Positions 1 through 64,000 of a stretch of 64,000 bases of DNA are shown piece by piece; the stretch's first letter is position 1, and each line of letters opens with the position of its first letter. The position numbers and the translations under genes were made by a program. The notes beneath the pieces are model-generated. The model had not been told where the DNA came from and made no database searches. It worked only from the letters and a program-made list of their open reading frames with translations. The DNA comes from Patescibacteria group bacterium (GTDB taxonomy: Bacteria > Patescibacteriota > Gracilibacteria > Peribacterales > Peribacteraceae): the NCBI GenBank assembly GCA_018814875.1, contig JAHIYH010000031.1:1-64000 (forward strand), read 5' to 3'.

Positions 1-590
<590 letters not shown>

Positions 591-669
591 GAGTTGACCT
601 AACTTAAGTAAAAGTTAGTCAGTCCTTTTTTACTAAAAAGAACTAAAAAAAAGAAATCGAGGTCGATGA

Positions 670-740
670 GTATTTCGTATTTAGTATTCCGTATCTCGTA
701 TGGAAATCATACGAGATACTAGATACGTGATACGAAATAC
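670..740. repeat. Word-repeat hairpin (GTATTTCGT/GTATCTCGT words)
   Basis: Inner arms GTATCTCGTATG (691-702)/CATACGAGATAC (708-719), outer arms GTATTTCGTAT (670-680)/ATACGAAATAC (730-740). Confidence 0.85.
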
Positions 741-1012
741 AAATCTCACACTTCTCTACTCTGCGATGGTGTGAAAGAGCTTGTGACTTCACCCTGAGCT
801 AAGTCGTATGGGTGAAAGAACTTTAGTTAGGGCACCTAAATGCCCACTTGCCCTACAACCGAGGCAAATGCCGAAAAGTTGAGGGACTTGGAGTATTCAC
901 TTCCCGTGCCCCGAGGGCATTGGGAAGTAGCTAGGAGATTGTAAGGTATGGAAAGGCAAGGTCAAGCGGTTTCTTGAGGATCTATTCCAAGGTCTCTTGT
1001 TGTCTATAGAAC

Positions 1013-1324
1013 ATGATGTATTTTGTGCTCATGGAAGTTCTATTGTATTTAGGTAATGACTTGCGTCCAGAGGATCATGAGGTGCGTTTAACACGTCTGA
1101 ACAGGGCCGAGGAGTTAGCAAGACATATTGATGATATTTCGACAGGCAGTCGCTTTGAAGCTGTGTGTGCACTTCAGGTCAGTGGTACTAGCGATGCGAT
1201 TGACCAACTAAAATCTCTTCTTGGAACAGAAGGCATTGAATGTGGATCTAATACTGATGGACCCCATCCGTTCAGGGCATCACTTGATGCGGTGGTTACT
1301 GTGCCCTCTGATACCGAACGATAA
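1013..1324 (+). CDS. Hypothetical protein (103 aa)
   Basis: Open frame only; overlaps the 3' end of the convergent glycosyltransferase; no recognised domain. Confidence 0.3.
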   Translation: MMYFVLMEVLLYLGNDLRPEDHEVRLTRLNRAEELARHIDDISTGSRFEAVCALQVSGTSDAIDQLKSLLGTEGIECGSNTDGPHPFRASLDAVVTVPSDTER

Positions 1325-2177
1325 CTTCAGCCAATATCCCAAAAAGCCCTATCTGTAGCCCCGTAAGCAAAAGCAGCATTCCTGCATCAGAGATGTTTTC
1401 ATTTAGTATGATTGTATCAATCATCATTCCAAAGCCTGACAACATCAGGATTGCACTAGGCCACGCAAAGAATCTCAGTGGTCGGAAGTAAGTAGTGATG
1501 CGAATAATTAAACCTAGAAATCCAAGGAAGTTTCGGATGCCGTTGAAGCCAGAAGAGAGTGAACTCTTTCCGACGCGCTTGAAGTAATCGATTGGTACAA
1601 ACTCTACTGAGTAGTCATTCGTCAGTGCCGCCACAGTAAGAGTCATGGTAAAAGAAAATCGTTGTGGATAGAGGTGCATAAACTTCTCTCCTAATTCTCG
1701 TGTGAAGATACGCATTCCAGAATTATTATCAGGGATCTTAATGCCAGTTAGTGTGTTGGCAAGAAGGGCAACAATGGCTTTTGCCGGTCTGCGGACAAGA
1801 GGAATCTTTACACCCTTTTTTATGCGTGCGCCTATCACCATGTCGGCTCCTGTTTGTTTTAGATTATTAATAAGGATGGGGAAGTCGTCGATGGGATAGG
1901 TACCATCAGCATCAGTAGTTGCTAGCAAGTTCCCTTTGGATTTGCGAATGCCTGTCTTGATGCTCGCGCCGTATCCTTTGTTGTAAGGATGATTGATAAC
2001 TGTGACTTGCGGGACTTCAAGCGATTGAAGAATGCGAGTCGTACCATCTGTACTTCCATCATTAATGACGACAATTTCAAAATCTTCGCTGGTTTTAGAT
2101 AGTGCGTCATGAGATCGCTTCAAAGTGTCTGCAATTGCAGCTTCTTCGTTGAAGACAGGAACGAGCAGAGAGATCAT
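1296..2177 (-). CDS. Family 2 glycosyltransferase, polyprenyl-phosphate type
   Basis: MISLLVPVFNEEAAI...VVINDGSTDGT...TTDADGTYP motifs and C-terminal TM segments. Confidence 0.88.
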   Translation of the reverse strand: MISLLVPVFNEEAAIADTLKRSHDALSKTSEDFEIVVINDGSTDGTTRILQSLEVPQVTVINHPYNKGYGASIKTGIRKSKGNLLATTDADGTYPIDDFPILINNLKQTGADMVIGARIKKGVKIPLVRRPAKAIVALLANTLTGIKIPDNNSGMRIFTRELGEKFMHLYPQRFSFTMTLTVAALTNDYSVEFVPIDYFKRVGKSSLSSGFNGIRNFLGFLGLIIRITTYFRPLRFFAWPSAILMLSGFGMMIDTIILNENISDAGMLLLLTGLQIGLFGILAEVIVRYQRAQ

Positions 2178-2258
2178 GTGACTAGCTTATAGCTTCTGGC
2201 AGCTATCTTCTAGAAGGTTTTTTGTTTGTTTTGATCAATTTCACGCTATTCTTGGCCC

Positions 2259-3923
2259 ATGTCTCTTCGTGATGTTTACGCCCAAAAGGCACTCTCTCAG
2301 ATACCAAGGCTCCTAAGCCTTCAGGATCGCAATGCCTATTCTCCTACTTACGGTTGCTTCAAGCGCACATATTGGTTAGATAAGACCGTAGATTTTCCGG
2401 ATGCGCTTCCACAGTTTGGGGTGCTTTCCTTGGCACTCGCGTATCACCACGACATGCCCAGCAATCAATTCAAAGATCAGGAGAAGATACGCGAGTGGAT
2501 TATTGCCGGCATGAAATATTGGACTAAGATTCAACATCGCGACGGATCTTTTGATGAGTTTTATCCTAATGAGCATGGGTGGACAGGGCCAACTGGCTTT
2601 CTCCTTTATGCAATGCTCAAGAGTTACATGATACTTAACGAGAGAGGAGAGTTCCCATCAGATTTTTGTGATGAATTTTTTGAGTCGTGCAGAAAGGCTG
2701 CCCGTTACATTATTAAGTGGGACGAACATGGGGTGCTTGCAAACCATCACGCAATGGGAGTGCTTCCCGTCTTTTATACGTTCCATGTATTAGGTGATGA
2801 AGAATTTTGTGAAGGATATGAGAAGAAGCTAGAGGAATTTCTGAAGTATCACACATCAGAAGGATGGAGCTTGGAGTACGACGGTGCAGACATAGGTTAT
2901 TTATCAGCAACAGTCAGCTTCCTTGGAAAAGTCTACAAGCTCAATCGTGACACGCGACTAAGAAAAGTGATGGAGGAATCTTTGCAGTTCTTGAGTTACT
3001 TCGTCTACCCCAATGGATTCTACGCAGGAAGTATGGGAAGCAGAAACACGCTCCACTTCTATTCACATGGATGCGAGATACTAGCACCAGAAGTTCCTTT
3101 GGCTGGATGTGTGGCAGATGCGATGCTCGAAAGTTTACGGGACGGAAAAATAGTTCCTGCAGAAATACAGTCCGATCGCTACTTCCTCTATCGCATTCCA
3201 GAGCATCTTGAGTCCTTTGTAGATTTTGGAGAAAGGTCGGGCGAAGCGAAACTCCCTTATAAGCAGGAAGACTTTCAAAAAGAGTTTGATAAAGGTAGAT
3301 ACTTTGTTCAGAAAAAGGGGAATTTATATGTTGTCGCTAATGCAGCGAAGGGCGGAGTTACAAAAGCCTTTGATATTGATCAAAAAAAACAACTCACAAG
3401 CGATTGTGGAATTATTGGTCAAACAAAGAGTGGGGAAGTACTCACATCTCAGTGGATTGATCCTTCTTATGACTTTGTAACGAGAGATGATGGTTTTACA
3501 GTTTCGGGGAATCTACATCGCGTTCCTGCTAACAAACTTTTTACGCCGGTGAAGCTAATTATTTTCAGATTATTTCTATTACTTTTTGGGTGGCACACTG
3601 GGATGGCATATCGCATCAAGGGTCTTATCAGAAAGATTCTGATGTTAAAGAGTGGAATAAGCGATGTGCAGTTTCATCGTGATGTCGTAGTTACAAATGC
3701 TTCAGTTAAAATCACGGATACGATCACGAGTAAAAAAAATACACAGTTCGAATCTTTGCAAATAGGTGATGAGTTTTTTGTGCGTTACGTTCCGCAGTCA
3801 CGCTATTTCCAGAGTCAGGAGTTTGATACTAAAGCTCGTGTGCTTACAGCACAGGAACTTGGAGTATTGAATGAGAAGGGAGAGATTGTGATTGAGCAAA
3901 CTCACTCTATTTCTCTGCAATAA
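2259..3923 (+). CDS. Hypothetical protein, possible heparinase II/III-like or alpha/alpha-toroid protein
   Basis: 554 aa ORF; helical toroid-like N-terminal half and beta-rich C-terminal half by inspection; family uncertain. Confidence 0.6.
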   Translation: MSLRDVYAQKALSQIPRLLSLQDRNAYSPTYGCFKRTYWLDKTVDFPDALPQFGVLSLALAYHHDMPSNQFKDQEKIREWIIAGMKYWTKIQHRDGSFDEFYPNEHGWTGPTGFLLYAMLKSYMILNERGEFPSDFCDEFFESCRKAARYIIKWDEHGVLANHHAMGVLPVFYTFHVLGDEEFCEGYEKKLEEFLKYHTSEGWSLEYDGADIGYLSATVSFLGKVYKLNRDTRLRKVMEESLQFLSYFVYPNGFYAGSMGSRNTLHFYSHGCEILAPEVPLAGCVADAMLESLRDGKIVPAEIQSDRYFLYRIPEHLESFVDFGERSGEAKLPYKQEDFQKEFDKGRYFVQKKGNLYVVANAAKGGVTKAFDIDQKKQLTSDCGIIGQTKSGEVLTSQWIDPSYDFVTRDDGFTVSGNLHRVPANKLFTPVKLIIFRLFLLLFGWHTGMAYRIKGLIRKILMLKSGISDVQFHRDVVVTNASVKITDTITSKKNTQFESLQIGDEFFVRYVPQSRYFQSQEFDTKARVLTAQELGVLNEKGEIVIEQTHSISLQ

Positions 3924-4599
3924 CCACATTCGTTACTCCAAATGGCATTGTTCGTTCGAATAGTTTGAATAATGGCAGTAGCAAGCCACTCAAGGGCATG
4001 CGATTAGGGGTCAGTGCTCCCCATGTATGTACATCAACAATCTTTAAGCCGGCATCTTTCATCAATTTTTTGCAATAAGATTTAGAGAAGTTTAGTCCGC
4101 CGTGCTCCTCCTTCTTAAGGATGCTAAATGCAGCAACCAGAGGATTGTTTCGGTTCGGCTCTATAAATGCGACGTACTTTTTAGAAACCCTTTTCATCTC
4201 TTCAATCACTTTGCTTCGATCATCACGATCGATGTGGTGTAGAACTGCATGGCAGAAGACAAGGTCAAAAGAGTTATCAGGAAACTTCAATTTCCGTGCA
4301 TCCATCACTTCTTTTTTTTCGATCGGATTTCCTTCCAAGATCACATCCGAGTAATCTACAGCAGTCGCATTTCCTTTTTGGTCAAACCAATAACTGAAGT
4401 ATCCATTGCCCGCACCTACATCCAAAATTGCGGCATCATCTTGTAAGTTTGTATGCTGCAAAATGTGTGCCACCTTTGGTTCTACGTATGTTCGAATAAC
4501 AGGATGCATCGGCGTGCGTCGCTTTTTGTGTTGGTCATCATGCCAGTACTCCTTTTGCTTCTGTGTGAAATCGTCTTGAGTCATGCCAGTACTATACAT
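3907..4599 (-). CDS. Class I SAM-dependent methyltransferase
   Basis: ILDVGAGNGYFSYWF and FDLVFCHAVLHHI motifs. Confidence 0.85.
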   Translation of the reverse strand: MYSTGMTQDDFTQKQKEYWHDDQHKKRRTPMHPVIRTYVEPKVAHILQHTNLQDDAAILDVGAGNGYFSYWFDQKGNATAVDYSDVILEGNPIEKKEVMDARKLKFPDNSFDLVFCHAVLHHIDRDDRSKVIEEMKRVSKKYVAFIEPNRNNPLVAAFSILKKEEHGGLNFSKSYCKKLMKDAGLKIVDVHTWGALTPNRMPLSGLLLPLFKLFERTMPFGVTNVVIAEK

Positions 4600-5485
4600 T
4601 CTTTCCTCTCATCCAGTGCCACCCCCCAATTCCATTCATTACAACAGTCATCGTAAGCATAAGTAGTGCAAGTGCTACGGCCTTATCGGAACCGATTCCA
4701 AATGGTGCTAATAAAGTTATAAGTGTAGCTTCGCGCGTGCCAAGTCCGGATGGTGCTATAGGGAGAAGTGAGACGATGCCGCCGATTGTAAAAACAGCGA
4801 GTAGTGTTACAACAGGAAGTGAGATACCGACACTTTCGGTTAGCGTTATTGCCCATGCAAAATAAAAACACCAAGCTATTAGAGTAATTACGAAGATATT
4901 TCGCGCTGTTCTTTTGGGCACTGCGCTAACAAGTTGATTGATCTGATTATGAAATATTCGGTTTATGATAAATAGGGAAACTAATGCAACTGTTAGTATG
5001 GCTGCAGTCCACATCCATCCAAAGAGAATACCCGCTCCCACTGATGCAAGAAGCACAATAACGATTGCATCTATGATGCGTTCAAATACAACTAGCATTA
5101 CAGCAACAAGTTTACTGACACCCATTTTGCGGAGATATACCGCTCGTCCCAATTCGCCTAATTTGCCAGGAGTTATAGTCCCAAGGAAGAGGCCTGTGGT
5201 ATATAGCCTCCAAGACTCTATAAAGGATGGTTGCAGTCCTGTTGTTTGCACAAGCATGTGCCAGCGCATCGATTTTAGTAGATAACTTATTGCCAGTGGG
5301 ATGAACGATGCGACAATTAGCAAAGCTTCTGTCTCCTGAAGTTGCGAAATCAGTGCAGCACGATCTATCCGGATTATAATCCAAATAAATAGTGCTATGC
5401 CGATAAGTTTTAAAAGCGCCAACGGTTTAAATTGTTTTATAAATTGCACACATGTCATGTTACATTCTTCTTTTGACACTGTCAT
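4592..5485 (-). CDS. UPF0104 / lysylphosphatidylglycerol synthase TM-like membrane protein
   Basis: Multi-TM; TTGLFLGTITPGKLGELGRAVYLRK and SLLPIAPSGLGTREAT motifs of the AglD/MprF-TM family. Confidence 0.82.
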   Translation of the reverse strand: MTVSKEECNMTCVQFIKQFKPLALLKLIGIALFIWIIIRIDRAALISQLQETEALLIVASFIPLAISYLLKSMRWHMLVQTTGLQPSFIESWRLYTTGLFLGTITPGKLGELGRAVYLRKMGVSKLVAVMLVVFERIIDAIVIVLLASVGAGILFGWMWTAAILTVALVSLFIINRIFHNQINQLVSAVPKRTARNIFVITLIAWCFYFAWAITLTESVGISLPVVTLLAVFTIGGIVSLLPIAPSGLGTREATLITLLAPFGIGSDKAVALALLMLTMTVVMNGIGGWHWMRGKNV

Positions 5486-5638
5486 GAACTGATCAAAATA
5501 TTATTATTGTATCGGTTCCATTTGGTATTATCCGCACAGATATATTCCTAATCGGGTGTGTCGACAGAGGCAAGTATGCCATGTGTTACATGCTAATAAG
5601 TTGCATCAAAATCTAATATTATTGTAACGTAGAGGTGT

Positions 5639-7267
5639 ATGCGTATATTTAAACATGAATATGCACAGTGGGTTCTTCTCGCACTATTTGTATTGGCAGT
5701 GTTCTGCCTCATTATGTTTCCGGTACTTTTGATGGGGTATCCATACTCTATCGCCGATACTATCCAGATGGGCCGTGTTCTTGCCGAGACGGGGCAAATC
5801 ATTGATACGAGTTCACGTTTGGTGCTTGTAGCTGTTGCAGTTCTCTATCCGGTAATCGGTTTGCAGAATGTGATAGCTTGGACTGCAGTGAGTGTTGCAA
5901 CCTTCTGTTTGGCACTCTTCCCGTGGTGGTGGTGTGTTAGTAAGCTTTTCGATGAACGCGTAGCGTGGTTTTCCACGGTTGTTTTTGCTCTTACACCTAT
6001 ATATTGGGTGGAGGCTTATGCATTGGGTGGGTACAGCTTTGCGATCTTTTTCCTTTTCATCACTTTTGCCGTTTTTATTCGCTATCACTCCACGAAGCCT
6101 TTTCTTGCAGTGATTTTGTGTGGCCTATTCTTTGGGGCTACGATGGCTTCTCGCGATTCATTTCAAGCATTTCTTCCGTGGCTTATGCTTGGGTATTTGT
6201 GGCACGGACGACGGCAGGTAATACCTGCCATTGTACGCATTGGGCTCTTTTGTATCGCGGCATATTTCATGTTCATGTTGCCGATGCTGCCGCATGCGTT
6301 GCAGCCAGATATGTCATCTATTGAACGAGTGATGGTGTTTGCTCCGACGGTCGAAAATGCTACCAAGCCTGGCGTAGGGCACCTCTATCCGGACAAGTTT
6401 ATCTACGAGTTTTACAAAGAAGAGTACGACGCGGAGATGTTGGAACGTGTTGAAAATGATTCATTTCTACATAATCAGCTAGACAGACAGTATCGGATCT
6501 TGTTCAAGGTTGGGGAGTTCGATATTTTAGATACTATCGGTACTGGTCTATGGCTTTTCGTTAATACAATACCTGCTTTTATTATGCAGGACTGGGTGGG
6601 AGGTGCGTTTCTGTGGCTCTTTGTTTTTCCAGGAATTTTGGTTATGTGGCGTACGCGAAGATCACTGCTGATGTACATTTTCGGTATCTGGTTTACGGTG
6701 GAGTTTCTCCTTCGTTTTATTTTGCATTTTGCTCGTCTGCATCTAAATGATTATGGATGGGCTTTGGCGCTCTTCGCAGGCTTGGGAGTTTCTGCAATCG
6801 TTGGTGGGCTCTCGCAGTCATGGAGACTCACTTCACGCATGCGTACCATGCTATCGATATTCGTTATCTGTGTTATCGGCATGCAGATGATTCAGGCCAA
6901 TCGCAAAGTGCTTGCATTCCACTATTCCCGTTCAAGTACACAGGAAACCTATGCAGCAACTGAAGCACTAAAGAAGATCCCCGATGATGCTGTAGTGGCG
7001 AATCCAGGACGAAACTATCTGTTTTTTCTATCGCCACAGACACGAGTCTCTGTGCATCCAATTTCTATCCAATTCCTCTCGGAGAGAGGAAAACTCCACG
7101 AGCCTTTTGAGTATTTCAGAGTCACGCACATTATAGGATTTACAAAAGAACAAGAAGTACTTATTAAGAAGGTTGCTCCCAATGTAGAAGTGGTCCCGAT
7201 GCCAGAAGATCTACCAGGTCCGCCACTCACACCACTTGTACGATACATATTGCATCTGGTGCGTTAA
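5639..7267 (+). CDS. GT-C-like multi-TM glycosyltransferase (dolichyl-P-mannosyltransferase type)
   Basis: 542 aa, many hydrophobic helices, GT39/ArnT-like layout. Confidence 0.7.
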   Translation: MRIFKHEYAQWVLLALFVLAVFCLIMFPVLLMGYPYSIADTIQMGRVLAETGQIIDTSSRLVLVAVAVLYPVIGLQNVIAWTAVSVATFCLALFPWWWCVSKLFDERVAWFSTVVFALTPIYWVEAYALGGYSFAIFFLFITFAVFIRYHSTKPFLAVILCGLFFGATMASRDSFQAFLPWLMLGYLWHGRRQVIPAIVRIGLFCIAAYFMFMLPMLPHALQPDMSSIERVMVFAPTVENATKPGVGHLYPDKFIYEFYKEEYDAEMLERVENDSFLHNQLDRQYRILFKVGEFDILDTIGTGLWLFVNTIPAFIMQDWVGGAFLWLFVFPGILVMWRTRRSLLMYIFGIWFTVEFLLRFILHFARLHLNDYGWALALFAGLGVSAIVGGLSQSWRLTSRMRTMLSIFVICVIGMQMIQANRKVLAFHYSRSSTQETYAATEALKKIPDDAVVANPGRNYLFFLSPQTRVSVHPISIQFLSERGKLHEPFEYFRVTHIIGFTKEQEVLIKKVAPNVEVVPMPEDLPGPPLTPLVRYILHLVR

Positions 7268-7274
7268 TCATTAT

Positions 7275-9005
7275 CTATAATTCATAGATTGTGAATCTCT
7301 CATTCTTCATTACGATAGTTTTTTCTGCGGGCAAGCGCGGATTATCATCCCTTTCATTATCAATTATTGCATAGCTCACATTGAATCTTTTCAGTGTCTC
7401 ATCGTATGACTGATTGATCTGCTTGTGCTCTGCGAGTGCAGCTTGGATAAACTTTTCTCCTCCTAGAACATCAATAGCTTCCATTTTGTATTTATATGCA
7501 TTTGCGTACCAAGCTGTGTGTTCTGGGTTCATTCCGGAGTAGTCCTGAATGTTTTCTATCAAGAAGTCTTCGTCAATCTTATCAACGTAGAATGCAATGA
7601 AACGTGTTAGAAGTTCCGGTGTTGGGATGATGTGTATCCATGCTCGTGAAATAGAGAACACGTAGTTTTTGGTATAGAGTGTAATGTACTGTCCCAGATG
7701 TGAGTGGCTAAGGATGACTTGATTTGTGATGCCTTCATCATTGAAATAATCAATCACTTGTTTATACTCCTGTATCGAACGTGCGAGAACATGCTCCTTT
7801 TCAGGAAATCGCAGATACCGATATGCATTTGCTCGCACAAAGGTACGGTTTACGGTTGTGAAGAGTAGTGCAAAAGTGCAGAAGCCAAGAATGATTTTTG
7901 CAATAACATCTTTGCGCTTTGCAATTATAGGAATGAAAGCGGCAATAGCTACAACATAGATCATGAGACTGAGCTGCCAGTAGTGTGAGTAGAAGTCCAT
8001 CTCATATCCGGTAATCACATTGCTCACCGATGCGATCACAAGGCCCAAGCTCACGAGTAGAATCATTTTTTCTGTTGCGGAGAACTTTTGTCTGAACGAA
8101 AGTATCACCAATGAGCCTGCAATAAGAATTGTGTATTTCATGTTCATTAATGTGAGTGGCAACACAGTGTGTGTTTGCACTAATCCAACACGCATATTAA
8201 GTTGATGTGCGGAATCAACAAAGAAGAGCGAGAAGATGTTCCAAATCTGTGGGAGACCAGCTATTGCGATACCGAGACACATAAGAAGAAGCAGCTTGAG
8301 CGAAGATTTGTCTTTCTTAAATAGACTCCACAGGACCAGTAAACCGATAGAGGTGAAGGTGGAGATCCACAGGTGGGTGTATAGGTAGAATGCAAAGACT
8401 GTGATAGCGCCAAGTGATACATATGTACTTTTCTTCCTTGGGAATGTGAGTACCCCAAGAAGCGCAATCATGAATAGACCCATAACGGGATACACCGTTT
8501 GCATAATTGCAGGGCGAATCATCATATTATGCAGTGATGCCATACCTACTATTGCTGTAATAACGGAGAGAATGCGGTTTCTGTTCGTCGTGCACATACA
8601 GAGTATGTACATAATCGCCCCGGTCAGCATGGCGTATAGCAATGCATTTATCGCAAAAACTGAGTTTATATCTGCACCAAGCAGTCCTGGTAAAGCTGCC
8701 ATCCAGATGGGTAGCAGTAGTCCGTTATAGAACACGTTGGAATATTCCAGAATATATGGATTACCAAGAAACGGCTTTCCATCCAAAACCTCCTTCACCT
8801 GCACAAGATAGTGAATGGAATCCTCTTGCACTTGCGGCAATATTTGTGGAAGCCACTCGCCTGTTACCAGAAAATAAAAGAGAAAGAGAACTGATACAGA
8901 GAGTGCGCTTCCAATGAGCACGATTAACCATGCTGCTATGTCTTTCTTTTGCATGGGGACAGTATTGCTTGAGGGATTGTTGGTTGCAAGCGAAGGTAGT
9001 CTCAC
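7275..9005 (-). CDS. GT-C-like multi-TM membrane protein
   Basis: 576 aa; N-terminal TM then EDSIHYLVQVKEVLDGKPFLGNPYI segment, repeated TM helices. Confidence 0.7.
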   Translation of the reverse strand: MRLPSLATNNPSSNTVPMQKKDIAAWLIVLIGSALSVSVLFLFYFLVTGEWLPQILPQVQEDSIHYLVQVKEVLDGKPFLGNPYILEYSNVFYNGLLLPIWMAALPGLLGADINSVFAINALLYAMLTGAIMYILCMCTTNRNRILSVITAIVGMASLHNMMIRPAIMQTVYPVMGLFMIALLGVLTFPRKKSTYVSLGAITVFAFYLYTHLWISTFTSIGLLVLWSLFKKDKSSLKLLLLMCLGIAIAGLPQIWNIFSLFFVDSAHQLNMRVGLVQTHTVLPLTLMNMKYTILIAGSLVILSFRQKFSATEKMILLVSLGLVIASVSNVITGYEMDFYSHYWQLSLMIYVVAIAAFIPIIAKRKDVIAKIILGFCTFALLFTTVNRTFVRANAYRYLRFPEKEHVLARSIQEYKQVIDYFNDEGITNQVILSHSHLGQYITLYTKNYVFSISRAWIHIIPTPELLTRFIAFYVDKIDEDFLIENIQDYSGMNPEHTAWYANAYKYKMEAIDVLGGEKFIQAALAEHKQINQSYDETLKRFNVSYAIIDNERDDNPRLPAEKTIVMKNERFTIYEL

Positions 9006-9091
9006 AACTCTAAAGTATTGGGTCCAAAGTTATCTTAAAGAAAGTGAAAATCATAGTTGCGATTGATAGATATTAAGTTCAATATTGGGCT

Positions 9092-9484
9092 ATGAGACTA
9101 AGAATATATATTACTGGAGCAGTTTGTATATTGTTGTTTGGATGCGCTCAGCCACCAGATTCATTGGAGGGGGAACCTTCTGGAGCGTGGAGAAATGAAG
9201 TGGAAAAAATAGACTACCGCTTTGGTCCAAATGATAATTTAGAGGTTGTTGGTGAAGATAGCTTACTAAATAATCTCGAATGCACATACTTGGTTGAGAG
9301 CAGAGAACTGGAAACTCGCATTGTGAATATGCAGTTTAAATGTTCAAAGCCAGACTTAGCTGGATACGCAGAGTCACATGAGTTCATATATTCAGAAGAC
9401 TATAATAGTTTTGTAGATACAATGCATATTAAGGGTGTTTCATCTCGTCGTTACGATGGGTCATTTATAAAACTCGTTCCATAA
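9092..9484 (+). CDS. Putative lipoprotein (130 aa)
   Basis: Signal peptide with lipobox-like CILLFGC. Confidence 0.55.
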   Translation: MRLRIYITGAVCILLFGCAQPPDSLEGEPSGAWRNEVEKIDYRFGPNDNLEVVGEDSLLNNLECTYLVESRELETRIVNMQFKCSKPDLAGYAESHEFIYSEDYNSFVDTMHIKGVSSRRYDGSFIKLVP

Positions 9485-9654
9485 ACTAAATGAGTAACAT
9501 GTTTCCACAGAGTTTTACTTTTAGCGTTTTTAAGAAGCAACAAATAGAGTTGAGTGAGTGAGCAAGAAGATACTTCGGCAGTACAGCACACAACAAGTTC
9601 TTGCGATGGAGAATAGAAATAAATTTTTTAACTACTTAGCATTTGCCATTGTTG

Positions 9655-9735
9655 GTAATGAGTACTATTAACCACGATGCTATGTCTTTCTTGTGAATGG
9701 GGGCAGTATTAATTGATGGGTTGTTGGTTGCAAAT
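9655..9735 (-). pseudogene. Decayed N-terminal fragment of a paralogue of the 7275-9005 membrane protein
   Basis: Minus strand reads ATNNPSINTAPIHKKDIASWLIVLI versus ATNNPSSNTVPMQKKDIAAWLIVLI at the N-terminus of the 7275-9005 gene. Confidence 0.8.
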
Positions 9736-10947
9736 GTTCAGCAATTGAATGTATTTATTGGACTGTTTTTCCAGTGAGAAGTTTTGTTCAACACGCTCGC
9801 GTCCTTTCCTTCCCATTTCCTCTGCCTTTTCTGGATTACTAAGAAGTGATGTCAGTGCTTTGGCAAACTGCTCAGTATCACGTGGATTAACAATCGTCCC
9901 CGTCACTCCATCATCAATAATTTCCGGTGCACCACCAAGTACAGATGCCACAACAGGTTTGCCATTTGCCATTGCTTCTATGTTCATAATATTAAATGGG
10001 TCAAAACAGAGTGATGGAGTGGTTACTACTGCAGAGGCTGCGTATGCTTGTCGCATTTCTTTTTGCGATAGCCAGCCAGCATGGACAATTGAATCTTTTA
10101 GCTCAGGGAAATCAGTAAATACATCTGCAACTCGATCAGATTCACCTGTAATCAGAATTTGCGCAGATGGGCAGTTTTTTAGCAAGATCTTGAAAGCCTC
10201 CAGAAGAACACGGATTCCTTTATCTTCACTTAGGCGTCCTCCAAACAGAATTGTGGGTCCGGTTAACTTAAGATGATTTCGGAATGCGTTCACATCTTCT
10301 TGCGAAACTGGAGACGAGACCTGAGTTGAATTATGAATCACCGCTGCAACCTTTATGTTATTAGCTTCTAAAAACTTTTTCTGTGCTTCACTTATAGCTA
10401 CCACTTTCGTTCCGGACTCTTTTAATATTCTTCTTATAGTTGCATTCCTCAGTGGCCAATATTTACGTCCAACTGATAGGAGATGTTCCCACCAATGCAT
10501 GCGTACGGGTTTACCTTTAAGTGCAAGGCTTTCGAATCGTCTTCCGCGCACTCGGCTAAAAGCAACAAGGAAAACATCGTGTGCAGTAAGAATTATCCTA
10601 GACGTGTACTTTTTTGCGATTAGCAGGCCCTCATAAGTTAGATGTGCATGAATATTATGTGCATGAACTGCATCAGGTTTAATTTCTTCAAAAACCTGCG
10701 ATAGCATCGAGCTCATCTTTGGGTTTCCAAGGCAGTGGTGATGACGATACTTAGATGGATAGTTACTTAAGATGCTTATTACGTTTCCATTGCTCATAAT
10801 CTCCCCTTTGGTTTCATCTTGGTGCGTTGTAATAAGAGTCACATCGTGCCCATTATCTTTGTAGCCTTGCATGAGGCTATCCATTACAACCGCAGCACCA
10901 CCCTTAGAAAGGGGGAGGGAATCGTCATTGAGCAATACTATTTTCAT
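9709..10947 (-). CDS. Glycosyltransferase family 1/4 (GT-B)
   Basis: ILFGGRLSEDKGIRVLLEAF, TTPSLCFDPFNIMNIEAMANGKPVVASVLGGAPEII. Confidence 0.9.
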   Translation of the reverse strand: MKIVLLNDDSLPLSKGGAAVVMDSLMQGYKDNGHDVTLITTHQDETKGEIMSNGNVISILSNYPSKYRHHHCLGNPKMSSMLSQVFEEIKPDAVHAHNIHAHLTYEGLLIAKKYTSRIILTAHDVFLVAFSRVRGRRFESLALKGKPVRMHWWEHLLSVGRKYWPLRNATIRRILKESGTKVVAISEAQKKFLEANNIKVAAVIHNSTQVSSPVSQEDVNAFRNHLKLTGPTILFGGRLSEDKGIRVLLEAFKILLKNCPSAQILITGESDRVADVFTDFPELKDSIVHAGWLSQKEMRQAYAASAVVTTPSLCFDPFNIMNIEAMANGKPVVASVLGGAPEIIDDGVTGTIVNPRDTEQFAKALTSLLSNPEKAEEMGRKGRERVEQNFSLEKQSNKYIQLLNICNQQPIN

Positions 10948-11040
10948 GATGCCAGTGTACCTTAAACTGCCTCAGGGGATAATTTGCTGCACAGGGTAAA
11001 ATGCACCAGAAGAATACTTGCTGAGACAAATTTGTTTCAA

Positions 11041-11297
11041 TTTTTGACCTATAAGACCTCACCCCCGATCCCTCTCCTTTACTAAGTTTAAATTGGAGCA
11101 TGTATTCTTTGTTCTAAAAGAACATCATGCTATAAGGAGAGGGGAGCTTAAGGCATTGACATAAATAGGCTTCCATATACCAATATCGAAGCTCCACTCT
11201 CCTGATTATCAAAAGAATTGAATTAAAAATACTAGCCTGTTTAAAATCAAGAACAACGCAGGAGAGGGGCTGGGGGTGAGGTCTTATAGGTCAAAAA
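11041..11297. mobile_element. MITE-like non-autonomous element with 26-bp perfect terminal inverted repeats
   Basis: TTTTTGACCTATAAGACCTCACCCCC (11041-11066) and its exact reverse complement (11272-11297); nested GGAGAGGGGAGCTT (11136-11149)/AAGCTCCACTCTCC (11189-11202); no ORF. Confidence 0.8.
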
Positions 11298-11318
11298 AGG
11301 ATTTATGTTCGTTCAATC

Positions 11319-11349
11319 TACCCCCTAGCCGCCTAGTGCCTAGCCCCTG
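11319..11349. repeat. Short word repeat (CCTAG(C/T)CCC-type)
   Basis: taccccctagccgcctagtgcctagcccctg. Confidence 0.6.
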
Positions 11350-11412
11350 TTTTACCTTTAAACAGCCTCATTATCTTGATTTATTGCAGTATTTTGCTAT
11401 TTTCTATGAACT

Positions 11413-13227
11413 ATGCATAGGGAACAGCATTCTGTTATCCACAAGCTAATTTCTCTTTTGAGGGGGATTCATATCCATCCGGCATACTTGTTGATCCCCA
11501 TTGCATTTTCGCTACTATCTGCTGTTTTTGAAGGTGCTGGCTTGGGACTTCTTGTCCCGATTCTAAATGGATTCTTGCAGAAGAGCTTTGCGTTTATAAC
11601 GGATGTACCTGTATTAGGGAACATAGTCGGATATCTGCCGGAGTCTATTCTTCAAAATGATCGGTTTCTCTTTGGAATTATTCTTTCAGGTTTTTTAGTT
11701 GTATACATCCTAAAGAACATACTCAGATATCTTTCGATTATAAGTATGGGGTACTTCGGCGAACGTGCTTTGCATCATCTTCGCAAGGTGTTATTTGGAC
11801 GGTATCTGAGTTTTGGGAAACTATACTTTGACACAAGCAATGTAGGACATCACAACACACTTCTTTTGGAATTTTCGCGTCAATCAATTAGTCCTGTATT
11901 GCTGATAGACAAGTTAATAAATGCGATTTTCTCTCTGACTGTATATTTTGTTGTGTTGATCACGATTTCTTGGAAGCTGACTCTGGTAGCGCTTCCACTA
12001 TTCGTGATTCTTCACTTTTCAATAAAGTTCATGATTACGCGAATTAAAGGATTATCCAGAGCGATTGCCAAACGCGGTAGTGAACTTGGGAAGAAGTCAG
12101 TAGAAATACTTTCTACTATTCCTTTGGTCAAATCTTATCGTACAGAGAAGAAGGAGCGCGACATCTACTCTGATATCAGCAACGAAAAAGCGAAGCTAGA
12201 TTTTCAGGTGAAGGCGTTACAAAATCTCATTTTGCCTATTCAAGAAATTATCACAATCATTGTTGCAGCGCTTGTATTAATGGGATCGCTTTACTTGTTT
12301 GGGAGAGATCAAATAGCTTCTGCTCCGGCATTGCTGGTTTACTTCTATATAATTCTTAATGCTTCTAGTAAGTTTGGTACCATTTCTGGTTTTCGCGGAA
12401 TTATTGCGAGTTCAAGTGGTCCTCTGGACGAAGTGCTAAAAATATTCAGCGAAGAAGATAAGTATTACGTGAAGGGTGGGAACAAAGAGTTCGTCGGATT
12501 ACAGGATGCCATTAAGTTCAACAATTTAACCTTTGGATATGCGAGTGATCGTAACGTTCTGGAGAATGTTGATTTTACAGTGAAGAAAGGACAAATGACT
12601 GCGATCGTTGGGCCGACCGGCTCAGGAAAGAGCACTCTCATCAATCTTCTCATGCGATATTATGAATGCCCAGAGAATTCGATTTACTTAGATGGTACAG
12701 ACATACGAGATTTTTCACTCGATTCGTATCTACAACACGTTGCACTCGTTAGTCAGGAGACTTTGCTTCTTCATGATAGCTTGCGCAATAACATCACATA
12801 TGGATTGGAAAATGTCTCCGAAGATGCATTGCATAGTGCTGTGGACAGCTCACGGTTGGGCGATTTTGTAGAACTTTTACCTGAGGGGCTTGATACTCTT
12901 ATAGGTGATCGTGGTGTTAAGCTTAGTGGCGGCGAGAAGCAACGTGTTTCCATTGCGCGCGCCCTCCTTAAAGGTTCATCTATTCTCATACTAGATGAAG
13001 CGACGAGCTCATTGGATAGCAAGACAGAGAAGTTGATTCAGGAGGCGATAGATGAAGCGGTTCAGGGCAGGACATCAATTGTCATCGCGCATCGTCTGAG
13101 TACTATCAAGCATGCTAATAAGATTGTTGTGATCGAGGGAGGGGAGGTGGTTGAGGAAGGCGCACTTGATGATCTGCTTGTGCGTAAGGGTGAATTCTTT
13201 TCTCTGTGGGAAGAGCAGAAGTTTTAA
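11413..13227 (+). CDS. ABC transporter, fused permease/ATP-binding (MsbA/PglK-like exporter)
   Basis: Walker A GPTGSGKST, signature LSGGEKQR, Walker B ILILDEATSSLD. Confidence 0.95.
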   Translation: MHREQHSVIHKLISLLRGIHIHPAYLLIPIAFSLLSAVFEGAGLGLLVPILNGFLQKSFAFITDVPVLGNIVGYLPESILQNDRFLFGIILSGFLVVYILKNILRYLSIISMGYFGERALHHLRKVLFGRYLSFGKLYFDTSNVGHHNTLLLEFSRQSISPVLLIDKLINAIFSLTVYFVVLITISWKLTLVALPLFVILHFSIKFMITRIKGLSRAIAKRGSELGKKSVEILSTIPLVKSYRTEKKERDIYSDISNEKAKLDFQVKALQNLILPIQEIITIIVAALVLMGSLYLFGRDQIASAPALLVYFYIILNASSKFGTISGFRGIIASSSGPLDEVLKIFSEEDKYYVKGGNKEFVGLQDAIKFNNLTFGYASDRNVLENVDFTVKKGQMTAIVGPTGSGKSTLINLLMRYYECPENSIYLDGTDIRDFSLDSYLQHVALVSQETLLLHDSLRNNITYGLENVSEDALHSAVDSSRLGDFVELLPEGLDTLIGDRGVKLSGGEKQRVSIARALLKGSSILILDEATSSLDSKTEKLIQEAIDEAVQGRTSIVIAHRLSTIKHANKIVVIEGGEVVEEGALDDLLVRKGEFFSLWEEQKF

Positions 13228-13289
13228 GGCCCAGGAGATAATTCGGTGCCCCGTCATTCTCGATAGAAATCGATGTGGATTAGCGGCAT

Positions 13290-14297
13290 CTATCGCTGCA
13301 ACTGCTCTTTTATTTCAAGACAGATTTTCAGTACATCAATTCCTTGCTCGAGAGTGATTGCTGGCGTGGAATGGTTTTTCACCGCATCAATGAAGTTTTT
13401 TGCTTCTTCAATAAACATATCGTTGCGATCGAAGTTTTTCGGAAGATTCCACACCTCAGGCTTTTTCTGTTTATCGTGAGGAAAGAGCGCCAGACTTTCC
13501 GCATAGTAGTTCCAGATGAGCGTACCCTCCGTGCCAATGAGCTGAAACTGACGCCTATGCGGGCGTTGCCAATAGTCGAGATGGACGGAGGCAATCGCTC
13601 CGTTTGGAAATTCCCAAAGTGATTTCGTCATATCTTCTGCATCTCCTTCCAGAGGAGTCATTTTCCCTCCCACTGCAAGAATCTTCTGCGGGCTTCCTAG
13701 AAACCAATACAGGTAATCGATATCGTGACTGAAGCAGAGAACAGTACCGCCACCCTTTTCCTGCCACGGCCCGTAGGAGGAAGTGTAGTTTTCCCATGGG
13801 TGCCAGTCTTCAATGTTCTCGCCCATCTCCACATGCGCCGAAAGCGTTCGCCCTATGGCTCCGCCTTCGAAAAGTTCCTTCATCTTCTGCAAGAGAGGAT
13901 GGAAGCGAAAGTTGTACCCAACCATAACAGTAAGGCTCTTCTTTTCGACAAGCTCTTCGAGTTCAGCAAGCCCTTCAAAAGTCGCAGTGACTGGCTTCTC
14001 GATGAAAACATGTTTCCCGGCTTTCGCTGCCCATAGAGCAGTATCGAGATGCTGGGATGTGGGGTTCGTCACGAAGACCGCATCGGATTCAAATTGTGAG
14101 AGAGCTTCATCCAGATCCCAAAACACCTGAACGTCTTTCCCCTCTTGTGCCTGTTCTGCAAAAAACGCATCCATAAAGGGGCGGTTGTATCCCGTATTCT
14201 GTCCGGAACGAAAAATCGCGCATTCATGTCCGAGTGCCAGGAGGTTTTTATAATGCCTCTGACCAATCGAGCCAATGCCACAAATCAGAAAACGCAT
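13290..14297 (-). CDS. Gfo/Idh/MocA family oxidoreductase
   Basis: MRFLICGIGSIGQRHYKN, VFIEKPVT; start refined from 14333 to 14297 to sit just after the upstream SDR stop. Confidence 0.92.
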   Translation of the reverse strand: MRFLICGIGSIGQRHYKNLLALGHECAIFRSGQNTGYNRPFMDAFFAEQAQEGKDVQVFWDLDEALSQFESDAVFVTNPTSQHLDTALWAAKAGKHVFIEKPVTATFEGLAELEELVEKKSLTVMVGYNFRFHPLLQKMKELFEGGAIGRTLSAHVEMGENIEDWHPWENYTSSYGPWQEKGGGTVLCFSHDIDYLYWFLGSPQKILAVGGKMTPLEGDAEDMTKSLWEFPNGAIASVHLDYWQRPHRRQFQLIGTEGTLIWNYYAESLALFPHDKQKKPEVWNLPKNFDRNDMFIEEAKNFIDAVKNHSTPAITLEQGIDVLKICLEIKEQLQR

Positions 14298-14301
14298 ATG
14301 C

Positions 14302-15048
14302 TTACCAGGCGGTCCGGCCGCCATCGATAACAAACGATGACCCGGTCATATAAGAAGACGCATCAGACAGAAGAAAATTTATGGCTCCATTGTACTCCCC
14401 TTCCTGCGCCATGCGGCCAAGCATGTTGAGTTCGCTATACTTCTTGGCGAATTCCAGCGGATGATCTCGATGCATTCCTCCAGGTACAAGTGCATTCGCA
14501 CGCACACCGTATGGACCAAGATACGATGCCCATGATCGCATCAGGCCCAGGACACCTGCTTTCGACGCAACGTAGGCGATATCTTTAAATTTACCGGAAT
14601 CATAGATGTTATTCTGAGGAGCAATCAACGCCAGCTCGGAAGCGACAAAAACGATGGAGCCTCGCTGCGATCGCATCATCTCTGGCACCACATATTGGGT
14701 CACAACATGGGAAGCAGTGAGGTTTAATTTCAATTCTTTCTCCCAAAGATCAAGGGGGAACTGTTCGTAGGGAGAAAATTGTTGTGCAGACTCAGGACTT
14801 CCTGGAACCGCATCTGCAGCCGCCGAGTGGATCAGCCCGTCGATCCTGCCATGTTCCTGCACCACGCTCTTCACTGCCTCGCGTAGTGCGGCGGGATCGG
14901 TGATATCTACTGGCGTCTCGTGGTGTGTATCAAACACAATGACAACTGCTCCGCACGAGCACAGATGCTCCACCCATTGTTTGCCCAAAAAACCATTCCC
15001 TCCGGTGACGATGATTACTTTGCCACGTATTGAAAAAATGTCGTTCAT
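14302..15048 (-). CDS. SDR family oxidoreductase (PtmA-like)
   Basis: VIIVTGGNGFLGK, YVASKAGVLGLMRSWA; EQFPLDLWEKELKLNLT resembles the PtmA type. Confidence 0.9.
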   Translation of the reverse strand: MNDIFSIRGKVIIVTGGNGFLGKQWVEHLCSCGAVVIVFDTHHETPVDITDPAALREAVKSVVQEHGRIDGLIHSAAADAVPGSPESAQQFSPYEQFPLDLWEKELKLNLTASHVVTQYVVPEMMRSQRGSIVFVASELALIAPQNNIYDSGKFKDIAYVASKAGVLGLMRSWASYLGPYGVRANALVPGGMHRDHPLEFAKKYSELNMLGRMAQEGEYNGAINFLLSDASSYMTGSSFVIDGGRTAW

Positions 15049-15049
15049 G

Positions 15050-15997
15050 CTATTTCCTGCGCAATTTTTTCAAAACGGGCACTTCAGACTCAAGCACTTT
15101 CTTGATGCCATCCCCTCTTGCTCGCTCATAATTCCTGATCTCTGTGACTAAGTTGTGCAGCCCCTTGGGCTCGAGACTAGCGGCTTGGTCCGATCCCCAC
15201 ATCGAACGATCAAGTGTAATGTGCCGTTCCACGGCGACGGCGCCCAAGACCGCAGCACAAAGGGACGTGTACACCCCACTTTCGTGTCCACTGTATCCGA
15301 TGGGTACTCCATAACGTTCTTGTAACGTGTGAATGACTTTCAAGTTGAGTTCATCGAGTTCCGCAGGATAGGTGGAAACACAGTGCATGATCACGAGATT
15401 GTCTTTCCCAAGCACCTCCACCGCATGGTCGACTTCTTCCAGTGTACTCATGCCGACGGAGAGGAACAGGGGCCTGTTTTTCGAGTGGATATATTGCAGC
15501 AGAACGTCGTCTGTGAGACTGGCAGACGCGACCTTGTACGCGAGCGGGTCGAACTGCTCCAGGAAATCAACACTGGCCTCATCCCATGGCGAGGCGAACC
15601 AAAGGATATTTTTCTCTTTGCAGTAACGATCGATTTCCGCGTATTCCTTCTCTGTAAATTCCAGAACCCGTTTGAGATCTCCATTTGTCGTTTCTTGAAG
15701 ATTTGATTCAACCAACCGCTTTACATTCTCCGGAGGAAGTGCATCGCGCTCCAGGGCTGTGGCAATGATCTCAGCTGGAACTTCTCTCGGTTTTTGTAAC
15801 TCTTCTTCGCTGTAGACGACAGATACAGTCCTCTTCTGGAATTTTACAGCATCAGCGCCTGCATCCACAGCTGCGTCAATGAGCTTTTTCGCCAAGGCCA
15901 AGCTGCCATTATGGTTAATGCCAATTTCCGCTACTACGAAACATGCTTCATCATTTCCTACTGGTCGGTTTCCGACTAAAATTTGTCCTTTTTTCAT
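15050..15997 (-). CDS. NeuB-family nonulosonate synthase, apparently lacking the C-terminal SAF domain
   Basis: CFVVAEIGINHNGSLALAKKLIDAAVDAGADAVKFQKR; ends at LESEVPVLKKLRRK. Confidence 0.92.
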   Translation of the reverse strand: MKKGQILVGNRPVGNDEACFVVAEIGINHNGSLALAKKLIDAAVDAGADAVKFQKRTVSVVYSEEELQKPREVPAEIIATALERDALPPENVKRLVESNLQETTNGDLKRVLEFTEKEYAEIDRYCKEKNILWFASPWDEASVDFLEQFDPLAYKVASASLTDDVLLQYIHSKNRPLFLSVGMSTLEEVDHAVEVLGKDNLVIMHCVSTYPAELDELNLKVIHTLQERYGVPIGYSGHESGVYTSLCAAVLGAVAVERHITLDRSMWGSDQAASLEPKGLHNLVTEIRNYERARGDGIKKVLESEVPVLKKLRRK

Positions 15998-16019
15998 AGT
16001 AAACGGAATTTACAATGGT

Positions 16020-16661
16020 ATGCTGCTTAAAGCAAGTATGTTCCCATCGATAACATCATTAGTTTCTAAGGATATTTCCGAAGCGGAACACCTTCACGGG
16101 CAACTTACAGAGTTCATTCCAAACCTCGAAGAGGCATCTATTCTATGCGTGACTGCCCTGCAGCAGGGAGGAAAAATTGTGCTCTTCGGCAACGGGGGTT
16201 CAGCAGCGGATGCCCAACATATCGCAGCGGAGTTTGTCGGAAGGTTTGAAGCAGAGAGAGCACCACTTCCGGCCATAGCGCTCACGACGAACACTTCCGT
16301 ACTGACAGCCATTGGAAATGATTACGATTTTTCGACCGTATTTGAACGGCAAGTGAAAGCGCTCGTGACAAACAATGACGTGGCCATAGGAATCTCCACC
16401 AGCGGCAATTCCGAGAATGTCATCAAGGGAATTCTCATGGCTAACATACTCGGGGCAAAGACCATAGGTTTGAGTGGGCAAGAAGGGATTCTCAAAACAT
16501 CCGTGAACCTGTCCCTCGCTGTCCCATCCTCACACACCCCACGGATTCAGGAAGTTCATATCCTACTCGGTCACATTCTTACGCACGCAGTTGAAACAAT
16601 ACTAATGGAGCGAAACATGATGACAGCGGACCAAGTGCTGACGGCGGCGATCGATTCCTAA
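16020..16661 (+). CDS. SIS-domain phosphosugar isomerase (GmhA-like)
   Basis: LFGNGGSAADAQHIAAEFVGRF, GISTSGNSENV, VHILLGHILTH; start ATG 16020 or 16038 preferred over 15879. Confidence 0.9.
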   Translation: MLLKASMFPSITSLVSKDISEAEHLHGQLTEFIPNLEEASILCVTALQQGGKIVLFGNGGSAADAQHIAAEFVGRFEAERAPLPAIALTTNTSVLTAIGNDYDFSTVFERQVKALVTNNDVAIGISTSGNSENVIKGILMANILGAKTIGLSGQEGILKTSVNLSLAVPSSHTPRIQEVHILLGHILTHAVETILMERNMMTADQVLTAAIDS

Positions 16662-16688
16662 TAAGTCTTTTTTCACTAGTCTGTGGTC

Positions 16689-17399
16689 ATGAATATAAAA
16701 GTCCTCGGCATTATCCCCGCACGTGGCGGATCCAAACGGATTCCCAGAAAAAACATTGTGCCCGTTGCCGGAAAGCCACTCATCTCATACACAATCCAAG
16801 CTGCCGAAGAATCAAAAAAACTCGACGCATTCATAGTTTCAACGGACGACCGCGAAATCGCGTCGCTTGCACAGTCGCTCGGGGCTGACACCCCATTTCT
16901 CAGACCAAAAAAATATGCAAGAGATGATTCACAAGATATCGAATATGTTACACACGCTCTTGGATGGCTTGAAAAATATCGCGGCTGGCAACCGGAAGTT
17001 ATTGTACTTCTGCCTCCAGACGCACCCTTGAAGACAGGAAAAGATATAGATCGAGCCGTGGAATTCCTGGTTGAGCAGGACTTTGATTCGGTGCGTACAC
17101 TTGTCGGCCCCATCCTCCATCCTCCTTATAAAGCGATGTGGGTTATGAAGGACGCAAAGAAAAAATTAATCACCCCCCTTTTTCCACAGTTTGTGGGGAT
17201 GCCCTGCCAACAGTTGCCAGAGTATTATCTCTCGGTAGGTATGGTGTACGTCACGCGTTCGAAATTTATCAAACAAGGTACGCTTTGGGGAACTCGGATA
17301 GGCGGATATATAATGGATGCACAAAAGTGCATCGAAATTGACGAAGAAGATCAGCTCAGGCAAACTGAAGTCATATTACAGAACCAAGAGCACGTATGA
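16689..17399 (+). CDS. CMP-sialic-acid-type cytidylyltransferase (NeuA family)
   Basis: GIIPARGGSKRIPRKNI; DSQDIEYVTHAL. Confidence 0.92.
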   Translation: MNIKVLGIIPARGGSKRIPRKNIVPVAGKPLISYTIQAAEESKKLDAFIVSTDDREIASLAQSLGADTPFLRPKKYARDDSQDIEYVTHALGWLEKYRGWQPEVIVLLPPDAPLKTGKDIDRAVEFLVEQDFDSVRTLVGPILHPPYKAMWVMKDAKKKLITPLFPQFVGMPCQQLPEYYLSVGMVYVTRSKFIKQGTLWGTRIGGYIMDAQKCIEIDEEDQLRQTEVILQNQEHV

Positions 17400-18595
17400 A
17401 ACTCCTACATCTCGCCAATTTTAACAGCACCAATATTGGCAACGGCGCGCTCATTTTTGGAACGGAGCGGGTGTTGCGGGAAGATCTAAAAACGGAACTC
17501 CAATTTACAGCAGAGCCGTGGGATGAGTATGTGATCGAGAATGCGTTCGGTCCCAGAAAGTTCGATGAGGGGTTTGTGGATCTCGTGAACAAACACGACG
17601 GGCTCCTAGTTGGAGGGGCAGTCACCTTCAACGGCCGAGCGCATCTGACCGAAACGGGGATGCGTTTCAATCTTCCGCTCAAGCTGTGGCCGCGCATACG
17701 GAAGCCAATTATTTTTTACGGCAACTCCTATCGCTTCTGGCCATCTCAGACGTACCACAATGTCGATAAGCTGCGGGAGACATTGGAATATATCATCCAT
17801 GCACCTCACGTGTTCTTCGGTGTCCGCAACGATGGAACCAAGGAGTTCATCGAGTCACTTCTCGGCTTCCACTCGAAGAAGATTCTCTCGATTCCCGACC
17901 CCGGAATGTACGTCCCGGCGGAAGAGAATGACTATCCGGAAATTGCAGAGAAAAAAATGAATGTATTAATCTCATTGAACGATGAAGATAAGCAGGATCG
18001 CTTCCCCAGTCGTGAGAAGAAACTCCGTTTTTTGAGAGCCCTAGCAAGAGTCATGGAACGTCTTGTGCAAGAATTCGACGTGAATTTCATCCTCTGTCCG
18101 CATTATTTCGATGATTACAAGATTATGTCGGAATTCATCGAATTCTTGCCTCCAAAAATCGTGCACCAGCGCACTGTTTCCACCGGGCTCTTAACAGTGC
18201 CGAAAACACCATATTTCTACGGACGCTATGCCAAAATCGATCTTGCATTCAGCATGAGAATCCACTCTCTCTCTCCTGCGATCGGTCTCGGCATACCGAT
18301 CGTCCCCCTAATTTCGCAAACACGAGTCGCCGATTTCTTGGAGGAAATTGGTCTCATGAATCTGGGAGTAGATATTTTTGCGGAAGATATTGAAGAAGAA
18401 GTGTACATGAAAGCAAGCCATGCGCTCTCCCATGGAACAGAGGTCCGGCAGAAAGTACGACGCGCGGCGGCAACGTCTAGGGAACGTACTTTGCGTGTTA
18501 ATGAGCACATTCAGCAAATTTTGAGGGATTGCGGCGCAAGCAACGCCGGAGACGTGGGCGAAAGATATCACCACACCTACGACGAATCGATATGA
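17396..18595 (+). CDS. Polysaccharide pyruvyl transferase family protein
   Basis: TNIGNGALIFGTERVL, GLLVGGA, AFSMRIHSLSPAIGLGIPIV. Confidence 0.82.
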   Translation: MKLLHLANFNSTNIGNGALIFGTERVLREDLKTELQFTAEPWDEYVIENAFGPRKFDEGFVDLVNKHDGLLVGGAVTFNGRAHLTETGMRFNLPLKLWPRIRKPIIFYGNSYRFWPSQTYHNVDKLRETLEYIIHAPHVFFGVRNDGTKEFIESLLGFHSKKILSIPDPGMYVPAEENDYPEIAEKKMNVLISLNDEDKQDRFPSREKKLRFLRALARVMERLVQEFDVNFILCPHYFDDYKIMSEFIEFLPPKIVHQRTVSTGLLTVPKTPYFYGRYAKIDLAFSMRIHSLSPAIGLGIPIVPLISQTRVADFLEEIGLMNLGVDIFAEDIEEEVYMKASHALSHGTEVRQKVRRAAATSRERTLRVNEHIQQILRDCGASNAGDVGERYHHTYDESI

Positions 18596-19419
18596 CGGAT
18601 GCCTCGCCACTCGAATTCCTCGGCGTTTCGGAAGCTGCAGCCGACGCGGCAGCGGCACTGCTGTGCGCGAAACATGAGAACATACGCACGTCGGGTAATA
18701 CGCGAGACCTGAACGTGCACATGAAGACGTCGATAATGGACCCCGTAACTACTGTCGATATCGAAGCACAGGAGCGCATCATTGCGGTCATCCGCAAACG
18801 CTTCCCTACGCACCGCTTCCTTGCGGAGGAGGATGGAGCAGACAGTCTCGGTGACCCGCAGTCTCCGTACGTATGGATCATCGATCCAATCGATGGAACA
18901 ACGAATTTTATCCACGGCAAGGAGAATTTCGGTACGATCGTCGCGGTAGCGAAGGACAACGAACTCCTCGCCGGATGCATGCTGTTGCCGATCATGGGGC
19001 ATCGCTTCACCGCTTCGAAGGGTCACGGTGCGTACGTCGATGGACGTCCGGTGCAGTTACGTAGAACGGCTAGCATGACGGATGCCATCCTTTGCTCGAA
19101 CATAACACGGCGAGCCAAACCCGATGCGAACGGCGTTCTGCAGGTATCGGTCCCTTCATGTGCCTCTCTAGAGAACTACGGCTGCGCCGTTCAGGGGATC
19201 GGAGACATGCTCCTCGGCTGGAATGACGGCGTGTTTTTCCGCGGTCTCAAGATCTGGGATATCGCAGCTGGTTTCCTCATGATCGCGGAGGCGGGCGGGA
19301 AATACCGCTACGAATGGATGGAGCCGGGGAATCCCCGAAACGGATTGCTCTGTGTCGGGACAACGATGCCGATCTTCGATGAGGTCTGCGCATTCGTGTT
19401 TGAGAAGGGTCTGGCCTAG
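18592..19419 (+). CDS. Inositol monophosphatase family phosphatase
   Basis: FLAEEDGA, WIIDPIDGTTNFIHG, KIWDIAAGFLMIAEAGG; start refined to 18592, overlapping the upstream stop (ATGA). Confidence 0.93.
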   Translation: MTDASPLEFLGVSEAAADAAAALLCAKHENIRTSGNTRDLNVHMKTSIMDPVTTVDIEAQERIIAVIRKRFPTHRFLAEEDGADSLGDPQSPYVWIIDPIDGTTNFIHGKENFGTIVAVAKDNELLAGCMLLPIMGHRFTASKGHGAYVDGRPVQLRRTASMTDAILCSNITRRAKPDANGVLQVSVPSCASLENYGCAVQGIGDMLLGWNDGVFFRGLKIWDIAAGFLMIAEAGGKYRYEWMEPGNPRNGLLCVGTTMPIFDEVCAFVFEKGLA

Positions 19420-19599
19420 GACGGGATATCGGACAAGATGAGTGAATCCATCGTCCCACTGAGAGGTGCAACGGCAGCGTAGGCATACGTATATTCTCGA
19501 ATGGCCTGCTTCGGCACCAATACAAGTTCAAATTATTATTTTTATACGATGTTTTGAAATGTAATTAGCATAAGAATGCTATATGCTGCCCTCACTTAA

Positions 19600-21057
19600 A
19601 TGAAGCCTCTTCGTGCAATTATCCTTCGATGTACCAGCTCCGTGGCTCACGGCGCCATTGTTCGTGTGATGCAGGAAATCCCATTCGAATTCTGCGGCAG
19701 CCTGAGTTGCCGCCATTGCCGATATCCGGGTTTAAGTGACGGGAATCAGCCATGGTTCTATTCGAGCAAAATTCGCAATGGTGTTTATGAAGGTGTAAAC
19801 CATGCAGATCTTATGCCTCTTGATGAGGAGATCGTCGTAAAGATGCGTGATAGCGAAGCGCTCTTCATGTACATGGTGACACGCATGGAGTATGCGCGAA
19901 AAATATCCTACGAAGAGCGCAAGCGACGCTATCTCCTTCACTTGCGATTTTGGAATGATTTTATTGAACGGTACAGTATTAATATCTTTATCTCGGAGAC
20001 CCTACCACACGAGATACCTGATTACATCATCTATGAGCTATGCAAACTGAAGGGTATTCTCACATTATTCTCCCATACAACTCCAATCCGTGATACTTCG
20101 TTTGTTACTGAAGATGTGGAAGAGTCAGCTATACAGATAAAAGAACGTCTGGAGGAACTAGATGCACAGGCGTCTGGTGATGTGGCTTTGTCAGAGCAAC
20201 TCGAGGCGTACTACAAAGAGCAAACGCAGCCCGAAGGTAAGTTCAAATTTATTTACCAGGAAAAACCGCAGAATTTTCTTTCGTTGTTTGTGCGCAGAAT
20301 TCTTTCGAAACCGAGTGTATTTTTACACTGGACTACATTTCTCTTTTCAGTTCCCGCATGGATACGCCGCATACGCAAACTAGGCAGCGCGTGGACGCAA
20401 TACAAATTGAGGAAATTTTATGACTCTCATGCGGTGGAGCCGGACTACAGCAAGAAATATATATACTTCCCGCTCCAGTTTCAGCCAGAATGCTCCACAT
20501 GTCCCATGGCGGGAGCGTTTGTTGACCAGAATGTTTCTGTACATCTTCTCTCAAGTACTGCACCAGAAGGGGTGCTTATATACATTAAGGAACACCCAAG
20601 ACAGCGCAAACAGGGAATTGTCGGCCGCAGCAGGGAGTTTTATCAGGAGCTTCTTAATATGCCGAATGTACGCTTAGTCAAACACAGTGCCAGCACCTTT
20701 GACCTGCGGGAACATTGCCAAGCCGTTGCAACCGGGACAGGAACAGCGGGCTTTGAAGCACTCTTCCGTGAAAAGCCCGTGATAATTTTTGGTCATAATT
20801 TTTACCAGTACGCTCACAGCGTATTCCAGATCAGAACAAAAGAGGACTGCCTTAATGCCATGGAAGACATTTTTGAGAGAGGGGAGAAGCCCGATCTGAT
20901 ATCAGTGCGGAGGTTCCTGAAAGCAATGGAGGACACCCGCCTGCATGCTTCCATCTCGGAGTGGCATATATCAAATAATACTGATTTAACAGTTGAAAAG
21001 AGCACACATTCTTTTGCTGACTCTCTCTTCGAGAGAATTCAAAAACACTTTTCCTAG
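19600..21057 (+). CDS. Capsule polysaccharide synthesis/export-like protein (copy 1)
   Basis: YIYFPLQFQPECSTCPMAG, LIYIKEHPRQ, ATGTGTAGFEALFREKPVIIFG; paralogous to 21054-22499. Confidence 0.78.
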   Translation: MKPLRAIILRCTSSVAHGAIVRVMQEIPFEFCGSLSCRHCRYPGLSDGNQPWFYSSKIRNGVYEGVNHADLMPLDEEIVVKMRDSEALFMYMVTRMEYARKISYEERKRRYLLHLRFWNDFIERYSINIFISETLPHEIPDYIIYELCKLKGILTLFSHTTPIRDTSFVTEDVEESAIQIKERLEELDAQASGDVALSEQLEAYYKEQTQPEGKFKFIYQEKPQNFLSLFVRRILSKPSVFLHWTTFLFSVPAWIRRIRKLGSAWTQYKLRKFYDSHAVEPDYSKKYIYFPLQFQPECSTCPMAGAFVDQNVSVHLLSSTAPEGVLIYIKEHPRQRKQGIVGRSREFYQELLNMPNVRLVKHSASTFDLREHCQAVATGTGTAGFEALFREKPVIIFGHNFYQYAHSVFQIRTKEDCLNAMEDIFERGEKPDLISVRRFLKAMEDTRLHASISEWHISNNTDLTVEKSTHSFADSLFERIQKHFS

Positions 21058-22499
21058 CCTTGATGCTGCTGCTGGATAATTTTCCCAATGTACTCTCCCA
21101 TTTTCCATGCTCTTTCCTCTTTGGGGATCGGCTTACATACAGTAGATGTTCTAAAGAAGCTTTCCCCAGTTGTCTCCTCCATCGCCTTTAGAAAGATGCG
21201 CATATCACGCAGTGTGTGGCTTTCTTTGTCATGGAAGATCTTCTGCACTGCGCGTTTACAGTCCTCCTCTGAGCGGATGCGATAAACACCTGGTGCATAT
21301 TGAAAGTATTTATGTCCAAAAAGCATCGCAGGTTTCTGTTTAAATAACGCTTGGAAGCATGCGGTACCGGTGGCAGATGCCACTACTACTGATGCTTTGA
21401 TTAATTCGAAGGAATCCATGTCTCTTGGCATTAGTGTTACAGAAGGTATTGCATGAAGAGCATGATAGAACTCACAATCACGCATCATCTCTCCTTGGTT
21501 AGGATGCTCTTTAACATAAATCCTAACTCCATCAGGAAGGCACGCCGCGAGCAGCTGGACTATCAGTTCCTGATCCGTATACACGCCACCCATCGGGCAG
21601 GTAGTCGCTTCTGGCTGCATGTGAAGGGGAACGTATACGAAAGGAACTTCTAGATCTGGCATTTCCACCAGTTTATCGTAGAGACTTCTCGTTATGTGGT
21701 GGTTCCACTTTCGCTTCCAGAAGTCGACTGAGATGACGGACTTTAAGAAGTAGAGAGGTTTGCGGAGAAGTATGGAAAATGCTATCTGGATCCATTTTGC
21801 GATGAAGCCACGGTGTGCTAAATGCGGGTGATTTTCTATCATGTACCATGGCTTTATTTGGCCGTTTGTATAGATATCGAATGATTCTTCAAACACTGGC
21901 GAGAGAGGCACCTCCATTTCTAGATCTGCATATTCCTTCATGAGTTCCTCTGTTCGGTCACCGATTTCTTTCCCCGCCTCCTTCCAGTTTTCTTCCATAC
22001 TGAACGAATCTGCCATGAAGTGCATGGCTAAATAGATCGTGCGGATACCCTTCAGCTTACATAAATCATAGATTACTAAATCGTAACACTGGTGTGGAAT
22101 ATTATGAGCTAGGTACAAGTCAATCTCCTTTTTATCGAGTACATGATTCCAATAACGTAGGTGCCGGTAGTACTGTCGTTTGCGCTCATCATATGACATG
22201 TCTTTGTAGAGTGCGTATCGACCAACCATTTTTAGAAAGACAGATTCGCAGTGTTGCATGGATTCAATAAGTTCTTCATCCAATGGTGGAATCTCTTGCC
22301 AGTTAACATTCGGATACCGTCCGGCACGCAGATCTACGGCAGACATTGATATGTATTCAACATCTTCTCCAAGATTTGGTATATAAGATGTATCATCACC
22401 AATTGCGATACATGTGTCGATTGTCATATCCTTCAGAGCACCTTCTATCATTGGATTTCCGAAACAATCTCGATTGAATCCCTTAATAATTACATTCAT
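21054..22499 (-). CDS. Capsule polysaccharide synthesis/export-like protein (copy 2)
   Basis: FVYVPLHMQPEATTCPMGG, RIYVKEHPNQ, SATGTACFQALFKQKPAMLFG. Confidence 0.78.
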   Translation of the reverse strand: MNVIIKGFNRDCFGNPMIEGALKDMTIDTCIAIGDDTSYIPNLGEDVEYISMSAVDLRAGRYPNVNWQEIPPLDEELIESMQHCESVFLKMVGRYALYKDMSYDERKRQYYRHLRYWNHVLDKKEIDLYLAHNIPHQCYDLVIYDLCKLKGIRTIYLAMHFMADSFSMEENWKEAGKEIGDRTEELMKEYADLEMEVPLSPVFEESFDIYTNGQIKPWYMIENHPHLAHRGFIAKWIQIAFSILLRKPLYFLKSVISVDFWKRKWNHHITRSLYDKLVEMPDLEVPFVYVPLHMQPEATTCPMGGVYTDQELIVQLLAACLPDGVRIYVKEHPNQGEMMRDCEFYHALHAIPSVTLMPRDMDSFELIKASVVVASATGTACFQALFKQKPAMLFGHKYFQYAPGVYRIRSEEDCKRAVQKIFHDKESHTLRDMRIFLKAMEETTGESFFRTSTVCKPIPKEERAWKMGEYIGKIIQQQHQG

Positions 22500-22536
22500 A
22501 GCGTAATTATGGCAGAAGGATACATCCTGCGCATAA

Positions 22537-23619
22537 CTATTTGTCGATCAATTCCCATGATAATGGAGTGCCACGTTTTATGGCTATAGCTGCGTTTCTC
22601 TTCAAAATATTATGCAGCTCCTTTGGTGGCAGGCCATTGCCTGGGCGAATAGATCGTACATTCTTTTCGGTAATCTCTTCACCTTTGGCAATGTTCTCTA
22701 CGGCATAGAGCGAGCGGCGTAGTGGGGCACAGTCCTTTTCTTGGTCGGAAGGACCATAGCGCACTTCTCCTAATACTTTTTCGTCTACTTCTTGTCGTGA
22801 TGTACCCGATTCAACTGCGCGGACTGAATCGACCATATCTTTAAATTCATTTGGTTCTAGAGAGAATGCAGTGTCCAGACCAGGTTCGTTCCTAGAAAGG
22901 CAGAAATGTTTTTCTATAACGCATGCTCCAAGTGTTACTGCAGCGATAGGCGCATCGAATCCCATTGTGTGATCCGAAAGACCAACAGGCACACTGAATT
23001 GTTTTGCAATGTCGGGGATCGTTCGCAAATTCATTTCCTCCGGTAGTGCAGGATAAGCACTTGTGCACTTAAGAATGACCAGTTCATCGTTACCTTCTTC
23101 TTGTACAGCAGAAACGGCCTCGCGAATTTCTTCCAGTGTCCCCATTCCTGTAGACATGATGATTGGCTTTCCCTTTTTTGCGACATGTTTGATGAGCGGG
23201 ATGTCTACCAATTCAAAAGAAGCGATTTTGTAGGCTGGCACATCCATCTCTTCCAAAAAGTCAGCTGCGGTTGGATCAAATGGTGTCGAGAATAGATCTA
23301 TATCAAGATTTTGTGCTACCTCTTTCAATTTTGGGTACCATTCCCACGGAGTTGATGCTTCCTCATAGAGTTCATAAAGTGTTTTCCCGTCCCAGAGTGT
23401 TCCGTTGATCTTAAATTCTTCTCGGTCAGATTTGATTGTAATTGTGTCTGCCGTGAACGTTTGAAGTTTTGCAGCATCTGCTCCTGCCTCCTTCATAGCG
23501 TGAATAATCTCTACGGCTTTATCGAAACTTTTCCCATGGTTGCCAGACATCTCTGCAATGATATAGGTCGGGTGCCCTGGTCCGATAAGTCGGCCGTTGA
23601 TTGTGATCTCCTTTTTCAT
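22537..23619 (-). CDS. pseI: Pseudaminic acid synthase (NeuB family with SAF domain)
   Basis: TYIIAEMSGNHGKSFDKAVEIIHAMKEAGADAAKLQTFTADTITI; C-terminal SLYAVENIAKGEEITEKNVRSIRPGNGLPP. Confidence 0.92.
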   Translation of the reverse strand: MKKEITINGRLIGPGHPTYIIAEMSGNHGKSFDKAVEIIHAMKEAGADAAKLQTFTADTITIKSDREEFKINGTLWDGKTLYELYEEASTPWEWYPKLKEVAQNLDIDLFSTPFDPTAADFLEEMDVPAYKIASFELVDIPLIKHVAKKGKPIIMSTGMGTLEEIREAVSAVQEEGNDELVILKCTSAYPALPEEMNLRTIPDIAKQFSVPVGLSDHTMGFDAPIAAVTLGACVIEKHFCLSRNEPGLDTAFSLEPNEFKDMVDSVRAVESGTSRQEVDEKVLGEVRYGPSDQEKDCAPLRRSLYAVENIAKGEEITEKNVRSIRPGNGLPPKELHNILKRNAAIAIKRGTPLSWELIDK

Positions 23620-25106
23620 GATTTGAGCATATTGCTTTTAAGAACTAGATGTAGGGAAGGCTCTCCATTAATTTTCGTGATGGCTGTTTCTGTAAATCCA
23701 GATTTAGCGAATACCGCTTTAGAAACTTCATTTTCTGGTTTGATATATGCGTCAATACTTTCAGTGTCTGTTGTTGCAAACATTCGTCTGCATCCATTTG
23801 CGATCAATTCTGTTGCATACTTCTTCCCGCGCATATCTGGAGCGACGCTTACAGAAATTACTGCTCTGTCTCCTTCGATATCGAACCGGACTTGTCCAAC
23901 TAGCTCATCATCCTCATTGTATGCAATAAAGAAACGATGGTTTAGGTCACTAAGTTTCTCCTGATACCACTTAGCGTGAGTATCCCATGGAATTGGATCT
24001 GACGAAAATGATGCATCTCGTGTCTGTGGATCGTTCGCCCACTCAAATGTTATTTTACAGTCTTCCGAGGTTGCGGGGCGTAGCCAGATTTTATTACTGA
24101 ACATTTCCATGCACACGCGTGCAGCACCATGCCCATCTACAAGGCGTATCCCAGCAGAAGACATATCCTCCCGTTCTGAACGGTTATTAAGTAACTGCCG
24201 TAGCGTTTTTGCCAAGACGTGATGTGAAATTTTTGTATGATGTCCGAGATTTATTCCAGCGCCTGCCGCCTCAATTCCTTCTGCGACGGCTTTCTGATTG
24301 TCTGAGATGATCATTATCATCATAGGGAGGCCCATGTATGCAAGTTCATAGCAGGTTGTTCCTCCACTGGTTATGGCGAGATCGGCCCATGTCATTAGTT
24401 CGTGCATGTTAGATGCGTCGATAACCACTTCCATAGATGCTTTGTTGCACGCATCTTGCAGCACTTTTAGATGTGGATTTGTTCCTCCTACCACAACCCT
24501 AACTTCTACGTTCTCAAGGTTACGTAGTGCTTCTATGACCATACCTGTTATATTTTCAGAATCTGCTCCGCCAAACGTTACAAGAATCTTGGAAGCAGTG
24601 TCCTGTATTTTGCGTTTCTTGTGCGCGGATACAAATTCTTGTCGAAGGAGTGCGTAGCGTGTTCCTAGGAGAAGTTTGGTTGATACTTCTCTACTTTTGT
24701 AAAAAATATCAGATGCATAAATATTTTGATTCAGAATGATGTCTGAGCTGTAGTATTTTGCATGACCGTAATCATCGATGAATAAAATCTTCAAGTTTTG
24801 CTCCTTAAGATGTTGTTGGTAATCCGCATCGAAGGAATATCCATCTACAATAATCCATTGGGCTCCAATATCTTTTGCCTTCTTTGCCACTTCTTCTGCG
24901 TCTTCTTGCCCGTAGGGGGTGGCGGAAAGTGCAACAACCTCACAGTTATTTTTCTTTAGCCTATCTGCGAGTGATGGCGTAATTTTGGAAGTGATAAATA
25001 CAGATTGCCCATCAGTTTTCTGGAGAGCTTGTGCGAGTGCAAGGCATCGCATTACATGACCGGTTCCAATTTTAGGGCTGGCATCGGAGCGGAAAAGAAT
25101 GTTCAT
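23616..25106 (-). CDS. pseG: PseG-type UDP-sugar hydrolase fused to a GNAT (PseH-like) acetyltransferase
   Basis: FRSDASPKIGTGHVMRCLALAQAL plus ITSGGTTCYELAYMGLP, followed by LRPATSEDCKITFEWANDPQTRDASF...GKKYATELI. Confidence 0.9.
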   Translation of the reverse strand: MNILFRSDASPKIGTGHVMRCLALAQALQKTDGQSVFITSKITPSLADRLKKNNCEVVALSATPYGQEDAEEVAKKAKDIGAQWIIVDGYSFDADYQQHLKEQNLKILFIDDYGHAKYYSSDIILNQNIYASDIFYKSREVSTKLLLGTRYALLRQEFVSAHKKRKIQDTASKILVTFGGADSENITGMVIEALRNLENVEVRVVVGGTNPHLKVLQDACNKASMEVVIDASNMHELMTWADLAITSGGTTCYELAYMGLPMMIMIISDNQKAVAEGIEAAGAGINLGHHTKISHHVLAKTLRQLLNNRSEREDMSSAGIRLVDGHGAARVCMEMFSNKIWLRPATSEDCKITFEWANDPQTRDASFSSDPIPWDTHAKWYQEKLSDLNHRFFIAYNEDDELVGQVRFDIEGDRAVISVSVAPDMRGKKYATELIANGCRRMFATTDTESIDAYIKPENEVSKAVFAKSGFTETAITKINGEPSLHLVLKSNMLKS

Positions 25107-25124
25107 TTGCGAGGCGGAAAATAT

Positions 25125-25862
25125 TTACATGTATTGACCTGCATCAACTACAACAACCTGGCCAGTGATGTGTCGTGCATCTTCACTGCACAGAAAGGAA
25201 ACAACGGGAGCAATGTCCTCGGGCTGCCCAAGGCGTTTTATTGCACACTCTCTTAGAACAAGTTCACGAACGGAATCGGGAGTGTTTTTTTGAGAAGGTG
25301 TTTCTATGAAGCCGGGAGCAACAAGATTAACATTGATGTTGTATTCTCCCATCTCAATTGCTGCTGCCTTAACTAGTCCTGTTAGCCCGGCCTTTGCGGC
25401 GTTGTAGCTTGCAGTACCTTTACGTCCTCGTAATCCGTTAATCGATCCGATGGAGACAATCTTCCCTTCTTTCTGTTTGATAAATGCGGGAGCTACTGCG
25501 TGGATGTAGTTGAACGTTCCTTTTAAGCACACATCAATCACGTTATCCCAATCTGACTCCGAAAGTTCCCACAGAGGAGCTATGCGTGCAAAGCCTGCGT
25601 TGCAGACAAGAACATGAAGGCCACCAAGTTTTTCTTGTACTTCGGAAACTATGTCCTTGGCTCGCGCAAAGTCAGAGGCATCCGCCTGGAGTGCCAGTGC
25701 CTTCTGTCCCATTGATTCCACTTCCTTCACAAGTTCTGCTGCAGCTTTTGCATCTTTAACATAAGTCAGCGCAACATCATTTCCTGCCTGTGCAAGAGAG
25801 CGAACGATCTGGGCTCCCAAGCCCCTAGATCCTCCCGTAACAAGTGCAACACGGTTACTCAT
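25125..25862 (-). CDS. SDR family oxidoreductase (FabG-like)
   Basis: VALVTGGSRGLGAQIV, YNAAKAGLTGLVKAAAIEM. Confidence 0.92.
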   Translation of the reverse strand: MSNRVALVTGGSRGLGAQIVRSLAQAGNDVALTYVKDAKAAAELVKEVESMGQKALALQADASDFARAKDIVSEVQEKLGGLHVLVCNAGFARIAPLWELSESDWDNVIDVCLKGTFNYIHAVAPAFIKQKEGKIVSIGSINGLRGRKGTASYNAAKAGLTGLVKAAAIEMGEYNINVNLVAPGFIETPSQKNTPDSVRELVLRECAIKRLGQPEDIAPVVSFLCSEDARHITGQVVVVDAGQYM

Positions 25863-25917
25863 AAGGCAATGCTAGCACACCACTCCGCGTTTAAAACGTT
25901 ATTAGTGTTCAAATATT

Positions 25918-26925
25918 TCATTTTTCCTTGCTCATTTTTGACTGAATTCTGGCCTTCAATGCGATATCAAGTGCCTGTGTTGCTTCCATTAGATTGCATT
26001 GTGGAGAGCGCCTATCCGCTATGCAGCTTAGGAAATGATTTACTTCATCAATGTACATCTGATTGATGTCGTACCCTTCTGGTTCGGGGTATGAATCTAC
26101 CAAGGTTCCTTTTACATCCTGCACATCTACCTTCTTTTTATTGATATCCCATGTAATGGATCCATCGGTTCCATTAAAAATGCAGTATCGTTTGTATTCG
26201 TGTTCCGTAAAGCTGAGATGTACGTTGCTTTCCGATCCACTTCCATGCCAGAGAACTAGATCTGCAGTTCCCTCTACTGATGGCAGATCAATGTCAGTTG
26301 CTGGCTTACTTGTTGTACTAACAAGAGTTGCAGGTCCCAGATACCAAAGTGCTAGGTCAATTTCATGGATGCAGTCCAAAATGGCACCGCCCTGCTCAGG
26401 ATCTGCACTGTAGCTTTGGCGATAATCTTGCTGAGGTTTCCAATCTGGAAGGTAAGAGCCTGTATAAATATAAGCCTGTTTTACAGATCCGATTCTGCCT
26501 TCATTTAGTAATCTCTTGACGGTTGCCGGACCATGGTGGAAGCGCATGTTGCAGCCGACCATGCAGGTGAGGCCTCTTTCTTCTACTTCCTGCGTTAATT
26601 CTTTGATATGTTCTTTATTAATAGAGAGTGGCTTTTCGATAAAGAGGTTCATATTTGCTTTTGCTGCATTGAGTGCCTGAGTGATGTGAAACTTTGTTGG
26701 AGAACATATGAAAACAATGTCCGGCTTCTGCTCCTTAAGAGCAGCTTCTAAGTCAGCATATGATTTGCAGTCCAATTTCTCTACAGCTGATTTCAGATTT
26801 GCTTCATTTGGATCACATACAGAAAGCTGCTTAATTCCTAGATTGTTCAGATTTTTGAGATGTCTCTTCCCGATAGATCCAGCACCACTAACAAGTACTA
26901 CGAGATCTGAGAAGTAGTTATTCAT
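25918..26925 (-). CDS. Gfo/Idh/MocA family oxidoreductase
   Basis: VLVSGAGSIGKRHLKNL, LFIEKPLS. Confidence 0.92.
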   Translation of the reverse strand: MNNYFSDLVVLVSGAGSIGKRHLKNLNNLGIKQLSVCDPNEANLKSAVEKLDCKSYADLEAALKEQKPDIVFICSPTKFHITQALNAAKANMNLFIEKPLSINKEHIKELTQEVEERGLTCMVGCNMRFHHGPATVKRLLNEGRIGSVKQAYIYTGSYLPDWKPQQDYRQSYSADPEQGGAILDCIHEIDLALWYLGPATLVSTTSKPATDIDLPSVEGTADLVLWHGSGSESNVHLSFTEHEYKRYCIFNGTDGSITWDINKKKVDVQDVKGTLVDSYPEPEGYDINQMYIDEVNHFLSCIADRRSPQCNLMEATQALDIALKARIQSKMSKEK

Positions 26926-26926
26926 A

Positions 26927-28126
26927 TTATTTTCGGTAGTAATTATACACTTTCTTTACCGCTTCTATCACGTCCGATACATCGTCGTCGCTCATTCCCG
27001 AAAAAATTGGTAGAGAGATGATCTGTTCATATGCCGTTTCGGCTACGGGGAACATGCCCTGTTTTGTGTCGAAGTGTTCGCGGTAGAACGGGTGTAAATG
27101 CACTGGAATGTAGTGCACATTCACACCAATGTTTTCCGCGTTCAATGCTTTAAAGATATCATCGCGCGTAGCAGTGAGCACATTGGTATTCAATTTAACA
27201 ACGTATAAATGATATGCGTGAGACACGCCTTTGCGCACGGCAAGTGGTGTAATTGCGTCGATATTTTCAAATGCCGTATTGTAGATATTTGCAATCTCCT
27301 GACGGCGTACAGTCCACGTGGGAACTTTACTAAGCTGACTTATGCCAAGTGCGCATTGGAAATCTGTTAGGCGGTAGTTGTATCCTAGGTTAGACATCTC
27401 ATAAAACCATGAACCAGCGTTATGTCGCTCACGGTGATCGCTAGTTATACAGTGGTTCCTAAATTTCCGCATGACCTGCGCAAAATGAACGTTGTTTGTT
27501 GTGATCATTCCTCCTTCTCCAGTTGTTATAGGCTTAACTGCGTGGAAGCTGAAAACATTGAGATCGGCAAGCGATCCGACAGGTTGTCCTTTATACGTTC
27601 CTCCCAATGAATGGCATGCATCAGAAACAAGAGGGATGCTGTGGCGGTCTGCAATGGAACGAAGTGCGTCGTAATTACATGGTTGTCCGGCATAGTCTAC
27701 AGAAATTATAGCTTTCGTTTTTTTTGTTATTAAATCTTCTACTTTTTCAGGATCAATAAGCAGTGTGTCAGGTTCACAGTCTACAAACACTGGTGTTCCA
27801 TTCTGAAAGACTACAGCATTTGCTGTTGCTGCAAATGTCATTGTTGGCACGATAACTTCATCGCCATCTGTTATTTGCAGTGCAAACATTGCAGCGTGGA
27901 GCGCTGCTGTTCCACTGTTTACAGCAACAGCTTCCTTTTCAGATACGAAGAATGCAAACGCCTCCTCAAATTCATTAATCTTTGGTCCTGTGGTTAGCCA
28001 ATCAGATTTAAGAACCTCCGTGACAGCCTGAATATCCCCATCATTCACTGACTGACGACTGTATGGTAGACGCGTTTTTCGAATGGGTGATCCGCCGTGT
28101 AAGGCAATTGATGATTTATCAGACAT
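26927..28126 (-). CDS. pseC: UDP-4-amino-4,6-dideoxy-N-acetyl-beta-L-altrosamine transaminase (DegT/DnrJ family)
   Basis: LHGGSPIRKTRLPYSRQSVNDGDIQAV, VNSGTAALHAAMFAL, FSFHAVKPITTGEGGMI. Confidence 0.88.
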   Translation of the reverse strand: MSDKSSIALHGGSPIRKTRLPYSRQSVNDGDIQAVTEVLKSDWLTTGPKINEFEEAFAFFVSEKEAVAVNSGTAALHAAMFALQITDGDEVIVPTMTFAATANAVVFQNGTPVFVDCEPDTLLIDPEKVEDLITKKTKAIISVDYAGQPCNYDALRSIADRHSIPLVSDACHSLGGTYKGQPVGSLADLNVFSFHAVKPITTGEGGMITTNNVHFAQVMRKFRNHCITSDHRERHNAGSWFYEMSNLGYNYRLTDFQCALGISQLSKVPTWTVRRQEIANIYNTAFENIDAITPLAVRKGVSHAYHLYVVKLNTNVLTATRDDIFKALNAENIGVNVHYIPVHLHPFYREHFDTKQGMFPVAETAYEQIISLPIFSGMSDDDVSDVIEAVKKVYNYYRK

Positions 28127-28201
28127 AGGGGTTAGTATAGTACCATTACGCTTTCCATCATGCCTTTTCTCGTCCCATGGTTCCAGCTGCTTTCCTAGCT
28201 A

Positions 28202-29167
28202 CTATTCAAACCCTTTGATCTCATCTGTTGTTAGCCATTCTTTATTGGTATCGCTGGCATACCGGAATCCTTCAGGCACATTTGGTTCCGGCCATTTTTT
28301 GTCTGACCACGATGAAGCCTCTGGTTGAATTATATATAAATCATCGTATTCAACTGTGTGACGCGCCTCGTCTTCCGAAAGAAGCACTTCATGCAATTTT
28401 TCTCCTGGGCGAATGCCAACAATTTTCCTCTTACACTCTGGAGCGATGGCTTCGGCGAGATCCAACATTTTCATGCTGGGGATTTTTGGGACGAATACTT
28501 CTCCGCCTTGCATTTCTTCTAAGCAGCGCACTACAAAATGTACCCCTTGATCTAGTGTGATCCAAAAACGTGTCATGCGGTCATCGGTCAAAGTGATTTC
28601 CCCTGTTTCACGTTGCTTCTGAAAAAGAGGAATGACACTACCGCGGCTACCAATAACGTTACCGTACCGCACACAGCTAAATGTTGTTCTTCCTTGCCCG
28701 GAGTAGGCATTGCTACGGGTGAAAAGTTTTTCTGCACACAACTTTGTTGCTCCGTAGAGGTTAATTGGATTCACAGCTTTGTCGGTACTCAATGCAATTA
28801 CACGCTTTACCCCTGTATTAAGTGAGGCATTGATGACATTTTGTGCGCCAATGATATTTGTTTGCACTGCTTCTATAGGGTTGTATTCACATGCAGGAAC
28901 ATGTTTCAAGGCTGCAGCATGAATTACAAAGTCTATATCGTGCATTGCTCTATGAAGCCTATCGCAGTCTCGCACATCACCGATAAAGTAGCGCATGCAC
29001 GGAGCATCAAATCCATCTTGGTACATGTCGTGCTGCTTTTTCTCATCACGGCTGAAGATCACGAGTTTCTTAGGCTTATATTCGCGAAGCATCACTTCCG
29101 CAAACTTCTTTCCAAATGAGCCAGTCCCACCAGTAATAAGGATGGAAGATTTACTATAATCGATCAT
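28202..29167 (-). CDS. pseB: UDP-N-acetylglucosamine 4,6-dehydratase (inverting)
   Basis: SILITGGTGSFGKKFAEVML, VIHAAALKHVPACEYNPIEAVQTNIIGAQNVI; start refined to MIDYSKSS. Confidence 0.93.
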   Translation of the reverse strand: MIDYSKSSILITGGTGSFGKKFAEVMLREYKPKKLVIFSRDEKKQHDMYQDGFDAPCMRYFIGDVRDCDRLHRAMHDIDFVIHAAALKHVPACEYNPIEAVQTNIIGAQNVINASLNTGVKRVIALSTDKAVNPINLYGATKLCAEKLFTRSNAYSGQGRTTFSCVRYGNVIGSRGSVIPLFQKQRETGEITLTDDRMTRFWITLDQGVHFVVRCLEEMQGGEVFVPKIPSMKMLDLAEAIAPECKRKIVGIRPGEKLHEVLLSEDEARHTVEYDDLYIIQPEASSWSDKKWPEPNVPEGFRYASDTNKEWLTTDEIKGFE

Positions 29168-29270
29168 ACCCGCGTACCCTACCATAGGATTAATGTGTTT
29201 AGCTGCTATTTTCTTTGTGTATTTTTCATTACAAGTTCTTTATAAATCTCAATATCCTCTTAATCGTAGG

Positions 29271-30005
29271 TCAGCGCAGTAGTTCATGATTAGTACTATG
29301 CTCAACATTTTCATTTTCACTAACAAACTTCAAAAACTTTTCCAGATTGTCCCACATTCCATACTTTTCAATTTCCCAACTATGTCCCCACAAATGGAAA
29401 AATGGTTGATCAGTTTTCTGCGCATATGTGAACAGTGCTTTGGCAAGACTAAGCCAGCTTAAACAGGAACTTGGTGATAGTCTTAGTTCTATCATTCTTG
29501 GTGCGAAGATGCGCAGGCGGGCGCAAATATCAATCGGGTGCCACCAGCGTGTGAATTTTTTTCTAAGCGGGAACGGGTATACCTGCAATGTTGTTGGAGA
29601 TCCAAAAGGATCGTTTGCGGAAAATAGAAGTTGCTCAACGGTTCTTGCTCCGCTGAAACCGGCATTCGCCACAAGTGATCTGATTTGAGGATTTTCATCT
29701 CCGTATGGATAACAGAATGAATGACACGGTTTTTTTGTGATACTTTCTATCCATCGTTTCGATTCTTCTATTTCCCTTTGTGCTTCTTGCGGCTCAAGTC
29801 TCGTCAACTTAGGATGCGTCATGGTGTGAGCACCAATTTCATGTCGATCAGAAATGGATTTAATTTCTTCATTCGTTAGTGCATGCTTTTCGTGTGTAGA
29901 AGGAGGGGAAACATAGAACGTTCCTTTTACCGAATATTTATCTAAGAGCTCAGCAAGTCGCATGTCATCTTTTCGGCCGTCGTCCCAAGAGGTGGTGAAA
30001 ATCAT
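29271..30005 (-). CDS. Polysaccharide deacetylase family protein
   Basis: TSWDDGRKDDMRLAELL, IGAHTMTHPKLTRL, SFCYPYGD. Confidence 0.88.
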   Translation of the reverse strand: MIFTTSWDDGRKDDMRLAELLDKYSVKGTFYVSPPSTHEKHALTNEEIKSISDRHEIGAHTMTHPKLTRLEPQEAQREIEESKRWIESITKKPCHSFCYPYGDENPQIRSLVANAGFSGARTVEQLLFSANDPFGSPTTLQVYPFPLRKKFTRWWHPIDICARLRIFAPRMIELRLSPSSCLSWLSLAKALFTYAQKTDQPFFHLWGHSWEIEKYGMWDNLEKFLKFVSENENVEHSTNHELLR

Positions 30006-30032
30006 GGGGATACTGTAGCGGAAACAATCTAT

Positions 30033-30090
30033 CGTTACTTCGTTATTTCGTTATTTCGAGACAACGAAGTAACGAGATAATGAAATAACG
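30033..30090. repeat. Word-repeat hairpin (GTTA(C/T)TTCG words)
   Basis: CGTTACTTCGTTATTTCGTTATTTCG (30033-30058)/CGAAGTAACGAGATAATGAAATAACG (30065-30090). Confidence 0.85.
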
Positions 30091-30099
30091 TCGCTGTGG

Positions 30100-31167
30100 T
30101 CACGGATAAATCGCCAGTGGCAACCACTCATTCTTGCCAATAAGTCTTCTCGCTCTGAAAATAATAAACCTAAGCAGCCTATTTCCATGAGCCGAATAAC
30201 GTACGAAAGGTTTAAGTTCTCCTCCAAAACTTAATTTGAATTTTGTAATTCCAAAACGCTCATCATTAGGATCGTCAGTACCTCCGGACATGTTGTACAA
30301 ACTGTATCCTCCTTTAATAGCATCAGAGATGACAGCCCATTGTAGTGCGTTACCAGCATAAAGGTTGCGACCCTCTTCGGTCAGAACGCCACTCCTATAT
30401 AGGAGTCCTTTTCCAGAATACAAAATCAGTACACCTCCGACTGTGTGTCCTTCGTGTTTTGCAAGGAAGAGTTTGATCATGTTCTTCTTTGTAAGTGTGT
30501 CCCAGACGGTTTGTAGCGATCTTACCGAATTGAGATGTTGTTTACTCAGGCTCTTCCTTTTGACCAAGTCACTTTGGATTGATTGATACACCTCAAGGTC
30601 GTTGCGCGAACCTTCAATCACACTCACGCCATTCTTATTGCTTTTATTAATTTGGTTTCGCGCTTTCTGTTCCACTACTTCGTTAAGCATTTTGTGCTCG
30701 TCAGATATGAGTGGGATGATAGGTGTCCACTTGGTTGTGTGCTTAGTTGGTGGCAGGGGAGGAAGAGCTGATCCAAAATCAGGCGAGGCGTAGATTGTTA
30801 GCTTCAGTGAGCGTCTTTTCTTGAATTCGGCAATGAGCTCATCCAAAAGTTTTTTGGCTACAATAAGCCGAAAATCGGCAGGCAGTGTATCAAGAACTAC
30901 AGGGCCTCCGCCTCCTCCACTCTCTCCGCTTAAGATAGTCATGGAAACTGGTCCTATTTTCCATTCAAAGGCCTGAAGGGCTCCAACAGGTTTATCACCT
31001 TGTTTTACCAGAAGGCGGATTGGTTTTATTCCCTTTATTGATCTCATAACTTCTCCCCACTCCCAGGTCTGGTTTACCTCTGGCTTGGATGAAGCTGAAA
31101 TAATCTGGTCCCATTCCTGAGGTTCTGGCCTGCTGGTAATGCTTAAATCTTCCATAGCTGAGAACAT
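30100..31167 (-). CDS. FemAB-type / GNAT (Acetyltransf_6-like) protein
   Basis: KARNQINKSNKNGVSVIEG, YRSGVLTEEGRNLYAGNALQWAVISDAIKGGYSLYNMSG. Confidence 0.8.
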   Translation of the reverse strand: MFSAMEDLSITSRPEPQEWDQIISASSKPEVNQTWEWGEVMRSIKGIKPIRLLVKQGDKPVGALQAFEWKIGPVSMTILSGESGGGGGPVVLDTLPADFRLIVAKKLLDELIAEFKKRRSLKLTIYASPDFGSALPPLPPTKHTTKWTPIIPLISDEHKMLNEVVEQKARNQINKSNKNGVSVIEGSRNDLEVYQSIQSDLVKRKSLSKQHLNSVRSLQTVWDTLTKKNMIKLFLAKHEGHTVGGVLILYSGKGLLYRSGVLTEEGRNLYAGNALQWAVISDAIKGGYSLYNMSGGTDDPNDERFGITKFKLSFGGELKPFVRYSAHGNRLLRFIIFRARRLIGKNEWLPLAIYP

Positions 31168-31496
31168 AGACTTTACCCGCCTACACAGAAAGCTGCCAGA
31201 GTAAGCTGTAGGATGAATTCGTTCAGTACAGATGCGATCCCGTTCTTGCCTTCGCGTAGTCGTATCGCCTGTCTGGTTGAAAGAAGAAGTAATATGCGTA
31301 CGTGCGATATCGCTTCGGCGGAGCGAGGTCGGAGGATTCCGCGAGTGATGCCGCAGGTGTTTCAGAAAATACTACCAACGTTAGTTGGCAGAGCTTCACT
31401 TTGTGTGCATGTGGGTGCCAATTGATTTGCAGAATTTTTTTAAAAAAGAACTAAGATTTGTGCCAAAGGTTCTTTTCTGACTATACTGCTCCAACT

Positions 31497-32762
31497 ATGG
31501 AGTACTGCAAACGTTGTTGTTATCCGGCAAATTCACGCCCTACCATTATTTTTGATGATCAGGGAGTGTGCAGCGGGTGTCGTTTACACGAAAGCCGCCC
31601 TCTCATTGATTGGGATGAGAGGAAAAAGCGCTTTGAAGATATCCTTAAGGAATATAGTCAAAAGTCGCGTGCGAATGGTAATCACTATGATCTGATCATT
31701 CCTGTTAGTGGTGGAAAAGACAGCCACTTCCAGGTCTATACCATAAAACAAATGGGATATAACCCGCTGCTTGTAACGTATAACCATGGATTCAATACCA
31801 AGCGCGGGATTCGTAACCTAACCAATATGCTTCATCAATTTGGTTTTGACATGCTCCGGTTTACATCGAGCCCAGAAGCAGCAAAAACGATTTCAAAATT
31901 TATGCTACAGACCGTTGGCGATATCACGTGGCATTACCATGCGGGGATTATGACATTCCCTATCAAGGCAGCTGTCATGAACAAAATTCCGCTGATTCTA
32001 TGGGGCGAGCACGGATTTTCCGAATTGCTGGGCATGTACAACCAGGACGATATGATGGAATTTTCCAAGAAGGACAGGCAGGAGCACAGCATGCGTGGAT
32101 TCGAGCCAGATGATATTCTTAATCATCCCAATAATACGGAAGTGCTTCAGGAACATCTTGCTCCGTTCTACTATCCTTCAGATGAGGAGATAGAGGATAT
32201 AGGTGTGCGGGGGATCTACCTTGCGAATTATGTTGAGTGGGATGCCCGTGCACATACACGACTCATGATAGAGAAGTATAACTTCGAGACAGCTTTGAAG
32301 CGGGAGCGCACACATCATCTTTATGAAAAGCTCGATGATATTCATGCTGACGGTGCACATGACTATCTTAAGTATCTAAAATTCGGTTACGGACGTGCTA
32401 CAGATGATGCAAGTAATGATATTCGTCACGGACGAATGACACGGGAGGAGGGAATTAAAATCGTAAGTCAATATGATCATGTACGTCCAAGCGATCTAGA
32501 TATCTGGCTTAAGTTTGTTGGTATGACAGAAGAAGAATTCTTGGGAGAGATTGAACATTTACGGGATCCTAAAATATGGGAGAAAGACGATAGTGGCGAA
32601 TGGCAAGTGAAGGATTCCATAGCTAATCATGTTGGTGATGAAGATGTGGATGCCGTTCGCCTGCCACTCGTAGATGATCGTGAGATGCTCAGGTCGCACA
32701 ATCAGCCTTCATATTCACGTGATGATCATATAGTTGAAGACAGTGAATATATTTGGTTCTAA
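31497..32762 (+). CDS. N-acetyl sugar amidotransferase (WbpG/PseA-like)
   Basis: MEYCKRCCYPANSRPTIIFDDQGVCSGC, IIPVSGGKDSHFQ; start refined to 31497. Confidence 0.9.
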   Translation: MEYCKRCCYPANSRPTIIFDDQGVCSGCRLHESRPLIDWDERKKRFEDILKEYSQKSRANGNHYDLIIPVSGGKDSHFQVYTIKQMGYNPLLVTYNHGFNTKRGIRNLTNMLHQFGFDMLRFTSSPEAAKTISKFMLQTVGDITWHYHAGIMTFPIKAAVMNKIPLILWGEHGFSELLGMYNQDDMMEFSKKDRQEHSMRGFEPDDILNHPNNTEVLQEHLAPFYYPSDEEIEDIGVRGIYLANYVEWDARAHTRLMIEKYNFETALKRERTHHLYEKLDDIHADGAHDYLKYLKFGYGRATDDASNDIRHGRMTREEGIKIVSQYDHVRPSDLDIWLKFVGMTEEEFLGEIEHLRDPKIWEKDDSGEWQVKDSIANHVGDEDVDAVRLPLVDDREMLRSHNQPSYSRDDHIVEDSEYIWF

Positions 32763-32771
32763 TATGCGTCC

Positions 32772-33410
32772 ATGATTGCAATTGTTGATTACGGAATGGG
32801 CAACCTTCAGTCAGTTGCAAACGCTGTTGAGGCGCTTGGTGTGGATTTTGAAATAACCAATGAAGCAAAGAAGCTTCAGGATGCTGATGGCATCATTCTT
32901 CCTGGTGTAGGAGCATTTGGTGATGGAATGAAGAATCTTTGTAAGCTCAAATTAGTCGATTTACTCAGAGAAGAGATTATTGAAAAGAAAAAGCCGTACC
33001 TTGGCATTTGTCTGGGGTTGCAGTTTTTGGTGGATAAGGGATATGAGAAAGGTGAACACGAAGGGTTTGGCTGGATAAAAGGGGAGGTTAAGCTTATGGA
33101 ACCTGATGATCCAAAAATCAAAGTTCCGCACATGGGATGGAATAACATTGAAATAAAGAAGGATTCAGAGATTTTTAAAGGACTTAAAGAAGATCCTGTT
33201 TTTTACTTTATACACAGTTTTAGTTTTGTTTTAGATCCAGAAGAAGTAGACATTATTACATCTACTGCGTCTCATGGATTGGAGATTGTGGCGAGTCTTC
33301 AGAAAGGAAATATCTTTGCAACGCAATTTCATCCAGAAAAAAGTCAGACAGCAGGGCTTTTAGTCCTCAAGAATTTTATTGATTACTGTGATACTAATTC
33401 CAAATGTTAA
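32772..33410 (+). CDS. hisH: HisH-like glutamine amidotransferase
   Basis: IVDYGMGNLQSVANA, GICLGLQFL, TQFHPEKSQTAG. Confidence 0.92.
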   Translation: MIAIVDYGMGNLQSVANAVEALGVDFEITNEAKKLQDADGIILPGVGAFGDGMKNLCKLKLVDLLREEIIEKKKPYLGICLGLQFLVDKGYEKGEHEGFGWIKGEVKLMEPDDPKIKVPHMGWNNIEIKKDSEIFKGLKEDPVFYFIHSFSFVLDPEEVDIITSTASHGLEIVASLQKGNIFATQFHPEKSQTAGLLVLKNFIDYCDTNSKC

Positions 33411-34207
33411 AAACTCGACTCATCGCATGTCTTCTTTGGAGAAACGGAATGCTTGTGCAGAGTATGGGCTTCAGTCACACAAACTCGGTTGGAAGTGCAT
33501 GCACAGCAATCGACTTCTTTAACACATGGGCAATAGATGAAATTGTTCTTCTGGACGTCACACGCAATCCAGATGATCGTGAAAAATTTCATCACGATCT
33601 TAAAGAACTTTCAAAAAGGTGCTTTGTACCATTGGCAGTTGGAGGATGGATCACATCTTTGGAAGAAATTCGTGTGTTGCTAACAGAAGGCGCGGATAAA
33701 GTTGTTATGAATACGGAAGCAATTCGCAATGAATCGTTTTTGCAGGATGCCTCACGTAAGTTTGGCGCGCAGTGCATTGTTGTGTCCATTGACGTTAGGT
33801 GTGATGAAAAAGGAGAGCATATTGTTTACATAGATAGGGGGAAGGAGCGTACCAAATGGTCAGCTGTTGAATGGGCAAGGCGGGCGCAGGAGCTTGGCGC
33901 TGGCGAGATTTTCCTCACATCAATCGATGCAGACGGGAATAGGAAAGGGTACGACTTGGAATTGATTAACTTGGTAAGCCACACAGTTAGTATCCCAGTA
34001 ATCGCCTCCGGTGGAGTAGGCGATTGGAAACATTTCAGAGAAGGTATCGAATCTGGTGCAAGTGCAATTTCTGCTGCGAATATTTTTCATTACTCCGAGC
34101 AGAGCACCAAGAAGGCCAAAGATTTTCTTTTCGATAATGGTTTTAATGTCAGAAAGCCGGAGTTTTACAATATCCTCCTTCCAAGGAGGCCGGTTTATAG
34201 GGTGTAA
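33404..34207 (+). CDS. HisF-like cyclase subunit (glycan-associated paralogue type)
   Basis: LKTRLIACLLWRNGMLVQS, VPLAVGGWI, GEIFLTSIDADGNRKGYD. Confidence 0.88.
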   Translation: MLKTRLIACLLWRNGMLVQSMGFSHTNSVGSACTAIDFFNTWAIDEIVLLDVTRNPDDREKFHHDLKELSKRCFVPLAVGGWITSLEEIRVLLTEGADKVVMNTEAIRNESFLQDASRKFGAQCIVVSIDVRCDEKGEHIVYIDRGKERTKWSAVEWARRAQELGAGEIFLTSIDADGNRKGYDLELINLVSHTVSIPVIASGGVGDWKHFREGIESGASAISAANIFHYSEQSTKKAKDFLFDNGFNVRKPEFYNILLPRRPVYRV

Positions 34208-34220
34208 AGTGCAGATATAT

Positions 34221-34967
34221 TCAAAATTTCATCCATCCACTCAAATCAATTCCAATCAATTTTTGCGCTAGCTCAATATCATCATGATACAAATCAATTA
34301 ACTTCTTTCTCATCTTCGGCGAGATCGGTTCTTCCGCGGGCGGGTTTACATTAAAGCGATTACTCGTATCGGGAGTAAAAGTTGTATCAACTTCGAGGAA
34401 TTCACACAGTCCTTTTATTACTTTCTGAGGACTGCTTGTAAAATCTTCATATAAGAAGATCTTAAGTTGTTCATGTGTAAAGTATTTAAAGTACCTCTCC
34501 AATTGTTCCCCGTAAAAGCCACGGCTTTTGTAACTTCTCATTGGATCTATGTCGATATCTTCAATAACTTCTTCAAACGACTCACGAGCTTCTTTGTTTT
34601 GTCTTCTGCGCATAAGGTAGTGCGAGTAGGCACGCTCAGTTGGATTCCTGAGGATTGCAGTCAGCTTTACATCAGGAATCATTTCAAATATTCGTTTGGG
34701 TGCATCAATTACACAGAGGTATGCCGGCGATGTTTCGCCGATAATTTTTTCATTATTGGCATCTTTAAAAAGCTCCAAATATTCCTGTTTATTCGTAACC
34801 GTTCTATCAAGCATACAAAGAGACGATTCCTGTGCAAAGAAATTAGTCTCTTTCTGTGGGAGCATATAGATTTCCGGATGCTGGCCCAAATAATGGTGCA
34901 AAGAGGTAGTTCCTGCCTTTGTCGCACCTATTATAAGGAAGTTGGGAAGCTTCATTGTGTCATACAT
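34221..34967 (-). CDS. Sulfotransferase family protein
   Basis: PNFLIIGATKAGTTSLHHYLGQHPEIYM (PAPS-binding loop), TAILRNPTERAYSHYL. Confidence 0.9.
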   Translation of the reverse strand: MYDTMKLPNFLIIGATKAGTTSLHHYLGQHPEIYMLPQKETNFFAQESSLCMLDRTVTNKQEYLELFKDANNEKIIGETSPAYLCVIDAPKRIFEMIPDVKLTAILRNPTERAYSHYLMRRRQNKEARESFEEVIEDIDIDPMRSYKSRGFYGEQLERYFKYFTHEQLKIFLYEDFTSSPQKVIKGLCEFLEVDTTFTPDTSNRFNVNPPAEEPISPKMRKKLIDLYHDDIELAQKLIGIDLSGWMKF

Positions 34968-34988
34968 TTGTCTCTAGTACTCTAGCAT

Positions 34989-36035
34989 ATGATGCGTAGC
35001 GAAATACAGATTGGCGACCATAAAATAGGAGAGAATCATCCTATCTTCATTTGTGCGGAATGTGGCATAACCTGCAATTATGATTTGGAGACTGCCAAAC
35101 AACTCATAGATGTTGTTCATGATGCAGGTGCAGATGCAATCAAGTTCATCTTTTGGTTTCCGGAGGAAATATTTTGTGACAAGAAATTGGAACTCACATT
35201 CGACACTGTTGAAGGAACTAAGACTCAGAATATGTACGAAACAATCGATACATATCGGTTCTCTTTGGATGAGTGGCGCGAAGTAAAAAAGTATGCGGAT
35301 CAGAAAGGGGTTATAGTTTTTTCCACCGTCAATTCTCCTAGTGGCATTGAGTATGCAGAGGAGATTGGATTGGAGGCTTACAAGTTAAGTTCTTGGGATC
35401 ATAACTACTTTCCACTTTGGAAGAAGATTGCTGCCATCGGTAAGCCAATGCTCATCGATACCGGTCCAGTTAATACCGTTGAAATGGCGAAAGTAATGCA
35501 ACTTATGAAAGATGCTGGTAATGACCAAAGCATCCTTGTTCACTGTTTTCATACCAAAACACGATCCGAGAAGAACATGCGGAGCATACCGTACATGCGA
35601 CATGCATTCGATTCGTTGGTGGGATACTCCTCACCTGATTCGGACGATGATATGGATATCATGGCGATTACACTTGGGGCTGTTTTTTTGGAGAAGAAAA
35701 TATCTCTTAGTAATGATTTTATCGGGCTTGATCATATCTATGCAAAGGAACCGGATGCATTTAAAAAGTATGTGAAGATGGTTCGTGAGTGCGAGGAGTC
35801 ACTCGGAGTGTTTGATCTAGTTCCAAGCGAAGGTGATCTTCGAATTCGAAAAACAACATTCCGGCATATTGTAGCGAATCAGGATATTTCTAAGGGGACT
35901 GTATTAGAGGAGTCTATGCTCGAAGGAAAACGCGAGGAGTACGCTGTTTCACCTGAATACACCGACTTATTTGTTGGGCGTGAACTAAAGCGTGACCTGA
36001 AAGAAAATGAATCTGTTACGTGGGATGATGTGTAA
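34989..36035 (+). CDS. NeuB-family nonulosonate synthase with SAF-like C-terminus
   Basis: IFICAECGITCNYDLETAKQLIDVVHDAGADAIKFIFW; C-terminal RHIVANQDISKGTVLEESML. Confidence 0.85.
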   Translation: MMRSEIQIGDHKIGENHPIFICAECGITCNYDLETAKQLIDVVHDAGADAIKFIFWFPEEIFCDKKLELTFDTVEGTKTQNMYETIDTYRFSLDEWREVKKYADQKGVIVFSTVNSPSGIEYAEEIGLEAYKLSSWDHNYFPLWKKIAAIGKPMLIDTGPVNTVEMAKVMQLMKDAGNDQSILVHCFHTKTRSEKNMRSIPYMRHAFDSLVGYSSPDSDDDMDIMAITLGAVFLEKKISLSNDFIGLDHIYAKEPDAFKKYVKMVRECEESLGVFDLVPSEGDLRIRKTTFRHIVANQDISKGTVLEESMLEGKREEYAVSPEYTDLFVGRELKRDLKENESVTWDDV

Positions 36036-36133
36036 CAGTAAATAAATGTTGAAACAATACGTTCCCGATTAACTTCGTATAAGCCTATTTAATTGCAAGT
36101 ATTGGTTGAGTTGATATGGTATAACATCTCTGT

Positions 36134-36841
36134 ATGTCTCTTAAACCTCTATGCATTATTCCGGCGCGAGGAGGCTCCAAACGCTTCCCTAGAAAGAATA
36201 TTGCTCTTCTAAATGGCAAACCTCTCATCTCGTATGCAATCGAAGTGGCACAAAAAAGTGGCATTTTTGACACTGTATGCGTTTCATCCGAAGATGAAGA
36301 AATCCTCGGGATTGCAAAGGAGGGTGGAGCGGATGTTGTTCTACGAAGGCCCGATGAATTTGCAACCGACACGTCGCAAATTAAACATGTATGCAAGCAT
36401 CTGTTGGAGCATTTTTCTTCCGAAGGTCGCGAATACGATGCCTTTGCAGTTTTAATTCCTGTAAGTCCGTTGCGTACGACAGAAGATATAATCAAAACAT
36501 ACGAAATGCTTCAAGCCAGAGATGTAAATTGTGTAATGAGTGTCGTTCCCTTCGTACAACCTCCTCAACATGCTCTATGTGTGCAAGGTGACACCATCGA
36601 ATCATATTTCGATATGAAAACATATAAGCGTTCTCAGGAACTTCAACAGCTTTACCACCATGACGGAACGATTATTTTTATGAAGACGAAGCCTTTTCTT
36701 AAAAGAGAGGAATTTTATGGAGAGAAAGTTGTACCATACTTTGTACATCATGAACGGTCGGTAGACATAGATAGCCCTATAGATCTTGCTTGGGCAGAGT
36801 TTTTGTTAAGTAGAATGGCAAATCAATCGGATTCATACTGA
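36134..36841 (+). CDS. CMP-sialic-acid-type cytidylyltransferase (NeuA/PseF family)
   Basis: CIIPARGGSKRFPRKNIALLNGKPLISYAIE. Confidence 0.92.
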   Translation: MSLKPLCIIPARGGSKRFPRKNIALLNGKPLISYAIEVAQKSGIFDTVCVSSEDEEILGIAKEGGADVVLRRPDEFATDTSQIKHVCKHLLEHFSSEGREYDAFAVLIPVSPLRTTEDIIKTYEMLQARDVNCVMSVVPFVQPPQHALCVQGDTIESYFDMKTYKRSQELQQLYHHDGTIIFMKTKPFLKREEFYGEKVVPYFVHHERSVDIDSPIDLAWAEFLLSRMANQSDSY

Positions 36842-36860
36842 TACGGTATTGATGTTGAGC

Positions 36861-37394
36861 CTATCCAATCTTTATTGAATGCCAATTCTTTTTTATTGGC
36901 ATTTCTTTTGGTTTTCCAGAGCCAATTTCAAGGCTATTTAGATATCCAATTAACTGGCTCAGTCCTTTTTCAGGTGATAGTACATCGTTATCTAAAGTTA
37001 GGTCCGGTGAAGCTGGTGGTTCATATGGTTTGTCGTCTCCTTCCAATCCTTTACGTTTAAGGTAGATCCATTTTGGATCACAAATGAGCTGCAGCTCGTT
37101 TCGAACTTTTTCGAATGGAGCTATTACAGACACAAGTACTAGGAAACCATGTTCAGACATGAGATTCGCGAGACGTGCAACACGCAGGTTATGCTTTTTG
37201 CGATCTTCAGTAGAAAGTCCCTCATCAACCGAAACAGAATTACGCATCTCATCACCGTCAAGAATTACTATGCGTCGAGCAAGTGGTGAATCGATTTCAG
37301 GGTTTTCGTTAAAATGGTCACGCACTCCATATGCGATGGTAGTTTTACCTGATCCAGAATTGCCGGTTAACCAAATTACAGGGAAGCGTTTCAT
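36861..37394 (-). CDS. cysC: Adenylylsulfate (APS) kinase-like protein
   Basis: P-loop GNSGSGKTT, ILDGDEMRNSV, RVARLANLMSEHGFLVLVSVIAPF. Confidence 0.82.
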   Translation of the reverse strand: MKRFPVIWLTGNSGSGKTTIAYGVRDHFNENPEIDSPLARRIVILDGDEMRNSVSVDEGLSTEDRKKHNLRVARLANLMSEHGFLVLVSVIAPFEKVRNELQLICDPKWIYLKRKGLEGDDKPYEPPASPDLTLDNDVLSPEKGLSQLIGYLNSLEIGSGKPKEMPIKKNWHSIKIG

Positions 37395-37542
37395 ATATTC
37401 ATTGTGTTATAGATCTCTATAAACTCTTTGCCTACGAGGCTCAATTTATGAGCATATAGCCAATTTTGCAAGGAAATCGCAGAATTTTTAACAGAGGAAG
37501 AACTGGCTGAATGACCCGACGACGACTAAGCTTGTCTGTGTA

Positions 37543-38664
37543 ATGCGAATTGCAATCTTTTCTCCAACCATCGATCCAAAGGACGGATATGGAAACATAA
37601 CCTTCGAACTTTGTACTCATTTAAAATCACTTGGCATAGATTTAACTCTATTTCTACCTGTGTCACAGAAGAAGATTGCAAACGATATGGATCTGCCATT
37701 TCCAATTAGATTCAAACTTCCTGAATATATTTTCAGATTACATCAGCCCAAGGCGCTCAAGTATTGGAAAAAGATAGATGTATCTGAATTTGATTTAGTT
37801 CACAGTTTATTTGCATTTCCTTATTGTCTAATTGCGGCCAGATCAGCCAAGAAATATAAGAAGCCATTCATCATGGGGGCTCAGGGGACACATGGTGTAC
37901 GTCCTCTTGTATATTTTCCCGAAAAGATCTTTCTTAAGAAGTGTTACAAGCAAGCAAAGGCAATTACAGTGCCGAGTAAATTCACAAAAGATATGATAGA
38001 AAAATATTCTGGCAAAACTTATCCAATAGAAGTAATTCATAATGGAGTTCACTTTGATCGTTTTCAAAAACAAGTAGATGTGCAGTCACTTCGCAATAAA
38101 TACCAAGGGAAAACTGTATTACTTACAGTTGGGGGGCTTTGGGGTCGTAAAGGACATGACATTGTTCTTAAAGCAATAAGCCAAATAGTAAGCGGTCGTC
38201 CCGACATTCATTACATAATGGTTGGGGATGGAAACGGACGAGCTCAATTAGAAGAGTTGGTTGATCGATTAAATATAAAAGATCACGTGGAGTTTGCAGG
38301 TAGGCAAATGGGAGATGATCTGGTCAGATACTTCCAGGCTTGTGATATTTATGTGCATACTCCAAAGATAGTTGATCTGAAGTTCGAAGGCTTTGGGATT
38401 GTATATCTTGAAGCGAGCGCATGTGGAAAGCCAATTGTTGCGACGGATGCAGGTGGAATAAGGGATGCAGTATTGGACGGAGAAACAGGTTTAATAGCCT
38501 CCGATGGTGACATTGATCAGGTTTCAAAATATATCATTACTCTTTGTTCAGATATCGAATTACGTCATAAATTAGGTGAATCAGGACGTGTATATGCACA
38601 GAAAAACAGTTGGTCTTCTATTGCCGAAAAGTTTAAGGATCTCTATCGTGCGATTCATGTCTAG
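37543..38664 (+). CDS. Glycosyltransferase family 4
   Basis: VIHNGVHFDRF, LLTVGGLWGRKGHDIVLKAI, FEGFGIVYLEASACGKPIVATDAGGI. Confidence 0.93.
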   Translation: MRIAIFSPTIDPKDGYGNITFELCTHLKSLGIDLTLFLPVSQKKIANDMDLPFPIRFKLPEYIFRLHQPKALKYWKKIDVSEFDLVHSLFAFPYCLIAARSAKKYKKPFIMGAQGTHGVRPLVYFPEKIFLKKCYKQAKAITVPSKFTKDMIEKYSGKTYPIEVIHNGVHFDRFQKQVDVQSLRNKYQGKTVLLTVGGLWGRKGHDIVLKAISQIVSGRPDIHYIMVGDGNGRAQLEELVDRLNIKDHVEFAGRQMGDDLVRYFQACDIYVHTPKIVDLKFEGFGIVYLEASACGKPIVATDAGGIRDAVLDGETGLIASDGDIDQVSKYIITLCSDIELRHKLGESGRVYAQKNSWSSIAEKFKDLYRAIHV

Positions 38665-39697
38665 GATGCTTATTACAGGAGGTGCAGGCTTCATCGGGGT
38701 TAACGCTTCTGAGTATTTTTTGAAGAAAGGTTGGGAAGTAGTAATTTTCGATAACTTTTCGCGTGATGGAACGGATATAAATCGCAAGTTTCTGGAAGAT
38801 AATTTCTCAGATGATCTTAAAATAGTAATTGGAGATGTTCGAACAGATCAGGACAAGCTAAACGAGCTTTGTGAGGAGTGTGATGTCGTATTACATTTGG
38901 CAGCGCAGGTCGCAGTTACAACTTCTGTTATAGATCCACGTGAAGACTTCGAGATTAATGCAGGCGGAACATTTAATGTTCTAGAGGCGGTAAGACAATC
39001 ATCCAAAAAACCAATATTGCTCTATGCATCAACGAATAAAGTCTATGGAGGATTAGATAATGTTGAGGTTAAAGAAGAAGAGAATCGTTATGCATTTGCA
39101 GGATTGCTGGACGGCGTGAGCGAGACACAACTGCTAGACTTCCACTCTCCTTATGGATGTTCTAAAGGTGCAGCTGATCAATACGTTCGTGATTATTCAC
39201 GTCTTTATAATCTAAAGACTGTAGTTCTTAGGCAGTCGTGCATTTATGGGCCACATCAAATGGGAGTTGAGGATCAAGGATGGGTTGCATGGTTCATGAT
39301 TGCGGCGCTCTACGGAAGGCCGGTTACAATTTACGGGAATGGAAAGCAGGTTCGCGACCTTTTGTTCGTAGATGATCTTATTAGGTGCTACGACCTGTGT
39401 ATTGGGAATATAGATAAGATATCCGGACAGGTTTATAACATTGGAGGAGGTTCGCAAAACACACTTTCTTTGCTCGAGTTCCTAAAGCTACTTAAATATG
39501 AAATGGATATGGATATTAATTATTCATTCGGTGGTGTAAGGCCAGGAGATCAGCCAATATTTGTAAGTGATAACTCTAAATTTGGATCTGCAACCGCTTG
39601 GAGTGCGAACACGGATGTAAGCACAGGTATTAGTAAGCTTCTTGATTGGCTCAAAGAGAATAAGGAAGTCCTTAATTCGATTTATGGAGAAAAATAA
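38657..39697 (+). CDS. NAD-dependent epimerase, CDP-paratose 2-epimerase-like
   Basis: MLITGGAGFIGVNASEYFL, STNKVYGGLDNVEVKEEENRY, SPYGCSKGAADQYVRDY; start refined to 38657. Confidence 0.85.
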   Translation: MSRMLITGGAGFIGVNASEYFLKKGWEVVIFDNFSRDGTDINRKFLEDNFSDDLKIVIGDVRTDQDKLNELCEECDVVLHLAAQVAVTTSVIDPREDFEINAGGTFNVLEAVRQSSKKPILLYASTNKVYGGLDNVEVKEEENRYAFAGLLDGVSETQLLDFHSPYGCSKGAADQYVRDYSRLYNLKTVVLRQSCIYGPHQMGVEDQGWVAWFMIAALYGRPVTIYGNGKQVRDLLFVDDLIRCYDLCIGNIDKISGQVYNIGGGSQNTLSLLEFLKLLKYEMDMDINYSFGGVRPGDQPIFVSDNSKFGSATAWSANTDVSTGISKLLDWLKENKEVLNSIYGEK

Positions 39698-39698
39698 G

Positions 39699-39774
39699 AA
39701 AGTCGAAAAGTCGAAAAGTCGTAATGTCCTAAAGTGAAGTGGACTTTTCGACATTTTGACATTTCGACCTTATT
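39699..39774. repeat. Word-repeat hairpin (AAAAGTCG words)
   Basis: aaagtcgaaaagtcgaaaagtcg ... ggacttttcgacattttgacatttcgacc. Confidence 0.85.
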
Positions 39775-39796
39775 TGGATTAGGCTACCTCGTGCTT

Positions 39797-40525
39797 ATGC
39801 CTATAAAAGACGCCAGCGTTTCTGTTGTCATGCCTTCTTATAACGAGAAGGAGAACATTGTAGAGGCAATTAATCGCATCGAATCTACTTTGGGTAGCAG
39901 TCTTTTGGAAATCATCATTGTAGATGACAATAGTCCGGATAGAACATGGGAGATTGTAAATAATCTTGGCAATCCGCGTTGCAGAGCAATTCGTAGAATA
40001 GATAAGCGAGGTCTTGCATCAGCTTTAGCAGACGGAACACAAGCAGCAAAGGGCGATATAATCGTTTGGCTCGATTGTGATCTGGGAATTCCTCCGGAAG
40101 ACATTCAAAAACTGGTAGAACAATTGGATGAATATGAAGTAGCAGTTGGGTCCCGATATGTTCTGGGAGGTATGGATACCCGTCATAAATTCAGAGCATT
40201 CCTAAGTTTAGTTTTCAACTTTTACACAAGGATGATTTTGGGGAGAAATTTTTGGGATTGGACATCTGGATTTGCTGCCGCTCGTAAAGAGGTAATGCAA
40301 AAGGTGCCTTTGTCCTCGGATGGATTTGGAGAATACTTTGTAGAGTGGGTGTATGGATGCACAAAAAAGAAATTCAAAATGATAGAAGTGCCATACAGAT
40401 ATGGTCTAAGGAAAGGTGGAGAATCCAAGACAGATGGCAGTATTCTGGTATTTATTAGATTGGCATTTTCCTATGCAACCAGAGTTTTAGCTATTAGGAT
40501 GAGGCGCAGTCCCAAATCCCAATGA
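39797..40525 (+). CDS. Family 2 glycosyltransferase (DPM1-like)
   Basis: SVVMPSYNEKENIVEAI, IIIVDDNSPDRTWEIV, VWLDCDLGIPPEDI. Confidence 0.9.
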   Translation: MPIKDASVSVVMPSYNEKENIVEAINRIESTLGSSLLEIIIVDDNSPDRTWEIVNNLGNPRCRAIRRIDKRGLASALADGTQAAKGDIIVWLDCDLGIPPEDIQKLVEQLDEYEVAVGSRYVLGGMDTRHKFRAFLSLVFNFYTRMILGRNFWDWTSGFAAARKEVMQKVPLSSDGFGEYFVEWVYGCTKKKFKMIEVPYRYGLRKGGESKTDGSILVFIRLAFSYATRVLAIRMRRSPKSQ

Positions 40526-41784
40526 GCACAATAGCTATGCCAGCAAAGGGAGAAACTTATACAACTATTGAGCGGTGCAGAGTTTGTGGTTCATCAGATA
40601 TTAGTGATTTATATAGCATTGGGGATCTATACATTTCAAATTTCCCAGAAAAATCAGATGATGGAATAAAGGCACCACTAGAAATGGTGATGTGTGAGAA
40701 TTGCTCGTTGGTACAACTAAGAGATACAGCTCCACAGGAATTAATGTATGCAAGATTCTATTGGTATCGTTCTGGCGTAACGCAAACAATGCGCTATGCA
40801 CTAAGAGACATCACTAAAAGTATCGAGGATAGAATCGAACTAAATCCCGGTGACGTAGTTTTAGATATCGGCTCCAATGATGGAACGATGCTTAGAACTT
40901 TCGAAAAGGAGGGAATAATTAAAGTTGGAGTAGAGCCAGCATCAAATCTTGCAGAGGAGGGAGCAAAAGGAATCGATTACTTCATCAACGATTTTTGGAA
41001 GTACGAAAGCTACATGGATATAGTCGGAAAAAAAGCAAAAGTAATTACCGCTATCGGAATGTTCTACGACATGGAGGATCCAAATGAATTTATTCGTGAT
41101 GCAGCGTTGGCATTAGAAGATGATGGAATATTTGTTGCGCAGCTTATGTGCCTAAAGAACATGTTGGATACAAATGATGTAGGGAACATCTGTCATGAAC
41201 ATCTAGAGTTCTATTCACTAGTTTCTTTGGAATACTTGTTTGATAAAAACGGATTCGAGATTATTGATATAGATCACAACGAAGTTAATGGAGGAAGCTA
41301 CAGGGTCTTTGCGGGGCTTAAGGGCGGTAATCCTCCTAAAGTAGAAGGTGCGTCAGCAAGGATCCAAAAATATCGCGAGACGGAAGCGACTCTGGAATCA
41401 AAAGAAGCGCACATGGAGTTCTTTGCACGAATCGAGGAGAACAAAAAGAAGTGCGTTGATTTCATTAAGCAAGAAGTTACAAATGGAAAGAGCGTTTGGA
41501 TTTACGGAGCCTCTACAAAAGGAAATACAATACTTCAGTACTATGGATTGGATCACACATTGATCGAAGGAGCTTCCGAACGAAGCCCGGAAAAATGGGG
41601 TAAGTGCACTGTTGGCACAGGTATTCCGATTGTGTCAGAGGAGGAAGCGCGCAAGGCCCAGCCAGATTATTTTCTGGTCTTGCCGTATGCATTTTTCGAT
41701 GAGTTTTATAAGAGGGAAGAAGAGTGGAGAAATAAAGGTGGAAAGTTTATAGTGCCATTACCCCAATTTCGCATCGTCTCATGA
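40522..41784 (+). CDS. SAM-dependent C-methyltransferase (NDP-hexose C-methyltransferase family)
   Basis: Zn-type CRVCGSSDI...CENCSLVQL, VVLDIGSNDGTMLRTF, C-terminal VWIYGASTKGNTILQYYG. Confidence 0.9.
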   Translation: MSTIAMPAKGETYTTIERCRVCGSSDISDLYSIGDLYISNFPEKSDDGIKAPLEMVMCENCSLVQLRDTAPQELMYARFYWYRSGVTQTMRYALRDITKSIEDRIELNPGDVVLDIGSNDGTMLRTFEKEGIIKVGVEPASNLAEEGAKGIDYFINDFWKYESYMDIVGKKAKVITAIGMFYDMEDPNEFIRDAALALEDDGIFVAQLMCLKNMLDTNDVGNICHEHLEFYSLVSLEYLFDKNGFEIIDIDHNEVNGGSYRVFAGLKGGNPPKVEGASARIQKYRETEATLESKEAHMEFFARIEENKKKCVDFIKQEVTNGKSVWIYGASTKGNTILQYYGLDHTLIEGASERSPEKWGKCTVGTGIPIVSEEEARKAQPDYFLVLPYAFFDEFYKREEEWRNKGGKFIVPLPQFRIVS

Positions 41785-42647
41785 AGAATAAAACATATTT
41801 TTTTGTTAAGCTCCGTAGAGCACTGGCTCCGATTATCCGTGAAATGCTTGAACACTGCGGGCCTTTGCGTTTTTTTAGTGTAAAAATGATGTCTTGGTAC
41901 TTAAAGCCGGTTGTCCAATGGGATGGACACACCGTATTTGTGGACACTTCGGATTTTGGTCTGTCATTCGAGTTGGAAAGCACAGGAGAGTATGAGGTTG
42001 CATCTATGGAGTACTGCAAAAATTTTCTAAAACCAGGTATGGTGTTTGTTGATGTTGGTGCGAATATTGGACTTTTTACTCTCATGGCAGCCAGGCAGGT
42101 CGGTCCAACTGGGCATGTCTATTCCTTTGAGCCTGGAGCAACCAATTGTGTCCTAATGCGTAAGAATGTTGAGCATAATGGGTACAATAACGTAACCATA
42201 ATTCAGAAGGCTGTTCTAGATCACAGTGGCAGTTGTACCTTGTTTAAGTCGGGGTTTAACACAGCGGATCACCGAACATATTGCGTTTCTAAGGGAAGGA
42301 AGCAGACAACAATAGATTGTGTTTCGCTGGACGATTACTTTTCGCCGGATATACACATCGACATGATCAAGATGGACATTGAGGGAGTTGAAGAAGTTGC
42401 GATTCGCGGAATGGATCGTATTCTTGCTACAAAGAAGCCCTTGCAGTTCATTGTGGAATGCTGGCCTTCTGTTCTTAAGAAGGTAGGTACAGATCCATTC
42501 AAACTCTTTGCATCTCTGGAGCAGAGAGGGTTTAAGCTCTCAGTAATTGATGACGCATCGCGCGATATTACTCCTATGGATTCTGTATCTGCAGTTGAGG
42601 AGTGTAGGCAAAAAGAAGTTGCAAACATTCTCTGCATCCTAAGATAA
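41781..42647 (+). CDS. FkbM family methyltransferase
   Basis: MVFVDVGANIGLFTLMAARQVG, IDMIKMDIEGVEEVAIRGM. Confidence 0.92.
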   Translation: MKNKTYFFVKLRRALAPIIREMLEHCGPLRFFSVKMMSWYLKPVVQWDGHTVFVDTSDFGLSFELESTGEYEVASMEYCKNFLKPGMVFVDVGANIGLFTLMAARQVGPTGHVYSFEPGATNCVLMRKNVEHNGYNNVTIIQKAVLDHSGSCTLFKSGFNTADHRTYCVSKGRKQTTIDCVSLDDYFSPDIHIDMIKMDIEGVEEVAIRGMDRILATKKPLQFIVECWPSVLKKVGTDPFKLFASLEQRGFKLSVIDDASRDITPMDSVSAVEECRQKEVANILCILR

Positions 42648-42841
42648 CTGTGCCTTATAAACTTGATCTTATTTTACCCGCTTTTTTGGAATATTTTTGG
42701 CATCAGTATAGGAATTTATGCATCTAGTGGAATAGAGGTATCGCCATGGCGGGTCTGGTTGGTGTGTTGCAGTGGCGAATTGGCAAGTTTTTTTTGGTGT
42801 TAGCTGGCAGAGCTTCGCAGTATTCCTGTATTCTCTCGCAT

Positions 42842-43813
42842 ATGGAACCTAAGCGTGCACTTATTCTTGGAATTACAGGACAAGATGGAAGTTACCTTGC
42901 TGAGGTGCTTCTAGAAAAAGATTACGAAGTTCACGGACTGATCAGAAGGTCTGCCACAGGCAACACCTGCAATATCGACCACTTTATAGATGACATAGAA
43001 CTGCACAGAGGAGATCTATCGGATGCACCATCACTTTACAGCGCAATCAACACAGTTCGTCCTGATGAGATCTATAACGAAGCAGATCAAGATCATGCTG
43101 GTTGGAGTTATAGCGTCGTTGATTATGCTTCGGATATCACAGGCGCAGCTCCTGGTAGAATCTTGGAGATCATCAGACAGATTGATACCAAGATAAAATT
43201 CTTCCAGCCACTTACATCCAATATGTTTGGTCAGGCAGAGGAGTGCCCACAGAATGAAGAAACCAAACTTATGCCGCAGAGTCCTTACGCGTGTGCAAAG
43301 GCTTATGCTTTTATGCTCACACGTTATTACAGGCAGGTGCATAACATCTTTGCTTCTACTGCTATCTTCTTTAATCACGAATCTCCACGTCGCACTCCCT
43401 CGTATGTTTCGCGAAAGATTACACAGGCTGCAGTTAGAATTTCACTTGGATTACAAGATAAACTTTATTTGGGTGATATAGAACCAGAGATAGATTTTGG
43501 ATACGCAAAGGAATACATGGAGACGGCATGGAAAATAATGCAACAAGACAAGCCCGATGACTTTGTAATTGGAACAGGCGAAGCACATTCAGTTAGAGAG
43601 CTTATGGAAGCAGCGTTTAAAGCAGTTGGTCTGAATGCAGATGATTATGTAGAGATTGATCCAAAACTCATCCGTCCAGGCAAAACAAGTACTCTAATTG
43701 CAGATTATTCCAAGGCAAATAAAGTATTTGGATACGAACCAAAAGTTAAATATGAGGATTTGGTGAAGATCATGATTGAGCATGATAAACGAATTGAGAC
43801 GAGGACGGTCTAA
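42842..43813 (+). CDS. GDP-mannose 4,6-dehydratase homologue with altered catalytic motifs
   Basis: [51 protein letters not shown], but YNEADQDHAGWS and PLTSNMFG in place of YNLAAQSHV and STSELYG. Confidence 0.88.
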   Translation: MEPKRALILGITGQDGSYLAEVLLEKDYEVHGLIRRSATGNTCNIDHFIDDIELHRGDLSDAPSLYSAINTVRPDEIYNEADQDHAGWSYSVVDYASDITGAAPGRILEIIRQIDTKIKFFQPLTSNMFGQAEECPQNEETKLMPQSPYACAKAYAFMLTRYYRQVHNIFASTAIFFNHESPRRTPSYVSRKITQAAVRISLGLQDKLYLGDIEPEIDFGYAKEYMETAWKIMQQDKPDDFVIGTGEAHSVRELMEAAFKAVGLNADDYVEIDPKLIRPGKTSTLIADYSKANKVFGYEPKVKYEDLVKIMIEHDKRIETRTV

Positions 43814-43911
43814 ACAATCAACAATCAACAGTCAACACGCGCCTGCGGCGCTCTCAACAATCAACAATCAACAATCAACACGGGTGCTAAGCATCCTCTT
43901 AACAATCAACT
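43814..43911. repeat. Left arm of word repeat flanking the FHB gene (CAATCAA words)
   Basis: acaatcaacaatcaacagtcaacacgcgcctgcggcgctctcaacaatcaacaatcaacaatcaacacg... Confidence 0.85.
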
Positions 43912-43947
43912 TGTTTTGTATGAATGTATTTGGTAGATTCGCGTGCT

Positions 43948-44313
43948 ATGTCGGCTTTTAGATTCAAACAGTTCAAAGTTTATAAAGACGCGAAAGAATT
44001 TCGAAGGCAAGTTTCGCGTCTTGTAATCAAGCTAACGGATAAGCGAGCGTATGATCTTTCCGCTCAAATAAGAAGAGCAAGTCTTTCGATTGTTCTCAAT
44101 ATTGCGGAAGGATCAGCAAAGAAATCAGATATTGATTTTGCGAGGTTTTTAGAAATATCATCAGGATCTGTTAATGAAGTTGTTGCAGGATTTGATGTTG
44201 CACACGACGAAAATCTGATTTCCAGTGAAGATTTAAATCTAATTGAAGATAAAGCAAGAGAAATTATAAATCAATTAGGAGGCTTTATAAAAAGCTTAAG
44301 AGTTAAAAGTTGA
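43948..44313 (+). CDS. Four-helix-bundle protein (23S rRNA intervening-sequence protein family)
   Basis: FKQFKVYKDAKEFRRQVSRL, AQIRRASLSIVLNIAEGSAKKSDIDFARFLEISSGSVNEV. Confidence 0.92.
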   Translation: MSAFRFKQFKVYKDAKEFRRQVSRLVIKLTDKRAYDLSAQIRRASLSIVLNIAEGSAKKSDIDFARFLEISSGSVNEVVAGFDVAHDENLISSEDLNLIEDKAREIINQLGGFIKSLRVKS

Positions 44314-44356
44314 TAGTTGATAGTTGATAGTTGATAGCGCAGCGTGTTGATTGTTA
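44306..44356. repeat. Right arm of word repeat flanking the FHB gene (GTTGATA/GTTGATTGTT words)
   Basis: aaaagttgatagttgatagttgatagttgatagcgcagcgtgttgattgtta; the first word supplies the FHB stop TGA. Confidence 0.85.
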
Positions 44357-45466
44357 TACCGCTACCGATTCAATAACATCACACACCCTCTCCATCTGCT
44401 CATCTGTAATAGCTAGCCCTGATGGAAGATATAGACCTCTTTCAGCAACGTATTCGGTCACAGGGAACGTTTCTTCTGTGGGATAAAGCTCACTGACCGC
44501 AGGTTGCTCGTGGCAGGGAACAAAGAATGTTCTGGTATCAACTCCTTGCTCTTTAAGTTTGGCCGCAAACTCATCACGGCTCATGCCGAACTCATCTTCA
44601 ATCAAGATTGCATACATCCAGTACACGTTTTTCGCGTAATCTTTTGTAATGGGAGTGCGAATACCTTTGATACCTTGCAGTCTCTCTGTATAAAAATTCG
44701 CCATGTGCTCTTTTGTCTTCAAAAACTCTTCCAAGTGTTCCAGTTGCCCAAGGCCCAAGGCTGCTTGCAGATTGGTGACTCGATAGTTGTATCCGAGTTT
44801 TTCGTGGACGAATCGTTTTTGCTTTGAGTGCGACAAATCTTTCAATGACCTGACACGTTCTGCGAGCTCATCATCATCTGTACACACCATTCCGCCTTCA
44901 CCGGTTGAAATTATTTTGTTCCCGTAGAAACTAAAGGCACTGATGTTCCCGAGTGATCCACACATTTTTCCTTTATAAGTTCCTCCATGAATTTCTGCAG
45001 CATCTTCTACTACAGAAATACCATGCTTTGCAGCAATTTCTAAAATTGGATCCATGTCGCAGCTATGTCCGTAAATGTGCACAGGCATTATTGCTTTTGT
45101 TTTTGGAGTTATTTTTTCTTCTAATTTGTTCGGATCCATATTGTAAGTATCAGGTTCGACGTCGCAAAATACTGGTTTTGCTCCTGTGTACATAACAGCG
45201 AATACCGAGGCGATCATTGTAAAATCTGGCAGTATCACTTCATCATCTGGGCCAACTTCAAGTGCCTCTAATGCCAAGTGGAGCGCGGTTGTTCCACTAG
45301 TAGTAAGTATCGCGTGTTTAACTCCAATTGTATTTGCAAAGGCTTCTTCAAACTTTCCTATGTAAGCACCTGCGGAAGAAATCCACCCCGTATCCAATGC
45401 ATCATTTACGTACTTCTTTGCAGAAGCGGGGACAACGGGCTCGTTGACTGGTACAAAATCACTCAT
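44354..45466 (-). CDS. DegT/DnrJ/EryC1 aminotransferase, GDP-perosamine-synthase-like
   Basis: TTSGTTALHLALEALEVGPDDEVILPDFTMIA, SFYGNKIISTGEGGMV. Confidence 0.88.
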   Translation of the reverse strand: MSDFVPVNEPVVPASAKKYVNDALDTGWISSAGAYIGKFEEAFANTIGVKHAILTTSGTTALHLALEALEVGPDDEVILPDFTMIASVFAVMYTGAKPVFCDVEPDTYNMDPNKLEEKITPKTKAIMPVHIYGHSCDMDPILEIAAKHGISVVEDAAEIHGGTYKGKMCGSLGNISAFSFYGNKIISTGEGGMVCTDDDELAERVRSLKDLSHSKQKRFVHEKLGYNYRVTNLQAALGLGQLEHLEEFLKTKEHMANFYTERLQGIKGIRTPITKDYAKNVYWMYAILIEDEFGMSRDEFAAKLKEQGVDTRTFFVPCHEQPAVSELYPTEETFPVTEYVAERGLYLPSGLAITDEQMERVCDVIESVAV

Positions 45467-45469
45467 TAC

Positions 45470-45877
45470 TTATGATTCAAGAAAGATTTTATCATTCTCT
45501 TGGTAGGGCCCTTGTTTTACTTCCATTATGCGTGATGGCTCAAGCATTTTTATAGAATGTCCTCCTTTTAAAAAGATTAAACATTGTCCTTCCTCAACAG
45601 TTTGTTCAGCCACTTTTTCCCATTCATCATTAAAAATTGTTACGAGCAGTTTTCCATTTTCAAGGATAATTAATTCTCCGATATTCTTAAGATCCAAATT
45701 GCGCGATTTATGCCTGTGAGGTTTTACTTCGTATTCCGCATCCCGCTCAAAAAATCCAACCTGCAAACTGTCGCAGTCTTCTGTTACGAATTTAACACCA
45801 TTTTCTGTGTCCACATCTTGCTTAAAGATTAGGGCATATATTTCTCCATTATGTTCTATGCGTTGGACAGCACTCAT
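45470..45877 (-). CDS. Cupin-like small protein
   Basis: EYEVKPHRHKSRNLDLKNIGELIILENGKLLVTIF ... GGHSIKML, single cupin-like fold. Confidence 0.65.
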   Translation of the reverse strand: MSAVQRIEHNGEIYALIFKQDVDTENGVKFVTEDCDSLQVGFFERDAEYEVKPHRHKSRNLDLKNIGELIILENGKLLVTIFNDEWEKVAEQTVEEGQCLIFLKGGHSIKMLEPSRIMEVKQGPYQENDKIFLES

Positions 45878-45941
45878 GCTCCGAAGTATATGCAATTAGA
45901 TATGCATTGCCATCTAATTTGAGACTATCTTCTAGATAGGA

Positions 45942-46355
45942 TTGTTATCACCGCGTATGCTCACTGGGATGTCCCGCAAATTCACGCCACATTTGTCGAA
46001 ATTCATTATGTATTTTTTGAGTGGATCAACAGCTGCATTTGCCGATATCGGTTCATATCTACTCATGTTACATATCGGAGTTTGGTATATTCTGGCCTCC
46101 GTAATTAGCGGAATAATCGGATTCTTCACTGCATTTTTACTGCATAAATACATCGTATTCCAAAAGAAATCTAAGTTCCTAAAGCACTTAAGGCGTTATT
46201 TTATGGTAGATATGGTCAATTTGGTTATTATTACAGTATTTTTGTATGCTCTGGTGGATTTCTGGGGAATTGATCCGGCAATCGCTAAATTTGTTGCCTT
46301 GACCCCTGTTGTTCTATGGAATTTTTTCATATATCGGTTTGTAGTATACGTATAG
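45942..46355 (+). CDS. GtrA family protein
   Basis: Four TM helices; YFLSGSTAAFADIGSYLLM, GFFTAFLLHKYIVFQKK, WNFFIYRFVVYV. Confidence 0.85.
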   Translation: MLSPRMLTGMSRKFTPHLSKFIMYFLSGSTAAFADIGSYLLMLHIGVWYILASVISGIIGFFTAFLLHKYIVFQKKSKFLKHLRRYFMVDMVNLVIITVFLYALVDFWGIDPAIAKFVALTPVVLWNFFIYRFVVYV

Positions 46356-46379
46356 TTGCTTTAGCCTGACTTACACACG

Positions 46380-47459
46380 ATGAATAAAAAAGCTTTGGTC
46401 ACCGGCATAACAGGTCAGGATGGCTCATATCTGGCTGAGCTTTTGATGGAGAAGGGATACGAGGTGCACGGTATTGTAAGGCGGGTCTCCGAGCTACAAA
46501 GAGATCGAATCGACCACTTGTTTCCAGACAACTGGAACTTTAAAGGAAACATTCAACTTCATTACGGAGATCTAGCCGACAGCAGTTCTCTTTTAAGAAT
46601 TCTTATGAAGGTACAGCCGGATGAAATTTATAATCTTGCTGCACAATCGCATGTAGGAATCAGTTTCGATATTCCGGAATATACGGGAGACGTAACTGGA
46701 GTAGGTGTTACCAGACTTCTTGAACTTGTAAGAAGCATAGATCTGCCAGCACGTTTTTATCAGGCAAGTAGCAGTGAGCTTTACGGAAAAGTCTCGGAGT
46801 CTCCTCAAACAGAAAAGACAGCATTCTATCCTCGTAGTCCTTACGCGAGTGCAAAGGCATATGCGTTTTATCTAACTCGCAACTACCGTGAAAGTTATAA
46901 TATGTATGCAGTAAATGGAATCTTGTTTAATCACGAATCTCCCAGAAGAGGAAGAAACTTTGTTACGCGTAAGATTACATGGAGCTTGGCATCAATTGCC
47001 GCAGGTAAGCGGAGGGCAATTCCTTTGGGTAATATGGATGCAGAGCGAGACTGGGGATATGCAAAGGAATATGTAGAGGGCATGTGGCGTATGTTGCAGC
47101 AGGATGAACCGGATGACTATATTCTTGCAACAGGCCGAACAGAATCCGTCAGGTCTTTTCTTGAGCTATGTTTGAATATTGGAGGATTCACCTTCGAAAG
47201 GCAGGGAGAAGGATTAGACGAAAAATACATTGATACAAATTCTGGAAGAATATTGGTAGAAGTTGATCCGTATTACTACAGACCTGCAGAAGTAGATACC
47301 CTTATGGGCGATGCATCTAAAGCGAAAAATGAATTAGGTTGGGAGTCAAAAACAACACTAGAAGATTTGGCAACAATTATGATGGAGTCGGATTTCCGAC
47401 AATTTGGATTGGAGCTTCCTACAAAAAAGAGTCAGGTTCTCACGTCTGCTTCTTTCTAA
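46380..47459 (+). CDS. gmd: GDP-mannose 4,6-dehydratase
   Basis: [74 protein letters not shown]. Confidence 0.94.
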
Positions 47460-48725
47460 TTAAAGCGCCAGATACTTGTAGCCCTCTTTCTCGATGTCTT
47501 CTTTACGTGCTATCGACTTAAGATCATAAAGTAAGCCTCCTTCCTTCAGGCTTGATAGAATTTTCTGAGGGAAGCTATCTAAGTATGTACTGTGTGGGAC
47601 TAGCAATAGGACGGCATCATAAAGACCATTATCCAGTTTCCCAGCTGTATGGCCCATATTTTCAATTTCCTTCTCGTTCAAATATGGATCGTGAACATCC
47701 ACTGAACATCCTGCCTCTTCTAGTTTTTGAATCACATTTCCAGACTTGCTGTTGCGCATGTCAGGTACGTTCTCTTTGAATGTTAGCCCTAACACAAGAA
47801 CGCGTTTTCCATTTGGATTTCCAAGTGCATTTGAGACACTCTTAGCAACAAATTCTCCCATGCCATCATTCACACTGCGGCCGGCCGCAATAACCTGTGT
47901 ATCCATGCCGAGTTGCTTGGCTTTTTCTACCAAATAATAAGGATCCACTCCGATGCAGTGCCCACCGACGAGTCCGGGTTGGAATGCGATAAAGTTCCAT
48001 TTGGTTTTTGCTGCAGAAAAGACATCTTTGGAAGCGATATCCATCTCGTTACACATCATGGCGATTTCGTTTACAAAGGCTATGTTCAGATCACGTTGGG
48101 CATTCTCAATAGCTTTAGCCATCTCTGCGACCTTGATAGAAGGTGCGCGATGAATGCCTGCTTCTACAATAGAGTCATAAAGTTTACAGAGTGTGTCTGT
48201 AGTTTTCTCGTCTTGTCCTGAAACAATTTTAACAATTTTAGTAACTGTATGTTCTTTGTCACCTGGATTGATACGCTCAGGTGAGTAACCAAGAGTAAAA
48301 CCTTTTCCACACTTCAATCCAGATTCTTTTTCCAAGATGGGTCCACATACTTCCTCCGTTGTCCCTGGATAAACTGTCGATTCATATACAACGATTGCAC
48401 CTTCCTTCAAATTTTCTCCAACTGCTTTTGTCCCAGCTTTCAAAATTGTGATGTCTGGTTTTTTGTCTTTATCAATCGGTGTGGGTAGAGCGACGATCAC
48501 TATGTCAGCTTCTTTGAGAGACTTCGGATCCGTACTAAATTCGATTGAGGATTCTTTGAGCTGCTCTTCAGTTAGTTCGTCTGTACTGTCCTTGCAATCT
48601 TCTAATTCGGCAATTCGTGTTCCATTCACATCATATCCGATAGTTCTATATCCTTTCTTTGCAAAGGCGTGAGCGAGCGGGAGACCAACATAGCCTAGGC
48701 CGACGATTGCTATTACCTGATTCAT
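47460..48725 (-). CDS. Nucleotide-sugar dehydrogenase (UDP-HexNAc dehydrogenase, WbpA/TviB-like)
   Basis: IAIVGLGYVGLPLAHAFAKKGY, FQPGLVGGHCIGVDPYYL, LGLTFKENVPDMRNSK. Confidence 0.92.
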   Translation of the reverse strand: MNQVIAIVGLGYVGLPLAHAFAKKGYRTIGYDVNGTRIAELEDCKDSTDELTEEQLKESSIEFSTDPKSLKEADIVIVALPTPIDKDKKPDITILKAGTKAVGENLKEGAIVVYESTVYPGTTEEVCGPILEKESGLKCGKGFTLGYSPERINPGDKEHTVTKIVKIVSGQDEKTTDTLCKLYDSIVEAGIHRAPSIKVAEMAKAIENAQRDLNIAFVNEIAMMCNEMDIASKDVFSAAKTKWNFIAFQPGLVGGHCIGVDPYYLVEKAKQLGMDTQVIAAGRSVNDGMGEFVAKSVSNALGNPNGKRVLVLGLTFKENVPDMRNSKSGNVIQKLEEAGCSVDVHDPYLNEKEIENMGHTAGKLDNGLYDAVLLLVPHSTYLDSFPQKILSSLKEGGLLYDLKSIARKEDIEKEGYKYLAL

Positions 48726-48774
48726 TGTGTTGATAGTGTAACCTCCTATGAAGTGTGGTGGTAGAAAAAGTCGC

Positions 48775-48830
48775 TGATTAGCTTATTAGTTGATTAGAGT
48801 AAGCCAATTAGCCAATAAGCCGCAAGCTGC
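48775..48830. repeat. Word-repeat hairpin (TTAGTTGATTAG / CCAATTAGCCAATAAGCC)
   Basis: gattagcttattagttgattag ... ccaattagccaataagc. Confidence 0.7.
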
Positions 48831-48857
48831 TAGTATCTGGTATAGTCTTTTCAATCT

Positions 48858-49379
48858 ATGAAACATTTCTTTGTTGGCCGCACAAAATCGGTCCATCCGC
48901 CTTCACTTCATCCGCCGACAAATCTATGTACGACAAGAAAGCTACGGCGGATTCCGCGTGCAATATTCAAGTCTATTGCATTGATATTTCACAGACGTAA
49001 GTCTCTTGAGCTCCACATTCAATTCCTTAGATACTTCTTTGTAGGTGGAACTTCTTCTGTCTTAGATCTTCTGGTATTTGCAGTATTAGTTTCTCAGTAC
49101 GATGTTCACTATCTTCTTGCAGCCTTTTTCTCGTACATGGCTGGCCTACTTTGGAATTACATTCTTTGTGTAGCTTGGGTATTTGAGAGTAAGCATAAGC
49201 GCATACTGGAATTTGTAATGATCTTCCTTATCGCTATGGGGGGGCTAATGTGGACAGAACTTCTGATGTGGATTTTTGTGGAGTTTGTGGACGTGATGCC
49301 GATAATTGCGAAGATAATTGTGCTTTGGATTGTGTTGTTTTGGAACTTCGGAATGCGCAAGGTTTATGTATTTCATTGA
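48858..49379 (+). CDS. GtrA family protein with unusual N-terminal extension
   Basis: RYFFVGGTSSVLDLLVFAVLV, YMAGLLWNYILCVAWVF, LFWNFGMRKVYVFH. Confidence 0.82.
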   Translation: MKHFFVGRTKSVHPPSLHPPTNLCTTRKLRRIPRAIFKSIALIFHRRKSLELHIQFLRYFFVGGTSSVLDLLVFAVLVSQYDVHYLLAAFFSYMAGLLWNYILCVAWVFESKHKRILEFVMIFLIAMGGLMWTELLMWIFVEFVDVMPIIAKIIVLWIVLFWNFGMRKVYVFH

Positions 49380-49389
49380 AATAATTATC

Positions 49390-49461
49390 CGTTATTTCGT
49401 TAATTCGTTATTTCGTTAACCCGTATGAGAAATTACGAAATAACTAAGTAACGAATTAACG
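49390..49461. repeat. Word-repeat hairpin (GTTATTTCGTTAA words)
   Basis: cgttatttcgttaattcgttatttcgttaa ... aattacgaaataactaagtaacgaattaacg. Confidence 0.85.
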
Positions 49462-49485
49462 TTTATGATAGAGTTCTTTAGACTT

Positions 49486-50931
49486 ATGGATAACTCTAAA
49501 ACATCAGATGTACTCGTATTGGGGGCCGGTCCTGCTGGCATGGCGGCTGCGCTGGAGCTTTCTAGGAGAGGGAAGCGTGTTACAGTAATCGAGAAAGATT
49601 CTCAGGTAGGAGGATTGGCAAAGACATATATATTCTCCGAGCCAGAAGGAGTGTTTAGAACAGATAACGGGCCACATCGTTTCTTCAGCAAAAATAAGTA
49701 TCTCTACGACATGATCGGAGATTTGCTTGGTGAAAAATGGACTCAGGTCCCACGTCTTACGCGCTTCTTTGTTGGTGGAAAATTTTATTTCTATCCAGTT
49801 CGATTTAAAAATGTTCTAGGACAGATGGGTTTTATCAAAGCGTTTAGAGTTTTGTTTGATTATGTGATTGAACATATACGTGCACGTATTAAGCCTCGCA
49901 AAATGAATTCATTTGAAGATTTTGCTGTATCACGCTTTGGTCGCACGCTTGCAGAGTTTAATATGATCAATTACACCGAGAAGATCTGGGGAATTCCGGC
50001 GAGCGAGATCAATAAAGATTGGGCATCGCAACGTATTGCTGGATTAAGTTTGTTTTCTGCGATCAAGAAAATGATTTTTAAAAAAGGAGGACCTAAGTCG
50101 CTTGTTGATACGTTCTATTACCCAAGTCTTGGAGCCGGACTCGTCTATGAGGGAATGAAGAAGAAAATTGAAGAGAATGGCGGTCAGGTTTTGCTCAATG
50201 CAGAGCCAATTTCTGTGAAGCACGAGAATGGTCGTGCAACTCAGGTAGAAGTTAAAACTCAGCAAGGAACTAAGTTATTCTCTCCACAAGCAGTCATAAG
50301 TTCGATTCCTATCTCGCGCGAGATAGAGCTATTTGATCCTGTTGTTCCAAACGAAGTCCGTGATGCTGCGGGTAAACTGAGATTTCGTGCGCAGGTCTAC
50401 CTCTTCCTCACGATTGATAAAGAAAAAGTAACAGATGATAACTGGGTGTACTTTCCGGATAAGGAAGTTCCATTCGGACGAATTTCAGAAATGAAAAACT
50501 TTAGTAAAGAGATGAGTCCGTCGGATAAGACATCGCTCTTCGTTGAGTTTTTCTGTTTCGAAGGCGACGAGATCTGGAATGCGAACAAAGATCAGCTTTT
50601 TGATATGACAATGGAGTGGTTGGAGAAACTTAAGTTCCTAAAAAAAGAGGAAGTTTTGAATATTCATTACATCAAGAAGCCGAACGCTTATCCTCTCTAC
50701 GATTTAGAATACAAAGAGCGCGTATCAACTGTTCTTAATTGGATGGACTCGTTTGAAAACTTCTTTGCGATTGGTAGGCCAGGAAGATTCCGTTACACGA
50801 ATCAGGATCACTCGCTCGAGATGGGAATACTAGCAGCGCGAAGTGTGTTGGAAGGGAAGCGGTACGAAGTTGATTCTGTAGGATCTGGCAAAGAGTACTT
50901 TGAGCAGGGGTATATACCAAATGAAAAATGA
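49486..50931 (+). CDS. FAD/NAD(P)-binding oxidoreductase (amine-oxidase / UGM-like)
   Basis: VLVLGAGPAGMAAALELSRRGKRVTVIEKDSQVGGLAKT; IGRPGRFRYTNQDHSLEMG. Confidence 0.88.
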   Translation: MDNSKTSDVLVLGAGPAGMAAALELSRRGKRVTVIEKDSQVGGLAKTYIFSEPEGVFRTDNGPHRFFSKNKYLYDMIGDLLGEKWTQVPRLTRFFVGGKFYFYPVRFKNVLGQMGFIKAFRVLFDYVIEHIRARIKPRKMNSFEDFAVSRFGRTLAEFNMINYTEKIWGIPASEINKDWASQRIAGLSLFSAIKKMIFKKGGPKSLVDTFYYPSLGAGLVYEGMKKKIEENGGQVLLNAEPISVKHENGRATQVEVKTQQGTKLFSPQAVISSIPISREIELFDPVVPNEVRDAAGKLRFRAQVYLFLTIDKEKVTDDNWVYFPDKEVPFGRISEMKNFSKEMSPSDKTSLFVEFFCFEGDEIWNANKDQLFDMTMEWLEKLKFLKKEEVLNIHYIKKPNAYPLYDLEYKERVSTVLNWMDSFENFFAIGRPGRFRYTNQDHSLEMGILAARSVLEGKRYEVDSVGSGKEYFEQGYIPNEK

Positions 50932-50950
50932 ATAATGAAAAATGAATAAT
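50921..50950. repeat. Direct word repeat, two GAAAAATGAATAAT units
   Basis: atgaaaaatgaataatgaaaaatgaataat; contains the stop codon of the upstream CDS. Confidence 0.8.
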
Positions 50951-50968
50951 TACTGATGGCTGTGCTAT

Positions 50969-51238
50969 TTATAGTAATCGCAATACCTGTTTTACTAATG
51001 GATCTTGTGATAGAGAAAGTCTATAGCTCACAAAAAGCCCTCTCTTTTTCATTTTAACAATGCCTGCGAGTGCGAGTAGCCGAAGATGTTTTGATGTTGC
51101 TTGCAGTTTTAGACCTATTTCTTCCGCAATTTCGTTCACTGTTGCATGTTGGTTCTCTTACAAGAAGAGGAGTATGTGTAGTCGCTTCTGACTTGCAAGA
51201 ATCTTAAGGAGACGCTCTTGAGATTGTAAATCTTTCAT
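50969..51238 (-). pseudogene. ArsR-family HTH regulator interrupted by an in-frame TAA
   Basis: Minus strand: MKDLQSQERLLKILASQKRLHILLFL*ENQHATVNEIAEEIGLKLQATSKHLRLLALAGIVKMKKRGLFVSYRLSLSQDPLVKQVLRLL*; internal stop at 51160-51158. Confidence 0.8.
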
Positions 51239-51266
51239 AAGTACTCTCTCTTGAGCATAATATTAG

Positions 51267-51290
51267 TAAACTAGTTGCGCAACTAGTTTA
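51267..51290. promoter_or_regulatory. 24-bp perfect palindrome, candidate operator upstream of the ArsR-like pseudogene
   Basis: TAAACTAGTTGCGCAACTAGTTTA is identical to its reverse complement; 29 bp upstream of the ATG. Confidence 0.7.
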
Positions 51291-51447
51291 TTACTTTGCT
51301 CAAGAAATACTTAACCGCATACCATTTCTAAGTTCCTACTGCCGATAGTTCTACTGCCGATTAATACTTAAAGAGCATATGCAGTAATGTATTTCTCTAC
51401 TCTTTATGGGTTCCTCAAAAGCTCAGGATTCACTATGATTCAACTAT

Positions 51448-53091
51448 ATGCGTACTTCTTGGCGTTGGCCGATCATCCTTGGCGTGAGTTCGATTGTTAT
51501 TGCTGTGTTTATGCAAGTGCCGCAATTCTTGCATCAAATACATCCTGATTCTAAAGGCGTATTAGTTACATTGAATTCTGATGAGCATTACTACTTGGCG
51601 CGTGTGCAGGAAGCACTTTCAGGTCGTGGGGAACAGGCATCTGAGGCATTTGTGGGAGATCCAGATATTGTGGGTACACAGCTTGCACTAATCGAGCGCT
51701 TGTATGGTGTACTTTTCTATTGGACAGGATTAAGAGCTTCTGGCGTGTTTCAAGTAATGGACAGCGTTCTGCCCGTTCTTATTTTCCTTGGGCTCTTTTT
51801 CTTCTTTCAACTCTGTGGATTTACACGCAAGCAGGCGTTATTTGGAGCGATACTTTTTGTTGTTATAGAAGCATATAACTTAAACAGACCGATTCACATG
51901 CGTGCGAGTTTCTTTGCAATGCTCATGACACTTATTTGTATTGCAGCTGGGATTACTCGTCGTCGATCGTTTGGTATTCTTGGCGGAGTTCTTTTGGGTG
52001 TACTCATTGGAGTTTATTTCTGGAGTTGGAGTTTTGCGTGGTTGTGGTGGGGGATTTATTTTGTGTGGGAATTGGGGGAGTTTGTTTGGCAACGTAGGGT
52101 GTTGGGCGTGGGGCGTGGGGCATTGGGAATATGGAAAAAGCTTCTGATTATTGGAGTGGTCGGGCTTGTTGCAGCACTTCCGTTCATATGGAATCTCTAC
52201 TCGGTGATGCAGCATCCGCTCTCTGAGTACGGGGTTTTCCGCAGTGGAATGCATCCTTCGCGTATGCCTGAATCATGGATATACAGCGCATTGTTTGCAG
52301 TAATGACCGTAGGTGTACTCATGACGGTTAGAAAAAGATATGAACAGTTACGTCCGTACCGCGCTGGAATTGTGACAGTTTTGACGGCATTTGGGTTCAT
52401 GAATCAGCAGGTTATTCATGGGACAATATTTATGTTTGTGTCTCATTCCATATTCTCTCTCCTTCTTGCTCCGATAGTGGTGTTACTACTTGCATGGACA
52501 CTCAGAACTAAGTGGATGATCATTGCAGCCTTAGCAGCTTGTATATATCTCGCAGGAATAGGATATGACGGAAGGTACGTGCTAGGTCAGTGGACTGTGA
52601 TACCTGGGCGATTCGCAGATCAGCACTTTGCCACATTGTTGCCAGTTTTGGATGAGCTCCCGCGCGTACGTATTTTGTCTGACCCCGATAGTACAGCGTT
52701 CATTGCGAGTTATACTCATCATGATGTTGTGTATTCCATTTATCTAAAGAACGTTCTAATGACTCATAAGGAGATTGCAGAGCGCTTCTGTACTTTGCAG
52801 ATTCCCACAAATCCCGATGATTGTGACTTTGAAAACATAGATCACCTAATTCATCCGGAAGCAAATGCAGTGTTTGGTGATCCAAGTATTAGGGAGAATG
52901 AACTTAAATTAATTAATGAAGCGTGTGCAGAAGCCGATCGTGATCCGGCAGCATTTCTCAAAAAATTCGATGTGCAGTATGTATTGTGGGATGAAAAGAG
53001 GCAGCCAGATTGGGATTTGAGGCGATTTCGTGTTCCTTTAGAAAAAGTGGTACAAGGAGAAGGGTGGTCGTTGTGGGGGATCGACAGTTAA
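51448..53091 (+). CDS. GT-C-like multi-TM membrane protein
   Basis: 547 aa; LNSDEHYYLARVQEALSGR after first TM, many hydrophobic helices. Confidence 0.75.
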   Translation: MRTSWRWPIILGVSSIVIAVFMQVPQFLHQIHPDSKGVLVTLNSDEHYYLARVQEALSGRGEQASEAFVGDPDIVGTQLALIERLYGVLFYWTGLRASGVFQVMDSVLPVLIFLGLFFFFQLCGFTRKQALFGAILFVVIEAYNLNRPIHMRASFFAMLMTLICIAAGITRRRSFGILGGVLLGVLIGVYFWSWSFAWLWWGIYFVWELGEFVWQRRVLGVGRGALGIWKKLLIIGVVGLVAALPFIWNLYSVMQHPLSEYGVFRSGMHPSRMPESWIYSALFAVMTVGVLMTVRKRYEQLRPYRAGIVTVLTAFGFMNQQVIHGTIFMFVSHSIFSLLLAPIVVLLLAWTLRTKWMIIAALAACIYLAGIGYDGRYVLGQWTVIPGRFADQHFATLLPVLDELPRVRILSDPDSTAFIASYTHHDVVYSIYLKNVLMTHKEIAERFCTLQIPTNPDDCDFENIDHLIHPEANAVFGDPSIRENELKLINEACAEADRDPAAFLKKFDVQYVLWDEKRQPDWDLRRFRVPLEKVVQGEGWSLWGIDS

Positions 53092-53107
53092 CAGTTAACA
53101 ATTAACA
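53084..53107. repeat. Word repeat (CAGTTAA/CAATTAA)
   Basis: acagttaacagttaacaattaaca; contains the stop codon of the 51448-53091 CDS. Confidence 0.8.
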
Positions 53108-53121
53108 AAATTACTAACAAG

Positions 53122-54027
53122 CTAATTGCTATTGTACCATTCAACAGTCTTCTTAATTCCCTCATCAAATGGCGTCAGTGGCTCGTAACCAAGCAGCTTC
53201 TTCGCCTTAGAGATATCTGCGATGTACTGAATTACTTCACCAGGACGATTGTCTTGGATGTCTATTTCGGAATCGCTTCCATGAAGCTCTTTCAGGACTT
53301 CTGCGAGACGAACAATAGTAGTTGCATCCCCAAATGCCAGATTGATTGTCTCGTTCTTTGCATCATCAAATTTTTCTACTGCAAGTATCAGGCCATTTAC
53401 TGTGTCGTCGATATATGTAAAGTCGAGACACTTATCTTTGCCAAATATAGTCATTGTCTCATTCGCTTTTGCTTGTCTGATAAAGAGGGGGATTACGCGA
53501 TCAGAATCGTCATACATTCCGTAGACATTAGAGAGCCGGAACACGATTCCATCAATTCCATAACAACGCCAGTAGGCTTTCATTAGTGCCTCGCCTCCAA
53601 TCTTGCTAGCTGTATATGCACTCTCGCAGTTATCTACACGCATCATGTCTTCGGTATGTGGGTCATTTGTATCATTACCATATGTTTCTCTTGATGATGT
53701 GAAGATGAAACGTTTGATATTATTCTTCCGTGCAAATTCAAGAGTGTTGTAGGTAGAAATGAAATTATCTCGAGCCATATCCGGTTCTTTTACAAGTTCA
53801 TAAACACGCGCGTTGGCAGCCAAATGTATGATTATATCTATGTCTTTGGGCAGTTTGTCGAGTTGAGATTCGTCTCTCAGGTCAACAATTGTCGTTATTT
53901 GGTCGATATTACTCTGCCACTTATTTGGCTTCCAATCTGCACCAATAACCTCGTAGCCCTTTTCTATGAGCTTTTCGCATAAGCGTGTGCCAATCGTTCC
54001 AGAGGAACCAGTAACGAGGATTTTCAT
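53122..54027 (-). CDS. NAD-dependent epimerase/dehydratase
   Basis: ILVTGSSGTIGTRLCEKLIEKGYEVIGAD, AYTASKIGGEALMKAY. Confidence 0.92.
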   Translation of the reverse strand: MKILVTGSSGTIGTRLCEKLIEKGYEVIGADWKPNKWQSNIDQITTIVDLRDESQLDKLPKDIDIIIHLAANARVYELVKEPDMARDNFISTYNTLEFARKNNIKRFIFTSSRETYGNDTNDPHTEDMMRVDNCESAYTASKIGGEALMKAYWRCYGIDGIVFRLSNVYGMYDDSDRVIPLFIRQAKANETMTIFGKDKCLDFTYIDDTVNGLILAVEKFDDAKNETINLAFGDATTIVRLAEVLKELHGSDSEIDIQDNRPGEVIQYIADISKAKKLLGYEPLTPFDEGIKKTVEWYNSN

Positions 54028-54045
54028 CCCAGCTATCCTAGAGGA

Positions 54046-54069
54046 AAATCACAAATACCAAATCACAAA
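54046..54069. repeat. Word repeat (AAATCACAAATACC)
   Basis: aaatcacaaataccaaatcacaaa. Confidence 0.6.
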
Positions 54070-54349
54070 ACTCAATAAAATATCAAAGCTCAGCGTTTTA
54101 GGATTTGGATCTTATACCAATTCCATTTCGAAACCGCACAAATATCCATTCAGCCCATATCTGCGATTAATGCGCCGCCTGCCCCTCGTAGCCAAGCCTG
54201 CCGGCCATAGCCCAGAAGCGACGGCTGGAGGCGAAGTGGGGAAGCTTTCTTTCAAGTCAAAAACTGTGAATTAATATTATGTGGAGTTAATAATATTTTG
54301 AAAGCGAAGGCGTATTACTCATAATCATTTCCCATGCTACTCTCAACAC

Positions 54350-56236
<1,887 letters not shown>

Positions 56237-56246
<10 letters not shown>

Positions 56247-57538
56247 TCAGCAATCACGATCCGAGCATCTTCATACAAAACTTTCATTTTAGGTGGGTCA
56301 GGCAGTTTATCTTTCTTGAGAATTATAAATGTTCCATTTACTCCTTCTAAGTTCATAAATCGTCCGACATGTAACCGTGGTTCTAAGTACCAACGTAAAT
56401 GATGGCCGGGGTAACCAAGTACATATACTTCTTCTGTGTTTTTGAGTATCTCATTAATTTTATTAGTGTGAGTATTCCAATAGGGATCGTTTGTATAGAG
56501 ATGATGTGCAAATGGGGCGAGTGTGTGTGGTCCAAGAAAAAGGAAGGTTGTGATAGTAAGAGAGATGATACTGAGTGTGCGAAGCGTTGGAGTCAGACGC
56601 ATTAGTAATACAGCAATCGGAAGCGCAAGAAGAATCAGATGCGTTGAATAGTATTCGTGCGCAGGTCCCAGTAGGAAGCCAGTGAGAATTATAGTCGCGA
56701 GTAGTGTCCATACAGGCCACGGCAATGCGCGAAACCATCGCAAACTTATAAGTGAGAAGATGGCAAATAGTGTTAGTAGATGCCACCACGTAAAAACAAG
56801 TTCGGAAATTCTTTGAACAAATCCCGAAAGTCCGTACATATTACCTCCGTACAGAAGAACAGTCGCAAGTACGCCAGGATGTGTAAGGAAAAATAGTCCA
56901 ACAGGAATAAGACTCAAGAGAAGTATCCATGCAACTTCATCACGCACAATCGCTTTACGTTTTTCGATGAGCAATCCAAAGAGAAGTAAAACCGGAAAAA
57001 CAAGCCCTTGAGATTTCATGAACGATGCGGCGACACTTGCGATGAATAGCCCGATGAGCCACATAAATGCGCCTGTTTCCACCTTCGCTGCAGCTTCGGC
57101 GGGCCCGCGCCTGTTCACTGACTCGTTGGCCTTGATGTAACAGAGGAGTGTGAGTAGCCATGCAAAGCATAGGTAAATGCTTGGATAGGCGAGACGAGAG
57201 AAGAGGATATGACTTGGGAATAGTGCTGCGATAGCAGTCGCCAGAAGTGCCGATCGTTTTTCGAAGAAATTACGGGCCAATACATAGAACAATGGAATGG
57301 TTGCTATCCCCATTGCTACAGAAACACCGCGTGCGACGATTGTTTCAAATCCAAATATGCTCTGCACTGCAACAATCATCTGCATTGCAAGTGGAGTCCA
57401 TGCGGCAGACTTGCCCAGAGCGAGTTGCACTTCATCAGTGAGCATATCAGGCAGGCCAACGTCGGTCATTCTTAGAATGATTCCAAGTAAGATCAAAAGC
57501 CAAAGGAAGATGTCACTTCGGATACGCATCATAGACAT
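56237..57538 (-). CDS. GT-C-like multi-TM glycosyltransferase (ArnT/GT39-like)
   Basis: 433 aa; MLTDEVQLALGKSAAW, many TM helices. Confidence 0.75.
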
Positions 57539-57807
57539 GTGGTAATAAATTCTTTTTCTCCAAATTCAAAACGTGATCGATATTGGTGAGTCCAGTGGTA
57601 GCACACCTTTCCTTCTTCTTTTGAAATTGAATCAAGTTCTGTATTCACCATCCAAAATCCTTGTTTTCGCATCTCTTCAATTGCAAGTGGAGCCTTTTCT
57701 CTCACTTCACTATCTAGAAATGGGAGCATGCCTGGCATTAGTATAAGCGAGGGGATGCTAATGAACAGAGTCAATATTGAGCAGATGATGATGGCGCGAT
57801 TATTCAT
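57529..57807 (-). CDS. Small membrane-anchored hypothetical protein (about 92 aa)
   Basis: MNNRAIIICSILTLFISIPSLILMPGMLPF; start refined from 58029 because the upstream part overlaps the divergent GT2 gene. Confidence 0.5.
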   Translation of the reverse strand: MNNRAIIICSILTLFISIPSLILMPGMLPFLDSEVREKAPLAIEEMRKQGFWMVNTELDSISKEEGKVCYHWTHQYRSRFEFGEKEFITTCL

Positions 57808-57837
57808 CGCAATTATTGTATTCTTTATATATTGAAT

Positions 57838-57895
57838 CCGGAATTTGATTATTCGAATAATGGAATAATCGAATATTCTATTATTCGAATTCCGC
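57838..57895. repeat. Word-repeat hairpin (ATTATTCGAATAAT words)
   Basis: ccggaatttgattattcgaataatggaataatcgaatattctattattcgaattccg. Confidence 0.8.
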
Positions 57896-57913
57896 ATTTC
57901 TGATATTAGGTTT

Positions 57914-59017
57914 ATGATTTTCACAATGATTTCTCTTATATTACCAACGTACAACGAAGCAGAGAACATTCCTGAGCTTCTTCCTAAGATTGAGGAGATC
58001 TTATCGGGCATTCCGCACGAAATTATCATTGTGGATGATGATTCTCCTGATAAAACGTGGCAGGTGGCGTTGGATCTTTCTCAGAATAAAGAAGATGTGC
58101 ACGTTATTCGTAGAGTTGATAAACGAGGGCTTTCCTCTGCAGTCATTGATGGGTTCCTTGCAGCTAAGGGAGATGTATTTGCAGTAATGGATGCGGATGG
58201 GCAGCACGATATGGAATTACTTCCAAAGTTGTACGTAGCAGTTAAGGAAAACAATGGCCTCGCAATTGGATCAAGATATATTGAAGGCGGAAGCGTAGGC
58301 GGTTGGGATGAACGAAGACACTTTTTGAGCAAGATTGCGACAAAGATGGCATTGCATATTTGCAGTGTAAAAGTAAAAGATCCGATGAGTGGATTTTTTG
58401 CACTTGATCGCAAAGTATTTGAAGAAGTTTTACCAAGATTAAATCCAAAGGGATTCAAAATCCTTCTCGACTTACTCGTGCATGTCCCCAAAGAAACCAA
58501 AGCTACGGAAACACCTTACACATTCGGTGTTCGTCAATTAGGAAAGAGCAAACTCTCTTGGAAAGTGCAGATAGAATTTTTGGAATATCTTTACGATGTG
58601 ACTGTAGGAAGATTCATTCCGCTGACATTCGTAAAGTTCTGCATTGTTGGAACATTTGGAGTTTTTGTTCACTTGATAGCGTACGGTGTTATCTCTCGTT
58701 CCATCATGGATGGGGATCCACTGACGATCGGAGGGTTCTCATTTGCAGTAATTGGAGCCACAGAAATTGCAATTATCTTCAATTATCTGCTGAATAACTC
58801 CTGGACATTTGCACATCAAAAGTTACGAGGAACATCAGCAATAGTTGGTTTCTTCAAATACAACGTTGCATGCTCGTTTGGGGCACTGGCAAATTGGGCG
58901 GTTAGTGCTTATCTCTTCTCGATTGGGTGGATTGATTTTCTGGCGGTCTTCACAGGAGCAATTGTTGGAGTTATGTGGAACTACACGATGAATAGGATGT
59001 TTACTTGGCGAAAGTAG
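57914..59017 (+). CDS. GT2 (DPM1-like) fused to a GtrA domain
   Basis: SLILPTYNEAENIPELLPK, IIIVDDDSPDKTWQVA, AVMDADGQHDMELLPKL, then C-terminal four-TM GtrA (FVKFCIVGTFGVFVHLIAYG ... NYTMNRMFTWRK). Confidence 0.93.
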   Translation: MIFTMISLILPTYNEAENIPELLPKIEEILSGIPHEIIIVDDDSPDKTWQVALDLSQNKEDVHVIRRVDKRGLSSAVIDGFLAAKGDVFAVMDADGQHDMELLPKLYVAVKENNGLAIGSRYIEGGSVGGWDERRHFLSKIATKMALHICSVKVKDPMSGFFALDRKVFEEVLPRLNPKGFKILLDLLVHVPKETKATETPYTFGVRQLGKSKLSWKVQIEFLEYLYDVTVGRFIPLTFVKFCIVGTFGVFVHLIAYGVISRSIMDGDPLTIGGFSFAVIGATEIAIIFNYLLNNSWTFAHQKLRGTSAIVGFFKYNVACSFGALANWAVSAYLFSIGWIDFLAVFTGAIVGVMWNYTMNRMFTWRK

Positions 59018-59098
59018 TATTTCGTATTTCGTATCTCGTATTTCGTATCTAGCATGGCCTTTAGACCGAAATACTAAATACTAGATACTAAATACGAT
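59015..59098. repeat. Word-repeat hairpin (GTATTTC / TAGTATTTAGTATC words)
   Basis: agtatttcgtatttcgtatctcgtatttcgtatcta ... ccgaaatactaaatactagatactaaatacgata; contains the stop codon of the 59088-60035 CDS. Confidence 0.85.
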
Positions 59099-60035
59099 AG
59101 TACTCGCGGTACCATTCCACAAACTTAGGCACTCCATCCTTAATTTGTGTCTTAGGTTCGTATCCAAGATCTCTCTTTGCCTTGGAGACATCCGCAAGAC
59201 TTGCTCGCACATCTCCTTTCTGCATTGGCATAAAGTTCTTCTGAGCCTCTTTTCCACATGCTTCTTCGATTGTTGTGATGAAGTCCATGAGCTCTTCTTG
59301 TCTTCCAGAGCCTAAGTTGTATGCCTCCTCCTCAGCATTGTTATCGATTGCTCCGATTGTGCCTGCAACAATATCTTCAACAAAAGTGAAGTCGCGTTGC
59401 ATTTTTCCTTCGCCGAATACGTTAATGGGTTTGTCGTTCAGAATTGCATCTGTAAATAGGAAGAGTGCCATGTCTGGGCGCCCCCATGGTCCGTAAACCG
59501 TGAAGAATCGAAGTCCTGTAACAGGAATTCCATACAGGTGATGGTATGTATGGGCCATTAGTTCATTGTTTTTCTTGGTCATGCCGTAGAGTGCCAGCTG
59601 ACTATCTGTTCGATCATCTTCGCTTGATGGTAGCTTCTTGTTATCACCATAAATAGAACTTGAAGAAGCGTAGATAAAACCGGGGATTTCTTGCATGCGT
59701 GCCTCATCTATCATCTCGAATGTTCCTTGGATATTATTCAGAATAAATTCATCTGGATGCTCAAACGAGTAGCGCACTCCGGCGAGTGCAGCTAAGTGGC
59801 ACACACGATCTACTCCTTTCATAGCTCCACGTACTGTCTTGCGGTCTGTAATATCTCCACGTACGAGTGTGAATCCTTTTACTCCTTCCAACTGTTTGAT
59901 TCTGTCCTCTTTAAGCTGAGGATCGTAGTAGGGATTGAAGTTATCTATTCCGATTACTTCATCACCACGTGCGAGTAGAACTTTCGCCGTATGGAAGCCA
60001 ATGAACCCTGCCGCTCCTGTTAGTAGAATCTTCAT
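59088..60035 (-). CDS. NAD-dependent epimerase (UDP-glucuronate 4-epimerase-like)
   Basis: ILLTGAAGFIGFHTAKVLLARGDEVIGIDNFNPYYDPQLK, GVRYSFEHPDEF, VYGPWGRPDMALFLF. Confidence 0.93.
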   Translation of the reverse strand: MKILLTGAAGFIGFHTAKVLLARGDEVIGIDNFNPYYDPQLKEDRIKQLEGVKGFTLVRGDITDRKTVRGAMKGVDRVCHLAALAGVRYSFEHPDEFILNNIQGTFEMIDEARMQEIPGFIYASSSSIYGDNKKLPSSEDDRTDSQLALYGMTKKNNELMAHTYHHLYGIPVTGLRFFTVYGPWGRPDMALFLFTDAILNDKPINVFGEGKMQRDFTFVEDIVAGTIGAIDNNAEEEAYNLGSGRQEELMDFITTIEEACGKEAQKNFMPMQKGDVRASLADVSKAKRDLGYEPKTQIKDGVPKFVEWYREYYRI

Positions 60036-60127
60036 TAGTTTCTAGTTTATTAGTTTTTAGTTTTTAGTTACACCGTTTTTGCTCCTTTTTAGTAAACTAG
60101 GAACCAGAAACTAGCTAACCAGAAACT
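60035..60127. repeat. Word-repeat hairpin (CTAGTTT/TTAGTTTTTAG words)
   Basis: tagtttctagtttattagtttttagtttttagtt ... agtaaactaggaaccagaaactagctaaccagaaactg. Confidence 0.8.
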
Positions 60128-60128
60128 G

Positions 60129-61436
60129 TCAAAGTCCTATCCCATGGTACTGCAGTCCAGCTTCGCGGACTTCGTCTGGTTCATAAATATTTCTTCCATC
60201 AAAGATGTCGTTTCCCTTCATTGTTTCTTTAAGTTTGTTTAGATCTATTCCGCGGAACTCATCCCATTCTGTAAGAACTATAACGGCATCAGCTTCATCA
60301 GCCGCCGCAAATGGATTTTTAGTGAATTCAATTTCTTTAGGAAGCAGAGGCTTGGCTGTCTCGATTGCAGCTGGATCAAACGCACGTACAGTATGTCCGG
60401 CACTAACAAGATCTGGAATTAGATCCAAGCTCGGAGCTTCGCGCATATCATCTGTCTTAGGTTTAAAACTAAGTCCCAACACTCCAATAGTAGCATTGGG
60501 TGGCAGAGCATCTAGAATCTTCTTAAAGAACCGTTTTCGTTGTCGTGTATTAATCTTGTCTGTTGCTTCTACAATTTCCATTGGAATATCCAGTTCCTTT
60601 GCCGTAGCCAGAAGAGCCTTAACATCTTTTGGGAAACAACTTCCTCCATATCCAATGCCTGCGTGTAAAAATCTTGGACCAATGCGATCATCCAGACCTA
60701 CGCCTTTTGCGACATCACGAATATTAGCGCCGGTCTTCTCGGTCAATTCAGTAAGCATGTTGATGAAGCTGATCTTGGTTGCCAGAAGCGCGTTACTTGC
60801 ATACTTCACAATTTCAGAGCTCTCTCGACTCATGAAGACCAATGGTTTGCCGACTCTTGTTATTGGGCGATAGAGCTCTTCCATCAGTTCGCGTGCCCAT
60901 TCATTGTGATTCACACCAACTATTACACGGTCTGGCATTAGCGTGTCATTTACTGCCATGCCCTCACGAAGAAATTCAGGATTAGATACAACAGGGATTG
61001 ATAGATTTTCTTCGCGTTCATGAAGGATTGTTGCAATACGTTCCTCGCACTGCTTTCCGGTTCCAACTGGTACAGTAGATTTGTTTACAAACACCAAGTC
61101 GTGATCTGCATGCTTCGCAACCGTTTCTGCAACTGTGAAAACTGCTCGTAAGTCAGCTTTGTGCCCCTCGCCGGGGGGAGTGGCAACTGCTGAGAAAACG
61201 ATCTGACATTCAGGTAGTACTTCATTCAAGTCAGTTGTAAAAGAAAGTCGGCCATTCTTGAGTCCTTCTCTTAGTAGCTCTTCTAATCCAGGTTCATAGA
61301 TCGGGCTTTCCCCCTTCTTTATCTTCGCGATTTTCTTCTCATCAATATCTATGCCGTATACCTCGTGCCCCAGCTCTGCGAAGCAGGCAGCGGAGACTAA
61401 TCCTACGTAACCGGTACCTATTACTGCGATTTTCAT
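60129..61436 (-). CDS. ugd: UDP-glucose 6-dehydrogenase
   Basis: IAVIGTGYVGLVSAACFAELGHEVYGIDIDEKKI, GYGGSCFPKDVKALL, VLGLSFKPKTDDMREAPS. Confidence 0.94.
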   Translation of the reverse strand: MKIAVIGTGYVGLVSAACFAELGHEVYGIDIDEKKIAKIKKGESPIYEPGLEELLREGLKNGRLSFTTDLNEVLPECQIVFSAVATPPGEGHKADLRAVFTVAETVAKHADHDLVFVNKSTVPVGTGKQCEERIATILHEREENLSIPVVSNPEFLREGMAVNDTLMPDRVIVGVNHNEWARELMEELYRPITRVGKPLVFMSRESSEIVKYASNALLATKISFINMLTELTEKTGANIRDVAKGVGLDDRIGPRFLHAGIGYGGSCFPKDVKALLATAKELDIPMEIVEATDKINTRQRKRFFKKILDALPPNATIGVLGLSFKPKTDDMREAPSLDLIPDLVSAGHTVRAFDPAAIETAKPLLPKEIEFTKNPFAAADEADAVIVLTEWDEFRGIDLNKLKETMKGNDIFDGRNIYEPDEVREAGLQYHGIGL

Positions 61437-61439
61437 AAA

Positions 61440-61534
61440 AAATTGATAATGGAAAATTGATAATTGACAATTATGTTATGGAACATAAGCGTCTTACCAA
61501 TTGTCCATTGTCCATTGTTAATTATCAATTAATT
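61440..61534. repeat. Word-repeat hairpin (AATTGATAATGG/CCATTGTCCATTGTTAATTATCAATT words)
   Basis: aattgataatggaaaattgataattgacaatt ... ccaattgtccattgtccattgttaattatcaattaatt. Confidence 0.85.
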
Positions 61535-61574
61535 CGAGCTAGTTTTTACGCTGAAATTATGCGATTCTCTCCAT

Positions 61575-62525
61575 ATGAAAAAAAAGATCTTAATAACCGG
61601 TTCTGTCGCATACGACGTCATGCTCGGATATGATGGGTCCTTTGCGAAAGCTATAAACCCAGAGACAATCGACAGCTTGTCCCTTTCCTTCTTCTCGCCG
61701 CACTACGCACGGCATCATGGAGGAACTGGAGCGAATATTGCATGGAGTTTGAAGTTACTTGGTGAAGATCCACTACTCGTCAGTTCGGTTGGAAGTGATG
61801 GCCGAGAGTACACAGCAGTTTTGGAGAAGCAGGGAATTGATACAGGTCACATAGAAATTTTGGAAGATCACGTTACCGCAACCGCGATTGTTGGAACGGA
61901 TAGTGATGAACGACAGATCGCATTTTTTCATCCGGGTGCAGATTCACATGGAACTTGGCCGGATCTATCCCAAGATCGTGATGACTTGGCGTATGCCATA
62001 GTCAGCCCACGTGATACAACTGCAATGGTGAGTGGGATGGAATGGTGCAAGAAGTTTGGAGTTCCAGTTATATTCGATCCTGGTCAGCAGATCATTTCTT
62101 TTGGAGAAGATGCGTTAGAGCGGATGGTTCGTATGGGATCTGCACTTATTGCAAACGAATACGAATGGGATTTGGTGCAGAAGAAATTATCGTGTGATGG
62201 TAAAAGTATTCTGGAACTTGTTCCTCTAGTGATTGTTACACTGGGCGATCAAGGCTTTATAGTGATTGACGAGAATGGAGCTAAGAAAATGAATGCATGT
62301 ACTCCTCTTCAGGTGGTCAATCCAACAGGGGCAGGGGATGCATTCCGTGCAGGACTTCTAAAAGGATTCGCCGCAGGATGGAATGTAATGGATTCGTGCA
62401 AATTGGGTGCGGCTTTGGGGTCACTTGCTGTGGAGAATGAAGGGACACTCCTTTCTTCTATTGATAGTGATGAAGTAAAACTGAGAATTAAACAGGCGTA
62501 TGGGGTAGATATACCTTTGGTGTAA
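61575..62525 (+). CDS. PfkB family carbohydrate/nucleoside kinase (adenosine-kinase-like)
   Basis: GGTGANIAWSLKLLGEDPLLVSSVGSDG, VVNPTGAGDAFRAGLLKGFAAGW. Confidence 0.88.
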   Translation: MKKKILITGSVAYDVMLGYDGSFAKAINPETIDSLSLSFFSPHYARHHGGTGANIAWSLKLLGEDPLLVSSVGSDGREYTAVLEKQGIDTGHIEILEDHVTATAIVGTDSDERQIAFFHPGADSHGTWPDLSQDRDDLAYAIVSPRDTTAMVSGMEWCKKFGVPVIFDPGQQIISFGEDALERMVRMGSALIANEYEWDLVQKKLSCDGKSILELVPLVIVTLGDQGFIVIDENGAKKMNACTPLQVVNPTGAGDAFRAGLLKGFAAGWNVMDSCKLGAALGSLAVENEGTLLSSIDSDEVKLRIKQAYGVDIPLV

Positions 62526-62556
62526 GTTCCAAGGTCCAAGTTCCAAGTGCCAATTA
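62525..62556. repeat. Word repeat (GTTCCAAGGTCCAAGTTCCAAGTGCC)
   Basis: agttccaaggtccaagttccaagtgccaatta, immediately after the stop codon of the PfkB CDS. Confidence 0.7.
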
Positions 62557-62600
62557 GTTTTCAATGCTTTTTTCACTTTTCTTAATTTTCTCTATGCGAT

Positions 62601-62760
62601 TGCCTCCGCCCCCGATTTCTTCCTCCAAGGTTTTCCTCCATCCCCCGACCCCTTCCTCCACGGGAGGAAGGGGAGCTTCGTTTAACGTGTTAAATAACTT
62701 TGTTTTCTTTAATAACGAAGCTCCCCCTCTCCTGTGGAGAGGGGGCTGGGGGGAGAGGCA
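62601..62760. repeat. Compound inverted-repeat element (possible MITE)
   Basis: Ends TGCCTCcgCCCCC (62601-62613)/GGGGGgaGAGGCA (62748-62760); inner perfect arms GGGGAGCTTCGTT (62670-62682)/AACGAAGCTCCCC (62714-62726). Confidence 0.7.
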
Positions 62761-62846
62761 GTAATCCGTGATTCAGACTTTTTTAGTGGAACTTTCTCCA
62801 AGAAGTAGCTTCTGCAATAGAACCTACTCTGATACTATTTTCTCCA

Positions 62847-64000
62847 ATGTCCTTCGTAAAAGATCCATCATTGGCCGGGCAAGGTAGGCTCAATCTAGAG
62901 ATCGCAGAAAAGCGTATGGAAGCTCTTATGAAAGTTAAGGAGCGTTTCGAAAAGGAAAAGCCTTTTAAGGGGCTCACGATTGGGATGGCATTGCACGTTA
63001 CAAAGGAAACAGGTGTTCTTATTCGCACTCTTCAGGCTGGTGGAGCAAAGGTTGCAATCACAGGATGCAATCCTTTAAGTACTCAAGATGACATCGCTGC
63101 AGCACTCGTTGAGGAGGATGTATTGGTGTGGGCATATAAAGGAGAAAGTGACGAGGATTATTACAAGTTCCTCACTGCGGTCATCGAGACTGAGCCTAAT
63201 ATTACTATTGATGATGGATGTGATCTGGTTACAGAGATTCACACCAAACATCCTGGGTTGATCGAAAATATTATTGGAGGATGCGAAGAAACAACCACTG
63301 GCATCATTCGCTTGCATGCAATGATCAAAGATGGAGCGCTCCGCTATCCAATGATTGCTGTGAATGATAATAAGACGAAGCATCTGATGGATAATTATTA
63401 CGGAACAGGACAATCCACATTCGATGGTATCCTTCGTTCTACCAATATTCTTGTTGCAGGCAAAACAGTTGTGGTTGCAGGATATGGAAGTTGCGGAAAG
63501 GGCTGCGCGATGCGTGCGAAGGGATTGGGTGCACAAGTAATAGTTACAGAAGTAGATAACTTTGCAGCTTTACAGGCGGCGATGGATGGTCACAGAGTGT
63601 TACCTATGACCGAAGCGGCATCATTGGGCGATATTTTTATTACAGTCACCGGTGATTTGCATGTTATTCGCATGGAGCACATAGATAAGATGAAAGATGG
63701 TGTGGTGCTGTGTAATTCCGGACACTTTGATAATGAGATTGATATGACGTCACTTGAGTCGGAGGCAAAACGTAAGCGTCGTGTGCGTCATTACTTAGAT
63801 GAGTACATGCTCAAGTCTGGCAAAGTAATTTACGTTGCAGGAGAGGGGAGGTTGGTGAATCTGTCTTCTGCTGAAGGGCATCCAAGTGAAGTTATGAGCC
63901 TAAGCTTCTGTGGACAAGCACTTGCATGTGAGTTTTTGGCAAAGAACAGAGGCAATCTTCTGGTTGATGTGATTACACTTCCTCCAGAAATAGATGATCA
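62847..64000 (+). CDS. ahcY: S-adenosylhomocysteine hydrolase (truncated by window end)
   Basis: ATG at 62847: MSFVKDPSLAGQGRLNLEIAEKRMEALMKVKERFEKEKPFKGLTIGMALHVTKETGVLIRTLQAGGAKVAITGCNPLSTQDDIAAALVEE...; later GKTVVVAGYGSCGKGCAMRAKGLGAQVIVTEVDNFAALQAAMDGH. Confidence 0.95.
   Translation, partial: MSFVKDPSLAGQGRLNLEIAEKRMEALMKVKERFEKEKPFKGLTIGMALHVTKETGVLIRTLQAGGAKVAITGCNPLSTQDDIAAALVEEDVLVWAYKGESDEDYYKFLTAVIETEPNITIDDGCDLVTEIHTKHPGLIENIIGGCEETTTGIIRLHAMIKDGALRYPMIAVNDNKTKHLMDNYYGTGQSTFDGILRSTNILVAGKTVVVAGYGSCGKGCAMRAKGLGAQVIVTEVDNFAALQAAMDGHRVLPMTEAASLGDIFITVTGDLHVIRMEHIDKMKDGVVLCNSGHFDNEIDMTSLESEAKRKRRVRHYLDEYMLKSGKVIYVAGEGRLVNLSSAEGHPSEVMSLSFCGQALACEFLAKNRGNLLVDVITLPPEIDD

Follow-up and report, generated by a model that had tools for sequence, protein, structure and literature searches.

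The intervening sequences (IVS) of 23S rRNA, described in Coxiella, Leptospira and others (PMC4990558), are segments of about 430 bp in which an S23p/IVP ORF of the PF05635 family is enclosed in a stem made by terminal inverted repeats (a 28-bp stem in Coxiella), and they have been called selfish, their mobility being hypothesised. IVS are located within rRNA helices and are excised by RNase III. A comparable organisation is known from the RAYT/REPIN system (PMC3116915, PMC8266576), in which one protein-coding copy, a Y1 tyrosine (HUH) transposase, is flanked by palindromic repeats, while many extragenic, non-autonomous hairpins carry the same signature, several distinct families occur per genome, and the repeats co-evolve with the protein. 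Prokaryotic MITEs are likewise short and non-autonomous, with inverted repeats and a target duplication, although the review consulted (PMC10969869) mentions neither helix-bundle proteins nor heptamers. Furthermore, intergenic repeats with a period of 7 have been reported as GGGAATC in Xanthomonas (often in convergent pairs, with 70 in Xcc) and GGGGATT in Nostoc (PMC4692102) and as TAACTGA in Beggiatoaceae (PMC4679880). In the parts of these papers that were consulted, such repeats were linked to no protein, and they have been read as regulatory or stabilising. Finally, Avd (PDB 4DWL, 8UBE), an accessory protein of diversity-generating retroelements, has been noted to be related to PF05635 (PMC10053308).

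The locus analysed here resembles each of these systems in part. Its protein and its ORF-in-a-stem layout are those of 23S rRNA IVS, yet it lies between two protein-coding genes rather than in a 23S rRNA gene, and no Rfam match was obtained at the locus or at 20 other four-helix-bundle (FHB) loci. It appears to work like RAYT/REPIN, but its only gene encodes an FHB protein, which is unrelated to the Y1 transposases and without known catalysis, and its ends are tandem word arrays rather than single REPs. It shares with Avd the fold but not the system, as no reverse transcriptase (RT) is present in the element (TR/VR pairs were not searched for) and genomes with 7-11 FHB genes and no RT match exist (e.g., G011, G017, G039 and G043 of the genomes scanned). 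MITEs, in turn, are probably derived in most cases from IS elements with a known transposase, none of which is present here. No description of elements of this kind was found in the open-licence articles searched, which included neither subscription papers nor preprints.

Architecture of the FHB locus

The window, i.e., the whole stretch of 64,000 nucleotides that was analysed, belongs to a 1.42-Mb draft genome in 70 contigs (G000; probably Patescibacteria). A preliminary description had noted an FHB gene bracketed by complementary word repeats whose outer ends touch the stop codons of the neighbouring genes, and all of these features were confirmed. The features of the locus, together with an ORF-less hairpin of the same window, are as follows.

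43813 to 43910, plus strand: left arm, consisting of arrays of the 7-nt word AACAATC (AACAATCAAC six times and one AACAGTCAAC), interrupted by two GC-rich mini-palindromes (about 43837-43855 and 43882-43899) and beginning at the TAA stop of the upstream gene (42746-43813)
43948 to 44313, plus strand: FHB gene (four-helix-bundle protein, 23S rRNA IVP family), the ORF of which is also open from the ATG at 43924 in the same frame, and whose TGA stop lies in the first right-hand word
44309 to 44355, minus strand: right arm, consisting of four GTTGATA words, the GCGCAGC mini-palindrome and GTGTTGATTGTT, being the reverse complement of the left-arm words and ending in the stop codon of the minus-strand downstream gene (44354-45466)
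43813 to 44356: whole element (about 543 bp), proposed autonomous form, arm-FHB-arm
59017 to 59095: ORF-less hairpin with another word (TTTCGTA/TTTAGTA), which is the word of a different FHB element of the same genome (locus L011, contig C37)

The word AACAATCAAC occurs seven times in the window, in each case at this locus, against 0.15 expected. The two arms align over 47-53 nt, including the GC-rich mini-palindrome, and close a long stem when the element is folded as RNA (z -6.9). The encoded protein matched TIGR02436 (E 2e-27) and PF05635 (E 3e-27), with scores of 95.5 bits (cut-off 33.8) and 95.6 bits (cut-off 24). While the preliminary description had noted ORF-less hairpins elsewhere in the window, only one clear case was identified there.

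The arrangement proved to be far more general than initially described. A tblastn search detected 18, and a PF05635 profile search 21, FHB stretches in the genome, and all 18 of the former were found to be bracketed by inverted word arrays with periods of 6-9 nt, although the word differs between elements (AACAATC, TTAGCTGA, AATAGAAGA, TTCGTTAT, AAAGGTCG, TTTCGTA, ATTGTTCC, TTAGGAC, AAGGAAGGT and others). When each upstream flank was aligned with the reverse complement of each downstream flank, the cognate pair ranked first or second of 18 at all 18 loci, with a summed cognate score of 846 against a maximum of 616 in 100,000 permutations. All 22 FHB hits of this genome with usable flanks scored >=28, compared to 16 of 453 other genes, and in five congeneric genomes 69 of 75 FHB loci harbored arms scoring >=26. 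Chance was therefore rejected as an explanation.

A blind scan of 567 kb of the genome identified 59 inverted word-array pairs, among which 10 of the 12 with a gene-sized loop enclose an FHB gene. The other 49 pairs are mostly mini-hairpins (median 92 bp, median loop 24 nt), of which 43 (88%) carry a word matching an FHB of the same genome (score >=26), against 40% (maximum 55%) when equal numbers of FHB arms from four sister species were used (2000 resamplings). Such a distribution is the pattern of autonomous and non-autonomous elements, and it supports the earlier proposal of an FHB-carrying element with ORF-less relatives. It could be argued that the two arms match only because replication template switching homogenises any inverted repeat, the link with FHB being incidental, and the perfect identity of several arms (35 nt at FHB locus L016 and 29 nt at L104) is indeed as expected of recent correction. 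However, this does not explain the enclosure of FHB genes by gene-sized word hairpins, the presence of arms around FHB genes of many phyla (see below), or the match between ORF-less words and resident FHBs. As a sole explanation it is regarded as the least likely of those considered, though it may well be a component of the preferred one.

Of 58 hairpins with callable neighbours, 49 are mostly intergenic, although only 18% of the sequence is, and they lie a median of 3 nt from the stop end of a gene, against 46 nt from the nearest start (based on crude ORF-based gene calls). This location, together with the strong RNA stem and the published reading of heptamer arrays, may be considered compatible with a stationary regulatory system in which FHB is an RNA-binding protein and the hairpins are its 3'-end processing or termination sites, kept by selection, with the word repeats expanding by slippage. 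This alternative appears highly improbable in view of the turnover and empty sites outlined below.

Distribution across bacteria and evidence for mobility

A scan of GTDB representatives yielded 80 FHB loci from more than 20 phyla, including one record titled as an archaeon. In 48 of the 79 loci tested, the cognate arms exceeded the 99th percentile of mismatched pairs (0.8 expected), with extreme cases such as 22 copies of AGTTCTC in each arm, while about a dozen showed no arms. Of 60 elements scored, 55 have a period of 7, and 47 of these 55 contain AG in the 5'-arm word. FHB genes on complete plasmids of cultured cyanobacteria and Riemerella also mostly possess arms (11 of 13 examined), and an assembly artefact of metagenome bins was thus rejected. 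No match was found in 50,697 phage records with an FHB query of G000, and PADLOC returned no known defence protein.

Word similarity falls in step with protein identity (Mantel 0 of 5000), the word being shared in 80% of pairs at >=80% identity, 34% at 65-80%, 9% at 55-65%, and essentially none below, while the 5' arm tends to be the G-rich one (50 of 68). As plain co-inheritance also produces such a correlation, recognition of the word by the FHB protein remains an inference. Notably, orthologous FHB elements at one site in the congeners G002 and G003 carry different words (GTAGTGA versus GGTTATA). Similarly, the rpsG-fusA gap, an insertion hot spot, holds an FHB element in G000, another FHB element with a different word in G004, ORF-less hairpins with other words in G001 and G002, and nothing in G018, G024 and G033, with what look like REP-associated transposase genes and a GIY-YIG-like gene in this interval in different species. 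Words can, therefore, change in place, or sites are re-used. In some relatives of the same class, including G044 and G055, rpsG reads through TGA codons, pointing to a recoded lineage near the host of the window.

FHB copy number per genome is 11-21 among congeners and 0-21 within the family. At the window site itself, the orthologous neighbours in sister genome G001 (92% and 80% identity) enclose no FHB and no words, and the segment is therefore not stably present at this position. A further FHB element of G002 is situated where G003 is empty, although within the genus presence/absence is apparent without a clean junction. The clearest case was observed in plasmids, where Trichormus variabilis and Scytonema carry an FHB element at a site at which the 97-98% identical plasmids of Nostoc linckia, Aulosira and Tolypothrix read AAAAAGTAATTAACAAA. 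In the filled allele, GTAAT stands on both sides of the insert as a 5-bp target duplication, and the upstream stop codon lies in the duplicated bases, which would explain why arms abut stops. Related elements with the same words are located elsewhere in other plasmids, and one of these sites, filled in Nostoc C052/N6 and empty in Nostoc ATCC 53789, is compatible with a TTCTA duplication. In plasmid pNsp_c of the latter strain, a second, different FHB element (word AAAAGGG) is located a few hundred bases downstream of an empty site. Filled and empty pairs were also found in Calothrix, Picosynechococcus and Nostoc edaphicum, whereas the comparison of Dolichospermum with Anabaena 90 was not clean, as another hairpin sits there. 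It should be noted that only one junction gives an unambiguous 5-bp duplication, the second being blurred by substitutions and others by 10-15% divergence. Elements were, furthermore, located between nrdB and nrdA, in conjugation operons of plasmids, and inside CRISPR-Cas operons of cyanobacterial plasmids (cas6-cas4 and cas10-cmr3).

The FHB protein and the proposed mechanism

The FHB protein is confidently predicted to form a four-helix bundle (AlphaFold pLDDT 94), matching PDB 2GSC, 2RLD and, at a sequence identity of about 7%, Avd (4DWL; TM 0.73/0.87). In 142 diverse FHBs, Q, S, E and E are invariant and N and R nearly so, spaced along one face of helix 2 with the last E on helix 3, which may represent an active, binding or structural site. 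No recognised catalytic motif is present, and no RT, Y1 or other nuclease is encoded in the element.

Based on these findings, we propose, with a rough probability of 0.74, that the segment 43813-44356 is one copy of a widespread class of mobile element whose only gene encodes an FHB protein and whose ends are inverted arrays of an element-specific word (6-9 nt, usually 7). The FHB oligomer is inferred to recognise its own word array, probably as a folded single strand (a DNA hairpin, or RNA as for its relative Avd), and to bring about integration of the arm-to-arm segment, whether this holds an FHB gene (autonomous) or not (non-autonomous), although the agent of cutting and joining may be FHB itself or a host nuclease or polymerase. 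Under this model, the word arrays act as multivalent binding sites, while tandem slippage and arm-to-arm correction let the word drift with both arms remaining matched, the protein co-evolving. The alternative raised in the preliminary description, that an FHB protein binds such hairpins, is compatible with this model and is likely part of the mechanism.

A mobile element moved by other machinery, in which a Y1 transposase, an RT or another nuclease mobilises the hairpins (with or without FHB) in trans and FHB is a passenger, regulator or RNA chaperone, is considered unlikely but remains the strongest competing explanation. In its favour, FHB has the fold of Avd (with a match to phrog_3206, E 0.0085), and FHB counts correlate with those of Y1 transposases (rho 0.51) and, weakly, RTs (rho 0.30), so help in trans is not excluded. 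In G000, an RT gene lies about 1.2 kb from an FHB element (contig C43, 40129-40755 and 41984-42301), which may reflect a linked retroelement or a coincidence. Conversely, five genomes with 4-9 FHB copies have neither RT nor Y1 matches, indicating that neither is an obligatory partner, and the words follow the FHB lineage. In favour of other machinery, genes of the PD-(D/E)XK-like family PF13366 (GxxExxY-type) in the same genus and class (e.g., contig C36 of G000, 1962-2300) are also bracketed by inverted arms, typically TGTCTGAACC followed by GATTACAC-type words, representing a second, unrelated protein in a similar element design. However, PF13366 was found in 10 of 59 genomes, compared to 44 for FHB.

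A more speculative possibility is that FHB is itself the recombinase, i.e., a transposase of a fold not previously known to transpose DNA, in which the invariant polar residues (Q48, S55, E62 and E85 of the window protein, with R51 and N59) would form the active or recognition site, and which recognises its own heptamer array as a folded single strand. This would explain the orphan heptamer repeats of many bacteria, but it is held only tentatively.

FHB/S23 genes are annotated in very many bacterial genomes with no function, and the present proposal would provide one. The proposed class spans phyla, lacks any recognised transposase and carries inferred recognition words that change from element to element, so that protein-word co-evolution can be read from sequence. 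It may also offer an origin for rRNA intervening sequences and for the unexplained heptamer repeats of Xanthomonas, Nostoc and Beggiatoaceae, and it would place Avd among the relatives of a mobile-element protein. In the case of Xcc, which encodes an FHB of solved structure (XCC0516, 2GSC), the link to the heptamer repeats is a prediction. An inverted-repeat element of another kind is also present in this genome, as a small gene on contig C37 (51948-52305) is flanked by a 79-nt near-perfect inverted repeat (CCTTCGCCTCCCCACTTCGCC...) without word arrays.
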